Shown: in pieces, positions 1 to 46,428 of the stretch | How positions within the stretch are numbered: the first letter of the stretch is position 1 | How the letters are laid out: every line of letters starts with the position of its first letter | Assembly (NCBI GenBank): GCA_030694935.1 | Contig: JAUYUA010000070.1 | Span: 1-46,428 of the forward strand | Origin: Lutibacter sp. | GTDB taxonomy: Bacteria; Bacteroidota; Bacteroidia; Flavobacteriales; Flavobacteriaceae | Length of the DNA stretch: 46,428 bases | Direction: 5' to 3' | Notes under the pieces: model-generated | The model's database searches: none | What the model saw: only the letters and a program-made list of their open reading frames with translations | Told to the model about the DNA's origin: nothing | Program-made: the position numbers and the translations under genes

Positions 1-228
1 ATGCGCTTCAATCAGCTTGCGCTAAAATGAATTTTGCATTTAAATCGTTTTTATTGGCTATTTTGCCATATCATTTAAAAAATCAAAAAAATATCCAATG
101 CTTAATCATTTAAAAAAATAATGTTCTCGGAGGGGACTCAATATTATTTACAACAAAAAACTTTCGACTTTTCAATTGCCACGCGCCAGCTGGCCCTATC
201 GCTATAAATGCATTCTGTCATAAGGCTT

Positions 229-651
229 TTACGGATGTGAATTCACCCAAACCTCACCATCTTCAAAATGTTCTTTTTTCCAGATAGGAACGGTTTCTTT
301 TAAAGTGTCAATGGCAAATTCACAGGCTTCAAAAGCCGCTTTTCTGTGTGCGGAAGAAACTGCAATAATCACCGGAATATCTCCAATTTGTAATTCTCCA
401 ACCGCATGATGAATGGCTATTTTATGAATTTGAAACTTTGTCAGAGCCAAATCTGCAATTTTTTGCATTTCTTTTAAGGCCATCGGTTCATAAGCGCTAA
501 AATCCAATAAAGTAACTTCCTTATTTTTAGTGGAATTCCGAACAGTGCCAACAAACAAGGCAATGCCGCCGCAAGAAGCATCCTGCACAAAATCGTAACA
601 ATCTTGAACCATCAATTTTTCAGAAGTAATTAAAACAGCAGTGTTTTTCAT
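229..651 (-). CDS. moaE: Molybdopterin synthase catalytic subunit MoaE
   Basis: Large subunit of molybdopterin synthase. Together with thiocarboxylated MoaD it inserts the dithiolene sulfurs into precursor Z (cPMP) to make molybdopterin in the cytoplasm. The 140-residue length is normal for MoaE. The family signature is visible: the G-T-V-R segment near residue 35, the H-R pair at 102-103, the helix ending in K118, and the V-P-I-W-K-K segment at 121-126, which contains the conserved active-site lysines. It lies 56 bp downstream of moaD on the same strand, so the two are probably one transcript. The divergent neighbours encode a molybdoenzyme that needs this cofactor. Identification is firm. 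Confidence 0.95.
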   Translation of the reverse strand: MKNTAVLITSEKLMVQDCYDFVQDASCGGIALFVGTVRNSTKNKEVTLLDFSAYEPMALKEMQKIADLALTKFQIHKIAIHHAVGELQIGDIPVIIAVSSAHRKAAFEACEFAIDTLKETVPIWKKEHFEDGEVWVNSHP

Positions 652-669
652 TTGTTAAATTTATATTTC

Positions 670-702
670 CCCAACAACCAACAGCCAACAACCAACAACA
701 AA
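670..702. repeat. Heptamer tandem repeat between moaD and moaE
   Basis: On the minus strand this spacer reads as about four imperfect copies of the 7-mer GTTGTTG (one copy GCTGTTG). It is transcribed between moaD and moaE. It is one of several different 7-bp tandem repeats in the window (see the entries near 2.7, 28.2 and 29.3 kb). Function is unknown. Confidence 0.6.
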
Positions 703-707
703 GAGGA

Positions 708-950
708 TTATCCTCCGCTTACCGGCGGAATAATTGCCACCACATCGTTTTCTTTTAAAACCAAATTATCTACGGCATATTCCTCATTTACGGCAATGGC
801 AAAATCTTCTATGTTTTTTAACTTTGAATAATTCTTCAGCAAATCTTTTTTTAATGCCAGCACAGTTTCATCCGATTTCAATTCATAAAAAATTGAATTT
901 TCACCAACCAAATCGGTTGCAATCCCAAAAAATAACAATTGAATCTTCAT
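708..950 (-). CDS. moaD: Molybdopterin synthase sulfur carrier subunit MoaD
   Basis: Small ubiquitin-fold sulfur carrier of molybdopterin synthase. The 80-residue protein ends in the G-G dipeptide (residues 79-80) that is adenylated by MoeB/MoaB-type enzymes and converted to a thiocarboxylate. The preceding I-I-P-P-V-S-G-G tail is typical of the family. It is the first gene of a moaD-moaE unit and is transcribed away from the ferredoxin/NrfD gene. The 147-bp divergent spacer holds a palindromic CRP/FNR-like site that could also affect this promoter. Identification is firm from the C-terminal motif, length and pairing with MoaE. Confidence 0.93.
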   Translation of the reverse strand: MKIQLLFFGIATDLVGENSIFYELKSDETVLALKKDLLKNYSKLKNIEDFAIAVNEEYAVDNLVLKENDVVAIIPPVSGG

Positions 951-1028
951 GGCTTCTATTTCTGCAAAAATAAATCATTTCTGCTTAAAAAAGGCACTTC
1001 ATTTAAAATAGGTCTAAATAATCTTTTG

Positions 1029-1044
1029 CGTGATGAATATCACA
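1029..1044. promoter_or_regulatory. CRP/FNR-family operator
   Basis: The palindrome GTGAT-GAAT-ATCAC (1030-1043) matches both the FNR core TGAT-N4-ATCA and the CRP form TGTGA-N6-TCACA with one mismatch. Its centre is about 36 bp upstream of the end of a TAnnTTTG -7 box (1065-1072), so it would lie near -41 relative to the expected start. That is the usual place for a class II activator site. It precedes an anaerobic-type molybdoenzyme operon. Which CRP/FNR paralogue binds cannot be told from the sequence. Confidence 0.6.
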
Positions 1045-1064
1045 AAACTAACATTTACATTCGT

Positions 1065-1072
1065 TAAATTTG
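1065..1072 (+). promoter_or_regulatory. Bacteroidota -7 promoter box
   Basis: TAAATTTG matches the Bacteroidota primary-sigma -7 consensus TAnnTTTG and lies 26 bp upstream of the ferredoxin/NrfD start codon. No clear TTG is seen at the -33 position. This fits an activator-dependent promoter using the palindrome at 1029-1044. Confidence 0.5.
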
Positions 1073-1097
1073 TTATAGTTCAAAATATTTTCAAAAT

Positions 1098-2714
1098 ATG
1101 AAGTATGGTTTTATAATCGACAATCGAAAATGCATTGGTTGTCACGCTTGTACAACGGCCTGTAAATCAGAACATGATGTGGCTATTGGAGTTAACAGAA
1201 CCTACGTGAAGCAGGTTGAAAAAGGAGAATTTCCAAATACCCGAAGAATTTTTTCCGTGATGCGCTGCAACCACTGTACCGACGCCCCTTGCGTGGAAAT
1301 TTGTCCGGTTCAGGCGCTTTATACCCGTGAAGATGGAATTGTAGATTTTGACAATAACCGTTGTATTGGCTGTAAATCGTGTATGCAAGCTTGTCCGTAC
1401 GACGCTTTGTATATTGATCCAGACACACAGACTGCCGCGAAATGCAATTATTGTGCGCACAGAGTTGATGTTGGCCGTGAACCGGCTTGTGTCTCTGTTT
1501 GTCCGGAACACGCCATTATTGCAGGAGATATGCACAATCCAAACACGGAAATTTCTCAATTGTTGGCGCGGCAGGCGGTGAAAGTCCGAAAACCGGAAAA
1601 AGGAACAAATCCAAATTTATTTTATATAGATGCAGATGATTCTTCACTAGTTCCGGAGGCAACTGACAAATCGGGTCCAAGTATGTGGAGTTCACAAGCG
1701 CGAGGTGTTGGACATTTCGCCAAAGCTGCAGAAAAAATGATGTACAGCAATAAGGAGTTTGATTTATTGCAGATGACTATCGACAATGATATTGAAGCTG
1801 CTTATCAAAGAAAAGACAGTGAAAATCCGAATTATATAGACGTATTGAACGGAAAAGCCCGCAGGGTTTATGACACGCCTGATAAAGGAATATTGTGGGG
1901 CTGGGAAGTTTCCACTTATGTGTTCACCAAAGCCATTGCTGCAGGCGCATTTTTAATTCCGTTTTTAGCTTTTCTTTTAGGTTATGAAGTTTCGCCAACC
2001 GCTAAATTATGGTCGGCAGGAATTTCATTGGTTTTCCTTGGATTAACAGGATTGTTCTTGGTAATGGATTTAGACCGGCCAGACCGATTTTTAAATGTTT
2101 TATTGCGTCCTCAGTGGAATTCCTGGTTGGTGAAAGGCGGTTATACAATTACTGTTTTCGGATTGCTGGTAACAATTTGGGGCGCAATGACGTTCTTCGA
2201 AATAAAAGCAGGAGAAACTGCATTATTATGGATTACGGCAGTTTTCGCCATATTGTTGGCCGTTTATACAGCGTTCTTATTTGCCCAGGCAAAAGGTCGC
2301 GATTTTTGGCAAAGTCCAACCTTGCCGTTGCACATGTTGGTGCATAGCGTTATGGCCGGAACCGCAATTTTTGCGATTGCTTCATTGGTTTTTGGCAATG
2401 AAGACTGGATGGGAATTTTAAGAAACACCATGATTATTGCGTTGCTGGTGAACCTATTTACGCTGGTTACCGAATTGACAATTACACATCCTACCACTTC
2501 AGCAAAAATGGTGGTGAAAATGATCACGAAAGGAAGGTATAAAAATCTGTTTTGGGGCGTAACCGTATTGGTTGGAAATATCATTCCGTTGGCGCTGTTG
2601 CTTTTGGGTTCTGGAGAATTAGTGGCTGTGGCATCAGGAGTTTTTGTATTGGCAGGAATTTTAGTCACAGAGAAAATTTGGGTGGAAGCACCGCAAAGGG
2701 TTCCGTTGGCGTAA
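1098..2714 (+). CDS. Fused four-cluster ferredoxin / NrfD-type membrane subunit of a molybdoenzyme complex
   Basis: Electron-transfer and membrane-anchor subunits of a complex iron-sulfur molybdoenzyme, fused into one 538-residue chain. Residues 1-190 form a DmsB/PsrB-like ferredoxin. The first cysteine cluster is C12-x2-C15-x2-C18-x3-C22, followed by three more groups (M-R-C-N-H-C, R-C-I-G-C-K-S-C, and C-N-Y-C with A-C-V-S-V-C), enough for four [4Fe-4S] clusters. A linker of about 70 residues leads to a hydrophobic C-terminal half (from about residue 270) with roughly eight membrane spans, as in NrfD/PsrC, which exchanges electrons with the quinone pool. The molybdoenzyme catalytic subunit follows on the same strand. 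PsrB and PsrC or DmsB and DmsC are usually separate proteins. The substrate cannot be inferred. Confidence 0.88.
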   Translation: MKYGFIIDNRKCIGCHACTTACKSEHDVAIGVNRTYVKQVEKGEFPNTRRIFSVMRCNHCTDAPCVEICPVQALYTREDGIVDFDNNRCIGCKSCMQACPYDALYIDPDTQTAAKCNYCAHRVDVGREPACVSVCPEHAIIAGDMHNPNTEISQLLARQAVKVRKPEKGTNPNLFYIDADDSSLVPEATDKSGPSMWSSQARGVGHFAKAAEKMMYSNKEFDLLQMTIDNDIEAAYQRKDSENPNYIDVLNGKARRVYDTPDKGILWGWEVSTYVFTKAIAAGAFLIPFLAFLLGYEVSPTAKLWSAGISLVFLGLTGLFLVMDLDRPDRFLNVLLRPQWNSWLVKGGYTITVFGLLVTIWGAMTFFEIKAGETALLWITAVFAILLAVYTAFLFAQAKGRDFWQSPTLPLHMLVHSVMAGTAIFAIASLVFGNEDWMGILRNTMIIALLVNLFTLVTELTITHPTTSAKMVVKMITKGRYKNLFWGVTVLVGNIIPLALLLLGSGELVAVASGVFVLAGILVTEKIWVEAPQRVPLA

Positions 2715-2720
2715 ATTAAA

Positions 2721-2776
2721 GTTAAAAGTTAAAAGTTAAAAGTTAAATGTTAAATGTTAAATGTTAAATGTTAAAA
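2721..2776. repeat. Heptamer tandem repeat GTTAAAA/GTTAAAT
   Basis: Eight consecutive 7-bp units: three GTTAAAA, four GTTAAAT and a final GTTAAAA, starting 7 bp after the stop codon of the ferredoxin/NrfD gene. A similar but shorter run occurs at 28204-28224. The unit is not a multiple of three and lies between genes. Copy-number changes here could alter the spacing to the downstream molybdoenzyme gene, but no function is known. Confidence 0.85.
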
Positions 2777-2904
2777 ATGAGTTGCTGAAGATAAGAATTT
2801 TCTTCCTTTGGTGGCTCAATAAAACTCTCTTTTCTTAGGAAAAGCCTGTCCCGTTTTTAGTACGGGAGGTTGGGGATAGTAAAAAAATCGTAATTCAAAA
2901 ATTT

Positions 2905-2928
2905 GTCACCCTGAGCGCAGTCGAAGGG
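2905..2928. repeat. REP-like palindrome with GAGCGCAGTCGA core
   Basis: CCCT-GAGCGCAGTCGA-AGGG can form a hairpin with CCCT/AGGG arms. The same core with different but still pairing arms (CTTC/GAAG) occurs inside the odhB coding sequence at 29231-29256, which indicates a dispersed palindromic repeat family. An additional stem with CCCGT/ACGGG arms lies upstream at about 2850-2870. Confidence 0.6.
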
Positions 2929-2931
2929 CAA

Positions 2932-2956
2932 AAATCGTAAATCGTAAATCGTAAAT
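2932..2956. repeat. Heptamer tandem repeat AAATCGT
   Basis: Three consecutive AAATCGT units plus a partial fourth, directly in front of the ATG at 2961 that begins the ancestral reading frame of the molybdoenzyme subunit. It has the same 7-bp period as the repeat at 2721-2776 but an unrelated unit sequence. Confidence 0.7.
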
Positions 2957-3023
2957 AATCATGGGTTACAAGAAACCATCATTTATAGAAGGAATTGCAG
3001 AAATATTGTGAATCATTCCTAAT

Positions 3024-5861
3024 TTGCATAACGCAGGCTATCAGGAATTTGACCAGGATATGCGTCATTTTACCGATGAACAAGTCGCACAGTTGTATGA
3101 GAATTTTCCGCCGCCGGAAAAATGGGACAATTGGGTAGAATACAATCCGAAAGTTTGGCCAAAAAAGGAAAAAGTCACTTATCAAATTGTGCCAACCACT
3201 TGTTTTAACTGTGAAAGTGCCTGCGGATTAACGGCATTCATCGACAAAGAAACTCAGGAAGTCAAAAAGTTTGAAGGCAATCCTTACCATCCGGGAAGCC
3301 GAGGAAGAAACTGCGCCAAAGGCCCGGCCACCATCAATCAATTAACAGATCCCGACCGGATTTTATTTCCTTTGAAGAGAAAAGGAAAAAGAGGTGAAGG
3401 AGAATGGGATCGCGTAAGTTGGGATGAAGTATTGGACACTATTTCTTTAAGAATCAGAAATGCCATTTTAGAAAATCGCCACAATGAAGTTGCTTATCAC
3501 GTAGGAAGGCCAGGACATGAAAAATTTATGAACTGGATTTTGCAGGGTTGGGGAATCGACGGACATAATTCGCACACCAATATTTGTTCTTCTGGGGCAC
3601 GTTTTGGTTACAATTTATGGTATGGTTACGACAGGCCGTCGCCAGATCACGCTGAAGCAAAATTTATATTGCTGATTTCCGCACATTTAGAATCGGGTCA
3701 CTATTTCAATCCGCACGCGCAACGTATTATTGAAGGGAAAATGAAAGGCGCCAAATTGGCAACTATGGATCCTCGTTTATCGAATACCGCAAGTATGTCC
3801 GATTATTGGATGCCGTCATATCCGGGAACTGAAGCCGCGGTTTTATTGGCGATGGCGTTATACATTTTACAAAATAAGTTATATAACAGAGATTATTTAG
3901 AAAACTGGACCAACTGGCAAGAATACTTGAAAGCAAAACACGCAGATAAAGCAATTACTTTTGAGAATTATATTGCTGCAATGATTGACGAATACAAGGA
4001 ATTTACCCCAGAATTTGCTGAAAAGGAATCGGGTGTAAAAGCCGATATGATTGTGGAGATTGCACAAAAAATTGGAGAGGCAGGCGAACGTTTTGCCTCG
4101 CATAACTGGCGTGCTGCAGGCGCTTCAAACCTTGGCGGCTGGGCTGTTGCCCGTTGTTTGCATTTCTTGACGGTGCTTACGGGAGCGGTGGGCACAAAAG
4201 GCGGAACTTCACCAAATATTTGGAACAAATTTGCGCCAAGTATCCCAAATCCGCCAAAACCACAAAAACAATGGAATGAATTGCATTTTCCAAAAGAATT
4301 TCCTTTGTCATTTTTTGAAATGAGCCAATTGCTGCCGCATTTCCTAAAAGAAGGAAGAGGCAAACTCGATGTTTATTTTTCGAGGGTTTTCAATCCGGTT
4401 TGGACATATCCCGACGGATTTACCTGGATGGAAATGTTTGTGGATGAAAGCAAATTTGGATTGCATGCCGCTTTAACGCCAACGTGGAATGAAACCGCTT
4501 TTTACGCCGATTTTGTGTTGCCGATGGGCTTGGCTTCCGAACGTCACGACATCAATTCTTATGCCACACACGGCGGAACCTGGGTGGCTTTTCGTCAGCC
4601 GGTTTTAAGGGAAGCTGCACGAAGAAATGGGAAACCGGTGGCATTAACTTATGAAGTAAATCCGGGAGAAGTTTGGGAAGAAGATGAATTTTTTATTGAA
4701 TTAAGCTGGCGGATAGATCCCGACGGAAGTATGGGAATTCGCAAGCATTTTGAATCTCCTTATCGTCCGGGAGAAAAAATTACCATCGACGAATATTACC
4801 AATATATTTTTGAACGCGTGCCGGGATTGCCGGAAACTGCCAAAAAAGAAGGCATCACCGAATTGGAGTATATGCAAAAGTATGGCGCCTATGAAATTGA
4901 AAGCGGTGAATCATACAAAAAGAATGAAACTTTGTTGACCGAAGCGCAGTTAACTGGGGCAATTGTGAATGAAAACACCCAAGTTGTTTCCAAAGACGGA
5001 AAAAACATTGGCGTGATGATCAGCGGAAAAGCCATGGTTGGTTTCCCAACACCGTCAAGAAAAAACGAGTTTTATTCACAAACGATGGTCGATTGGAAAT
5101 GGCCGGAATATGCCACGCCAACCTATATAAAAAGCCACATTCACCTTGATAATTTGGACAAATCAAAAGGAGAATATGTGCTAGTTCCAACTTTCAGGTT
5201 GCCGGCGTTGATTCATACACGTTCAGGGAATGCAAAATGGCTGGTGGAAATCTCAAACAGAAATCCGATTTGGATGCATCCCGATGATGCGGCGAATTGG
5301 GGATTTAAAACAGGTGATTTGGTAAAAATGAATACCGATATTGGCTATTTTATCGATAAAGTTTGGGTAACGCAAAGTATGAAACCCGGCGTTGTTGCTT
5401 GTTCGCACCATATCGGACGCTGGAGAAGGACACAAGATAAAACAGGAAACCGATGGGCCACCAATACGGTGAATATTGAAAACAATGGCAACGGCGGATG
5501 GAAAATGAACACCATTTCCGGCATAGAACCTTTTGAATCTTCGGATAGAGATTCTAAACGAATTTTTTGGAAAGACGGCGGTGTTCATCAAAATATCACA
5601 CACGCCGTACATCCTGATCCTATTAGCGGAATGCATTGTTGGCACCAAAGGGTTCGCATTGAAAAACCCGGAAAAGAGGAGCATTATGGCGATATTTTTG
5701 TGGACACCAACAAATCGCACGAGGTTTATAAAGAATGGATGAAAATGACACGTCCTGCTCCCGGACCAAACGGCGAACGCAGGCCAATTTGGTTTGAAAG
5801 GGCTTTTAGGCCCGATGCCTCGATGTTTTACATTAAAGACGAAACTAAAAAAGAAGACTAA
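3024..5861 (+). CDS. Molybdopterin oxidoreductase catalytic subunit (DMSO-reductase superfamily)
   Basis: Catalytic subunit of a respiratory molybdoenzyme carrying Mo-bis-MGD. From the TTG at 3024 the protein has 945 residues. The N-terminal [4Fe-4S] motif is C60-x2-C63-x3-C67 with C97 in N-C-A-K-G. C188 in the N-I-C-S-S-G segment is the probable Mo ligand, as in PsrA/PhsA and formate dehydrogenase types. The C-terminal part has the molydopterin-dinucleotide-binding fold (L-V-P-T-F-R-L onward). No Tat signal is visible, whereas PsrA and DmsA normally have one. The frame is open upstream to an ATG at 2961 except for a TGA at 3009-3011, so the native N-terminus may be 21 codons longer and interrupted. 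It follows the fused ferredoxin/NrfD gene by 309 bp of repeats. The substrate is unknown. Confidence 0.88.
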   Translation: MHNAGYQEFDQDMRHFTDEQVAQLYENFPPPEKWDNWVEYNPKVWPKKEKVTYQIVPTTCFNCESACGLTAFIDKETQEVKKFEGNPYHPGSRGRNCAKGPATINQLTDPDRILFPLKRKGKRGEGEWDRVSWDEVLDTISLRIRNAILENRHNEVAYHVGRPGHEKFMNWILQGWGIDGHNSHTNICSSGARFGYNLWYGYDRPSPDHAEAKFILLISAHLESGHYFNPHAQRIIEGKMKGAKLATMDPRLSNTASMSDYWMPSYPGTEAAVLLAMALYILQNKLYNRDYLENWTNWQEYLKAKHADKAITFENYIAAMIDEYKEFTPEFAEKESGVKADMIVEIAQKIGEAGERFASHNWRAAGASNLGGWAVARCLHFLTVLTGAVGTKGGTSPNIWNKFAPSIPNPPKPQKQWNELHFPKEFPLSFFEMSQLLPHFLKEGRGKLDVYFSRVFNPVWTYPDGFTWMEMFVDESKFGLHAALTPTWNETAFYADFVLPMGLASERHDINSYATHGGTWVAFRQPVLREAARRNGKPVALTYEVNPGEVWEEDEFFIELSWRIDPDGSMGIRKHFESPYRPGEKITIDEYYQYIFERVPGLPETAKKEGITELEYMQKYGAYEIESGESYKKNETLLTEAQLTGAIVNENTQVVSKDGKNIGVMISGKAMVGFPTPSRKNEFYSQTMVDWKWPEYATPTYIKSHIHLDNLDKSKGEYVLVPTFRLPALIHTRSGNAKWLVEISNRNPIWMHPDDAANWGFKTGDLVKMNTDIGYFIDKVWVTQSMKPGVVACSHHIGRWRRTQDKTGNRWATNTVNIENNGNGGWKMNTISGIEPFESSDRDSKRIFWKDGGVHQNITHAVHPDPISGMHCWHQRVRIEKPGKEEHYGDIFVDTNKSHEVYKEWMKMTRPAPGPNGERRPIWFERAFRPDASMFYIKDETKKED

Positions 5862-5867
5862 TCTAAA

Positions 5868-5891
5868 ATCCCGCAATCGCGGGATTTTTTT
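5868..5891 (+). terminator. Rho-independent terminator after the molybdoenzyme gene
   Basis: A 7-bp stem ATCCCGC/GCGGGAT with loop AATC is followed by a run of seven T residues, starting 7 bp after the stop codon. It closes the molybdoenzyme transcript. Confidence 0.9.
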
Positions 5892-5978
5892 CATAATAAA
5901 ATTAAGTAAATAGAAATAGCTAAATATATTATTTTAAATTAGCTGTACTATCAAAAAGATTCATAAATCAAAACACGT

Positions 5979-6350
5979 ATGCAAACCAAAAAAGAAATGG
6001 CGCAACACTTTTTAAAACTTGCTGCCAAAGGGAACTCAAGAGAAGCATTTAAGCTTTATGCTGGGAAAGATTTTAAGCATCATAATGTTTATTTCAAGGG
6101 CGATGCGGATACTTTAATGACAGCGATTGAAGAAGACGCTAAAATGAATCCCGATAAAATTTTTGAAATTCAACGGGCTATGGAAGATGGTGATTTGGTG
6201 GCTGTTCATTCTCGCTTTAGGCAAAATCCAAACGATACAGATTGGGCAGTTATGCATATTTTCCGTTTTGAAAAAGACAAGATTGTGGAGCTTTGGGATT
6301 TTGCGCAAGCCGCACCGGCTGAAATGATCAATGAAAACGGGATGTTTTAA
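5979..6350 (+). CDS. SnoaL-like / NTF2-fold protein
   Basis: A 123-residue protein resembling SnoaL-like polyketide-cyclase or nuclear-transport-factor-2-fold proteins. The features are an N-terminal helix (A-Q-H-F-L-K-L-A), an F-x-H-H-N motif near residues 32-36, V-H-S-R-F near residue 75, and the terminal strands with F-R-F-E and K-I-V-E-L-W-D. In this fold the H-H and W-D positions line the pocket. Many members are annotated as putative ester cyclases but have no proven reaction. It has its own start after the terminator and is followed directly by a zinc-ribbon protein. The fold assignment is fairly secure; no specific substrate can be given. Confidence 0.75.
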   Translation: MQTKKEMAQHFLKLAAKGNSREAFKLYAGKDFKHHNVYFKGDADTLMTAIEEDAKMNPDKIFEIQRAMEDGDLVAVHSRFRQNPNDTDWAVMHIFRFEKDKIVELWDFAQAAPAEMINENGMF

Positions 6351-6406
6351 TTGGACTTTTTTCTGTTTTTTCGTTAAAAAAAGAAGCCGATTGGGATGGC
6401 GAAGTT

Positions 6407-6682
6407 GTGGAAAAGAAAGTTGTAACCGAAAAAGAGAATACCTATTTTTTAGTTTATATTGAAAGTGAAAAGCACAAGCGTCACGAAATAAAATTGGAAA
6501 ATGATGCGACATTATTTGATTATTACAAAATAGGGGAAAAGGTTCGGTATCACGGAAAATTAAAAACGTTTGAAAAGTTCGACAAATCGGGTGATACCAT
6601 AATATTTTGCAATGCTTGTGCATTTATACACGATATATCTGAACATATTTGCAGAAATTGCGGTTGTCCGTTATTAAAATAG
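6407..6682 (+). CDS. Small protein with C-terminal zinc ribbon, start uncertain
   Basis: A 91-residue protein (from GTG 6407) whose C-terminus has a C-x2-C ... C-x2-C zinc ribbon (C-N-A-C then C-R-N-C-G). The middle resembles a small beta domain (W-D-G-E-V-V-E-K-K ... Y-F-L-V-Y-I). The W-D-G that usually opens such a domain lies upstream of the GTG in the same open frame. That frame runs back to an ATT codon at 6350-6352 overlapping the stop of the upstream gene, and would give G-L-F-S-V-F-S-L-K-K as N-terminus. So either a rare ATT start is used or an original ATG was lost. No function is known. Confidence 0.55.
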   Translation: MEKKVVTEKENTYFLVYIESEKHKRHEIKLENDATLFDYYKIGEKVRYHGKLKTFEKFDKSGDTIIFCNACAFIHDISEHICRNCGCPLLK

Positions 6683-7183
6683 TAATTTTCAATGGTTCTA
6701 ATGGCAATTTCGATATTTTAGTATTATTTATAACTTACAAGCTTATTGTACTCATATTCAGAAGGACGAAATTTATAAGTCTAAAAAAATTTATAGAATC
6801 ATTTCAAATCGTCACAATCTAAAAAGATGCTTAAAATGCAGATTTACAATTATTTCAAAGAACTTTTCTTAATCTATCCTAGACCTTGTTAAATTACATT
6901 ATCATTTAAATTATCGCAGTCTCTCCAAAATAGCCAAATTGTCTTATATCAATATTTTAAAGGAAATATAATTGGAATTTTGACAATAATACGCTAGCTT
7001 TAGATTAAATAAAAACATCCTCTAAGAAAAGTTCGTTTTAGTTTGAATCCGATCAATTTTAAATGATTTGTGATATGAAAATTGAATGAAAAGAAATTAT
7101 TTAGCATTTAATTTCACCCAAAATGAAACTAGTCGACATAAATAAATGTCAATAGAAATAGGTATCAAGTAAATTTTATTATT
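6683..7183. other. 501-bp gene-free AT-rich stretch
   Basis: No convincing gene is seen on either strand. Around 6760-6960 a broken frame can be read as a basic, HTH-like peptide with several stops, possibly transposase debris, but it is too degraded to name. The stretch separates the zinc-ribbon gene from the LCCL-domain gene and marks the start of the accessory region. Confidence 0.4.
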
Positions 7184-10100
7184 ATGTGCAAAGAAAAAAT
7201 TATGATCATCACGTTAATTATTTCGTTTTTGTTTTGTAGTAAAGTAAATCCACAAAGTGTTTTAACACTTAATGACCCTGTAAATCTAACAACATATCGC
7301 AATAATATTGGGACAACCTATTCAATTAGAGTAACAGGAACCAATCAAGGGTCCGTTTGGGGTGGATCTAACGGAATATATACTGACGATTCGCGATTGG
7401 GAAAAGCAGCAGTTCATGCTGGTTTGTTAAAAATAGGTGAATCTGGAATTTTAAAAGTAACTATTCTTGCAGGGCAATCTTCTTATGCAGGAAGTACCAC
7501 AAATGGAGTTACAACTGCAGGTTATGGTACTTTTTCAGGAAGTTTCAAGTTTGTGAATGATAATATTCAAATTATAGAACCTTCAACTTCAAATGTGCTA
7601 AATGACCCTGTAAATCTAACAACATATCGTAATAATAAAGGTTCAACCTATTCTATAAAAGTAACAGGAACTGATCAAGGGTCTGTTTGGGGTGGATCTA
7701 ACGGAATATATACCGACGATTCGCGATTGGGAAAAGCAGGAGTTCATGCTGGTTTGTTAAAAATAGGTGAATCTGGAATTTTAAAAGTAACTATTCTTGC
7801 AGGGCAATCTTCTTATGCAGGAAGTACAAAAAATGGCATAACAACAGCAGGTTATGGTGCTTTTTCAGGAAGTTTCAAGTTTGAAAACAATACTGTTGGG
7901 ACAGAAGAAACTAGTTCTTCTGAAGTGTTGAAAAGTTCTGTAATTTTAGGAACATACCGCAAAAACCAAGGGACAACTTATTCAGTAAATGTAACAGGAA
8001 CAAATCAGGGTTCTGTTTGGGGAGGTTCAAACGGAATTTACACCGATGATTCATCAATAGGAAAAGCAGCTGTTCATTCAGGGTTGTTAAAGGTGGGAGA
8101 AGTTGGAGTTTTGAAAGTTACCATTCTTGCAGGACAATCATCCTATACAGGAAGTACAAAAAATGGCATTTCAACACATAGTTTCGGTTCGTTTGGAGGA
8201 AGTTTTAGATTTGAAAGTAATTCGACTAAAATAATTGAAAATAATCAGGAAGTTTCAAAACCTGTTTCATCAACTCCAACTCTTGAAAACAAAAAAAGTA
8301 CGGAAAACAATAACAAAATATCTGGCACTGAAAAAACGACTAACGCTAAACAAACCAACAAAACGGATCCAGTAACTCAGCCAAAAAAACAGACAACTGT
8401 TACACAAACAATCAATTTAGAGGCTATGACAGATATTCCTCCATCAAAACCGCTCCCATTTTTGGATATTACAACACTATCTAAAACAGAATGGGATGGC
8501 GCAGTTTCGGCTGCCATGGAGGGAATGCGGTTAGTTTATGGACCCATGACCGACAGTGAAAATAAACAATTTGAAAAATCGTGGGCACCGTTGAGGCAAA
8601 CACCATTTAAAGAAGCTGTTGACTACCTTAATAAATTTAACCCGCTTTTGGGCGAATTTTTAACCTACCGAACCTCAATTACACAAACCAGCAGTTTAAT
8701 GGAAGAGGCTGTTCAAAATGCCAGTAATGCTGCAGAATACGACGATCCACAGAGCAGTTTGGCTTATTTCGATTTAGCAAAGAAATATCAAACCCTTTTG
8801 ATCTCAAGGCAGAAAAGGCTTCAGCAAATCACTAAGGATTTAATTGCATTAGGCAACCCACCCAATGGTGCGCAAATGATGGCTGAACAACAAAGAAAGT
8901 ATAAGCAGGAGAAAGATTATCTGAAAAGTTTAACGAATAAGAACATAAAAAATGAATTTGAAAAAGCGGGATGCTGGGCGGGCTATGAGCACCTTCAAGG
9001 AGGAGGAGGAAATATAATTTTATACGATCCAATATTTTTATATATCTACAAACTAGATTTAGAAAATGGCAAGGAAATGTACTACTCGTTAAAATTATGT
9101 AGTAATTGCAAAAAATTTAATGGTAATTATTCTGCCAATGTTATAGGTGATCTTCTAATGAATGTTATACTAACGAGTAATAAATTTATAAAGCCTTTCC
9201 CACTCACTGGAAACTCATTATCTGATGGAAAAAATATAAATTTTCTTATGCAGTTTGAATACCCAAATATTCCTCAATTTCAAGAATCATCAAACGAAAA
9301 TTATTATCAACAAATCAAAAACGATAAAATAAATCGAATTTCAAATAATGATAATTCACATCCCTGGTGGCGATTGGAATTAGAAAAAAAAATAGAAATA
9401 AATTCGCTTGCCAATGCATTTTATAATACTGCACTAAAATGGACAGAAAATGGGAAATGGCAACAATTTAAACATACTATTAGTGTACCTGATGAACTCG
9501 TGATAACATTTTCAAACGAAATGATGTCAGATGGTGTTGGTAAAATAGCCCAAACCCAATCAAAACCAAACATTTCAGCCACAAAAACCCAAACCGAAAC
9601 AATAACAGATAACTCAAATTCAGGAGAAAACCATTTGCATGTTATAGATGATAAAAACCCTGAAGACCGCAGGAAAATAGATGCCGAAGCTATTGAATTT
9701 CACAACACCAATTTGGCCATAATTCAGAAAAACATGGCCCGCGACCAACAAGATTTAGCAAATGAAAAAGACCCACAACGCCGTAAAGATTATGAGATGC
9801 GTATATTGGGTGCACAAGCCAATATTCAGGCTGAAAATGATCGAATTGCAACTATTCAAACCGGTGTAATTGTATTTAACCGTTCACCTTGGGATGATTA
9901 TGCAAAAAGTAATTTTATCCAGAACATTGCCAAGGATCAGCGAACAATGGAAAATATAAGTCGTGGAGTTCGTAAAGCCTACGAACAGGCCGATCGTTTA
10001 CCGGATGAAGAAGCCCGAAAAGTTAGGGAAATCATCAACACTAAATACAACGGGAAAATTATGGCAAATCTGGATGAAAAAGCTGCTAAAGCTATCATGG

Positions 10101-11725
10101 AAGAAGCCAATTTGGTAGGTAAAAAATATTATCAAGGAAAAATTGATGCGGCGTTGGCAAATAACAAAGACGCTTTAGCTGAAGCGGCATGGGCAGATGC
10201 CTGCCTGCAAACAGCCGAAATTGTAAAAACAACTGCCGATTATTCTATGATGGGCTTGTCGATGTTTGGTGGACAGTACGTAAATAATGCATATCAAGGA
10301 ATTACCGGTTACATTGACGGTGGTCCGAAAGAAGCTTTTTTACGTGTTGCCGGTTCATATAACATAATAACTGGAGTTGCTGTTGATGGTTTCCGAGGGT
10401 TCGAAGATGCCGTTAATAAAGGAGGGGGCTTTGTTGAAGGTGCTATGGGCGCAGGCTGGGAAGCAGCAAAAGGCTTGATTACCGATAAAGCAATGGCGTT
10501 TGGAGTAGGTAAAATTTCAGGTAGTTTTAACCGCCCAAATGGAGATTTGCCACACATTGACGGTCCTTCTAAAACAGGACAGTCTGCAGGTAATACATCG
10601 ACTATCCCGAGAAAAGTACCACGAGTTGGTGAACCCGATTTTAACCGACCTTTAACTACCCAGGAAATCGCTGTGCATCGAGAACAAATTGCCGATGGAA
10701 GAAACAAGGTAAATTCCTACAAAAAAACCTATGAAAAACTGGAGACTGCAAGAAAATCAGGAGCGCCAGTCAGCGAAATCAAAAAGATAATCATTGAGCT
10801 GGACGACCGGTCTGCAAAAATACATAGTTCTCCTCAGGCAAAAATGATGATGAAAACCATGCAAAAGCAACCAAAAAATCTTGATATGATTAAACGGTAC
10901 AGCAACTCCATGGATAGGATTCATCAAAAGGTTGAAAAAAGGTATCAGGCAGAAATGCAGAAAAATGGTTGGAGTCCAGAAGAACTTCAAGCAATTCGCA
11001 ATAAACCAGACCCAGCCGATTTGCAACGGGCTCGTGAAATGCAGGCACGCGGAGAAACCGTTGCGCCCGAAGCATTGCTGGGTAGTAAAACAGTGAATAT
11101 GGACTACGATGCCGGACGGAAACCAAAATTAGATGCTGACGGGAAACCTTTACCTCCAATTAAAAATGGTGAGCCAGTGCCTGTTGAAGCCTGGCATGCC
11201 GATGCTCAAGCCGCCTGGGAAAAAGCATATTTGGCCGAAACCGGGCAAAGTCCCACCAAATCCTGGGAAAACATTACCCATGGTAAGATTCCTGATGCTT
11301 ACGCCGACCTGAATGTTTTGCAAAAAAACGGGATTCTCCAAGCAAACAAGCAGTGGGCTGGACAAACAGCGGATGTAACCTACTACAAAGCAGAACACCT
11401 GCGTGGTTCACCCGAATTCCAAAGAGCTGAAAAATATGTAGAAATTGCCCGGGGAACTTCCAAAGACTATCGTACGAAAATGGAGCCGCTGTTTAACCAG
11501 AAAAAACCACCGGCAGGCACACCTTCCTTCGAAGCGTGGCAAAAACATAAAAATTACTGGGATAAAGTAAACGGTGTACTTAATGATATGGGCAGTGGGA
11601 AAAAAGACCCAATGACAGCCGATCGTGAAATCCGACAGATTTCAGGAGGAAAAAGTGTGCTCGAAGTTACTTTTGATATGCGTAACTTTATGGAATCTTT
11701 ACTATTATTGGGTAACAATAATTGA
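7184..11725 (+). CDS. Large secreted protein with three LCCL domains and a polymorphic-toxin-like C-terminal half
   Basis: A 1513-residue exported protein of unknown role. Residues 1-24 are a signal peptide with a hydrophobic core after M-C-K-E-K. Residues 30-343 contain three LCCL domains of 94 residues each, recognised by W-G-G-S-N-G-I-Y-T-D-D-S, A-A-V-H-A/S-G-L-L-K and a Y-x-G-S-x-x-N-G-hydrophobic segment. They are encoded by 282-bp units at an exact 330-bp period. A Thr/Lys/Gln-rich linker follows (about 350-410), then helical, coiled-coil-prone segments. Residues near 1020-1110 form a glycine-rich hydrophobic stretch like those preceding toxin modules in polymorphic-toxin-type proteins. 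No catalytic motif is recognised in the C-terminus, which ends abruptly next to gene debris and may be truncated. Confidence 0.7.
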   Translation: MCKEKIMIITLIISFLFCSKVNPQSVLTLNDPVNLTTYRNNIGTTYSIRVTGTNQGSVWGGSNGIYTDDSRLGKAAVHAGLLKIGESGILKVTILAGQSSYAGSTTNGVTTAGYGTFSGSFKFVNDNIQIIEPSTSNVLNDPVNLTTYRNNKGSTYSIKVTGTDQGSVWGGSNGIYTDDSRLGKAGVHAGLLKIGESGILKVTILAGQSSYAGSTKNGITTAGYGAFSGSFKFENNTVGTEETSSSEVLKSSVILGTYRKNQGTTYSVNVTGTNQGSVWGGSNGIYTDDSSIGKAAVHSGLLKVGEVGVLKVTILAGQSSYTGSTKNGISTHSFGSFGGSFRFESNSTKIIENNQEVSKPVSSTPTLENKKSTENNNKISGTEKTTNAKQTNKTDPVTQPKKQTTVTQTINLEAMTDIPPSKPLPFLDITTLSKTEWDGAVSAAMEGMRLVYGPMTDSENKQFEKSWAPLRQTPFKEAVDYLNKFNPLLGEFLTYRTSITQTSSLMEEAVQNASNAAEYDDPQSSLAYFDLAKKYQTLLISRQKRLQQITKDLIALGNPPNGAQMMAEQQRKYKQEKDYLKSLTNKNIKNEFEKAGCWAGYEHLQGGGGNIILYDPIFLYIYKLDLENGKEMYYSLKLCSNCKKFNGNYSANVIGDLLMNVILTSNKFIKPFPLTGNSLSDGKNINFLMQFEYPNIPQFQESSNENYYQQIKNDKINRISNNDNSHPWWRLELEKKIEINSLANAFYNTALKWTENGKWQQFKHTISVPDELVITFSNEMMSDGVGKIAQTQSKPNISATKTQTETITDNSNSGENHLHVIDDKNPEDRRKIDAEAIEFHNTNLAIIQKNMARDQQDLANEKDPQRRKDYEMRILGAQANIQAENDRIATIQTGVIVFNRSPWDDYAKSNFIQNIAKDQRTMENISRGVRKAYEQADRLPDEEARKVREIINTKYNGKIMANLDEKAAKAIMEEANLVGKKYYQGKIDAALANNKDALAEAAWADACLQTAEIVKTTADYSMMGLSMFGGQYVNNAYQGITGYIDGGPKEAFLRVAGSYNIITGVAVDGFRGFEDAVNKGGGFVEGAMGAGWEAAKGLITDKAMAFGVGKISGSFNRPNGDLPHIDGPSKTGQSAGNTSTIPRKVPRVGEPDFNRPLTTQEIAVHREQIADGRNKVNSYKKTYEKLETARKSGAPVSEIKKIIIELDDRSAKIHSSPQAKMMMKTMQKQPKNLDMIKRYSNSMDRIHQKVEKRYQAEMQKNGWSPEELQAIRNKPDPADLQRAREMQARGETVAPEALLGSKTVNMDYDAGRKPKLDADGKPLPPIKNGEPVPVEAWHADAQAAWEKAYLAETGQSPTKSWENITHGKIPDAYADLNVLQKNGILQANKQWAGQTADVTYYKAEHLRGSPEFQRAEKYVEIARGTSKDYRTKMEPLFNQKKPPAGTPSFEAWQKHKNYWDKVNGVLNDMGSGKKDPMTADREIRQISGGKSVLEVTFDMRNFMESLLLLGNNN
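7271..8212 (+). repeat. Three tandem LCCL-encoding units, 330-bp period
   Basis: Conserved 282-bp units start at 7271, 7601 and 7931, each separated by a 48-bp linker, so the period is exactly 330 bp (110 codons). Units 1 and 2 are nearly identical in nucleotide sequence over long runs, implying recent duplication or gene conversion. Unit 3 is clearly more diverged. Confidence 0.9.
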
Positions 11726-11757
11726 TTAAAAGTTAGTGATAATATAATACTATTTAA

Positions 11758-11988
11758 AAAAGTGGTGCTGAAAGCAGGCAAACTGCTGTAACCAACCATC
11801 AATGCAATTTCGCCGATGGTGTGTTTCTTTTCAAGCACATATTCCAGCGCTTTAAACATTCTAAGCAAGGTATAATAATAAATAAAAGTCATTTTTACAT
11901 CACTTTTAAACAATCGGTGAAGCGAGCGTTTACTCATTCACACATAAGCAGCAATTTCTGTCAGCGAAATATTTTTATATAAATTGTC
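11758..11988 (-). pseudogene. AraC-family regulator remnant (DNA-binding domain)
   Basis: On the minus strand the frame reads like the double HTH of an AraC/XylS regulator: N-I-S-L-T-E-I-A-A-Y-V, then a TGA stop, then M-S-K-R-S-L-H-R-L-F-K and I-G-E-I-A-L-M-V-G-Y-S-S-L-P-A-F-S-T-T-F. The first recognition helix is interrupted by the stop, the N-terminal part is missing, and the C-terminus breaks off after S-T-T-F where unrelated sequence begins. It is convergent with the LCCL gene and ends within 35 bp of it. Confidence 0.75.
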
Positions 11989-12452
11989 TTAATATTGTCC
12001 ACTATAAATTAAAAAAAATTTTTGAAATTATTGTAAGCCTGTATTTAAAGTTTTGTTTTTAAGCATGGCGATTTGAAATGAATCCAAGATGTTCGTAAAT
12101 TAATTTTACAACTCATTTTAGAAAAGCCAAAGCAGGAATAAAGCTTCCGCACCTTTTGATATTAACACACAAATCGTTGTGATTATTCATATTACCGTGG
12201 CAAATATTCACGATGTTAATGCAATTGATTGTCAATCATTGCAAAATGACTTAAAATAATTGTTCAATCTGCGAAACGCTACAAATTTTTCGAAATCATT
12301 ATTGGATAAAACACCTTTACCTTTTAATGAATTTGTTTTAGTACACGACAAAAAATATATTTCATTAAAAATCAACAAAATAATGAGTTAAAAATTAGGA
12401 TAAAAGACTGATATTCATTACATTAAAGAATTATCACCAAATAATTTTTCTA
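11989..12452. other. 464-bp gene-free stretch with possible remnants
   Basis: No intact gene. Around 12265-12385 the plus strand can be read as a short peptide (P-F-N-E-F-V-L-V-H-D-K-K-Y-I-S-L-K-I) that faintly recalls the start of a LytTR domain, but it is too short to call. The last part presumably contains the left end of the adjacent IS4-type remnant. Confidence 0.35.
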
Positions 12453-13136
12453 ATGAAGAACACCAGTCTAGAGCGTAAAGATACATCGTTAATATCAGTA
12501 TTGCAAGGTCATTTTAAAGGGGAACTCAATTTGGCAAGGGTCAAGCTCATCTGTTTATTTATAACGACTTTATGCAAAGTAAAGACAATTAATTATGATA
12601 GACTAGCCTCTGGATTCGACACAAAAGCTAATAAAAGCAGTTCTTACAGAAGGATACAGCGATTTATGGCCGACTTCGATTTGCCAATGAAAATTATTTC
12701 AATATTGATATTTAGTTTGTTGCCTGAAAAAACAAATTTATCATTGGTATTGGATAGAACGAATTGGAAGTTTGGTGCAAAAAACATCAATATATTAATG
12801 CTAGGCGTTAGTTATAAAAATGTGGCTTTTCCGTTGATGTTCAAAATGTTAGACAAGCGGGGAAATTCAGATACCGAGGAGCGAATTGATTTGATTAAGA
12901 AATATATTGAGTGGTTTGGAAAACAAAGCATCAATTGCTTATTGGCCGATAGAGAATTTGTTGGGGGTAAATGGCTGGAATTTTTGAACAAGGAAGATAT
13001 TCGATATTATATCCGAATCAGAAATAATTTCAAAATTTATTCATACCAAAAACAAGGAGAAATAAAAGCATTTAGCTGGCATCTCGATTTTAAAACTCAT
13101 GGTTCTATGAAAAAACAGGTTGAAGTTCATATATAA
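12453..13136 (+). pseudogene. IS4-family transposase, C-terminally truncated
   Basis: A 227-residue frame with the N-terminal and central parts of an IS4-type DDE transposase. The first catalytic Asp is D101 (V-L-D-R-T-N-W) and the second D166 (L-L-A-D-R-E-F). The region with the third residue, the Glu of a Y-R-x(2)-I-E-type segment, is missing because the frame stops soon after the R-Y-Y-I-R-I-R-N-N segment. Full-length members are longer, so the element is presumably inactive. No matching right-hand inverted repeat was found; a terminator lies 23 bp downstream. It is part of the decayed zone between the LCCL gene and the MBOAT pair. Confidence 0.8.
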
Positions 13137-13159
13137 TAGTTTGGTTAATTATCTTCAAG

Positions 13160-13184
13160 AGCTCCTTTTTAAGGGGCTTTTTTA
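13160..13184 (+). terminator. Rho-independent terminator
   Basis: An 8-bp stem AGCTCCTT/AAGGGGCT (one G-T pair) with loop TTT is followed by a T run. It lies just after the truncated transposase and before the MBOAT gene. Confidence 0.85.
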
Positions 13185-13352
13185 GTTTTATACAATTAAA
13201 ATTTAATTAAGCATAATGGCTCTTGTTTATTGTTTTTGGTTATTTTAGCGATGTTATAAAAAAAATTGTAAAACTGAAACATTTAATAATAGAATGAAAA
13301 TTAATGTAGTTGCATCATTAAGTTACTGGAATCTTAAAAATAAATAGACCGA

Positions 13353-14804
13353 ATGCTCTTTAATTCCATAGATTTTGCCATTTTTTTGCCAATAGTATTT
13401 TTACTCTATTGGTTTGTTGCAAATAAAAACCTCAAACTTCAAAATTTATTAATAGTTGTATCTAGCTATGTGTTTTACGGCTGGTGGGATTGGCGTTTTT
13501 TGGCATTGATACTTTTTAGTACTCTAGTTGACTATTTGATTGGGGTAGGACTTTTAAAAGAAGAAAATGGCAAAAAACGAAAAGCACTACTTTGGACAAG
13601 CATCATAGTAAATTTAGGTTTTCTTGGATTTTTTAAATATTACAATTTTTTCATAGAAAATTTTACCACGGCTTTTTCTTTCTTTGGAAATGAAATTCAA
13701 GCCAATTCTTTAAATATCATTTTACCGGTTGGTATTAGTTTTTATACATTTCAAACTTTAAGTTATTCTATTGATGTTTACCGCAGAAAGCTAGAACCTA
13801 CTAAAGATTTTATCGCCTTTACTGCCTTTGTAAGTTTTTTTCCGCAATTGGTGGCTGGCCCAATTGAAAGAGCAACTAATTTATTGCCTCAGTTTTATAA
13901 AAAGAGAACTTTTGATTATAACAAAGCAGTGGATGGTATGCGTCAGATACTTTGGGGTCTTTTCAAAAAAATGGTAATTGCTGATAATTGTGCAGAATAT
14001 GCTAATATCATATTTAATAACTCGGATAATTACAATGGGAGTACTTTATTTTTAGGTGCTTTGTTCTTTGCTTTTCAAATTTATGGCGATTTTTCAGGGT
14101 ATTCAGATATTGCAATTGGAACATCAAGACTTTTTGGATTTGATTTAAAGAGAAATTTTGCGTTTCCTTATTTTTCAAGAGATATTGCGGAGTTTTGGCG
14201 ACGTTGGCACATTTCACTTTCTACTTGGTTTAGAGATTATTTATACATTCCATTGGGCGGAAGCAGAGGTGGGATCTGGATGAACGTCAGGAATATTTTT
14301 ATCATATTTATTGTAAGTGGTTTTTGGCACGGCGCAAATTGGACATTTATTGTTTGGGGAGCTTTAAATGCCCTGTATTTTTTACCGTTATTACTTTTAA
14401 ATAAAAACAGACAGCATATCGGAATTGTTGCACAAGGAAAATACTTCCCCACCTTAAGAGAATTTTTCCAAATAATATTAACTTTTGGTTTGACTGTATT
14501 TGCTTGGATATTTTTTAGGGCTGAAAATATTGACCACGCCTTAAATTATATTTCAGAAATATTTTCAACATCTATTTTAAGTCTTCCTGATTTTAAAGAG
14601 ATTTATGGGGCTTATGTAACGTTAGGGTTAGTCACTATTTTTATGATGGTTGAGTGGTTTGGAAGAGACCATGAATTCGCCATTGAAAAACTAATAATTA
14701 ATAGATCAAGAACACTTAGATGGTCATTTTATTCTTTTATCATATTTATAATTATAATGTTTGCCCAAACAAAAGAGACTCCGTTTATTTATTTTCAATT
14801 TTAG
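13353..14804 (+). CDS. MBOAT-family membrane O-acyltransferase (AlgI/DltB-like)
   Basis: A 483-residue polytopic membrane protein of the MBOAT family. These proteins transfer an acyl group, usually acetyl, across the inner membrane to an extracytoplasmic sugar polymer or other acceptor. The family hallmarks are visible: the central R-R-W-H-I-S-L-S-T-W-F-R-D-Y-L-Y-I-P-L-G-G-S segment and the probable catalytic H326 in F-W-H-G-A-N-W. About ten or more hydrophobic segments are spread over the length. The next gene starts 4 bp after the stop and encodes an SGNH-like partner, as in AlgI-AlgJ/AlgX pairs, where the second protein receives or transfers the acyl group. No polysaccharide biosynthesis genes are adjacent, so the acceptor is unknown. 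Confidence 0.9.
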   Translation: MLFNSIDFAIFLPIVFLLYWFVANKNLKLQNLLIVVSSYVFYGWWDWRFLALILFSTLVDYLIGVGLLKEENGKKRKALLWTSIIVNLGFLGFFKYYNFFIENFTTAFSFFGNEIQANSLNIILPVGISFYTFQTLSYSIDVYRRKLEPTKDFIAFTAFVSFFPQLVAGPIERATNLLPQFYKKRTFDYNKAVDGMRQILWGLFKKMVIADNCAEYANIIFNNSDNYNGSTLFLGALFFAFQIYGDFSGYSDIAIGTSRLFGFDLKRNFAFPYFSRDIAEFWRRWHISLSTWFRDYLYIPLGGSRGGIWMNVRNIFIIFIVSGFWHGANWTFIVWGALNALYFLPLLLLNKNRQHIGIVAQGKYFPTLREFFQIILTFGLTVFAWIFFRAENIDHALNYISEIFSTSILSLPDFKEIYGAYVTLGLVTIFMMVEWFGRDHEFAIEKLIINRSRTLRWSFYSFIIFIIIMFAQTKETPFIYFQF

Positions 14805-14808
14805 ACAG

Positions 14809-15756
14809 ATGAAAAAATTTATTATTTTGTTGCTCAAATTTTCTCTTTTTTCACTAGTGTTCTATAGTTTTTTAATTATTTTTTGGGGAAGATTTGCGCC
14901 ATCTGTTTTGAGTCCAAATTTAAATTTTACATATATAAAATACGGATTTACAAATACCAGATTAAATGAAATTAAAAACTTTAAAAATATAGATATTTTA
15001 TTTTTGGGTTCATCACATGCGTATCGTGGTTTTGATACTAGAATTTTCGATGAAGCTGGATTAAAATCATTTAATTTAGGCTCAAGTTCCCAAACACCGC
15101 TTCAAACAGAAATTCTGCTAAAAAGATATTTGGATTCTTTAACCCCCAAAATGATATTATTTGAAGTGTCTCCAGTAACGTTTAGTTTAGATGGCGTAGA
15201 GTCAACTTTGGATATTATTTCAAATGATAAAAATGATTTCAATTCAATTAAGTTAGCTTTGAAACAAAATAATTTAAAAATTTACAACACTTTGTTTTAT
15301 TCCTTTTTTCACTCATTTTACCGTGATTTATTTGATGAAAAAAAGTATGCAGAGGACATAAAGAAAGGTAATGATACATATATTAGCGGAGGTTATGTAG
15401 AAAATCAAATGAAGTACTTTAAATATGTTGATTACCCAGAGATTAAATGGGTGTTTAACGAAACCCAATTTTCTGCGTTACAAAGAATTATTGAGCTTGT
15501 TAATAAACGCAATATTAAATTGATTTTTATTCAAGCACCAAGCACTTCCAGTTTTTATAAGTCCCATACCAATAACCTCGAATTTGATGAGAGAATTAAT
15601 AAGTACGGAATTTACTATAATTTTAATGTGATATCAAAATTAGATGATTCACTACATTTTTACGATGCCCATCACTTAAATCAAAATGGCGTAGAAATAT
15701 TCGATAATGATGTCATAAATCTTTTGGTTAAGAATGAATTTATTAAAAGAGAATAA
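14809..15756 (+). CDS. Membrane-anchored SGNH-hydrolase-like partner of the MBOAT protein
   Basis: A 315-residue protein starting at the ATG 4 bp after the MBOAT stop; an upstream in-frame TTG would overlap the MBOAT gene and is less likely. Residues 5-26 are a signal anchor. The block I-D-I-L-F-L-G-S-S-H-A-Y-R-G (residues 61-73) supplies the nucleophile block, with S68 or S69 as candidate. D286-A-H-H289 near the C-terminus is the D-x-x-H of the SGNH/GDSL fold. Translational coupling with the acyltransferase suggests it completes acyl transfer outside the membrane, like AlgJ/AlgX or DltD, but overall similarity to those is not evident by eye. Confidence 0.75.
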   Translation: MKKFIILLLKFSLFSLVFYSFLIIFWGRFAPSVLSPNLNFTYIKYGFTNTRLNEIKNFKNIDILFLGSSHAYRGFDTRIFDEAGLKSFNLGSSSQTPLQTEILLKRYLDSLTPKMILFEVSPVTFSLDGVESTLDIISNDKNDFNSIKLALKQNNLKIYNTLFYSFFHSFYRDLFDEKKYAEDIKKGNDTYISGGYVENQMKYFKYVDYPEIKWVFNETQFSALQRIIELVNKRNIKLIFIQAPSTSSFYKSHTNNLEFDERINKYGIYYNFNVISKLDDSLHFYDAHHLNQNGVEIFDNDVINLLVKNEFIKRE

Positions 15757-15975
15757 AGAATATCTATAAATTTGAAAAGCATTTCAACAAAAAAACCACC
15801 CAAAAACAAAAAAAATTATTCTTAAAATAAACCGTATAATATTATTTGAAAAAGCTGTTTTCGAGTTCTGGTATTAAAAAAAAGAATCCCAAAAAAAATA
15901 ATTTTACCAATTGTGTTTTTCCATTTATTTTTAAGACTATGATAAATGTTAGCTTTCGTTTACTTCAATAATGGT

Positions 15976-15983
15976 TAACTTTG
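15976..15983 (+). promoter_or_regulatory. -7 box of the malic enzyme promoter
   Basis: TAACTTTG fits the TAnnTTTG consensus and lies 28 bp upstream of the maeB start codon. No exact TTG is present at -33. The 255-bp spacer upstream otherwise contains only AT-rich sequence. Confidence 0.45.
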
Positions 15984-16011
15984 TGATTCAATTTTTTAAA
16001 TTAGTAACATT

Positions 16012-18288
16012 ATGAGCGATTCTAAAAAACAGAGCGAAGCTTTATTATATCACCAATACCCGAGTCCGGGCAAAATTCAAGTAGTACCAACAAAAAAACA
16101 TGCAACCCAACGCGATTTGTCGTTGGCATATTCACCGGGTGTGGCGGAGCCGTGTTTGGCCATCGAAAAAAATCCGGATGACGTTTATAAATATACCGCA
16201 AAAGGAAATTTAGTGGCCGTTATTTCTAACGGTACCGCAGTTTTGGGTTTGGGCGACATTGGAGCCATGGCAGGAAAACCTGTGATGGAAGGAAAAGGAT
16301 TGCTTTTTAAAATATTCGCCGACATCGATGTTTTTGACATTGAAGTGGATACACACGATGTGGAGAAATTTATTGAAACCGTAAAAAATATTTCGGTCAC
16401 TTTTGGCGGCATTAATCTAGAAGATATAAAAGCGCCTGAAGCTTTCGAAATTGAACGCAGGCTGAAAGAAGAATTGGACATTCCCGTAATGCATGACGAC
16501 CAACATGGTACGGCAATCATTTCAGCGGCAGCGTTAAAAAATGCAGTTGAAATAACTGGAAAAGATCTTTCAAAAGTTAAAATTGTGGTAAGCGGCGCAG
16601 GCGCTGCAGCCATTTCTTGTTCAAGATTGTATTTGGCTATTGGTGCTTCAAGAGAAAATTTGGTGATGTGCGACAGTAAGGGCGTTATCAGAAAAGATGC
16701 TCCTAATTTGAATGAGCAAAAAGCAGAGTTTGCTACTGACAGAGATTTACATTCTTTGGAAGAAGCAATGGTTGACAGCGATGTTTTTATTGGACTTTCA
16801 AAAGGAGATCTTGTAACACCTGCCATGTTGATGACCATGGCAAAAGATCCAATTGTTTTTGCGATGGCAAATCCAAATCCTGAAATTGAATATGATTTGG
16901 CGGTGGCAACAAGAAAAGACATTATTATGGCCACCGGACGTTCAGATTATCCCAACCAAGTGAATAATGTGCTCGGATTTCCATATATTTTTAGAGGTGC
17001 TTTAGACGTAAGAGCCACTAAGATAAATGAAGAAATGAAATTGGCTGCCGTTCATGCCTTGGCAAATTTAGCCAAAGAAACCGTTCCCGAACATCTAAAT
17101 ATTTTATACGGAGAAACCAATATAAAATTTGGTAAAGAGTACATCATTCCAAAACCATTTGACCACAGATTAATTACTGAAGTTCCGCCGGCAGTGGCAA
17201 AAGCAGCTATGGAATCGGGCGTGGCAAAACAACCAATTACAGATTGGGAAGCCTACAAAGAAGCATTGGCCGAAAGATTGGGAACAGGAAGCAAATTAAT
17301 GCGTATGCTCATGTCTCGCGCAAAAGATGATCCAAAAACCATCATTATTGCTGAAGCTGATCATTTAGATGTATTGAAAGCCGCACAAATTATTCACGAT
17401 GAAGGTATTGGAAAACCAATTTTATTGGGCGACAAAAAAATCATTAAAGAATTAATGAAGGAAATCAATTTTACTGCAGATGTGAAAATTTTGGATCCAA
17501 TATGCGATGAAGAGGAAGAACACAGAAACAGGTATGCACAAGTTTATTGGGAAAAAAGACAGCGCAATGGAATCACGTTATTCGCTGCGCAAAAATTAAT
17601 GCGTGAACGCAACTATTTTGCGGCCATGATGTTAAATGAAGGTGAAGGAGATTCTTTAATTACCGGTTATTCAAGAGCTTATCCAACTGTTGTAAAGCCA
17701 ATGATTGAGTTAATAGGTAAAGAAAAAGGTGTTAAACGTATTGCGGCAACAAACATTATGTTAACCAAAAGAGGCCCAATATTCTTTTCAGACACCGCAA
17801 TAAATATTGATCCAACAGCTGAAGAATTGGCAAATATAGCATATATGACCAGCGTATCCATGAAGATGTTTGGATTTGAACCTAATTTGGCGATGTTGTC
17901 ATTCTCAAATTTCGGATCATCTCCATCTCCGTTGGCAAATAAAGTTGCGCAAGCTGTTGAAATTATGCACAGAAGACACCCGGAAGTAAATGTGGACGGA
18001 GAAATACAAGCCGATTTTGCACTGAACCCTAAATTAATGAAAGATAAATTTCCTTTTTCAAGATTGACCGATAAAAAAGTGAATGGTTTGATATTTCCTA
18101 GTTTGGAAGCCGCAAATATTGGCTATAAACTCATGAAAGAGTTTGATCAAATTGTATCAATCGGGCCAATTATTATGGGACTTCAAAAGCCTGTTCATAT
18201 TCTGCAGCTCGGCGCCGGCGTCGACGAAATTGTGAATATGGCTTGCGTGGCAATTGTGCACGCTCAGGAAAAAATGAATAGTATGTAA
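16012..18288 (+). CDS. maeB: NADP-dependent malic enzyme with phosphotransacetylase-like domain
   Basis: Oxidative decarboxylation of malate to pyruvate with NADP reduction. The 758-residue chain has the MaeB two-domain layout. Residues 1 to about 425 are the malic enzyme (L-A-Y-S-P-G-V-A-E-P-C, the D-D-Q-H-G-T-A metal/substrate motif, and the G-A-G-A-A-A nucleotide-binding loop). About 430-758 is a phosphotransacetylase-like domain (E-A-D-H-L-D-V-L-K-A ... L-L-G-D), which in this family is regulatory, binding acetyl-CoA, rather than catalytic. It has its own promoter-like box and is followed 126 bp later by ruvA; this neighbour order fits Flavobacteriaceae. Identification is firm. Confidence 0.95.
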   Translation: MSDSKKQSEALLYHQYPSPGKIQVVPTKKHATQRDLSLAYSPGVAEPCLAIEKNPDDVYKYTAKGNLVAVISNGTAVLGLGDIGAMAGKPVMEGKGLLFKIFADIDVFDIEVDTHDVEKFIETVKNISVTFGGINLEDIKAPEAFEIERRLKEELDIPVMHDDQHGTAIISAAALKNAVEITGKDLSKVKIVVSGAGAAAISCSRLYLAIGASRENLVMCDSKGVIRKDAPNLNEQKAEFATDRDLHSLEEAMVDSDVFIGLSKGDLVTPAMLMTMAKDPIVFAMANPNPEIEYDLAVATRKDIIMATGRSDYPNQVNNVLGFPYIFRGALDVRATKINEEMKLAAVHALANLAKETVPEHLNILYGETNIKFGKEYIIPKPFDHRLITEVPPAVAKAAMESGVAKQPITDWEAYKEALAERLGTGSKLMRMLMSRAKDDPKTIIIAEADHLDVLKAAQIIHDEGIGKPILLGDKKIIKELMKEINFTADVKILDPICDEEEEHRNRYAQVYWEKRQRNGITLFAAQKLMRERNYFAAMMLNEGEGDSLITGYSRAYPTVVKPMIELIGKEKGVKRIAATNIMLTKRGPIFFSDTAINIDPTAEELANIAYMTSVSMKMFGFEPNLAMLSFSNFGSSPSPLANKVAQAVEIMHRRHPEVNVDGEIQADFALNPKLMKDKFPFSRLTDKKVNGLIFPSLEAANIGYKLMKEFDQIVSIGPIIMGLQKPVHILQLGAGVDEIVNMACVAIVHAQEKMNSM

Positions 18289-18414
18289 TATTTTACTACA
18301 TTTGGGAGTCCATAGAAAAAATGAAACGAGCCATAACAAATTTTGATGCACAGCAGAATGATTAATGGCGACTGCATCTGTACCAATAAAAAATAAAATT
18401 TAAACAGATGAAAT

Positions 18415-18996
18415 ATGATAACGCACATAAGAGGAAAATTAGTTGAAAAAAACCCAACGTATGCCGTTGTAGAAACCAATGGCGTAGGTTATTGGCTTAA
18501 TATTTCTCTTAACACCTATTCTCAGCTCCCGGATAACGAATTTGTTATGCTGTATACGCATCTTTCCATCAAGGAAGATGCGCATACATTATACGGATTT
18601 ATCAATAAAACGGAACGCGAAATTTTTAGATTGCTTATTTCCGTTTCTGGAGTCGGACCAAGTATTGCCCGAACCATGCTATCATCCATGACCACTGATG
18701 AAATTCAACAAGCAATCGCTTCAAACAATGTTTCCGTTATCCAGTCCGTAAAAGGAATCGGCGTTAAAACAGCACAACGCGTTTTGGTCGATTTGAGGGA
18801 TAAAATTTCCAAAACCTATGCCATTGATGAAGTTTATATCAGCCAAAGCAATACGATTAAAAATGAAGCGTTATCAGCATTAGAGGTCTTAGGATTTAAT
18901 AAAAAACAAGTTGAAAAAGTTGTGGATAAAATTTTGGCCGAAGACAAAAACCTAAGTGTTGAGGTTTTAATAAAAAACGCATTGAAAAATTTATAA
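18415..18996 (+). CDS. ruvA: Holliday junction branch migration protein RuvA
   Basis: DNA-binding subunit of the RuvAB branch-migration motor. The 193-residue length is normal. Domain I (residues 1-63) begins M-I-T-H-I-R-G-K-L and contains the acidic-pin region. Two helix-hairpin-helix motifs follow (S-G-V-G-P-S-I-A near 80 and V-K-G-I-G-V-K-T-A near 114). The C-terminal domain (about 145-193), which contacts RuvB, has E-A-L-S-A-L-E-V-L-G-F. The stop codon is only 3 bp from the TTG start of sprA, so the two are co-transcribed. Confidence 0.96.
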   Translation: MITHIRGKLVEKNPTYAVVETNGVGYWLNISLNTYSQLPDNEFVMLYTHLSIKEDAHTLYGFINKTEREIFRLLISVSGVGPSIARTMLSSMTTDEIQQAIASNNVSVIQSVKGIGVKTAQRVLVDLRDKISKTYAIDEVYISQSNTIKNEALSALEVLGFNKKQVEKVVDKILAEDKNLSVEVLIKNALKNL

Positions 18997-18999
18997 AAA

Positions 19000-21900
19000 T
19001 TGAAAAACGAGCGATATATAGTTAAAACGTATATTTTATTTTTTTTCTTTTGGTTTTTTCTGTCCGCAGTTAAAGCCCAAACACCTCCTGTTTTAGCCGC
19101 AAATGACACTACAATTGTTGGAAAAGCAACCGACACCATAAAATTAAAGTACCCATTTAAAAGATTTCAGGAAGGAAGCTTGTTTTTAACCGACCCAAAG
19201 CAATCGGAAATTATTTACGATACCGCACTTGGGAAATATATGGTTGTTGAAAAAATTGGAGATTATTACGTTCAGTACCCAATTTTTATGACTTTGGAAG
19301 AATACAAGCAATACCAGCTTAAAAAGGATATGCTTGCCTATTACAAAAACAAAATAAGCGCAACCAACCCTAAAAAAGCGGGAAGCGCTGAGGAACAAAA
19401 AAATTTATTGCCAACGTATTACGTAAAATCTGACTTTTTTCAATCCGTTTTTGGCGGAAATACCATTGAGGTAAATCCGCAGGGATCGGTATTGGTAAAG
19501 TTGGGAATGCTGTATCAAAAAGTTGACAATCCGCAATTGTCTGAACGCAACAGAAAAAGTTTTACCTTTGATTTTAACCAGGAAATTAGCGCAAGTATCC
19601 TCGCTAAAATTGGAACCAAGTTAAAAGTAAGTGCGCAATACGACACGCAATCAACCTTTAATTTCCAAAATCAGATAAAGTTGGAATACACCCCAACCGA
19701 AGATGACATTCTTCAAAAAATAGAGGTCGGGAATGTAAGCATGCCGCTTAAAAACTCATTAATTGTTGGCGCCCAAAGTTTATTTGGGGTTAAAACGCAA
19801 TTGCAATTTGGAAAAACATCTGTTACCGGCGTTTTTGCCGAACAAAAATCGCAGACAAAAACAGTGGCAGCACAAGGCGGTTCCACCATCCAGGAATTTG
19901 AATTGCATGCAACGGATTACGATGAAAACAGGCATTTCTTTTTGGCGCAATATTTTAGGGATCAATACAACACCGCTTTAAAAGATTATCCGTTAATAAA
20001 CAGCGCGGTAAATATTACAAGAGTGGAAGTTTGGGTCACCAACAGAAACGCCACAACCATTGATATCAGAAACATTGTGGCATTGTCTGACATTGGGGAA
20101 GGCGATCCAACAAATATTGGTCCGGCAAACGTAACGCCGGTTCCTGGCGCACTTTTCCCTTCAAACACAGCAAACGACATTTCATCGATATTGACAACCA
20201 CAAATCCGGTTCGTAATATTTCAACAGTTGGCAACGGTTTGTCCCCTTTTGGAATGCAGCAAGGACGTGATTATTCGGTTTTGGAAAATGCCATCAAATT
20301 AAGGCCCGATGAATACAGAGTGCATCCGCAATTGGGGTTTATTTCATTAAACCGAAGGTTGGCCGATTCTGATGTGCTTGCAGTTTCTTTTGAATATACC
20401 ATAAGCGGAGATTCCCAAGTATATAAAGTGGGTGAATTTGCCAGCGACGGTATTATTGCGCCTGAAAATATTGTGGTAAAACTGTTGCGAAGCGAAATCA
20501 TAAGCACGCAAATTCCGATGTGGGATTTGATGATGAAAAATATCTATTCTCTACAAACCTACAGAATGCAGCGCGATGGTTTTAGGTTGGAATTGCTGTA
20601 TGCCGATGATGCAACCGGTGTATCGATTAACGTTTTGCAAAATGCGCAAACTCCTGGTGTTTCAGACAAGACATTGATGAATTTATTGGATGTGGACAGG
20701 CTGGACCAAAGCCAGTTTTACACACCCGAAGGCGATGGTTATTTTGATTATGTGGAAGGCGCTACGGTAAATTCGGAAAAAGGATATATTCTTTTTCCAA
20801 ATATTGAGCCTTTCGGTGCAGATTTACAGGCTAAATTAACCAGCAGTGCCGATGAAATTTATATTTTTAATGAATTGTACCGAATTACGCAATCCGAAGC
20901 AAAAAATAATTTTCAGCAAAAAGACAAGTATTTAATAAAGGGATATCATAAATCTGAAAGTGCCAACGGCATTCCGTTAGGCGCTTTTAACGTGGCGCAA
21001 GGCTCGGTTAGGGTAACTTCCGGCGGAAGGGAATTGGTTGAAGGTGTTGATTATGTGGTGGATTATCAAATGGGACGGGTACAAATTATCAATCCTAGTT
21101 TGGAAGCTTCCAATGCACCAATTGAAGTTTCTGTTGAAAACAATGCCACCTTTAATTTACAGACAAAAAGCTTTTTGGGCGTTAACATAGAACATAAGTT
21201 TTCCGATAATTTTATTGCAGGCGCCACCATTTTAAATTTAAATGAAAAGCCATTAACCCAAAAAGCTTTGTTCGGACAAGAACCAATCAACAATACTATT
21301 TTTGGACTGAATGCAAGCTTCGGAACAGAAGTGCCAAAATTTACAAAATGGGTAAATAAATTGCCTAATATTGATACCGATGTTCCTTCAAATTTTTCAG
21401 TTCGTGGGGATTTTGCCTATATAATTCCGGGTTCGCCAAAAAGAATTGAGTTAGACGGCCAAGCCACTTCTTATGTGGATGATTTTGAAGGCTCGCAAAT
21501 TCCAATTGAAATAAAAACAATTCAGCAATGGTATATGGCAAGCACGCCGCAATACCAAACGCAATTTGATTTGGGTGGAAATGCCACTGGTTTGTCTTAT
21601 GGTTACAAAAGAGCTAGATTGGCTTGGTATACCGTTGATCCGCTTTTTTATGGCGGATCTTCATTACAACCCGGAAACATTGACAATGCCGAGCTTTCTC
21701 GTGCTGAGGTTAGAAGAATTAGATATGAAGAATTATTCCCTGAACAGGATTTAGATTTAACACAGTCAACAGTAGTGAGAACTTTAGATTTGGCGTATTA
21801 CCCGAATGAAAGAGGAAGCTATAATTATGACACATCAAATTTGGGCGCCGACGGAAAATTCATCGACCCTGAAGACAGATGGGCCGGAATTACAAGACCT

Positions 21901-24900
21901 TTAACCACCACAAACTTTGAGCAATCAAACGTTGAATATATCCAATTTTGGTTGATGGATCCGTACGAACATTATTCCATTACAAATGAAGAAGGATTGC
22001 CAGCGGGAGTAAATCCGAACAACCCCATAAATCAGGTAGGGGAAGTTTATTTTAACCTAGGAAATGTTTCAGAAGACATTTTAAAGGACGGCAGAAAAAT
22101 GTATGAAAACGGCTTGCCCGAAAGTGCGTTGAGCACCAGTAATACCGAACCGACCGTTTGGGGTAAAATTCCCACCAACCAATCTTTATTGTATGCTTTT
22201 AGCGACAAAGACAATGAACGTTTGAGCCAGGATATTGGTTTTGACGGAATGAATGATGCCGAAGAAACCCAATTGTTTGGAACCGCTTTTGGTCCCGATC
22301 CCGCAAATGACAATTACTCCTATTTCCGAAGTTCAGATTACGACGCCAACAATGCATCTATTTTAACACGCTATAAAAAGTTTAACAACACACAGGGAAA
22401 TTCGCCAACCAATAATTTATCAACCGAAAGCTATCCAACTTCAGCCACAACATTTCCCGATGTTGAAGACATCAATAGAGACCAAACCATGAATACGGTT
22501 GAAAGCTATTATCAATACAAAGTGTCGTTAAATAAAAGCGATTTGGTTATTGGGCAAAACAATATTGTTGATGAAAAAATAGTGACCGTTGAACTTGAAG
22601 ACGGCAGCAAAAAAGAGTTTAGATGGTTGCAATTTAGGATTCAGGTAAGCAGTCCGGATGAGGTTGTCAACAATATTACGGGGTTTAACACCATTCGTTT
22701 TATGCGAATATTTTTAACCAAATTCAAAATGCCGGTGGTGTTGCGTTTTGGCGAGTTGCAGTTGGTGCGCGGAGATTGGAGACGTTATACAAAAACCTTG
22801 GATGAAGTGATTGTGCCTCCTCAAGATTTAACAAATACGCAACTGCAAAATTTTCAGGTGGGCGTGGTCAATATTCAGGAGAATGAAGCCAGAAATCCAA
22901 TTCCTTATGTGTTGCCTCCTGGCATTGAGCGTGAAATATTAAGGGGAACCACCACCTTGCAAAAACAAAATGAGCAATCGCTTTCATTAAAAGTTATCGA
23001 TTTGGAACCTGAGGAAACAAGAGCCATATTCAAAAATGTTAGGGTGGATTTAAGAATGTACAAACACTTAAAATTGTTTTTGCATGCGGAAGGCGTTCAA
23101 ACAAAACCACAAGTTCAAGACAATGAATTAAAAGCCATTATAAGAATTGGAAGTGACTTAAACGACAATTATTATCAGCTTGAAAAATTATTGGCTATTT
23201 CCGATTATGGCGTAACAACACCTTATGAAATTTGGCCCGAAGAAAATAATTTAGATGCCTTTTTGGAATATTTAGGAAAACTTAAATTGTTGCGATTTGA
23301 AGCAGGAATTGCCCCAAACGTGTTATTCCCGGCAGTAAATATACCTTCGCCTATTGACGGATTGGAGGGTTACGAAATTAGGGTAAAAGGAAATCCGAAT
23401 TTGGCGAACATCAAAACCATTATGCTTGGGGTAAAAAATGCAACAACCACCAATAAAAGCGCTGAGATTTGGTTCAATGAAATGCGGGTTTCTGAGTTCG
23501 ACAATAAAGGCGGTTGGGCAGCCGTGGTGAGCGCCGACGCAAATTTTGCCGATTTTGCCGATGTTTCCGTAACAGGAAGAATGGAAACACAGGGATTTGG
23601 AGGCATTGAGCAACGCGTAAATGAACGCAGCCAGCAAGACACAAAATTGTATGACGTGGTCACCAATGTAAATTTGGGGAAACTGTTGCCGAAAGATTGG
23701 GGCATACGATTGCCTTTTAATTATAGCGTTTCAGAAGAATTTAGGGATCCAAAATATGATCCGCAATATCAGGATGTGTTGTTTGACGACGCAAAAGACA
23801 TCAACCCAAACAGTGCCAGCGCAAGAGATTATACCAAACGCAGAAGCATCAGTTTAATCAATGTCAGAAAAGAATTTAATCCTAATTCAGACAATAAACA
23901 GCGTTTTTACAGTGTGGAAAACTTATCGGTTTCCTACGCTTACAACGACACGTATCATAAAGATTACAATGTCCAAAAATATAATGACCAAAATGTGCGG
24001 ACATCGGCCAACTATAATTACAGTTTTAAGGAATTGACGGTAGAGCCATTCAAAAATTCTGATGCCCTTAAAGGAAAATATTTACAATTCATTAAAGATT
24101 TTAATGTGAATCTGTTGCCTTCAACAATCTCTGTAAATTCAAATATCATAAGACGTTATAATGAACAGCTTTCCAGAAGTTTAATTGAAGGATTGCCGGA
24201 ATTGCCCGTGTTGCGCCAACGTCATTTTATGTTTGATTGGGATTATGCCATTGGATATAATTTAACAAAATCGTTACAGTTTAATTTTAGGGCGACCAAC
24301 AACAATATTTATGATGACTTCTTCGCTACGGATGACATTAAATTATTTGACAATTTTTTCACCACCGGCAGACCCGATCATTACCGCCAATCGTTAAACG
24401 GAACCTACAAAATACCGTTGAATAAAATACCGTTTTTAGATTTTGCAAATGCAAATTACGCCTATACGGCCGATTTTGACTGGCAGGCATCGTCACAATC
24501 TTATGTGGATAAAGTGGGAAATGTTATTCAAAATGCAAACACACATACTTTAGGTTTCGATTTAGACTTTAATAAATTTTACAAAACCATTGGCATAGAC
24601 AAGCTGTTGAATAAAAAACCCAAGGTTGGCGAAACAAATCAGCCAGCAACAGAAACCGCTGAAAATAATTCGGCCAAAAAGAATAAATCTGCCGGATCTG
24701 ACATTGGACAAACTTTTTATAATGTTTTGACAGCTGTTAAAAAGGCACGGATTAATTATTCTGAAAATAACGGAACTTTCTTGCCGGGTTATGTGCCTCA
24801 AATCGGATTTTTGGGACGAGACAATTACAGCGGCGGACTTGCGCCAACATTCGGATTTGTGTTCGGAAGCCAAATTGACATCAGACAAAGGGCCGTTGAA

Positions 24901-26040
24901 AATGGATGGTTATTGTCTAGAGACATCAACGATCCTTATTTCAACAGAACCTTCAGCCAAACGCATTTAAATAAATTGGACGCAACCATTACCGTTGAGC
25001 CATCAAAAAATTTGGATATTGAGTTTAGGGGAACCAAAACCTACACTAAAAATACTTCTCAACAATTGGATGTGGTGAACGGCATCTTAAATTCAGATTC
25101 GCCAATTACCCAATACGGAAATTTTAGCATAAGCCACAATATGATCAAAACATCATTCAATAACAGTGATGTCACTTTTGAAGAATTTAAAAACAACCGA
25201 ACCATTATTGCGCAACGTTTGGCAACAAATACAGGCCAACCAATAAGCGGTTTTGGGGAAACAAGCGAACAGGTTATGCTTCCGGCATTTATGGCTGCCT
25301 ATTCCGGTAAAGATGCGGCTACCGTAAAATTAGACGCTTTTAGGGAAGTGCCAATTCCAAGTTGGAAATTAACCTACAAAGGATTGATGCAAATGGCTTG
25401 GTTTAAGGAACATTTTAGAAGTTTTTTAATAACCCACAGCTATAATTCCTTATATTCTATCACAAGTTTCAGCAATAATTTGGCTTATAATAATAACAAT
25501 CCTTATGCAGAAACCGATATTGCAGGCAATTACATCAACAAAACCATCTTCTCAAATGTTAATTTACTGGAAGAATTTTCTCCATTGATAAAAGTGGATG
25601 TGAAAATGAAAAATTCCGTATCTTTCAGCGGTCGAATAAACAAGGACAGAGGGCTTACTTTAAACTTTAACAACAACACAATTACCCAAATAAAAGGAAC
25701 GGAATATGTGGTTGGGTTGGGGTACAGACTTAAAGATTTGGCCATGAACTTTAAGTTTGGCGGTGAAGTGACAAAGCTAAAAGGAGACCTCGATTTAAGG
25801 GCCGATGTATCTTTGAGAGACAATGAAACAATTATTAGAGCCATTGATAAAGACAACAATCAAGTAACGGGCGGACAACGTTTATTGTCCTTGAAATTCT
25901 TTGCAGATTACGCGGTGAGTAAAAATTTAACAACCTCTTTTTACTTCGACCAAAGTTCTTCTCAATACGCAATTTCAACAACTTTCCCAAGGCAATCTAT
26001 AAGCTCGGGATTAAGCGTCAGGTATATATTTGGTAATTAA
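19000..26040 (+). CDS. sprA: Gliding motility / type IX secretion translocon protein SprA
   Basis: SprA forms the very large outer-membrane beta-barrel of the type IX secretion system and is needed for gliding and protein export in Bacteroidota. The 2346 residues match the family's unusual size. The start is a TTG 3 bp after ruvA, chosen because it gives a signal peptide (K-N-E-R-Y-I-V-K, then a Phe-rich hydrophobic stretch ending A-V-K-A-Q). The conserved P-F-K-R-F-Q-E-G-S-L-F-L segment is near residues 50-60. The remainder is dominated by alternating beta-strand sequence, ending in a C-terminal strand with terminal aromatic residue (V-R-Y-I-F-G-N). gcvH follows after 36 bp without a terminator. 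Identification is firm. Confidence 0.96.
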   Translation: MKNERYIVKTYILFFFFWFFLSAVKAQTPPVLAANDTTIVGKATDTIKLKYPFKRFQEGSLFLTDPKQSEIIYDTALGKYMVVEKIGDYYVQYPIFMTLEEYKQYQLKKDMLAYYKNKISATNPKKAGSAEEQKNLLPTYYVKSDFFQSVFGGNTIEVNPQGSVLVKLGMLYQKVDNPQLSERNRKSFTFDFNQEISASILAKIGTKLKVSAQYDTQSTFNFQNQIKLEYTPTEDDILQKIEVGNVSMPLKNSLIVGAQSLFGVKTQLQFGKTSVTGVFAEQKSQTKTVAAQGGSTIQEFELHATDYDENRHFFLAQYFRDQYNTALKDYPLINSAVNITRVEVWVTNRNATTIDIRNIVALSDIGEGDPTNIGPANVTPVPGALFPSNTANDISSILTTTNPVRNISTVGNGLSPFGMQQGRDYSVLENAIKLRPDEYRVHPQLGFISLNRRLADSDVLAVSFEYTISGDSQVYKVGEFASDGIIAPENIVVKLLRSEIISTQIPMWDLMMKNIYSLQTYRMQRDGFRLELLYADDATGVSINVLQNAQTPGVSDKTLMNLLDVDRLDQSQFYTPEGDGYFDYVEGATVNSEKGYILFPNIEPFGADLQAKLTSSADEIYIFNELYRITQSEAKNNFQQKDKYLIKGYHKSESANGIPLGAFNVAQGSVRVTSGGRELVEGVDYVVDYQMGRVQIINPSLEASNAPIEVSVENNATFNLQTKSFLGVNIEHKFSDNFIAGATILNLNEKPLTQKALFGQEPINNTIFGLNASFGTEVPKFTKWVNKLPNIDTDVPSNFSVRGDFAYIIPGSPKRIELDGQATSYVDDFEGSQIPIEIKTIQQWYMASTPQYQTQFDLGGNATGLSYGYKRARLAWYTVDPLFYGGSSLQPGNIDNAELSRAEVRRIRYEELFPEQDLDLTQSTVVRTLDLAYYPNERGSYNYDTSNLGADGKFIDPEDRWAGITRPLTTTNFEQSNVEYIQFWLMDPYEHYSITNEEGLPAGVNPNNPINQVGEVYFNLGNVSEDILKDGRKMYENGLPESALSTSNTEPTVWGKIPTNQSLLYAFSDKDNERLSQDIGFDGMNDAEETQLFGTAFGPDPANDNYSYFRSSDYDANNASILTRYKKFNNTQGNSPTNNLSTESYPTSATTFPDVEDINRDQTMNTVESYYQYKVSLNKSDLVIGQNNIVDEKIVTVELEDGSKKEFRWLQFRIQVSSPDEVVNNITGFNTIRFMRIFLTKFKMPVVLRFGELQLVRGDWRRYTKTLDEVIVPPQDLTNTQLQNFQVGVVNIQENEARNPIPYVLPPGIEREILRGTTTLQKQNEQSLSLKVIDLEPEETRAIFKNVRVDLRMYKHLKLFLHAEGVQTKPQVQDNELKAIIRIGSDLNDNYYQLEKLLAISDYGVTTPYEIWPEENNLDAFLEYLGKLKLLRFEAGIAPNVLFPAVNIPSPIDGLEGYEIRVKGNPNLANIKTIMLGVKNATTTNKSAEIWFNEMRVSEFDNKGGWAAVVSADANFADFADVSVTGRMETQGFGGIEQRVNERSQQDTKLYDVVTNVNLGKLLPKDWGIRLPFNYSVSEEFRDPKYDPQYQDVLFDDAKDINPNSASARDYTKRRSISLINVRKEFNPNSDNKQRFYSVENLSVSYAYNDTYHKDYNVQKYNDQNVRTSANYNYSFKELTVEPFKNSDALKGKYLQFIKDFNVNLLPSTISVNSNIIRRYNEQLSRSLIEGLPELPVLRQRHFMFDWDYAIGYNLTKSLQFNFRATNNNIYDDFFATDDIKLFDNFFTTGRPDHYRQSLNGTYKIPLNKIPFLDFANANYAYTADFDWQASSQSYVDKVGNVIQNANTHTLGFDLDFNKFYKTIGIDKLLNKKPKVGETNQPATETAENNSAKKNKSAGSDIGQTFYNVLTAVKKARINYSENNGTFLPGYVPQIGFLGRDNYSGGLAPTFGFVFGSQIDIRQRAVENGWLLSRDINDPYFNRTFSQTHLNKLDATITVEPSKNLDIEFRGTKTYTKNTSQQLDVVNGILNSDSPITQYGNFSISHNMIKTSFNNSDVTFEEFKNNRTIIAQRLATNTGQPISGFGETSEQVMLPAFMAAYSGKDAATVKLDAFREVPIPSWKLTYKGLMQMAWFKEHFRSFLITHSYNSLYSITSFSNNLAYNNNNPYAETDIAGNYINKTIFSNVNLLEEFSPLIKVDVKMKNSVSFSGRINKDRGLTLNFNNNTITQIKGTEYVVGLGYRLKDLAMNFKFGGEVTKLKGDLDLRADVSLRDNETIIRAIDKDNNQVTGGQRLLSLKFFADYAVSKNLTTSFYFDQSSSQYAISTTFPRQSISSGLSVRYIFGN

Positions 26041-26076
26041 ACAATAAAATAAACAGTAAATTAAATAATAAAAATA

Positions 26077-26457
26077 ATGAAAATTCCAGCAGATTTAAAA
26101 TACACTAAAGACCACGAATGGATTAAAATTGAAGGCAATATAGCCACCGTTGGCATTACGCATTTTGCGCAGAGCGAATTGGGCGACATTGTTTATGTTG
26201 ATGTTGATACTTTAAACGAAACGATTGAGAAAGAAGAAGTCTTTGGGTCGGTGGAGGCCGTAAAAACTGTTTCAGATTTATTTATGCCAATTTCTGGTGA
26301 AATAATCGAATTTAACGAAACTTTAGGTGATGAACCAGAAAAAGTAAACAAAGACCCTTACGGAGAAGGATGGATGATTAAAATTGCCATTTCAAACGCC
26401 TCTCAAATAGAAGAATTATTATCGGCAAAGGAATACGGAGAACTGATTGGGGCGTAA
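26077..26457 (+). CDS. gcvH: Glycine cleavage system H protein
   Basis: Lipoyl carrier of the glycine cleavage complex, shuttling the aminomethyl group between P, T and L proteins. The 126-residue protein has the typical start (Y-T-K-D-H-E-W) and the lipoylation site K63 in S-V-E-A-V-K-T-V-S-D-L. P, T and L genes are not in the window. It sits between sprA and a vanZ-like gene, and its last 11 bp overlap the TTG start of the latter. Confidence 0.96.
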   Translation: MKIPADLKYTKDHEWIKIEGNIATVGITHFAQSELGDIVYVDVDTLNETIEKEEVFGSVEAVKTVSDLFMPISGEIIEFNETLGDEPEKVNKDPYGEGWMIKIAISNASQIEELLSAKEYGELIGA

Positions 26458-26806
26458 TTATTTCTTTTACATTGCCTTATTCTTAACAATTGCAATTGCA
26501 GTTGGAAGTTTAATTTCTCTTAAAAGCAAATTGCAAATTGATGTGCAAGTTTCAGATAAAATATTGCACACGGTTGGTTATTTTATGTTGACAATAAGCT
26601 GGTTAATGGCTTATAACGTAAAATCCAATCCGATGAAATTGAGCCTGCTTATTGCTTCGGCAGTTTTTATTTATGGCATAATTATTGAGATTTTGCAAGG
26701 AGCATTAACCGATTACCGGCAAGCAGATTTATACGATGTATTTGCCAATTTTTCGGGTATTGCAGTTGCAATTATGTTTTTTGCCCTTGTTTTAAAAAAA
26801 AATTAA
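26447..26806 (+). CDS. VanZ-family membrane protein
   Basis: A 119-residue integral membrane protein with four hydrophobic segments. It has the VanZ-like pattern D-K-I-L-H-T-V-G-Y-F at the start of the second span and I-E-I-L-Q-G-A-L-T-D-Y-R-Q-A-D-L-Y-D-V-F-A-N between the last two. VanZ itself modestly raises teicoplanin resistance; the role of the short Bacteroidota members is unknown. The TTG start overlaps gcvH by 11 bp, which suggests translational coupling. No ATG is available that would keep the first span. Confidence 0.85.
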   Translation: MGRNYFFYIALFLTIAIAVGSLISLKSKLQIDVQVSDKILHTVGYFMLTISWLMAYNVKSNPMKLSLLIASAVFIYGIIIEILQGALTDYRQADLYDVFANFSGIAVAIMFFALVLKKN

Positions 26807-26876
26807 TATCATTTAAAAAATATACTTGTATAATATATTTAAATTATTAAATTAGCAACCTATAAAAATTTTACAG

Positions 26877-27596
26877 ATGCAAGTCAAAAAAAATCCAAAA
26901 GCGAATTTAGAGACCTACACCAAATTGTTTATGCAGTTAGGTTTGGTATTAGCACTTTTAGTGGTGTATTTAGCCATTGAAAAGAAGACGTATGATAGAG
27001 TTATCGCTGAACTTGGTCCGGCAAGCTATAATGCCGAAGATGAAGAGCAAACTATCGAAATTGAGCAGGTTAAGCCGCCAGAACAGCAAGCGCCACCGCC
27101 TCCGGCACCTGATAAAATTGAAATTGTTGAAGATGAAAAGGAAGTTGAAGAGACGGTAATTAAATCAACAGAGTCAAACGAAAAAACAGCTGTTGAAGTT
27201 AAGAAAATTGTTGAGGTGAGCATAGATGAAGATATCATGGAAGATGTACCTTTTGCAATTATTGAAGACGTTCCGGTATATCCAGGATGTAAAGGCTCAA
27301 AAGCAGAATTAAAGGAATGTTTGCAAGATAAAATTTCTAAACATGTGAATTCTAAATTTAATGCCGATTTGGCATCGGAATTGGGATTAACGCCAGGTAT
27401 TAAAAAAATATTTGTGATGTTTAAAATTGATAAAACAGGTGAGATTACTGATATTCAAGCAAGAGCCCCTCACAAAAGATTGGAAGCTGAAGCAATTAGA
27501 GTAGTGCAATCATTGCCTAAAATGATTCCGGGAAAACAACGTGGCCGTCCGGTTGGTGTAAAATACAGTTTGCCAATTGCATTTAAAGTTGAGTAA
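26877..27596 (+). CDS. Energy transducer TonB-like protein
   Basis: A 239-residue TonB-type protein that links the inner-membrane proton motive force to outer-membrane receptors. Residues 1-20 are basic and cytoplasmic. A single membrane span covers about 19-37 (L-G-L-V-L-A-L-L-V-V-Y). A Pro/Glu-rich periplasmic stretch (about 62-80, P-P-E-Q-Q-A-P-P-P-P-A-P) follows. The TonB C-terminal domain (about 128-239) contains Y-P-G-C-K-G and the L-P-K-M-I-P-G-K-Q-R-G-R-P-V-G-V-K-Y segment typical of Bacteroidota TonB domains. ExbB and ExbD are not adjacent. The gene is followed by a strong terminator. Confidence 0.88.
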   Translation: MQVKKNPKANLETYTKLFMQLGLVLALLVVYLAIEKKTYDRVIAELGPASYNAEDEEQTIEIEQVKPPEQQAPPPPAPDKIEIVEDEKEVEETVIKSTESNEKTAVEVKKIVEVSIDEDIMEDVPFAIIEDVPVYPGCKGSKAELKECLQDKISKHVNSKFNADLASELGLTPGIKKIFVMFKIDKTGEITDIQARAPHKRLEAEAIRVVQSLPKMIPGKQRGRPVGVKYSLPIAFKVE

Positions 27597-27619
27597 ATAA
27601 TTTTCAAAATTATATAAAA

Positions 27620-27652
27620 ATACTGCTTCCACTGGAAGCAGTATTTTTTTTG
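27620..27652 (+). terminator. Strong rho-independent terminator after tonB-like gene
   Basis: A perfect 11-bp stem (ATACTGCTTCC/GGAAGCAGTAT) with loop ACT is followed by eight T residues. It closes the ruvA-sprA-gcvH-vanZ-tonB cluster. Confidence 0.95.
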
Positions 27653-27715
27653 CTTCAATTTCAAAAGCGTATTTTCTTATAAAAAAACGGTAAATTTGTC
27701 CTAAATACACAATAG

Positions 27716-28168
27716 ATGGAATTTAACAATATTCTTTTACGAAAAGGATACGTCAAAATAAAACTCAAAAAGATCAACACCAATCATTTTGAACTTAAAG
27801 CAAAATTAAACAATGTAAAAGGCCGTTTTATTTTAGATACCGGCGCTTCAAACTCGTGTATCGACATTAATCTGGCCGAAAAATTTAAATTAGAAGTTAA
27901 AGATTCCGACACAAAAGCTGCAGGTGCAGGTGCCATTGGAATGGAAACAAAAATTTCTTCTAAAAACAATATTGAAATTAACCAGTGGAAATACCAAAAT
28001 TTCACGGTAGTGTTACTCGATTTAACCCACGTAAACACAGCATTAACTGAACATCATGCAGAAGCTGTTGACGGCATTATAGGCGCCGATATTTTAGAAA
28101 AAGGAAAAGCAATCATTAATTATGAAAAGAAAAGTTTGTATTTAAAGAAATTGGTTTTTAAGTTTTAA
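27716..28168 (+). CDS. Retropepsin-like aspartic protease family protein
   Basis: A 150-residue protein with a single retropepsin-like domain. The catalytic motif is F-I-L-D41-T-G-A-S, followed by the matching hydrophobic-G motif D-G-I-I-G-A-D-I-L near residues 118-126. Such clan AA proteins act as homodimers in which each chain contributes one Asp. No signal peptide or membrane span is seen, so it is probably cytoplasmic. The substrate is unknown. It stands alone between the tonB terminator and the convergent odhB gene. Confidence 0.8.
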   Translation: MEFNNILLRKGYVKIKLKKINTNHFELKAKLNNVKGRFILDTGASNSCIDINLAEKFKLEVKDSDTKAAGAGAIGMETKISSKNNIEINQWKYQNFTVVLLDLTHVNTALTEHHAEAVDGIIGADILEKGKAIINYEKKSLYLKKLVFKF

Positions 28169-28179
28169 AAGCCCCCTAA

Positions 28180-28192
28180 CCCCCGAAGGGGG
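28180..28192. repeat. Short C5/G5 palindrome
   Basis: CCCCC-GAA-GGGGG forms a tight hairpin 12 bp after the retropepsin gene, preceded by a second C-rich run (28172-28176). It lacks a T run on the plus strand. It may be a dispersed intergenic repeat rather than a terminator. Confidence 0.5.
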
Positions 28193-28203
28193 AATAAAAA
28201 AAA

Positions 28204-28224
28204 GTTAAAAGTTAAATATTAAAA
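28204..28224. repeat. Heptamer tandem repeat, GTTAAAA type
   Basis: Three imperfect 7-bp units, GTTAAAA, GTTAAAT and ATTAAAA, related to the longer run at 2721-2776. Confidence 0.6.
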
Positions 28225-28275
28225 GTAAAATAATTTACGACTTAAAATTTAATATGAAAAACTTCGAAAACAAAA

Positions 28276-28300
28276 AAACCGGGCAATTTGCCCGATTTTT
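28276..28300. terminator. Bidirectional terminator between retropepsin gene and odhB
   Basis: CGGGC-AATTT-GCCCG (28280-28294) is flanked by an A run on the left and a T run on the right, so it can end transcription in both directions. For the minus strand it lies about 24 bp past the odhB stop codon. Confidence 0.85.
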
Positions 28301-28323
28301 ATGATACTAATATTTTTTGGTTC

Positions 28324-29559
28324 TTATAATTCCAACGCTTTTTTAGGATTGTTATCCATTAAAATCTCGACAGGATTTTCCAGTGCTTCTTTAACGGCAA
28401 CCAAGAATCCAACAGATTCTCTTCCGTCAATAACTCTGTGGTCATAAGATAAGGCAACATACATAATTGGCCTAATCACCACTTCGCCTTTAACGGCAAC
28501 CGGTCTATCAACAATGTTGTGCATTCCTAAAATTCCGCTTTGGGGAGGATTTATGATTGGTGTTGACAACATAGAACCAAAAACGCCGCCGTTGGTAATG
28601 GTAAATGTGCCGCCGGTCATTTCATCAACCGTTATTTGTCCGTCTCTTGCTCTTAAAGCCAAACGTTTTACTTCGTTTTCCACGCCTCTGAAAGAAAGAT
28701 TTTCCGCATTTCTGATGACCGGAACCATCAATCCTTTCGGACCTGAAACCGCAATAGAAATATCCACAAAATCGTGCAATATTTTATAATCGCCATCCAA
28801 CATAGAATTCACGTCGGGAAACAATTTTAAAGCTCTTACAACCGCTAAAGTAAAGAAACTCATAAATCCCAATCCAACATTGTGTTTCTCTTTAAATGCA
28901 TCTTTATAGTCGTTTCTTAAGTCGAAAATAGGTTTCATATCCACTTCATTAAAAGTGGTAAGCATGGCAGTTTCATTTTTCACGGCAACCAATCGCTCGG
29001 CCACTTTTCTGCGAAGCATAGAAAGTTTTGTGCGCTCACTGCTTCTTGAACCGCCGGCTGGCGTTCCCATGCTTGGAACTGCGTTTACGGCATCGTCTTT
29101 TGTGATCCGGCCATCTTTGCCAGTTCCAATTACATCCGAAGCCGCCATTCCTTTTTCAGTCAATATTTTCTTTGCTGCGGGTGACGCTGCGTTGCTTGCG
29201 TACGTTTTTTCTGCTGCAATTGGAGCGATAGGCTTCTCGACTGCGCTCGAAGTGACGGTTTTTTCAATAGAAACTGAAGACTGCTTACTGCTCACTGCTT
29301 TTTCACTGCCTTCCGGTTTTTTGCCTTCTAAATCGATTAAACAAACAACAGAACCAACCTTTACGGTATCGCCTTCTTCGGCTTTAAGTGTGATAATGCC
29401 GCTTTCTTCGGCAGGCAATTCAAGGGTTGCTTTGTCGGAATCCACTTCGGCAATAGGCTGGTCTTTTTCAACATAATCACCATCTTTTACAAGCCAAGCC
29501 GCAATTTCTACTTCTGTGATAGATTCTCCCGGTGAGGGAACTTTCATTTCTAAAATCAT
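28324..29559 (-). CDS. odhB: 2-oxoglutarate dehydrogenase E2 (dihydrolipoyl succinyltransferase)
   Basis: E2 core of the 2-oxoglutarate dehydrogenase complex, transferring succinyl groups to CoA. The 411 residues contain an N-terminal lipoyl domain with lipoyl-lysine K43 (D-S-D-K-A-T-L), a long Ala/Ser/Lys linker (about 78-125), a peripheral-subunit-binding domain ([10 protein letters not shown] ... [10 protein letters not shown], about 126-160), and the catalytic domain with H374-R-V-I-D378-G. The linker is encoded partly by repeat-type DNA: a 7-bp-period stretch and a REP-like palindrome (29231-29256) read as T-S-S-A-V-E-K. sucA lies 56 bp upstream; the pair forms an operon. Confidence 0.94.
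29231..29256 (-). repeat. REP-like palindrome inside the odhB linker
   Basis: On the minus strand GTCA-CTTC-GAGCGCAGTCGA-GAAG shares its 12-base core with the intergenic palindrome at 2905-2928, while the arms differ yet still pair (CTTC/GAAG against CCCT/AGGG). It is translated as V-T-S-S-A-V-E-K within the flexible linker. Confidence 0.6.
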
Positions 29560-29615
29560 CTTTTTTATCTTTTTTAACCTAAATCTCTTCTGAAGAAGAT
29601 ATTTTAAAGTTTATA

Positions 29616-32375
29616 TTATTTGTTATTTTCAAATACTTTATCAATTACGCGTTGGTGTCTTTGCTTAAACCTGGCAGATGAACCTGCTGCAGGAACCGCG
29701 TGAAACGATTGTGATGCCACTTCCAAATTTACCAGCCTGAAACGTTGCAGCATAAAACTCCAAGCGCCCATATTTTCTGGTTCTTCTTGTGCCCAAACGT
29801 ATTTTTTAGCATTTGGATAACTGTCGATTACCTGTTGTAATTTTTCCAGATGTAACGGAAAAAGTTGTTCAATTCTTACCAAAGCAACATCATTTCTTTC
29901 CAAAGAAGTGCGTTCGGCCAATAAATCGTAATAAAATTTACCGGTGCAAAATACCAATTTGGTCACATTTTTTTTGTCGATTGCATCATCAATCACCTCC
30001 TGAAAACTACCTTTGGAAAATTCATCCAATGAAGAAGTTGCGGCCGGATGGCGGAGCAAACTTTTAGGCGTAAACACGATAAGCGGTTTGCGGTAATCGC
30101 GTTTCATTTGACGGCGCAACAGATGGAAAAAATTTGAGGGCGTTGTGCAATCGGCCAAAATCATATTGTCTATGGCGCACAATTGCAGAAAACGTTCCAT
30201 ACGCGCCGATGAATGTTCAGATCCTTGTCCTTCATAGCCATGAGGTAACAATATCACAATTCCGTTTTGCAATTTCCATTTGTCTTCGGCGGCCGACATA
30301 TATTGGTCGAAAATAATTTGGGCGCCATTCGCAAAATCTCCGAACTGCGCTTCCCAAATGGTCAATGTATTTGGATTTGCCATGGCGTAACCATAATCAA
30401 AACCAAGTACGCCATATTCAGACAAAAGGGAATTGTAAATGTTCATTTTCCCCTGATTTTCACCAATCATATTAAGCAAATTGATGCGTTCTTCAGAAAT
30501 TTCATCACGTAAAATAGCGTGGCGGTGGCTAAAAGTTCCGCGTTCCACATCCTGGCCGGAAATACGAATGTCAAATCCTTCCTGAAGCAAGGTTCCATAA
30601 GCCAATGTTTCGCCCATTCCCCAATCTATCCGGTCATTTTCAAAAACCATTTGGTGTCTGTCCAGCAAAATTTTCTCAGCTTTTCTCAAAAATTTAATGC
30701 CTTTTGGAACGGTTGAAACAATTTTTGCGATGTCTTTAAGTTTCGCTTTTGGGTAAGCGGTTTTTTCGGAAATTAACATTGCTTCCAAACCTCTTCGGGT
30801 AAAATCTACCCAGGTTTCTTGCATAAACTCTCTAACTTTTGAGGTTTCAACCTCTTTTGAATGTAGGTATTCTTCTTCCAACAAGTCTTTAAATTCGGCA
30901 ATAATTTTATTTAAATATGCATCATCAATAACACCTTCTTCTATCAATTTTTGAGCATAAATATCTCTCGGATTTGGGTGTTTTGCAATGGCTTTATATA
31001 ATTTTGGCTGTGTAAATCGAGGTTCATCACCTTCATTATGTCCGTATTTCCGGTAACCGAGCAGGTCAATAAAAATATCTCTTTTGAATTGCATTCTAAA
31101 ATTCATGGCAATTTCTATGGCATGTGTCACCGCTTCCACATCATCGGCGTTTACGTGCAATACCGGTGACAAAGTTACTTTTGCTACATCGGTACAATAG
31201 GTACTTGAGCGCGCATCCAAATAATTTGTGGTAAATCCGATTTGATTATTTACGACAATATGAATGGTTCCGCCAGTTGAATAACCAGCCAATTGACTCA
31301 TTTGGATCACTTCATAAACAACGCCTTGCGCTGCGATTGCGGCATCACCGTGAACAATAATCGGAAGCAATTTTGAATCGTCTCCGTTGTAATCTTTGTC
31401 TATTTTTGCGCGGGAAATCCCTTGAACCACCGGGCCAACGGTTTCCAAATGTGAAGGATTCGGAACCAAATTCATAATAAGTTCCGTGCCGGTTTTTAAT
31501 GTTTTTCGCGTGGTTAAACCCAAATGGTATTTAACATCGCCATCAATGTCTTCATCTTCAAAATCTTTGCCTTCAAATTCGCTGAATAAATCGCGAATTG
31601 GTTTTCTAAAAATATTTATAAGGGTGTTTAAACGACCTCTGTGCGCCATTCCCAAAACAAATTCCTTAACGCCAAAATTTTCTGCTGCAAGCCGAATCAC
31701 CGCGCCAATGGCCGGAATTAAAGTTTCGCCGCCCTCCAATGAAAAACGTTTTTGGCCCACATATTTGGTTTGCAAAAAGTTTTCAAAAGTCACCGCCTGA
31801 TTCAACTTTTGTAAAACATATTTTTTGGTTTCTGGTGTATAATTGGGGTGATTGGAATTGCTGTTAAGCTGTTTTTGAATCCATTTAATTTCTTCCGGAT
31901 TTCTAATATACATATATTCAACCCCAATAGCATCGCAATAAACAGTTTCTAAATGCTTTACAATTTCACGCAAAGTTGCTTTTCCGGTGCCAATAATTTG
32001 TCCGGCATCAAAAACGGTATCCAAATCTTTTTCGGAAAGGCCAAAGTTTTCAATTGCCAGTGTAGGCGTATATTTTCGGCGTTCGCGAACGGGATTTGTT
32101 TTTGTGAACAGATGTCCTCGTGTTCTGTAGCCATTAATTAAGTCGAGCACTTTAAATTCTTTCAGTACATTTTCCGGAATTTCAAAGACGGCTTTTTCTT
32201 CTGTGTCTTTGATTGAATATTTTTCGTTGGCAAAGTCATATCCTTGAAAAAAACTTCTCCAGCTGGGTTCTATAGTATCAGGATTTATCAAATACTGGTC
32301 GTACAAATCGGCTATAAAACCGGTGTGGACCGCATTTAAAAATGAAAATTTATCCATAGTGTTGTTAGTAGTCAA
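29616..32375 (-). CDS. sucA: 2-oxoglutarate dehydrogenase E1 component
   Basis: Thiamine-diphosphate-dependent E1 of the 2-oxoglutarate dehydrogenase complex in the TCA cycle. The 919-residue length is typical. Visible landmarks are the N-terminal segment with D-L-Y-D-Q-Y-L-I-N-P-D-T-I-E-P-S-W-R, M-A-H-R-G-R-L-N near residue 245, the ThDP motif G-D-A-A-I-A-A-Q-G ... V-V-N-N-Q-I-G-F-T-T near 345-380, and R-D-E-I-S-E-E-R with the L-L-P-H-G-Y-E-G-Q-G-S-E-H-S-S-A-R segment near 700. It is the promoter-proximal gene of sucA-odhB. A TATTTTTG -7-like box lies about 20-30 bp upstream of the start codon on the minus strand. Confidence 0.96.
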   Translation of the reverse strand: MTTNNTMDKFSFLNAVHTGFIADLYDQYLINPDTIEPSWRSFFQGYDFANEKYSIKDTEEKAVFEIPENVLKEFKVLDLINGYRTRGHLFTKTNPVRERRKYTPTLAIENFGLSEKDLDTVFDAGQIIGTGKATLREIVKHLETVYCDAIGVEYMYIRNPEEIKWIQKQLNSNSNHPNYTPETKKYVLQKLNQAVTFENFLQTKYVGQKRFSLEGGETLIPAIGAVIRLAAENFGVKEFVLGMAHRGRLNTLINIFRKPIRDLFSEFEGKDFEDEDIDGDVKYHLGLTTRKTLKTGTELIMNLVPNPSHLETVGPVVQGISRAKIDKDYNGDDSKLLPIIVHGDAAIAAQGVVYEVIQMSQLAGYSTGGTIHIVVNNQIGFTTNYLDARSSTYCTDVAKVTLSPVLHVNADDVEAVTHAIEIAMNFRMQFKRDIFIDLLGYRKYGHNEGDEPRFTQPKLYKAIAKHPNPRDIYAQKLIEEGVIDDAYLNKIIAEFKDLLEEEYLHSKEVETSKVREFMQETWVDFTRRGLEAMLISEKTAYPKAKLKDIAKIVSTVPKGIKFLRKAEKILLDRHQMVFENDRIDWGMGETLAYGTLLQEGFDIRISGQDVERGTFSHRHAILRDEISEERINLLNMIGENQGKMNIYNSLLSEYGVLGFDYGYAMANPNTLTIWEAQFGDFANGAQIIFDQYMSAAEDKWKLQNGIVILLPHGYEGQGSEHSSARMERFLQLCAIDNMILADCTTPSNFFHLLRRQMKRDYRKPLIVFTPKSLLRHPAATSSLDEFSKGSFQEVIDDAIDKKNVTKLVFCTGKFYYDLLAERTSLERNDVALVRIEQLFPLHLEKLQQVIDSYPNAKKYVWAQEEPENMGAWSFMLQRFRLVNLEVASQSFHAVPAAGSSARFKQRHQRVIDKVFENNK

Positions 32376-32635
32376 TGTTTTAATTGATGGAGCAAAAATA
32401 CAACTTTTACCAAAACCACCATTTTAATTGTGGTTATTTTACAATTATTATATTATTGGTAATATTTGTTCAAAGCTGTTAAAAATATGGTTTTTTTAGG
32501 CCTTTTTTGTGGAATATTATGGGAAACCATTAAAATAAATATAGATTATTGCATCTTGCTTTAAGTTGATTTACAACAAGTTGCTTTTAAATAAAGTTAA
32601 AGAATTTAAAAAGAAGAAATTTTTTTGATAATTTC
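32376..32635. other. Gene-free spacer between sucA and tRNA-Asn
   Basis: No open frame of note. It holds the sucA promoter region on the minus strand and leads into the tRNA-Asn promoter on the plus strand. Nothing else is seen. Confidence 0.5.
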
Positions 32636-32665
32636 TTGCAAAAAGAAGAAAACCTTGTATATTTG
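32636..32665 (+). promoter_or_regulatory. tRNA-Asn promoter
   Basis: TTG at 32636-32638 and TATATTTG at 32658-32665 are separated by 19 bp, matching the Bacteroidota consensus TTG-N19-21-TAnnTTTG. The tRNA begins 22 bp later. Confidence 0.75.
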
Positions 32666-32686
32666 CACTCGCAAAAGCGGATAAAT

Positions 32687-32760
32687 TCCTCCTTAGCTCA
32701 GTTGGTTAGAGCATCTGACTGTTAATCAGAGGGTCCTTGGTTCGAGCCCAAGAGGAGGAG
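32687..32760 (+). tRNA. tRNA-Asn (anticodon GTT)
   Basis: A full cloverleaf can be drawn. The acceptor stem is TCCTCCT/AGGAGGA, the D arm contains GCTCAGTTGGTTAGAGC, the anticodon stem TCTGA/TCAGA encloses loop CTGTTAA with anticodon GTT, and the T arm is CTTGG-TTCGAGC-CCAAG. The discriminator is G and CCA is not encoded, as is common in Bacteroidota. Its last 29 bases form part of a 33-bp sequence repeated at 36329-36361, so the 3' end has served as an integration site. Confidence 0.97.
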
Positions 32761-32764
32761 CAAA
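32732..32764 (+). repeat. attL-like copy of 33-bp direct repeat (inside tRNA-Asn)
   Basis: Covers the variable loop, T arm, acceptor 3' strand and the first bases after the tRNA. It is identical to 36329-36361 over 33 bases; the bases on both sides differ. Confidence 0.9.
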
Positions 32765-32767
32765 AAA

Positions 32768-32796
32768 AGCGTTACAAGTAATTGTAGCGCTTTTTT
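32768..32796 (+). terminator. Terminator after tRNA-Asn
   Basis: The 10-bp stem AGCGTTACAA/TTGTAGCGCT (one G-T pair) has loop GTAA and a T run. It lies inside the islet, so it arrived with the inserted DNA if the left repeat is the original junction. Confidence 0.9.
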
Positions 32797-32884
32797 GTTA
32801 TTTTTAATTTACTGATTGAATTAGTGCTTCTCAACAATTTCAATTTACTCACTTCCTTTTTATTTGTTTTTGTGTTCGTGAATA

Positions 32885-35800
32885 TCAAGAATTCTCAACA
32901 ATTTCAATTTCTTCTTTTGTTAAACCATATAGTTCATAAACCATTTGGTCTATTGTACTGTCCAATTTTGCTATTTCATTTTGAATTTCATTTAATTTTG
33001 TTTTCTCTTTACGAATATATTGCAACCAATCTACTTCTTCATTTAAGGATAGCTGAACTTTTTGTTTTTTCAATTCCATCAAAAATTGATTAAATTCTAA
33101 ATCTGACCAGTTCTGAAGTTTTTGGGGTAACTTTTTTAAGTTAAATTTATTAGAAATCAAATCTGTAGTTTGTTTAATAACATTAGTTTGTTCTTTAATG
33201 GAATCACATATTTTAACTACTAAATTATTAATTGCTTTTTGTCTGTTAGAATCAGCTACAATAATCATAAGTTTCCCTACAGGATTTGGATAGTACTCAT
33301 ATCTATAATCCATAACTTTTCCATAGCTTTTAAAAAAATAATCAAGCAATTTGGAATTTAAAATACCTAATAAATATTGATAGTCAATTTTATGATTCCA
33401 ACTTTCCTTTAACTGAACTATTGTTGTATCTACACTTGAATAATTTCCACCATTATCAATTGCAAACGTGTTTCGAGGCGCTTTGTATCTACATAATATT
33501 TTAGTGTTGTCAAACAATCTTTTTTCTCTTGCCCATTGCAAATCAAACCATCTAATTTTCCCATTCTTTACCTCTCTTCTGTTTCTTAATTTGTCCTCAA
33601 AAGTTAAAAATCTTTCTTTTAAGTCTGGATATGTATCAATATTTTCTAATTCAGTGGTATAAATGAGCCACCTTTTTTCAACTGGTTCCAGAGAATATCT
33701 TGAAAGGTCACCAACCTTCACCCAATTTTTTATTAAATCGCTATTTATACTAGAAAAATCATTTTGATTAGTGCTAATAAATGCATTGTCACACCCTGTT
33801 TGAATACCCGCTCTACAATCAGCTATTTTATTAAGTTCAACTCCTTTAGATTTCATTTTATCAAGTATGACCTCACCAGACTTTGAATAAAATTCCCAAG
33901 ACTTTTGAGAGTATAATGATTTGTACTTTAAATATATATTAGAAACATTATTTCTATCATAAACAGTTTCAATGACTTTTCCTTCAAATTGGATATATTT
34001 TATAATTAATTCTAAGTCAATATTAGGTATTTTATCACCAATTAAAATACTAGTTTTGGTTCCAACACCTGGAAATATAGTAACATTCTTAAAATCTATT
34101 ATTTCCCTTATTGACAATCTTTCTAACAATGTTTTTCTTAATTTACTTGCATATTCACTTTCTAACCAATATCTAGAAGTTATAAAGCCAATTCTTCCAT
34201 TAGGATTAAGAATATCACTCCCTTTATCAAAAAAATAATATAAAATATCTGATTTTCCTGTGTAAGATTTAGGGTATTTTTTTTCATAGTAAGTTCTATC
34301 TGAACTGGGGTACATTTTAAAGTTTAAGTATGGAGGATTCCCAATTATTACATCAAAACCACCTTTAGCAAATATCTGAGGAAACTCCTGTTGCCAATTA
34401 AAGGCTTTGTCACCTGCTATTTCAACATCATCTATTAGACTGTTTCCGCATTTAATATTATTGTTTAAATCATTCAATTTTCTGTTAGGTTGTGCTGTTC
34501 TAAGCCATAAAGAAAGCTTTGCTATTTCTACACTTTCTTCATTTAAATCCACTCCAAATAAGTTGTTTTCTAAAATACTTTTTTCAACATCACTCAACAC
34601 CATAGCATCACCAAACAATTTGGCTTGTAGTTCATCAATATATCTGTGTTCTGAGATTAGGAAGTCTAAAGCTTGGTTTAAAAATGCACCAGAGCCACAA
34701 GCTGGGTCACAAATAGTTATTTGTAGTAGCCAGTTTCTATAATCAGTTAGCTTGTCAATTAAACCTTTTATGGTTTTCTTTTGTCTTTTTCTGTCAGTAG
34801 CATAATCATCTTCAATTATTTCAAACTCAGCTTTCTTTTCTTCACAAAGTTTACCAACTGTATTTTCAACTATATATTTGGTAATGTATTTAGGAGTGTA
34901 AAAAACACCATCTTTTTTTCTTTTGGTTTTAGATTTGTCAACTTCTTTTCCTTCTAACAATGCTTTTATCTCATCCAATTCATTCAGGGAATTTTCAAAA
35001 ATATGCCCTAAAATATTAACATCAACTTCACTGATAAAATCATAATCAGATAGTTTTAAAGTGTGTTTATATAACAAATCATCATCAATTGTGATGGTGT
35101 CTAAAACTTCATCAGGCAAAAACAAACCTCCATTATAGGCATATACATCATATTGTTTTCCTTTATGCCCTGTGTTTAAATAGCCAAAGTATTTTTTAAA
35201 CCTGTCAAAAAGTGGGGTATAAGCATCTAATTCTTTCAGCTTTTGCCATTGGTCAAGAATTAACCTTACTGAGTTTGGAGGCAATAATTGCCTATCCTCA
35301 GCAAAGAATAAGAATAGAAACCTGTCTAATAACTTTTGAGATTTCTGAAATAATGTTAAAGCATCAAATTGTGGATTTAGAATAACCAAGCTTTGGTGCA
35401 ATTCTCTTTTGAACAAAGAGTAATCATTGTACAATTTTTTGGTAATGGCATCCTCTTGGCTTAAGGATTCTTCTTTTAATTTTTTAGGAATGTTTTTCTC
35501 AATGTTCTCATAAGACAAACACAAGTATAATAATTCAAAATCCTTTTCAGTAAGCGTAAATAAGTTGAATTCAAGATGCTCAATGGCATTGTCTATATAA
35601 AACCTGAGTTTTTCAAAATTAGAAGTAATCACATAAGTACACTCAGGTTGATTATTCTTATACCCAAAAGCCTGAACTTCAATTTTACCTAAGTCAGTTG
35701 TGTTAGTACCTTTTAATTCAATAACAGCTTTTACAACATCAGTAACAATAATAGCACCATCAGCCTTTTTGCTGTCTTTAACATTTTTGTATTCAGTGGT

Positions 35801-36022
35801 AATATTGAAATTAGGAGTAGGGTTTTTAATATAACCCAAGACATTTACAAACAAATCAATCAGAAATTCACCTTGATATTGTTCCTCTTTACTGTTTCTG
35901 ATGTTTTCCTGTATTGTGGGATTGTGAAAATGGTTTTTGAACAGTTCCCATTGTATTGCAATCTTTTCTTTGTTCTGAGTTTTTAGATGTTTCGTAACAA
36001 CTGAACTCTGGAATATCGACAT
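32885..36022 (-). CDS. Type IIG restriction-modification enzyme (Eco57I-like)
   Basis: A single-chain restriction and adenine-N6 methyltransferase enzyme of 1045 residues. The N-terminal nuclease shows a PD-(D/E)xK core with D88 (A-D-G-A-I-I-V), then E102-L-K104. A helical connector follows (about 150-370). The methyltransferase domain opens with D-G-V-F-Y-T-P near 371-377 and contains motif I D-P-A-C-G-S-G-A-F (439-447) and motif IV N-P-P-Y (562-565). The C-terminal half (about 720-1045) would hold the target-recognition domain and coiled-coil segments. No separate methyltransferase or specificity gene is needed or present. It is the only large gene between the two tRNA-Asn repeats, 38 bp downstream of a small putative regulator. 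The recognition site cannot be predicted. Confidence 0.9.
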   Translation of the reverse strand: MSIFQSSVVTKHLKTQNKEKIAIQWELFKNHFHNPTIQENIRNSKEEQYQGEFLIDLFVNVLGYIKNPTPNFNITTEYKNVKDSKKADGAIIVTDVVKAVIELKGTNTTDLGKIEVQAFGYKNNQPECTYVITSNFEKLRFYIDNAIEHLEFNLFTLTEKDFELLYLCLSYENIEKNIPKKLKEESLSQEDAITKKLYNDYSLFKRELHQSLVILNPQFDALTLFQKSQKLLDRFLFLFFAEDRQLLPPNSVRLILDQWQKLKELDAYTPLFDRFKKYFGYLNTGHKGKQYDVYAYNGGLFLPDEVLDTITIDDDLLYKHTLKLSDYDFISEVDVNILGHIFENSLNELDEIKALLEGKEVDKSKTKRKKDGVFYTPKYITKYIVENTVGKLCEEKKAEFEIIEDDYATDRKRQKKTIKGLIDKLTDYRNWLLQITICDPACGSGAFLNQALDFLISEHRYIDELQAKLFGDAMVLSDVEKSILENNLFGVDLNEESVEIAKLSLWLRTAQPNRKLNDLNNNIKCGNSLIDDVEIAGDKAFNWQQEFPQIFAKGGFDVIIGNPPYLNFKMYPSSDRTYYEKKYPKSYTGKSDILYYFFDKGSDILNPNGRIGFITSRYWLESEYASKLRKTLLERLSIREIIDFKNVTIFPGVGTKTSILIGDKIPNIDLELIIKYIQFEGKVIETVYDRNNVSNIYLKYKSLYSQKSWEFYSKSGEVILDKMKSKGVELNKIADCRAGIQTGCDNAFISTNQNDFSSINSDLIKNWVKVGDLSRYSLEPVEKRWLIYTTELENIDTYPDLKERFLTFEDKLRNRREVKNGKIRWFDLQWAREKRLFDNTKILCRYKAPRNTFAIDNGGNYSSVDTTIVQLKESWNHKIDYQYLLGILNSKLLDYFFKSYGKVMDYRYEYYPNPVGKLMIIVADSNRQKAINNLVVKICDSIKEQTNVIKQTTDLISNKFNLKKLPQKLQNWSDLEFNQFLMELKKQKVQLSLNEEVDWLQYIRKEKTKLNEIQNEIAKLDSTIDQMVYELYGLTKEEIEIVENS

Positions 36023-36060
36023 AAGCTATTTTTTTGAAGAGCTAAAGTTAGTGTTTTTTA

Positions 36061-36216
36061 TCAATTATTTTTCTTAATAATTTCTGCAATTACAGATTTA
36101 CTAACTTTAAATTCGGGGTTTTTCAATTCTTCTACAATTTTTTTAGAAGGTAAGCCTTGTTTATGGCATTCTAATGATTTTTTTAATAATGCAGTGTTAC
36201 TTGATTTTGCTGCCAT
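36061..36216 (-). CDS. 51-residue HTH-like small protein upstream of the restriction-modification gene
   Basis: A short open frame on the minus strand beginning ATG (complement of 36214-36216), reading M-A-A-K-S-S-N-T-A-L-L-K-K-S-L-E-C-H and ending I-A-E-I-I-K-K-N-N. It is basic and the segment L-P-S-K-K-I-V-E-E-L with S-K-S-V-I-A-E-I-I resembles a helix-turn-helix of resolvase/Trp-repressor style. It is 38 bp upstream of the restriction-modification gene on the same strand, so it could be a controller protein timing its expression, although it is shorter than classical C proteins. That role is inference from position. Confidence 0.6.
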   Translation of the reverse strand: MAAKSSNTALLKKSLECHKQGLPSKKIVEELKNPEFKVSKSVIAEIIKKNN

Positions 36217-36328
36217 TGTAATTATATATTAAGGTCAAGACAATATAGGTGTTTTTGAAATAAGGCATACAATTCGGGATCATTAAAAAATAGAAATATC
36301 ATAAGACATTGATTTAACTAGGTTTTTT

Positions 36329-36361
36329 GGTCCTTGGTTCGAGCCCAAGAGGAGGAGCAAA
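36329..36361 (+). repeat. attR-like copy of 33-bp direct repeat
   Basis: An exact duplicate of the tRNA-Asn 3' end at 32732-32764, here without the 5' part of a tRNA. It marks the distal boundary of the islet. Confidence 0.9.
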
Positions 36362-36363
36362 CA

Positions 36364-36397
36364 AACGTCTAGAACATTAGTGTTTTAGGCGTTTTTT
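36364..36397 (+). terminator. Terminator next to the distal tRNA-end repeat
   Basis: A 13-bp stem from AACGTCTAGAACA to TGTTTTAGGCGTT (two G-T pairs) with loop TTAG and a T run. It starts 3 bp after the 33-bp repeat, like the terminator at the tRNA itself. It may be the original tRNA-Asn terminator displaced by the insertion. Confidence 0.88.
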
Positions 36398-36497
36398 GTT
36401 TAAAAGTAAGCATAAATTTTATGAGGTGTGATGATTATTGTCAATAATATTTATTTATGCTTACTTTTATTTCAACCAAAAGTTAAATGATCTCTAT

Positions 36498-37094
36498 TTA
36501 AAAATATACTGATAAGCCAACATTACCGGCAAAGTTTCCCTGTTTTTGTACAGAATCAGAATCATCGCTATCCTTTAAGTTAGCCATAGTATATGATAAT
36601 CCAAAATTTAAAGAAACAAACTCATTTATAAAATAAGCAGCTCCACCTCCAAAATTAACAGCAAGACCACTTGCTTCATCTTTGTAAGACTGATAGTCAT
36701 AATCTTCCTCAGAAACAATTGACATAAAACCTGCTCCAACTTGAACTATTGGTCTTAAATTTCCAGAAACAGGAAAATAGTACAATGCTGAAGGTAGAAT
36801 CATTGTTGATTTAATGGTGAATTTAGCTCCTAGGTCTTTTTGAGTAACGGATGTAAAATTAGCAGCCAACCCAATTGCTAAATTATCTACAACAAAATAA
36901 CCGATAGAAGGCAAAAAAGAAAAGGAAGTTTGTGTAATATCACCCAGGGACTGACCGTCATACTCATATTCAATATTGCTGCTAATAAATTGTAAACCAG
37001 TAGCGCCAGAGACTACATATTTACCTTGTTCAGTTTGTGCTAAAATTACATTAGTAGTGACTAATAGAAAAGCTAATAAAAAGAATTTATTCAT
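36498..37094 (-). CDS. Outer-membrane beta-barrel protein
   Basis: A 198-residue small outer-membrane barrel of the OmpX/porin-like type. The signal peptide M-N-K-F-F-L-L-A-F-L-L-V-T-T-N-V-I-L-A is followed by Q-T. Amphipathic strands alternate with Gly/Asn/Asp-rich turns (L-R-P-I-V-Q-V-G-A-G-F, A-V-N-F-G-G-G-A-A-Y-F, F-V-S-L-N-F-G-L-S-Y-T), and the chain ends V-G-L-S-V-Y-F with the terminal Phe needed for barrel assembly. Its 5' leader (37118-37175) is homologous to that of the next upstream gene, so both may be under the same control. No specific role is known. Confidence 0.8.
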   Translation of the reverse strand: MNKFFLLAFLLVTTNVILAQTEQGKYVVSGATGLQFISSNIEYEYDGQSLGDITQTSFSFLPSIGYFVVDNLAIGLAANFTSVTQKDLGAKFTIKSTMILPSALYYFPVSGNLRPIVQVGAGFMSIVSEEDYDYQSYKDEASGLAVNFGGGAAYFINEFVSLNFGLSYTMANLKDSDDSDSVQKQGNFAGNVGLSVYF

Positions 37095-37117
37095 AATAAT
37101 ATTTAATGTTTGATTTT

Positions 37118-37175
37118 CCTACTCTTAGGATTTTCGGAATTCTCCCCGTTTATTTAAGTAGTTTCTGGGCTCTAC
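37118..37175 (-). promoter_or_regulatory. Structured 5' leader, copy 1
   Basis: On the minus strand it begins with a hairpin GUAG-N10-CUAC (loop pattern AG-YYY-AGAAA), then AAAC-G, a GGA/UCC pairing, and the conserved tail AAGAGUAGG. It ends 23 bases before the start codon of the outer-membrane protein. The matching leader at 37576-37632 differs by changes that keep the stems paired. Confidence 0.6.
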
Positions 37176-37194
37176 TATTTTTAATAATTATTTT

Positions 37195-37551
37195 TTACTT
37201 ACGTGTGTAAATAAATGAATCACCATTCTGACTTAAAGTAAGTTTGTTCCCAGAAATAGCATAGGAGAAAGAAGTTTTTACGCTCATCATATCAATTTCT
37301 AATAAATTACCGGATGTAGTCCAACCAAAAACATAATTATCTATTTCTTCCGGATCAGTATCATATTTATAAGTAATAATTATAACTCCTGTTTGATCTG
37401 ATTTAAAGGTGAGAAGTTCGGTATACACCTCATTCACATCAATTTCTTTCATCTCCCACGACCCAATTAATGGGTCTTGATTATCATCATCCTTATTACA
37501 AGAAGTAAGTGCCATTGCAAAAACAAATAATAGAATTCCAATTTTTTTCAT
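37195..37551 (-). CDS. Lipocalin-like lipoprotein
   Basis: A 118-residue exported lipoprotein. The signal peptide ends in a lipobox (A-L-T-S-C18), followed by an Asp/Asn-rich tether. The remainder, starting L-I-G-S-W-E-M, resembles the small lipocalin-like proteins common in Bacteroidota (G-S-W near the start, alternating strands, L-T-L-S near the end). It is anchored to a membrane by lipidation; the ligand is unknown. It is transcribed in the same direction as the outer-membrane protein gene, but each has its own leader, so separate transcripts are likely. Confidence 0.78.
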   Translation of the reverse strand: MKKIGILLFVFAMALTSCNKDDDNQDPLIGSWEMKEIDVNEVYTELLTFKSDQTGVIIITYKYDTDPEEIDNYVFGWTTSGNLLEIDMMSVKTSFSYAISGNKLTLSQNGDSFIYTRK

Positions 37552-37575
37552 AATAATATATTTAATTCAAATTAC

Positions 37576-37632
37576 CCTACTCTTTGGCTTTTCAGTAACG
37601 CCTCGTTTATTATAGTGGTTTCTAAACTCCAC
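37576..37632 (-). promoter_or_regulatory. Structured 5' leader, copy 2
   Basis: Homologue of the leader at 37118-37175. Here the hairpin is GUGG-N10-CCAC (extendable to UAGUGG/CCACUA) with loop AG-UUU-AGAAA, then AAAC-G, a GGC/GCC pairing, and the same AAGAGUAGG tail. It ends 24 bases before the lipocalin-like start codon. Compared with copy 1, the stem pairs A-U and G-C are exchanged in both hairpins, as expected for RNA structure. Confidence 0.6.
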
Positions 37633-37874
37633 TAAATAACCCCACAAAAAACATCAAAGAGATTTACTCTCTATGTTTTAACTCAAAAAATAAAAGCTAT
37701 TTGTGCAATCTTTTTCATTGGGTTTCATAACAACTTTAAAAGTATGTTGTTTAATTGCTAAATGTTATGATTATTATCATAAGTCCAAATTTACACTCAA
37801 ATAATAATTATACTTTGCGGAAATCCGCAATGCTATTATTACATTGTCTTACAATTGGGGATTTTACATATTAT

Positions 37875-37892
37875 GTATCAATATATAGATAC
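37875..37892. promoter_or_regulatory. HipB-type operator 1
   Basis: GTATC-N8-GATAC, a perfect 5-bp inverted repeat with spacer AATATATA. It resembles in layout the E. coli HipB site TATCC-N8-GGATA. First of four sites with starts at 37875, 37935, 37995 and 38056. Confidence 0.7.
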
Positions 37893-37934
37893 AAATTGAG
37901 CAATTATGTAGTTTTTTCAATATTCTTTACAAAA

Positions 37935-37952
37935 GTACCAATATATGAATAC
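37935..37952. promoter_or_regulatory. HipB-type operator 2
   Basis: GTACC-AATATATG-AATAC, an imperfect copy of the same 18-bp site starting 60 bp after operator 1. Confidence 0.6.
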
Positions 37953-37994
37953 TTATTTAACAATTATATCAATTCCAATGTTTATGTTGGATAT

Positions 37995-38012
37995 GCACCA
38001 ATATAATGGTAC
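37995..38012. promoter_or_regulatory. HipB-type operator 3
   Basis: GCACC-AATATAAT-GGTAC starts 60 bp after operator 2 and lies where the -33 region of the hipB promoter would be. Confidence 0.65.
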
Positions 38013-38039
38013 AAAACTAACATTATTAAATAAAATGAG

Positions 38040-38047
38040 TATATTTG
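38040..38047 (+). promoter_or_regulatory. -7 box of the hipBST-like operon
   Basis: TATATTTG matches TAnnTTTG and lies 33 bp upstream of the hipB-like start codon, between operators 3 and 4. Repressor bound to both would enclose the promoter. Confidence 0.5.
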
Positions 38048-38055
38048 ATAAAATA

Positions 38056-38073
38056 TTAACAATATAATGATAC
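38056..38073. promoter_or_regulatory. HipB-type operator 4
   Basis: TTAAC-AATATAAT-GATAC has one well-conserved and one degenerate half-site. It starts 61 bp after operator 3, just downstream of the expected transcription start. Confidence 0.6.
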
Positions 38074-38079
38074 AGAGTT

Positions 38080-38292
38080 ATGAAAATGGAAGAATTAGGA
38101 AAAATAATAAAAAGAAGAAGGAAGGTATTAGGACTAACCATTAGGGAATTAGCCAATCTTACAGGTACTTCTAAAACTACCATTTCCCAAACAGAAAGGG
38201 GCGTTAGAAATCCAACATTTGAGATATTGCAGAATATTTTTGAATACCTCAATTTGGAAATGAAGGTGGAGGTAAAAAAGCGTAAAGAATAA
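38080..38292 (+). CDS. hipB: HipB-like XRE-family antitoxin/repressor
   Basis: A 70-residue protein, essentially one XRE/Cro-type helix-turn-helix (E-E-L-G-K-I-I-K-R-R-R-K, L-T-I-R-E-L-A-N-L-T-G-T-S-K-T-T-I-S-Q-T-E-R-G, N-P-T-F-E-I-L) with a short basic tail. It is the first gene of a three-gene unit with a HipA N-subdomain protein 3 bp downstream and a HipA kinase. In HipBST systems HipB represses the operon and assists neutralisation of HipT. Four regularly spaced palindromes upstream are its probable operators. It is shorter than E. coli HipB; ATG 38080 or 38086 could be the start. Confidence 0.85.
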   Translation: MKMEELGKIIKRRRKVLGLTIRELANLTGTSKTTISQTERGVRNPTFEILQNIFEYLNLEMKVEVKKRKE

Positions 38293-38295
38293 AAT

Positions 38296-38640
38296 ATGAA
38301 GTTAGGAAATAAGTTGGAAGTTGTATATAAAGGGAATATTAAGGCTGGAGAGCTTTGGGTAGATAATGATGGTTATCATTTTGAATATGATAATGCCTTT
38401 ATTGAAAATGTAACCACGCGACCGATTTCTGTTAATATGCCTAAGAGCCAAAAAACATATCATTCTAAAGAATTATTTCACTATTTCAAATCCATTCTTA
38501 GCGAAGGCGAGAATCGAGAACGAATTTGTAAAGCATTAAGAATCGACCCAAGTGATGACTGGAGTTTATTGGTATTAACCTGTCAATACGATACAATCGG
38601 TGCAATAACAGTAAAAAACATTGAAAATGGCACAGTGTAA
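38296..38640 (+). CDS. hipS: HipS-like protein (separate HipA N-subdomain)
   Basis: A 114-residue protein corresponding to the N-terminal subdomain-1 of HipA. It shows L-E-V-V-Y-K-G-N-I-K-A-G-E-L-W, a Y-H-F-E-Y-D segment, R-P-I-S-V-N-M-P and a downstream L-F-H-Y-F-K-S-I-L-S-E-G-E-N-R. In ordinary HipA this region is fused to the kinase; here it is a separate gene, as in the HipBST system of enteropathogenic E. coli, where HipS is the antitoxin that blocks HipT. It starts 3 bp after hipB and overlaps the hipT start by 14 bp, which favours stoichiometric production. The antitoxin role is inferred from this parallel. Confidence 0.82.
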   Translation: MKLGNKLEVVYKGNIKAGELWVDNDGYHFEYDNAFIENVTTRPISVNMPKSQKTYHSKELFHYFKSILSEGENRERICKALRIDPSDDWSLLVLTCQYDTIGAITVKNIENGTV

Positions 38641-39589
38641 CGGATGTCTTAAAAATAATATAAGTGGATTTTGCTCATCTTGTGAGAAAATTTTATTCAA
38701 CCGATCAAAGGTTAGTCCTCAACTCAAATTTAATTGGGAGGATATTTCAAAAAGAATTGATGGTCAACCTATGGGATTTAGTATCTCAGGAGTTCAACGA
38801 AAAGGATTTATCGGGAAACCACGAGGAATTGAGTTAGTTCCAAAAATGGGTTTAGATGAAAAATCTCAATATATTGTAAAACCATTATTGTCAAGATTTA
38901 ACATTCCTAACCAATCGCCTGCAAATGAACACGTAACTATGCAAATAGCCAAACAGGTTTTTGGTATCAAAATAGCTGAATGTGCATTTATGAACTTTGC
39001 CAATGGTACTCCGGCATATATCACTAGACGCTTTGATTACAATGCTGATGGTGAAAAATTAAATCAGGAAGATTTTGCATCTGTGCTTAAAGCAGCTGAT
39101 AAATATAAATCAAAAACCTATCAAGATGTTGGAGAATGGCTTAGCCCATTAAATAGAATTGACTTGCTTCGTATTCTTATATTCAATTTCCTTACAGGGA
39201 ACGGTGATGTTCATTTAAAAAACATTTCGCTATTGGAAACAGCGGATGGTGATATGATGTTGTCGCCAGCATATGATTTAATGAATACCAAGATTCATCT
39301 TACGGATAATTTATTGGCGTTAAATCTATTTGAAGAACTTGAACAAACTAGTTTAGCCTTAGGGAAAATATATAAATATACGAGTAAGGATTTTATTGAA
39401 TTTGGGAAACGTTTGAAAATTAAAGAATCTATTATCACTATAATTATCGACACATTTAATAAAAAAGAAAATGAGATATTAGCTATGGTTGATAAGTCAT
39501 TTTTATCTGACGATGCCAAAAATATATACAAAGAAAATGTAGTCGAAAATTATAAATTATTTAGACAATCTACACAAATTGCAAACTAA
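38627..39589 (+). CDS. hipT: HipT-like serine/threonine kinase toxin with N-terminal zinc-finger-like motif
   Basis: A 320-residue HipA-family kinase lacking the N-subdomain. The ATG 38627 is preferred over TTG 38621. The gly-rich loop carries the S52-I-S54 motif (F-S-I-S-G-V-Q-R-K), matching the S-I-S autophosphorylation motif known for HipT. K85 (Y-I-V-K-P) is the likely ATP lysine. The catalytic loop is G-N-G-D194-V-H196-L-K-N199 and the metal-binding Asp is D217 (A-Y-D-L-M-N). An N-terminal C4-x2-C7 ... C16-x2-C19 pair looks zinc-binding; similar cysteines occur in other Bacteroidota HipA proteins. HipA and HipT phosphorylate aminoacyl-tRNA synthetases (GltX, TrpS); the target here is unknown. 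Confidence 0.87.
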   Translation: MAQCNGCLKNNISGFCSSCEKILFNRSKVSPQLKFNWEDISKRIDGQPMGFSISGVQRKGFIGKPRGIELVPKMGLDEKSQYIVKPLLSRFNIPNQSPANEHVTMQIAKQVFGIKIAECAFMNFANGTPAYITRRFDYNADGEKLNQEDFASVLKAADKYKSKTYQDVGEWLSPLNRIDLLRILIFNFLTGNGDVHLKNISLLETADGDMMLSPAYDLMNTKIHLTDNLLALNLFEELEQTSLALGKIYKYTSKDFIEFGKRLKIKESIITIIIDTFNKKENEILAMVDKSFLSDDAKNIYKENVVENYKLFRQSTQIAN

Positions 39590-39767
39590 TTGAACACAAA
39601 TAATTCATCAAAAAACTAAATACAACAAAGAGCACTTTAAAACGCAAATTTACGAAATGTCGGTTATCTTTTAGAATGATAAAAAGTTAACATCTTAATT
39701 TTCATATAATTGTGTATTGAATTATTGAATTCCAGCTGCAGCTTCTGTCAAGAAGGAGAGCAAAATG

Positions 39768-39798
39768 AGTCTTAACATTAATTTGTTAAAGCTTTTTT
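39768..39798 (+). terminator. Terminator hairpin next to tRNA-end-like sequence C
   Basis: AGTCTTAACA pairs with TGTTAAAGCT (one mismatch, one G-T) and is followed by a T run. It begins 3 bp after a GAGCAAAA sequence, the same arrangement as at the tRNA-Asn and at 36364. Confidence 0.65.
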
Positions 39799-39816
39799 GT
39801 TTCTAAGAAAGAACTA

Positions 39817-39852
39817 AAGGTTTCAAGACATATAAACTTGGAGCCTTTTTTT
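39817..39852 (+). terminator. Second terminator hairpin
   Basis: An 11-bp stem AAGGTTTCAAG/CTTGGAGCCTT with three G-T-type pairs, a 9-base loop and a T run. Confidence 0.7.
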
Positions 39853-40246
39853 ATGCGCAATATTTGAGCAAGGTTTTTGGAAGCAAAAGTTTCTGTCAAT
39901 AGCATATTCCGTTTTCCAAACTTGTAATCCATTTTTGAAACAGCACCAAACCGTCCCTGTTGTCTGCGCTACAGTGCCTTTTTCGAAAAACCGTTTTGGC
40001 ATTTCCAGTTTACTGTTTCTTTCAATAAATCAAAATAAATTCAGAAAAGATAAAATCACACCAATATTTTATGGCAGGGTTTTTGGTTTAGACACTTTAT
40101 ATAACAAGTTTGGTGGTTATTTGTATAAAAGGAGTAGAAACCAGTGTAAATATAAAAGTTTAAAAAATTTAATACTTGTTAATTTAATTTTTTACAAATA
40201 ATAGCGATTTTTTTATCATTTAATAATTAACATAAAACACTATAAT

Positions 40247-40771
40247 ATGAAAGCAATAAAATTTATAATACTCGGAATAGGATTAATTTTTGCAAGCGAA
40301 GCGCAGGCTCAAATATCTGTAAATTTAAATGTTGGTACGCCGCCGCAATGGGGCCCGTCAGGTTATTCTAACGTTCGTTATTATTATTTGCCTGATGTAG
40401 AAGCTTATTATGATGTTCACAATTCCAATTTTATTTATATTTCAGGAAACTCTTGGGTTCGTCATTCTTATCTTCCAAGACACTATAGAAATTATGATTT
40501 ATATAATGGCTATAAAGTGGTATTGACAAATTATCGCGGTAATTGGCCTCATGCTTATTTTAAACAACACAAGGTTAAATACGCAAAGGGATATAAAGGA
40601 AAATATCAAAAATCAATTGGCAACAAAGGAGGAAACGGAAACTATAAGCCAAAAGGCAACGGAAACGGAAACTATAAGCCAAAAGGCAACGGTAACGGAA
40701 ACTATAAGTCAAAAAGCAACGGTAACGGAAACCAAAAGTCGAATGGTAATGGCAATGGTAAAAAACATTAG
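40247..40771 (+). CDS. Secreted protein with C-terminal Gly/Asn/Lys-rich repeats
   Basis: A 174-residue exported protein. The signal peptide M-K-A-I-K-F-I-I-L-G-I-G-L-I-F-A-S-E-A-Q-A ends before Q-I-S-V-N. The middle (about 35-115) is rich in Tyr, His and Trp (Y-Y-Y-L-P-D-V-E-A-Y-Y-D, N-S-W-V-R-H, Y-R-G-N-W-P-H-A-Y-F), a pattern seen in hypothetical periplasmic Bacteroidota proteins. The C-terminus is four copies of a 10-residue G-N-G-N-Y-K-P-K-G-N repeat encoded at a 30-bp period (40631-40750), giving a strongly basic, disordered tail. Function is not known. It is followed by tRNA-like sequence and a bidirectional terminator. Confidence 0.75.
   Translation: MKAIKFIILGIGLIFASEAQAQISVNLNVGTPPQWGPSGYSNVRYYYLPDVEAYYDVHNSNFIYISGNSWVRHSYLPRHYRNYDLYNGYKVVLTNYRGNWPHAYFKQHKVKYAKGYKGKYQKSIGNKGGNGNYKPKGNGNGNYKPKGNGNGNYKSKSNGNGNQKSNGNGNGKKH
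40631..40750 (+). repeat. 30-bp coding repeat, four copies
   Basis: Units start at 40631, 40661, 40691 and 40721. The first two are identical except at their opening bases, and divergence increases towards the 3' end. Slippage would add or remove 10 residues without shifting the frame. Confidence 0.8.
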
Positions 40772-40800
40772 TCTGAAGCAGTAAAAAGACAGACGCGAAG

Positions 40801-40855
40801 TCCTTATTGTAATTTTACTCAAAGTTGGTTGCAACTTCGAGTAATAGGGGGAGCA
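40801..40855 (+). other. Decayed tRNA-like sequence
   Basis: It starts TCCTTATT and ends AGGGGGAGCA, comparable to the TCCTCCT ... AGGAGGAGCA ends of tRNA-Asn. Inside are a CTCA-AA-GTTGGTT stretch like the tRNA-Asn D arm and a TTCGAG like its T loop. There is no anticodon arm. It can form a hairpin at 40817-40842. It may be a shrunken tRNA-Asn copy or chance similarity. Confidence 0.35.
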
Positions 40856-40860
40856 AAACA

Positions 40861-40890
40861 AAGCCATTCAAGAAATTGAGTGGCTTTTTT
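40861..40890. terminator. Bidirectional terminator
   Basis: An 11-bp stem AAGCCATTCAA/TTGAGTGGCTT (one G-T) with loop GAAA and a T run. It serves the secreted-protein gene on the plus strand and, from its complement, the acidic lipoprotein gene on the minus strand. Confidence 0.88.
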
Positions 40891-40942
40891 GTTATTTTTT
40901 TTATTTGCTGATTGGCATTCAATTAATTTCTGTTTTTTTATT

Positions 40943-41998
40943 TTAATTACAGTGTTTTTCAAGTTCAAATCTATTGTCTTCAAAACGTAAATCAATTTCA
41001 TTGTCATCTTCAATTTCATATAACCTCCAATCAAAAGAAAAATCAGCTAAAGTTTCAAAATTAATTTTTAATAAGATTTCGTTATCAGATAAGTCAACTT
41101 TCCAGGTTCCAAAAATTTCATTACCATTGTTAATAGCTTTCAAAACGCCTTCATTCAAAAAGAATAATTTATAGTTTGTGTATTTAGCTGTTTGCTCTAC
41201 ATCATTTATTTCAAGTTTAGAAACGGTCCAAGAACATGTTTTTAGTAATTGGTTTATTTGCTCTTGAGAACAATCGGCACAATCATCATCATCGTAATCA
41301 TTATCGTCATCTTCGTCGCACATATCTTTAACCTCTTCGATTACATTTTCCAGCATATCCATATTTTCTATGTTCCTTTCTGTACCATCATAAAGGATTA
41401 CTGAAATTGGAAAATTAACCACCACGATATCATTATCATCTATATCGTCAATAAATTTGTAAAACTGCTCATCATTTTCAATTTTCACAGTATTGGTCAA
41501 CTGATTTTCTGAATTATACATTGACAAGCTTATTGGATATACAAAATCTAAGCATTCAATATCATCATCCATTTCATTTTCACCTTCGCAATCCTCAATT
41601 AAAGCATCCAGTTCATCCTGATTATTGATGGTGATTTTTGAATAATCACTTAAAATAATTTCAATAGGAAAAAATATTTCTAAGTGATCTAAATCGTCGT
41701 CAAACTCATCAAAAATAGCTTCTATTGCCTCAAAATCCTCTTCTGAATTTACGTTAACTATGAATCCATTTACACTTACTGTCACTGGAAGTTGAACTTG
41801 TAAACAACTTGCATTGTCAATAATATTATCTTTTGACCCATCATTTGTAACAGTACGCTTCACTAAATTGGTTACACTGGCGTTCACTTTTAAAGTTTCG
41901 CTTTGAGCGGGTTCTCTAATTTGTGTGATTTCTGTCTGACAAGAAATAAAGACCAGGAAAAGAAAACTCAGAAATAATAAATTGCAGAGGTGTTTCAT
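40943..41998 (-). CDS. Acidic lipoprotein with four internal repeats and lipocalin-like C-terminus
   Basis: A 351-residue lipoprotein when started at the ATG ending at 41998; a start 12 codons earlier would precede the signal peptide needlessly. The lipobox is F-I-S-C after M-K-H-L-C-N-L-L-F-L-S-F-L. Residues about 50-230 contain four related blocks, each with L/F/Y-P-hydrophobic strand, then a second strand and an acidic helix (F-P-I-E-I-I-L ... D-E-L-D-A-L-I; Y-P-I-S-L-S-M ... E-Q-F-Y-K-F-I; F-P-I-S-V-I-L ... M-L-E-N-V-I). A poly-Asp/Cys stretch follows, then a domain resembling lipocalin-like proteins (C-S-W-T-V-S-K-L ... G-T-W-K-V). Related proteins occur in Flavobacteriaceae; the role is unknown, with calcium binding a possibility given the acidity. 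Confidence 0.75.
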   Translation of the reverse strand: MKHLCNLLFLSFLFLVFISCQTEITQIREPAQSETLKVNASVTNLVKRTVTNDGSKDNIIDNASCLQVQLPVTVSVNGFIVNVNSEEDFEAIEAIFDEFDDDLDHLEIFFPIEIILSDYSKITINNQDELDALIEDCEGENEMDDDIECLDFVYPISLSMYNSENQLTNTVKIENDEQFYKFIDDIDDNDIVVVNFPISVILYDGTERNIENMDMLENVIEEVKDMCDEDDDNDYDDDDCADCSQEQINQLLKTCSWTVSKLEINDVEQTAKYTNYKLFFLNEGVLKAINNGNEIFGTWKVDLSDNEILLKINFETLADFSFDWRLYEIEDDNEIDLRFEDNRFELEKHCN

Positions 41999-42203
41999 AT
42001 TTGACAAATTTAAAATAAATTGTAAATTAACCAAGAGGTTTTAGGGGTTTATTGCAATATAACTTCTTAGTTATTATAATATTGAAAACCTCTTGGAATT
42101 TTTACACAATCATGTATTTAACAGTTTATGATTAATAAACCCTACTTATTTTTTAAAATAATTATATTTACATCCAAATTAATCTGATATTTTCATAAAA
42201 TTT

Positions 42204-42719
42204 ATGAATCACACTATGGATGAAGATTACTGCAATGAAAAAAAATTCAGTAAATTTTTTTTAGATAATTCAGCCTTGTTGCGCAATTACATGTACTACA
42301 AATGCGGTGATAAAGAATTTGCGAATGACATTGTGCAAGATGCTTTTTTAAAATTTTGGGACAATTGCAAAAAAGTAATTCCGGGAAAAGCAAAATCTTT
42401 TTTATTTACCATTGCGAACAATTTATTTTTAAATGAATACAATAAAAGCAATGTGGCATTAACTTTTAAAAGCATCCCACAAAAGAAACACACACATGAA
42501 ACTCCGGAGTTTTTATTAGAAGAAAAAGAGTTTGGCGAGAAATTACAAAAAGCACTTTCAAATTTATCTGAAGCGCAACGCACCACTTTTTTAATGAATA
42601 GAATAGAGGGTAAAAAATACAAAGAAATTGCTAAAATATTAGAAATTTCAGTTAAAGCAGTTGAAAAGAGAATACACAATGCTTTGATAAGTTTAAGACA
42701 AGAAATTGAAAATATTTGA
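42204..42719 (+). CDS. ECF sigma factor, FecI type
   Basis: A 171-residue extracytoplasmic-function sigma factor. Region 2 covers about residues 15-85 with D-I-V-Q-D-A-F-L-K-F-W-D-N. Region 4 covers about 110-168 with A-L-S-N-L-S-E-A-Q-R-T-T-F and Y-K-E-I-A-K-I-L-E-I-S-V-K-A-V-E-K-R-I. It directs RNA polymerase to genes controlled by the FecR-like protein encoded 60 bp downstream. The next gene after that is a TonB-dependent receptor with an STN domain, so the trio is a cell-surface signalling system of the FecI-FecR-FecA kind. Either ATG 42204 or 42216 may be the start. Confidence 0.92.
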   Translation: MNHTMDEDYCNEKKFSKFFLDNSALLRNYMYYKCGDKEFANDIVQDAFLKFWDNCKKVIPGKAKSFLFTIANNLFLNEYNKSNVALTFKSIPQKKHTHETPEFLLEEKEFGEKLQKALSNLSEAQRTTFLMNRIEGKKYKEIAKILEISVKAVEKRIHNALISLRQEIENI

Positions 42720-42779
42720 TAAACAAAGTAGGGGAAACCTTTATTTAATTGTTATATAATTGTTATGTGAAATTTACGT

Positions 42780-43685
42780 ATGGAAAAAAACTACTTTTTA
42801 GCAAAATGGCTTAATGGTGAAATAACTGAAGCAACACTTAAGGAACATGTAAGTGAGGAGGAAATACGCGCTTATAAAAAAATAATTTCAGCCACAGACC
42901 AACTAGAAGCGCCAAGCTATAATGCCCAAGAAGCTTTAGAAAAAATAAAGAAATTACATTCCGAAAAATCCGTTAAGAAATTAAATTTCATTAATTATTT
43001 TTACAGAATTGCAGCCGTATTTGCGGTGCTAATTGCTTCGTATTATTTTATTTCAACAAAAAACACAAGCTACAAAACTAATTTAGCAGAAAAAATTATT
43101 TTTGAACTGCCCGATCAATCTGAAGTGCATTTAAATGCTGATTCAAAAATTACTTTTAAAGCCAAAAACTGGGAAAATAGCAGAACCTTATATTTAAAAG
43201 GCGAAGCCTATTTTAGCGTTAAAAAAGGAACTGAATTTACGGTAATTTCAAATATGGGTTCTGTACAGGTTTTAGGCACAAAATTTAATGTTATTGAAAG
43301 AGACCGATTTTTTGAAGTGAACTGCTATGAAGGTTTGGTAAGTGTAACTTCTAAAACTGAAACGGTTAAAGTTCCTGCAGGAACTTCCTATAAAATACTC
43401 GATGAAGTTTCTAAATTTTCAAACAACACGAATGAAACAATGCCCGCTTGGCTTCAAAACAACAGTTCGTTTAAAAGTATGCCATATAAATATGTTGTGA
43501 AAGAATTGGAAAGGCAATACAATATTTCCATTGAATATGATGTTAAGTACGAAAACAATTTATTTACGGGAAGTTTTATTCATTCAAATTTAGAATTGGC
43601 TTTAGAAGCAATCAGCATTCCGTTAAACCTGAAATACGAAATTATCAGTGATAAAAAAGTGCATTTAAAACTAGATGAAAATTAA
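42780..43685 (+). CDS. FecR-family anti-sigma factor
   Basis: A 301-residue inner-membrane regulator. The cytoplasmic N-terminus (1-75) would hold the sigma factor. One membrane span covers about 77-93 (A-A-V-F-A-V-L-I-A-S-Y-Y-F-I). The periplasmic FecR domain (about 105-200) has L-P-D-Q-S-E-V-H-L-N-A-D-S, L-K-G-E-A-Y-F-S-V and F-T-V-I-S-N-M-G-S-V-Q-V-L-G-T-K-F-N-V. The C-terminal part (about 230-301), with the A-L-E-A-I-S-I-P-L-N-L-K-Y-E-I segment, is the STN-contacting DUF4974-type domain found in Bacteroidota. Its last 11 bp overlap the start of the receptor gene. Confidence 0.92.
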   Translation: MEKNYFLAKWLNGEITEATLKEHVSEEEIRAYKKIISATDQLEAPSYNAQEALEKIKKLHSEKSVKKLNFINYFYRIAAVFAVLIASYYFISTKNTSYKTNLAEKIIFELPDQSEVHLNADSKITFKAKNWENSRTLYLKGEAYFSVKKGTEFTVISNMGSVQVLGTKFNVIERDRFFEVNCYEGLVSVTSKTETVKVPAGTSYKILDEVSKFSNNTNETMPAWLQNNSSFKSMPYKYVVKELERQYNISIEYDVKYENNLFTGSFIHSNLELALEAISIPLNLKYEIISDKKVHLKLDEN

Positions 43686-46233
43686 CAAACTAAAGCCTTT
43701 ATTAATTTTTACATGTCTTCTTTTTTCAATTTTTAGTTTTTCCCAAAATTTAACCAAGGAAAGTAAATTGCTTTCTGAAATTTTAGTTGAAATAGAAAAA
43801 GAATATGAAGTTACCTTTACCTATGCCGACAAAGTAATTGAAACCATAAAAATTACACCGCCTTCAAAAAAAATAACGCTTCCTGAAATTATTGAATATT
43901 TAAAGGTAAAAACCGGCTTGGCATTTACCTTTTCAACGGCAACAAATATTTTAATAAGCAAAAAAAAGAGTATTGATATTATTTGCGGCTATCTGGTTGA
44001 CATAAATTCAAAAGAATTCCTTAAAGGGGTTCATATTGTAGTTTTAAAATCCAACATACATACTACCTCAAATAGTGCAGGCTATTTTAGCATTCCAAAA
44101 ATTGATGAAAATCAAATAATTCAAATTAGTTATATGGGTTATCCAACCATGTATTTAAATGCTGCTGATTTTTTAACCAATAATTTATGTTTAACAATCT
44201 CATTAACTGAAAAATTGGAAGAATTGAACGAAGTTATTTTGCAAAATTATTTAACATCAGGAATTTCAATAAAAACCGATAACTCGTTTGTAATTTCCCC
44301 TCAAGAATTTGGTATTTTACCAGGATTGATTGAGCCTGATGTTTTACATCAAATACAAGCTTTACCAGGTATCAGCAGTGTGGATGAAACTGTTTCTGAT
44401 ATTAATATTAGAGGGGGGACAAACGACCAAAATCTACTGCTTTGGGACGGCATAAAAATGTATCATTCAGGACATTTTTTTGGATTAATTTCTGCGTTTA
44501 ATCCGTATTTAACAGAAAGTGTCACCGTAATTAAAAACGGCACTAATTCCCAATATAATGATGGTGTTTCGGGAACAATTGCCATAGAATCAATAGATGA
44601 AATTAAAGAGAAACCATTTGGCGGTGCCGGAATTAATTCACTTAGTGCAGATGCCTATGCGCAAATGTCAATTTCAAAAAAAGTATCGATTCAAGTATCC
44701 GGAAGACGCGCTATTACTGATTTGTGGCGCTCATTTACTTACGAACAATATTTCAAACGCGCATTTCAAAATTCTAAAGTTTCAACTTTTTTAGTTGCAG
44801 ATAACAAGTATGTTGAATCCAGTTCAAACTTTTATTTTTATGATTACAGCATTAAATTATTATACAATATCAATGATAACCACCAATTGCGATTCAGCCT
44901 TTTAAACGTTGAAAATGAACTAGCCTACAAAGAAGCGATCGATTTAGAGACAGAAACTGCCGAGGATTACAAAACAAGTAGTTTGGAGCAAAAGAATATA
45001 GGTTTTGGACTAAAATTAACCGACAACTGGAGCTCAAAATTTAAAACAGTTTTTAATGCTTATTATACAAAATACAACCTAAATTCCTCAAATCATTCGC
45101 TTTTTACTGAACAGCTTTTGCAACAGAACAATGAAGTTTTAGAAACAGGCTTGAAATTAAATGCACACTATTCAATTTCAGAGAAATTGCAATTGTTAGG
45201 CGGCTATCACTTTTATGAGTTAGGAATCACAAATACTGAAGTTGTAAACGTGCCAGATTACAGCCAAATTATTAAAAGAGTCCTAAGAAATCATTCACTT
45301 CATAGTGAAGTTAGTTACATTTCGGCCAGCAAAAAAACGTTTGTAAATGCTGGGTTAAGGTTGAATTATATTGGAATTTTTAATTTATTTATTATTGAAC
45401 CCAGAATACAGGCATTGCATAAGATAAATAAGCATCTTTCATTTAAAATTTCCGGTGAATTTAAAAGTCAGAATGCGACTCAAATTATTGATTTACAAGA
45501 GGATTTTTTAGGGGTTGAAAAAAGACGTTGGGTTTTAGCAGATAATAAGGCCATCCCTGTCATAAAAAGCAAACAAGCTTCTGCTGGATTTAATTTCCAC
45601 AAACAATATGTTTTTTTTGATATAGAGGGTTTTTACAAGTATGTAGATGGTATTACCACTGCAAATCAAGGGTTTCAAAATCAAAATCAGTACATAAAAA
45701 CTTCTGGTAGCTACACGGTAAAAGGAATTGAATTTTTAATTAACAGAAAAACCGATGCTTTTAGTACTTGGTTGGGGTATGCTTATAATCACAATACCTA
45801 TAATTTTTTAGCGTTAACCCCAAGTGAATTTCCTAATAATTTGGATATCAGACACAGCATTTCATTTGGAAACACCTACACTTATAAAAAGTTTAATTTT
45901 GCTGTTGGATTGTTATGGCGAAATGGGAAACCTTACACTAAACCTCAAGAAAGTAGCCCAATTACTATTGACAGGCTTAATTCTTATATAAATTACAACT
46001 CCCCAAACAGTGATAATTTACCCAATTATTATAGAGTCGATTTTTCATCGACCTATAAATTTAACCTTAACAAAAAAGTTGACGCAATGGCCGGTGTTTC
46101 AATTTTAAACATTTTTAACGCTAAAAATATTTTAAATACTTACCACAAAATAACTCCTGAGGGTGCCATAAACAACATTAATAATGTTGCTTTAGGCACA
46201 ACTCCCAATTTCACTTTTAGAGTTTCTTTTTAA
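43675..46233 (+). CDS. TonB-dependent outer-membrane receptor with STN and carboxypeptidase-regulatory-like domains
   Basis: An 852-residue outer-membrane transporter of the signalling type. Residues 1-24 are the signal peptide. About 27-97 is the STN (secretin/TonB short N-terminal) domain that contacts FecR. About 102-180 is a carboxypeptidase-D regulatory-like domain (I-C-G-Y-L-V-D-I ... S-A-G-Y-F-S-I-P). About 205-310 is the plug with D-I-N-I-R-G-G-T-N-D-Q-N-L-L-L-W-D-G. The rest is the barrel, ending T-F-R-V-S-F. It is translationally coupled to the anti-sigma factor. The substrate is unknown; no surface lipoprotein (SusD or DUF4249 type) lies within the remaining 195 bp. Confidence 0.92.
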   Translation: MKINKLKPLLIFTCLLFSIFSFSQNLTKESKLLSEILVEIEKEYEVTFTYADKVIETIKITPPSKKITLPEIIEYLKVKTGLAFTFSTATNILISKKKSIDIICGYLVDINSKEFLKGVHIVVLKSNIHTTSNSAGYFSIPKIDENQIIQISYMGYPTMYLNAADFLTNNLCLTISLTEKLEELNEVILQNYLTSGISIKTDNSFVISPQEFGILPGLIEPDVLHQIQALPGISSVDETVSDINIRGGTNDQNLLLWDGIKMYHSGHFFGLISAFNPYLTESVTVIKNGTNSQYNDGVSGTIAIESIDEIKEKPFGGAGINSLSADAYAQMSISKKVSIQVSGRRAITDLWRSFTYEQYFKRAFQNSKVSTFLVADNKYVESSSNFYFYDYSIKLLYNINDNHQLRFSLLNVENELAYKEAIDLETETAEDYKTSSLEQKNIGFGLKLTDNWSSKFKTVFNAYYTKYNLNSSNHSLFTEQLLQQNNEVLETGLKLNAHYSISEKLQLLGGYHFYELGITNTEVVNVPDYSQIIKRVLRNHSLHSEVSYISASKKTFVNAGLRLNYIGIFNLFIIEPRIQALHKINKHLSFKISGEFKSQNATQIIDLQEDFLGVEKRRWVLADNKAIPVIKSKQASAGFNFHKQYVFFDIEGFYKYVDGITTANQGFQNQNQYIKTSGSYTVKGIEFLINRKTDAFSTWLGYAYNHNTYNFLALTPSEFPNNLDIRHSISFGNTYTYKKFNFAVGLLWRNGKPYTKPQESSPITIDRLNSYINYNSPNSDNLPNYYRVDFSSTYKFNLNKKVDAMAGVSILNIFNAKNILNTYHKITPEGAINNINNVALGTTPNFTFRVSF

Positions 46234-46297
46234 AAATTAAAATTATTAATGGGGTATTTTTATTTCATTATTGTCCGGTTAAATTTTTCAAAACAAA

Positions 46298-46394
46298 CAG
46301 GTCGCCCCGATGGGGCTTTAAACCTGACTTTTTTCAATATTCTACAAACATTTCGCTCCTACGGAGCTATTTTTAGTCCCATCGGGACGACCTG
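46298..46394. repeat. Large REP-like inverted repeat with inner hairpin
   Basis: The arms CAGGTCGCCCCGATGGGG (46298-46315) and TCCCATCGGGACGACCTG (46377-46394) pair with two mismatches. The enclosed segment contains a hairpin GCTCC-TAC-GGAGC (46355-46367). It has no coding potential and resembles dispersed palindromic elements mobilised by REP-associated transposases. The far right end of the window is otherwise empty. Confidence 0.75.
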
Positions 46395-46428
46395 CTTGTA
46401 GAAAATAGATTTTCATTAAAAACAAGCC

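Follow-up and report, generated by a model that had tools for sequence, protein, structure and literature searches.

The window analyzed here, a 46,428-nucleotide stretch of Lutibacter sp. DNA, carries a tRNA-Asn(GTT) gene on the forward strand at positions 32687..32761 (ARAGORN), which serves as an integration target; in the relatives examined, this tRNA lies downstream of sucA. The final 30 bases of the gene plus AAA make up att1 (32732..32764, forward strand), the left copy of an exact 33-bp direct repeat whose second copy, att2, occupies 36329..36361 on the same strand and is missing the first 45 bases of the tRNA gene. The repeat is embedded in a longer match of 37 bp that contains a single mismatch. 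The sequence confirms the original prediction of identical copies with differing flanks. Searching the 3.22-Mb assembly for 30 bases of the repeat, with up to three mismatches allowed, gave exactly these two places, and the reversed control pattern has zero matches there. We conclude that the repeat is the boundary of a mobile element. Terminator hairpins follow both copies on the forward strand, at 32765..32797 after att1 (A type) and at 36363..36398 after att2. The att1 hairpin failed as a marker of native sequence: it cannot tell which side is native, because identical hairpin types recur behind many att sites.

Between the repeats lie two long open reading frames, an enzyme gene and the tail of an AAA_25 gene, and no integrase of the islet's own. 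The enzyme gene (32885..36022, reverse strand) is an intact frame of 1045 codons, and the PADLOC type IIG model PDLC03609 covers residues 1–1044 of its product. Pfam matches to Eco57I (9.4e-50), TaqI_C (1.3e-9), and MmeI_Mtase are above cut-off, whereas those to MmeI_N and MmeI_hel fall just under it. The protein is thus a full-length single polypeptide joining a methyltransferase to a fused specificity domain, as in type IIG restriction–modification enzymes, and its matches suggest a likeness to the MmeI/Eco57I type. It is under purifying selection: against the copy in another Lutibacter genome (G021), which is 86% identical, dN/dS is 0.075 over 599 codons. In all likelihood it is still functional, restricting foreign DNA while protecting its own. 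Beside the gene, a 19-bp duplicate of its 3′ end at 32828..32846 (other copy, 32892–32910) is possibly the scar of the left junction.

The second frame (36061..36216, reverse strand) had been listed in the original prediction as a 51-codon gene enclosed with the type IIG gene. The type IIG gene stands, but protein alignment identifies the shorter frame as the C-terminal remnant of a larger gene, the AAA_25 ATPase gene of a parent element. It is 64% identical to residues 335–384 of the 385-aa AAA_25 protein of G021 and 60% identical to residues 320–369 of the 371-aa protein of G016. The full-length ATPase has ∼380 aa and is intact in G021, where it adjoins the restriction gene in the order type IIG (reverse), AAA_25 (reverse), att. 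The DNA leading up to att2 (36213..36328, forward strand) forms a conserved right end, which we call type 1 and which was recognized from matches in relatives. Positions 36213–36335 match G021 at 86% in the same position, the final 90 bp match G023 at 81%, and the final 77 bp match G026 at 82%. Within it, the CAATTCGG..ATCATTAAAAAA motif (36268–36298) is found in 4 of 38 Lutibacter genomes, always adjoining a tRNA repeat.

These observations bear on whether any insertion took place. Against the second repeat being a remnant of a duplicated tRNA or a chance match, it is preceded by a right end common to three other genomes and is without the 5′ part of the tRNA; moreover, nothing of this stretch is present at the site in G009, and the repeat's two places in the genome stand against zero control matches. 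We rejected this reading on the strength of the conserved right end and the two-place pattern, and assign it scarcely any probability.

The parent element can be approached through its integrases. Among the matches listed, seven congeners have an integrase that shares 67% identity or more with the G016 enzyme, and in six of them the gene lies 200–250 bp after tRNA-Asn; G019 has the integrase at a contig end with no tRNA-Asn visible nearby. The genome search for tyrosine recombinases that had been proposed found no such integrase, and no intact member of the tRNA-Asn clade, in this 97%-complete assembly, where the nearest candidates are a fragment at 41%, interrupted by six in-frame stops, and a relative at 22%. 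Left-arm motifs mark six of seven tRNA-Asn left ends having that integrase clade, are absent from G024 although the integrase is present, and are also absent from this islet and from G023. A complete version of the element occurs in Aequorivita sp. LH_M31, where 20.5 kb at tRNA-Asp, integrase included, run in the order tRNA-Asp, integrase, AAA_24, DUF3871, AAA_25, GIY-YIG, type IIG, AAA_25, tRNA-Asp 3′ copy. Its integrase is 52% identical to that of G016 and its type IIG enzyme shows 53% identity. Across Flavobacteriaceae, parent-family integrases adjoin five different tRNAs (Asn, Asp, Arg, Met, and Val). An integrase near the tRNA together with a far copy of the tRNA 3′ end was seen in Aequorivita (tRNA-Asp), G036 (tRNA-Met), and G020 (tRNA-Asn); within the stretches examined, no far copy was found for Polaribacter (tRNA-Arg) or G029 (tRNA-Val). 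No Lutibacter contig holds a whole parent with the type IIG enzyme, and the G021 assembly has the tRNA and integrase on one contig and the enzyme on another. An automatic scan of 72 AAA_25 loci, with flanks of up to 10 kb, found a tRNA at 15, a copied tRNA end at 3, and an integrase relative at 17; we think that many of these flanks stop short of the element's end, as checked in Aequorivita and Polaribacter. Pfam scans, which covered 12 of the 20 open reading frames of the G016 island and 10 of the 25 of the Aequorivita element, detected no relaxase. A PHROGs scan of nine proteins from the G016 island and of the AAA_25 protein from G021 gave integrase, Sak4-like, primase/helicase, and endonuclease as named functions, and the AAA_25 protein has no relative among the viral contigs searched.

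Gene order also weighs on how the enzyme gene came to lie beside tRNA-Asn. Homologous or illegitimate recombination could have placed it there independently of the adjoining right end: the type IIG family is common, with some match in 33 of 60 genomes searched, other contexts included, and the 19-bp duplication suggests an illegitimate left junction. However, the order enzyme, AAA_25, tRNA copy is kept in G021 and, at a different tRNA, in Aequorivita, that is, in two genera, and we regard independent placement as very improbable.

The kept right end, the truncated AAA_25 gene, and the complete Aequorivita version therefore lead us to a reading that we consider very likely: a larger tRNA-targeting integrative element has decayed here, losing its own integrase, and the islet is what remains of its right end. 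The original prediction had offered such a remnant as one of its options, and it is the one that is well supported, since an integrase-bearing relative has the same gene order. In the parent, a tyrosine recombinase with the domains Arm-DNA-bind_5, Phage_int_SAM_5, and Phage_integrase would have adjoined the tRNA gene, and the tRNA 3′ end would have been repeated at the far side. The parent's backbone would have comprised AAA_24 (Sak4-like), DUF3871, AAA_25 (primase/helicase-like), and GIY-YIG, followed by a cargo slot and then a second AAA_25 gene adjoining attR. This genome would have lost the integrase and backbone genes along with most of the second AAA_25 gene, keeping the two att repeats, the right end, and the type IIG gene as cargo. 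We infer the order of loss, present-day recombination, and enzyme activity. It may instead be that a neighboring element left by excision, because the A-type hairpin after att1 has a near-identical counterpart behind the right att copy in G026.

Comparison of the locus among Lutibacter genomes, as the original prediction had suggested, revealed a near-empty site and other cargo. G009, whose sucA is the most similar of those at the compared loci (93.5% DNA identity), has about 370 bp, with left-arm motifs inside, where this genome has 8.15 kb. In 8 of 33 genomes examined, a single conserved gene (cluster c2) comes directly after tRNA-Asn, an arrangement that resembles an unoccupied site. Elsewhere the cargo at tRNA-Asn includes a type I restriction–modification system (G023), BREX genes (G017), a type II methyltransferase (G020), and SusCD-type genes (G031). 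The idea of an exchangeable defense slot thus agrees with the varied restriction–modification and BREX cargo and the near-empty nearest relative, but the site also takes non-defense cargo. Allowing at most 3 mismatches in 24, a second tRNA-end copy lies on the tRNA's own contig at 3 of 33 loci (the window, G023, and G020), a count limited by contigs that often end shortly past the tRNA; two further copies lie on separate contigs (G021 and G026).

The bracketed 3.6-kb islet of the original prediction is real, but it heads a tandem series of units, with att-like sites beyond it. Module 2 encodes, on the reverse strand, an outer-membrane beta-barrel protein (36498..37094; Pfam OMP_b-brl) and a lipocalin-like protein (37195..37551; Lipocalin_4) and, on the forward strand, HipA N-terminal (38296–38640; Couple_hipA) and C-terminal (38621–39589; HipA_C) frames. 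It is followed by att3 (39732..39761, forward), a degenerate att-like site with a type 3 right end and only ∼13 bases in common with the tRNA end, and by a D-type terminator (39769–39792), a type that immediately follows tRNA-Asn in G009, G023, and G002. Module 3 consists of a 174-aa frame without Pfam match (40247..40771, forward) and is followed by att4 (40831..40854, forward), an att-like site with a type 2 right end, and a B-type terminator (40862–40884). With up to three mismatches, the att3 30-mer occurs in 5 and the att4 24-mer in 10 of 38 genomes. Synteny with G009 resumes at 40915..46401, at 96–99% amino acid identity, with a 363-aa gene, a sigma factor, FecR, TonB-type genes, and a short open reading frame. 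The interval from tRNA-Asn to the gene at 40943 contains a stack of at least three modules. G005 also has module 3, 90% identical and at a different array position, where it adjoins the tRNA; the same genome has a 106-bp att-to-att unit. A scan of 472,578 bases for tRNA-like ends followed by a terminator found 47 sites in the tRNA orientation, 31 at tRNA-Asn and 16 others; as controls, the reverse strand of this sequence gave 3 and a set of other loci totaling 515,538 bases gave 2. Two of the 16 (in G036 and G026) fit the consensus poorly and may have arisen by chance, and the scan missed three known sites (the tRNA-Asn of G016 and G034 and the right copy of G023).

The islet could be an active minimal cassette, a 3.6-kb satellite that excises and integrates at tRNA-Asn with a related integrase acting in trans, as originally proposed. 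Its 33-bp copies are identical though functional constraint falls on the tRNA copy alone, its right end is conserved and shared with a G023 unit that has restriction–modification cargo and no integrase match, and module 3 occupies two array positions. Against this, the AAA_25 gene is truncated, and the 3.6-kb unit was never found twice among the genomes searched. We demoted the trans-mobilized satellite to an alternative that we judge distinctly unlikely because the left-arm motifs are missing, here as in G023, and no intact cognate integrase was found in the assembly. Also rather unlikely is that the tRNA-Asn locus of Lutibacter serves as an integron-like platform for integrase-less cargo modules. 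The few types of right end (types 1–3) and left end (terminator types A–E) would then be interchangeable, the stacked modules would all face the same way and reach at least 47 kb from the tRNA, and tyrosine integrases passing on other elements would add, shuffle, or remove them. If so, the population would gain an exchangeable set of defense and other cassettes.

The decayed-end reading gives a lone restriction system at a tRNA gene a concrete history, as cargo remaining after island decay, and points to one tRNA locus in one genus where leftovers accumulate and differ among species. Related bacteria carry different, often antiviral, cargo at this row of leftovers. If visiting integrases still move the modules, the locus would offer a simple, testable model for phage-defense swapping without full mobile elements. 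Among the matches listed, literature on DUF3871 with integrase or tRNA described no such element, and that on Lutibacter islands held nothing specific.

The nearest existing concepts are CIMEs and additive tRNA islands. A Streptococcus salivarius survey (PMC7563491) and an IME review (PMC5704250) use the term CIME for an ICE or IME that has decayed, with reported sizes of 1.2–13 kb, and microCIMEs of 130–220 bp are reported. By sequence, the islet retains attL and attR and has lost its recombination genes, as CIMEs have; its left-arm motifs are missing. Tandem stacking and a size within the range are further likenesses, and the 106-bp unit of G005 is close in size to microCIMEs. Since the backbone and integrase are gone and the att sites and cargo are kept, we would expect the islet to behave as a CIME-like module, without self-movement and with its core kept, beside which another tRNA-Asn element could integrate. 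Unlike the CIMEs so defined, it has relatives with no relaxase among their tested proteins, and its target is tRNA-Asn in a Bacteroidota genus. The additive flexible genomic islands of Methylophilaceae, as portrayed in PMC10872708, have recurring 20-bp 3′-end repeats at tRNA-Lys; they share with this locus repeated tRNA 3′ ends and variable content at one site, but most of their proteins are of unknown function, whereas the Lutibacter locus has an integrase clade, recurring right ends, and restriction–modification and BREX cargo tied to the repeats. Tycheposons of Prochlorococcus and others, treated in PMC10872708, are likewise tRNA-bounded and carry a tyrosine recombinase and cargo; among the features compared, the parent element differs from them in its backbone of AAA_24, DUF3871, AAA_25, and GIY-YIG.

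The islet is enclosed by a perfect 33-bp direct repeat, with copies at 32732-32764 and 36329-36361 as originally predicted, and the left copy forms the 3′ terminus of a tRNA-Asn(GTT) gene (32687-32761). In the assembly of this genome (G000; 3,224,884 bases in 107 contigs, 97% complete), the two islet copies are the only matches to a 30-base piece of the repeat when as many as three mismatches are allowed, and its reversed control has zero matches. The contents are likewise as foreseen, namely a gene for a 1045-aa type IIG restriction-methyltransferase and a 51-codon ORF. Across 33 loci, where many contigs stop shortly past the tRNA, a second tRNA-end copy lies on the same contig as the tRNA in three, and two further copies lie on separate contigs. 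The stretch that terminates in the second copy (36213-36335) is 86% identical to the equivalent position in the congeneric Lutibacter genome G021; its last 90 bases are 81% identical to G023 and its last 77 bases 82% identical to G026. Of 38 congeneric genomes, four contain a 31-base motif from this right end (≤3 mismatches), in every case next to the tRNA-Asn repeat. The second repeat is the end of a mobile element. A simple tRNA duplication, which the original prediction had named as a source that would speak against insertion, is opposed by the conserved right end and by the distribution of the motif.

The 51-codon ORF has no match in Pfam or PADLOC. Over 50 residues it shares 64% identity with the C-terminal end (335-384) of the 385-aa AAA_25 protein encoded in G021, and it shares 60% with the C-terminus of a 371-aa protein in G016; by this homology, it is a fragment of an AAA_25 gene. 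The AAA_25 protein occurs in 4 of 38 genomes: complete or almost complete in G016 and G021, as the 51-codon fragment here, and as a weak match (23%) in G036. In G021, the gene order is type IIG enzyme, AAA_25, repeat, and the enzyme is 86% identical to the window's over residues 1-602, the point where the contig stops. The AAA_25 tail has a dN/dS of 0.37 for G000-G021, 0.12 for G000-G016 and 0.10 for the intact G016-G021 pair; since these values come from ∼50 codons with partly near-saturated synonymous sites, relaxed constraint in G000 is only suggested. The enzyme gene, with a dN/dS of 0.075 over 599 codons, is strongly constrained. Enzyme relatives in five congeners (G001, G013, G016, G029, G031) and on contig C7 of G000 are 82-89% identical up to about residue 553-568, presumably near the NPPY motif, and then diverge sharply, which suggests that specificity regions may have been exchanged between type IIG paralogues.

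An AAA_25 alignment scan of named genomes yielded 72 Bacteroidota loci. In Aequorivita sp. LH_M31, an AAA_25 gene adjoins a type IIG gene 53% identical to the window's, within a ∼20.5-kb element bounded by tRNA-Asp and a second tRNA-Asp 3′-end copy. The order is tRNA-Asp, integrase, AAA_24, DUF3871, AAA_25, GIY-YIG, a 149-aa gene, type IIG, AAA_25, tRNA-Asp 3′ copy; the integrase lies 1.6 kb past the tRNA and is 52% identical to that of G016. Integrase relatives adjoin tRNA-Arg in Polaribacter, tRNA-Met in G036 and tRNA-Val in G029; a second tRNA-Met copy is present in G036, and in the stretches read none was found for tRNA-Arg in Polaribacter or for tRNA-Val in G029. An integrase with 67% or higher identity to the G016 enzyme is carried by seven Lutibacter genomes among those listed, G016 included. 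Six of these seven integrases start 200-250 bp after tRNA-Asn (one, in G001, has one in-frame stop); the exception is G019, whose contig stops ∼500 bases upstream of the integrase. In G021, the beginning of a related integrase follows tRNA-Asn at the contig end. Among the genes scanned with Pfam (12 of 20 G016-island ORFs, 10 of 25 Aequorivita-element ORFs) and PHROGs (nine G016-island proteins and the G021 AAA_25 protein), the functions recognised were those of an integrase, a Sak4-like protein, a primase/helicase-like protein and an endonuclease; no gene for a relaxase, a capsid protein or a terminase was found.

The search for a matching recombinase proposed for G000 returned five Pfam integrase matches, at most distant relatives, and no intact member of the tRNA-Asn clade in the assembly; the best matches to this clade are a 105-residue fragment at 41% identity, interrupted by six stops, and a relative at 22%. 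At six of seven left ends with a clade integrase (G001, G016, G020, G021, G026, G031), tRNA-Asn is followed by two left-arm motifs, and G024 has such an integrase without them. They are also present in a scar in G009 and absent from the window and from G023; G005 falls in between, and the motifs are missing from G015 and G017, whose integrases are distant. A 19-bp duplicate of the enzyme gene 3′ end, between the tRNA and the enzyme gene, is a possible junction scar.

The proposed comparison of related loci revealed a near-empty site in G009, which of all the loci compared has the most similar partial sucA sequence (93.5%) and so counts as the closest relative. Its neighbouring genes are the same (96-99% amino acid identity for those continuing the window), and ∼370 bases with an element left-end scar replace the window's 8.15 kb. 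One conserved gene directly follows tRNA-Asn in 8 of 33 genomes read. The idea of an exchangeable defence slot holds in part. In G023, a 12.2-kb unit between tRNA-Asn and a right end like the islet's (type 1) has no integrase match, starts with a 45-codon GIY-YIG remnant and carries a GmrSD-type gene together with type I R-M genes (HsdM, HsdS, HsdR). The G020 locus combines an integrase with a helicase-like gene and a type II methyltransferase that has cytosine-methylase-like matches, and in G017 a distantly related integrase accompanies BrxA, BrxC and PglX genes. However, G031 has SusCD-type genes at tRNA-Asn, so the cargo is not defence alone. The BREX genes of G017 lie downstream of tRNA-Asn (contig C15, 81510-109175, partly in locus L117); just past the tRNA, its 5′ half is repeated in inverted orientation, and a 51-base tRNA-Asn 3′ copy (96%) ∼27.5 kb away is probably the far end of the BREX island.

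Downstream of the islet, a tandem array continues with two more att-like sites, one with a type 3 right end (39732-39761) and one with a type 2 right end (40831-40854). Both finish in a purine-rich, tRNA-like GAGC, and the terminator hairpin behind each belongs to a type seen elsewhere immediately after tRNA-Asn. These right ends recur: 10 of 38 genomes have type 2 and 5 have type 3 (≤3 mismatches), and the reversed-pattern controls gave no matches. Eight genomes have att-like sites on the tRNA-Asn contig (G000, G001, G005, G009, G020, G031, G032, G035), all co-oriented with the tRNA and up to 47 kb from it in G020 (20 and 34 kb in G032); further type 2/3 copies occur on contigs without the tRNA (G000, G001, G004, G021, G029, G034). 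A scan for tRNA-like ends with hairpins found 47 forward sites, comprising 31 tRNA-Asn genes and 16 others, two with a weak consensus, and missed three known sites; as controls, the reverse strand gave 3 sites and 515,538 bases from other loci gave 2. Right-end and terminator types occur in many different combinations, as expected if recombination occurs at a shared core. Module 3, a downstream unit (ORF 40247-40771), is ∼90% identical over 845 bases to the unit directly after the tRNA in G005. A bold reading would have such modules actively shuffled.

Several other features accompany the array. In G031 (L122, L274, L275), G035 (L111) and G005 (L107), the repeat extends rightward from the tRNA end through the terminator (∼45 bases), whereas the window's runs leftward, suggesting that a second kind of att core exists. 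Contig C82 of G000 (L276, L277) holds genes that in G009 come after the window's last genes, and is the probable continuation of this locus; it has two additional type 2 att-like sites. A 17-bp perfect inverted repeat with a 35-bp spacer occupies 36401-36469, and 36390-36429 recurs in G001 (L106 twice, L131) and on contig C40 of G000 (L140) as a REP-like dispersed repeat. The HipA C-terminal ORF at 38621-39589 (322 aa vs. 437 aa in G023 and G005) may be truncated or have a late start.

We regard the repeat, the conserved end, the truncated gene, the complete relative, the near-empty site and the array as established. To account for the islet, an element of the AAA_25/integrase family would have integrated into tRNA-Asn and then lost its integrase, backbone and most of AAA_25 while keeping its cargo; alternatively, a neighbouring integrase-bearing element may have departed by excision. 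Under either route, the outcome fits the published idea of CIMEs (cis-mobilizable elements), which are described as keeping att sites, losing recombination genes and moving only after accretion with another element (PMC7563491, PMC5704250). Because ICE or IME parentage is not established, we claim likeness to CIMEs rather than formal membership. Recurring tRNA-end repeats likewise mark islands in Methylophilaceae (PMC10872708). It is thus well supported that the islet is a variant of an already known kind.
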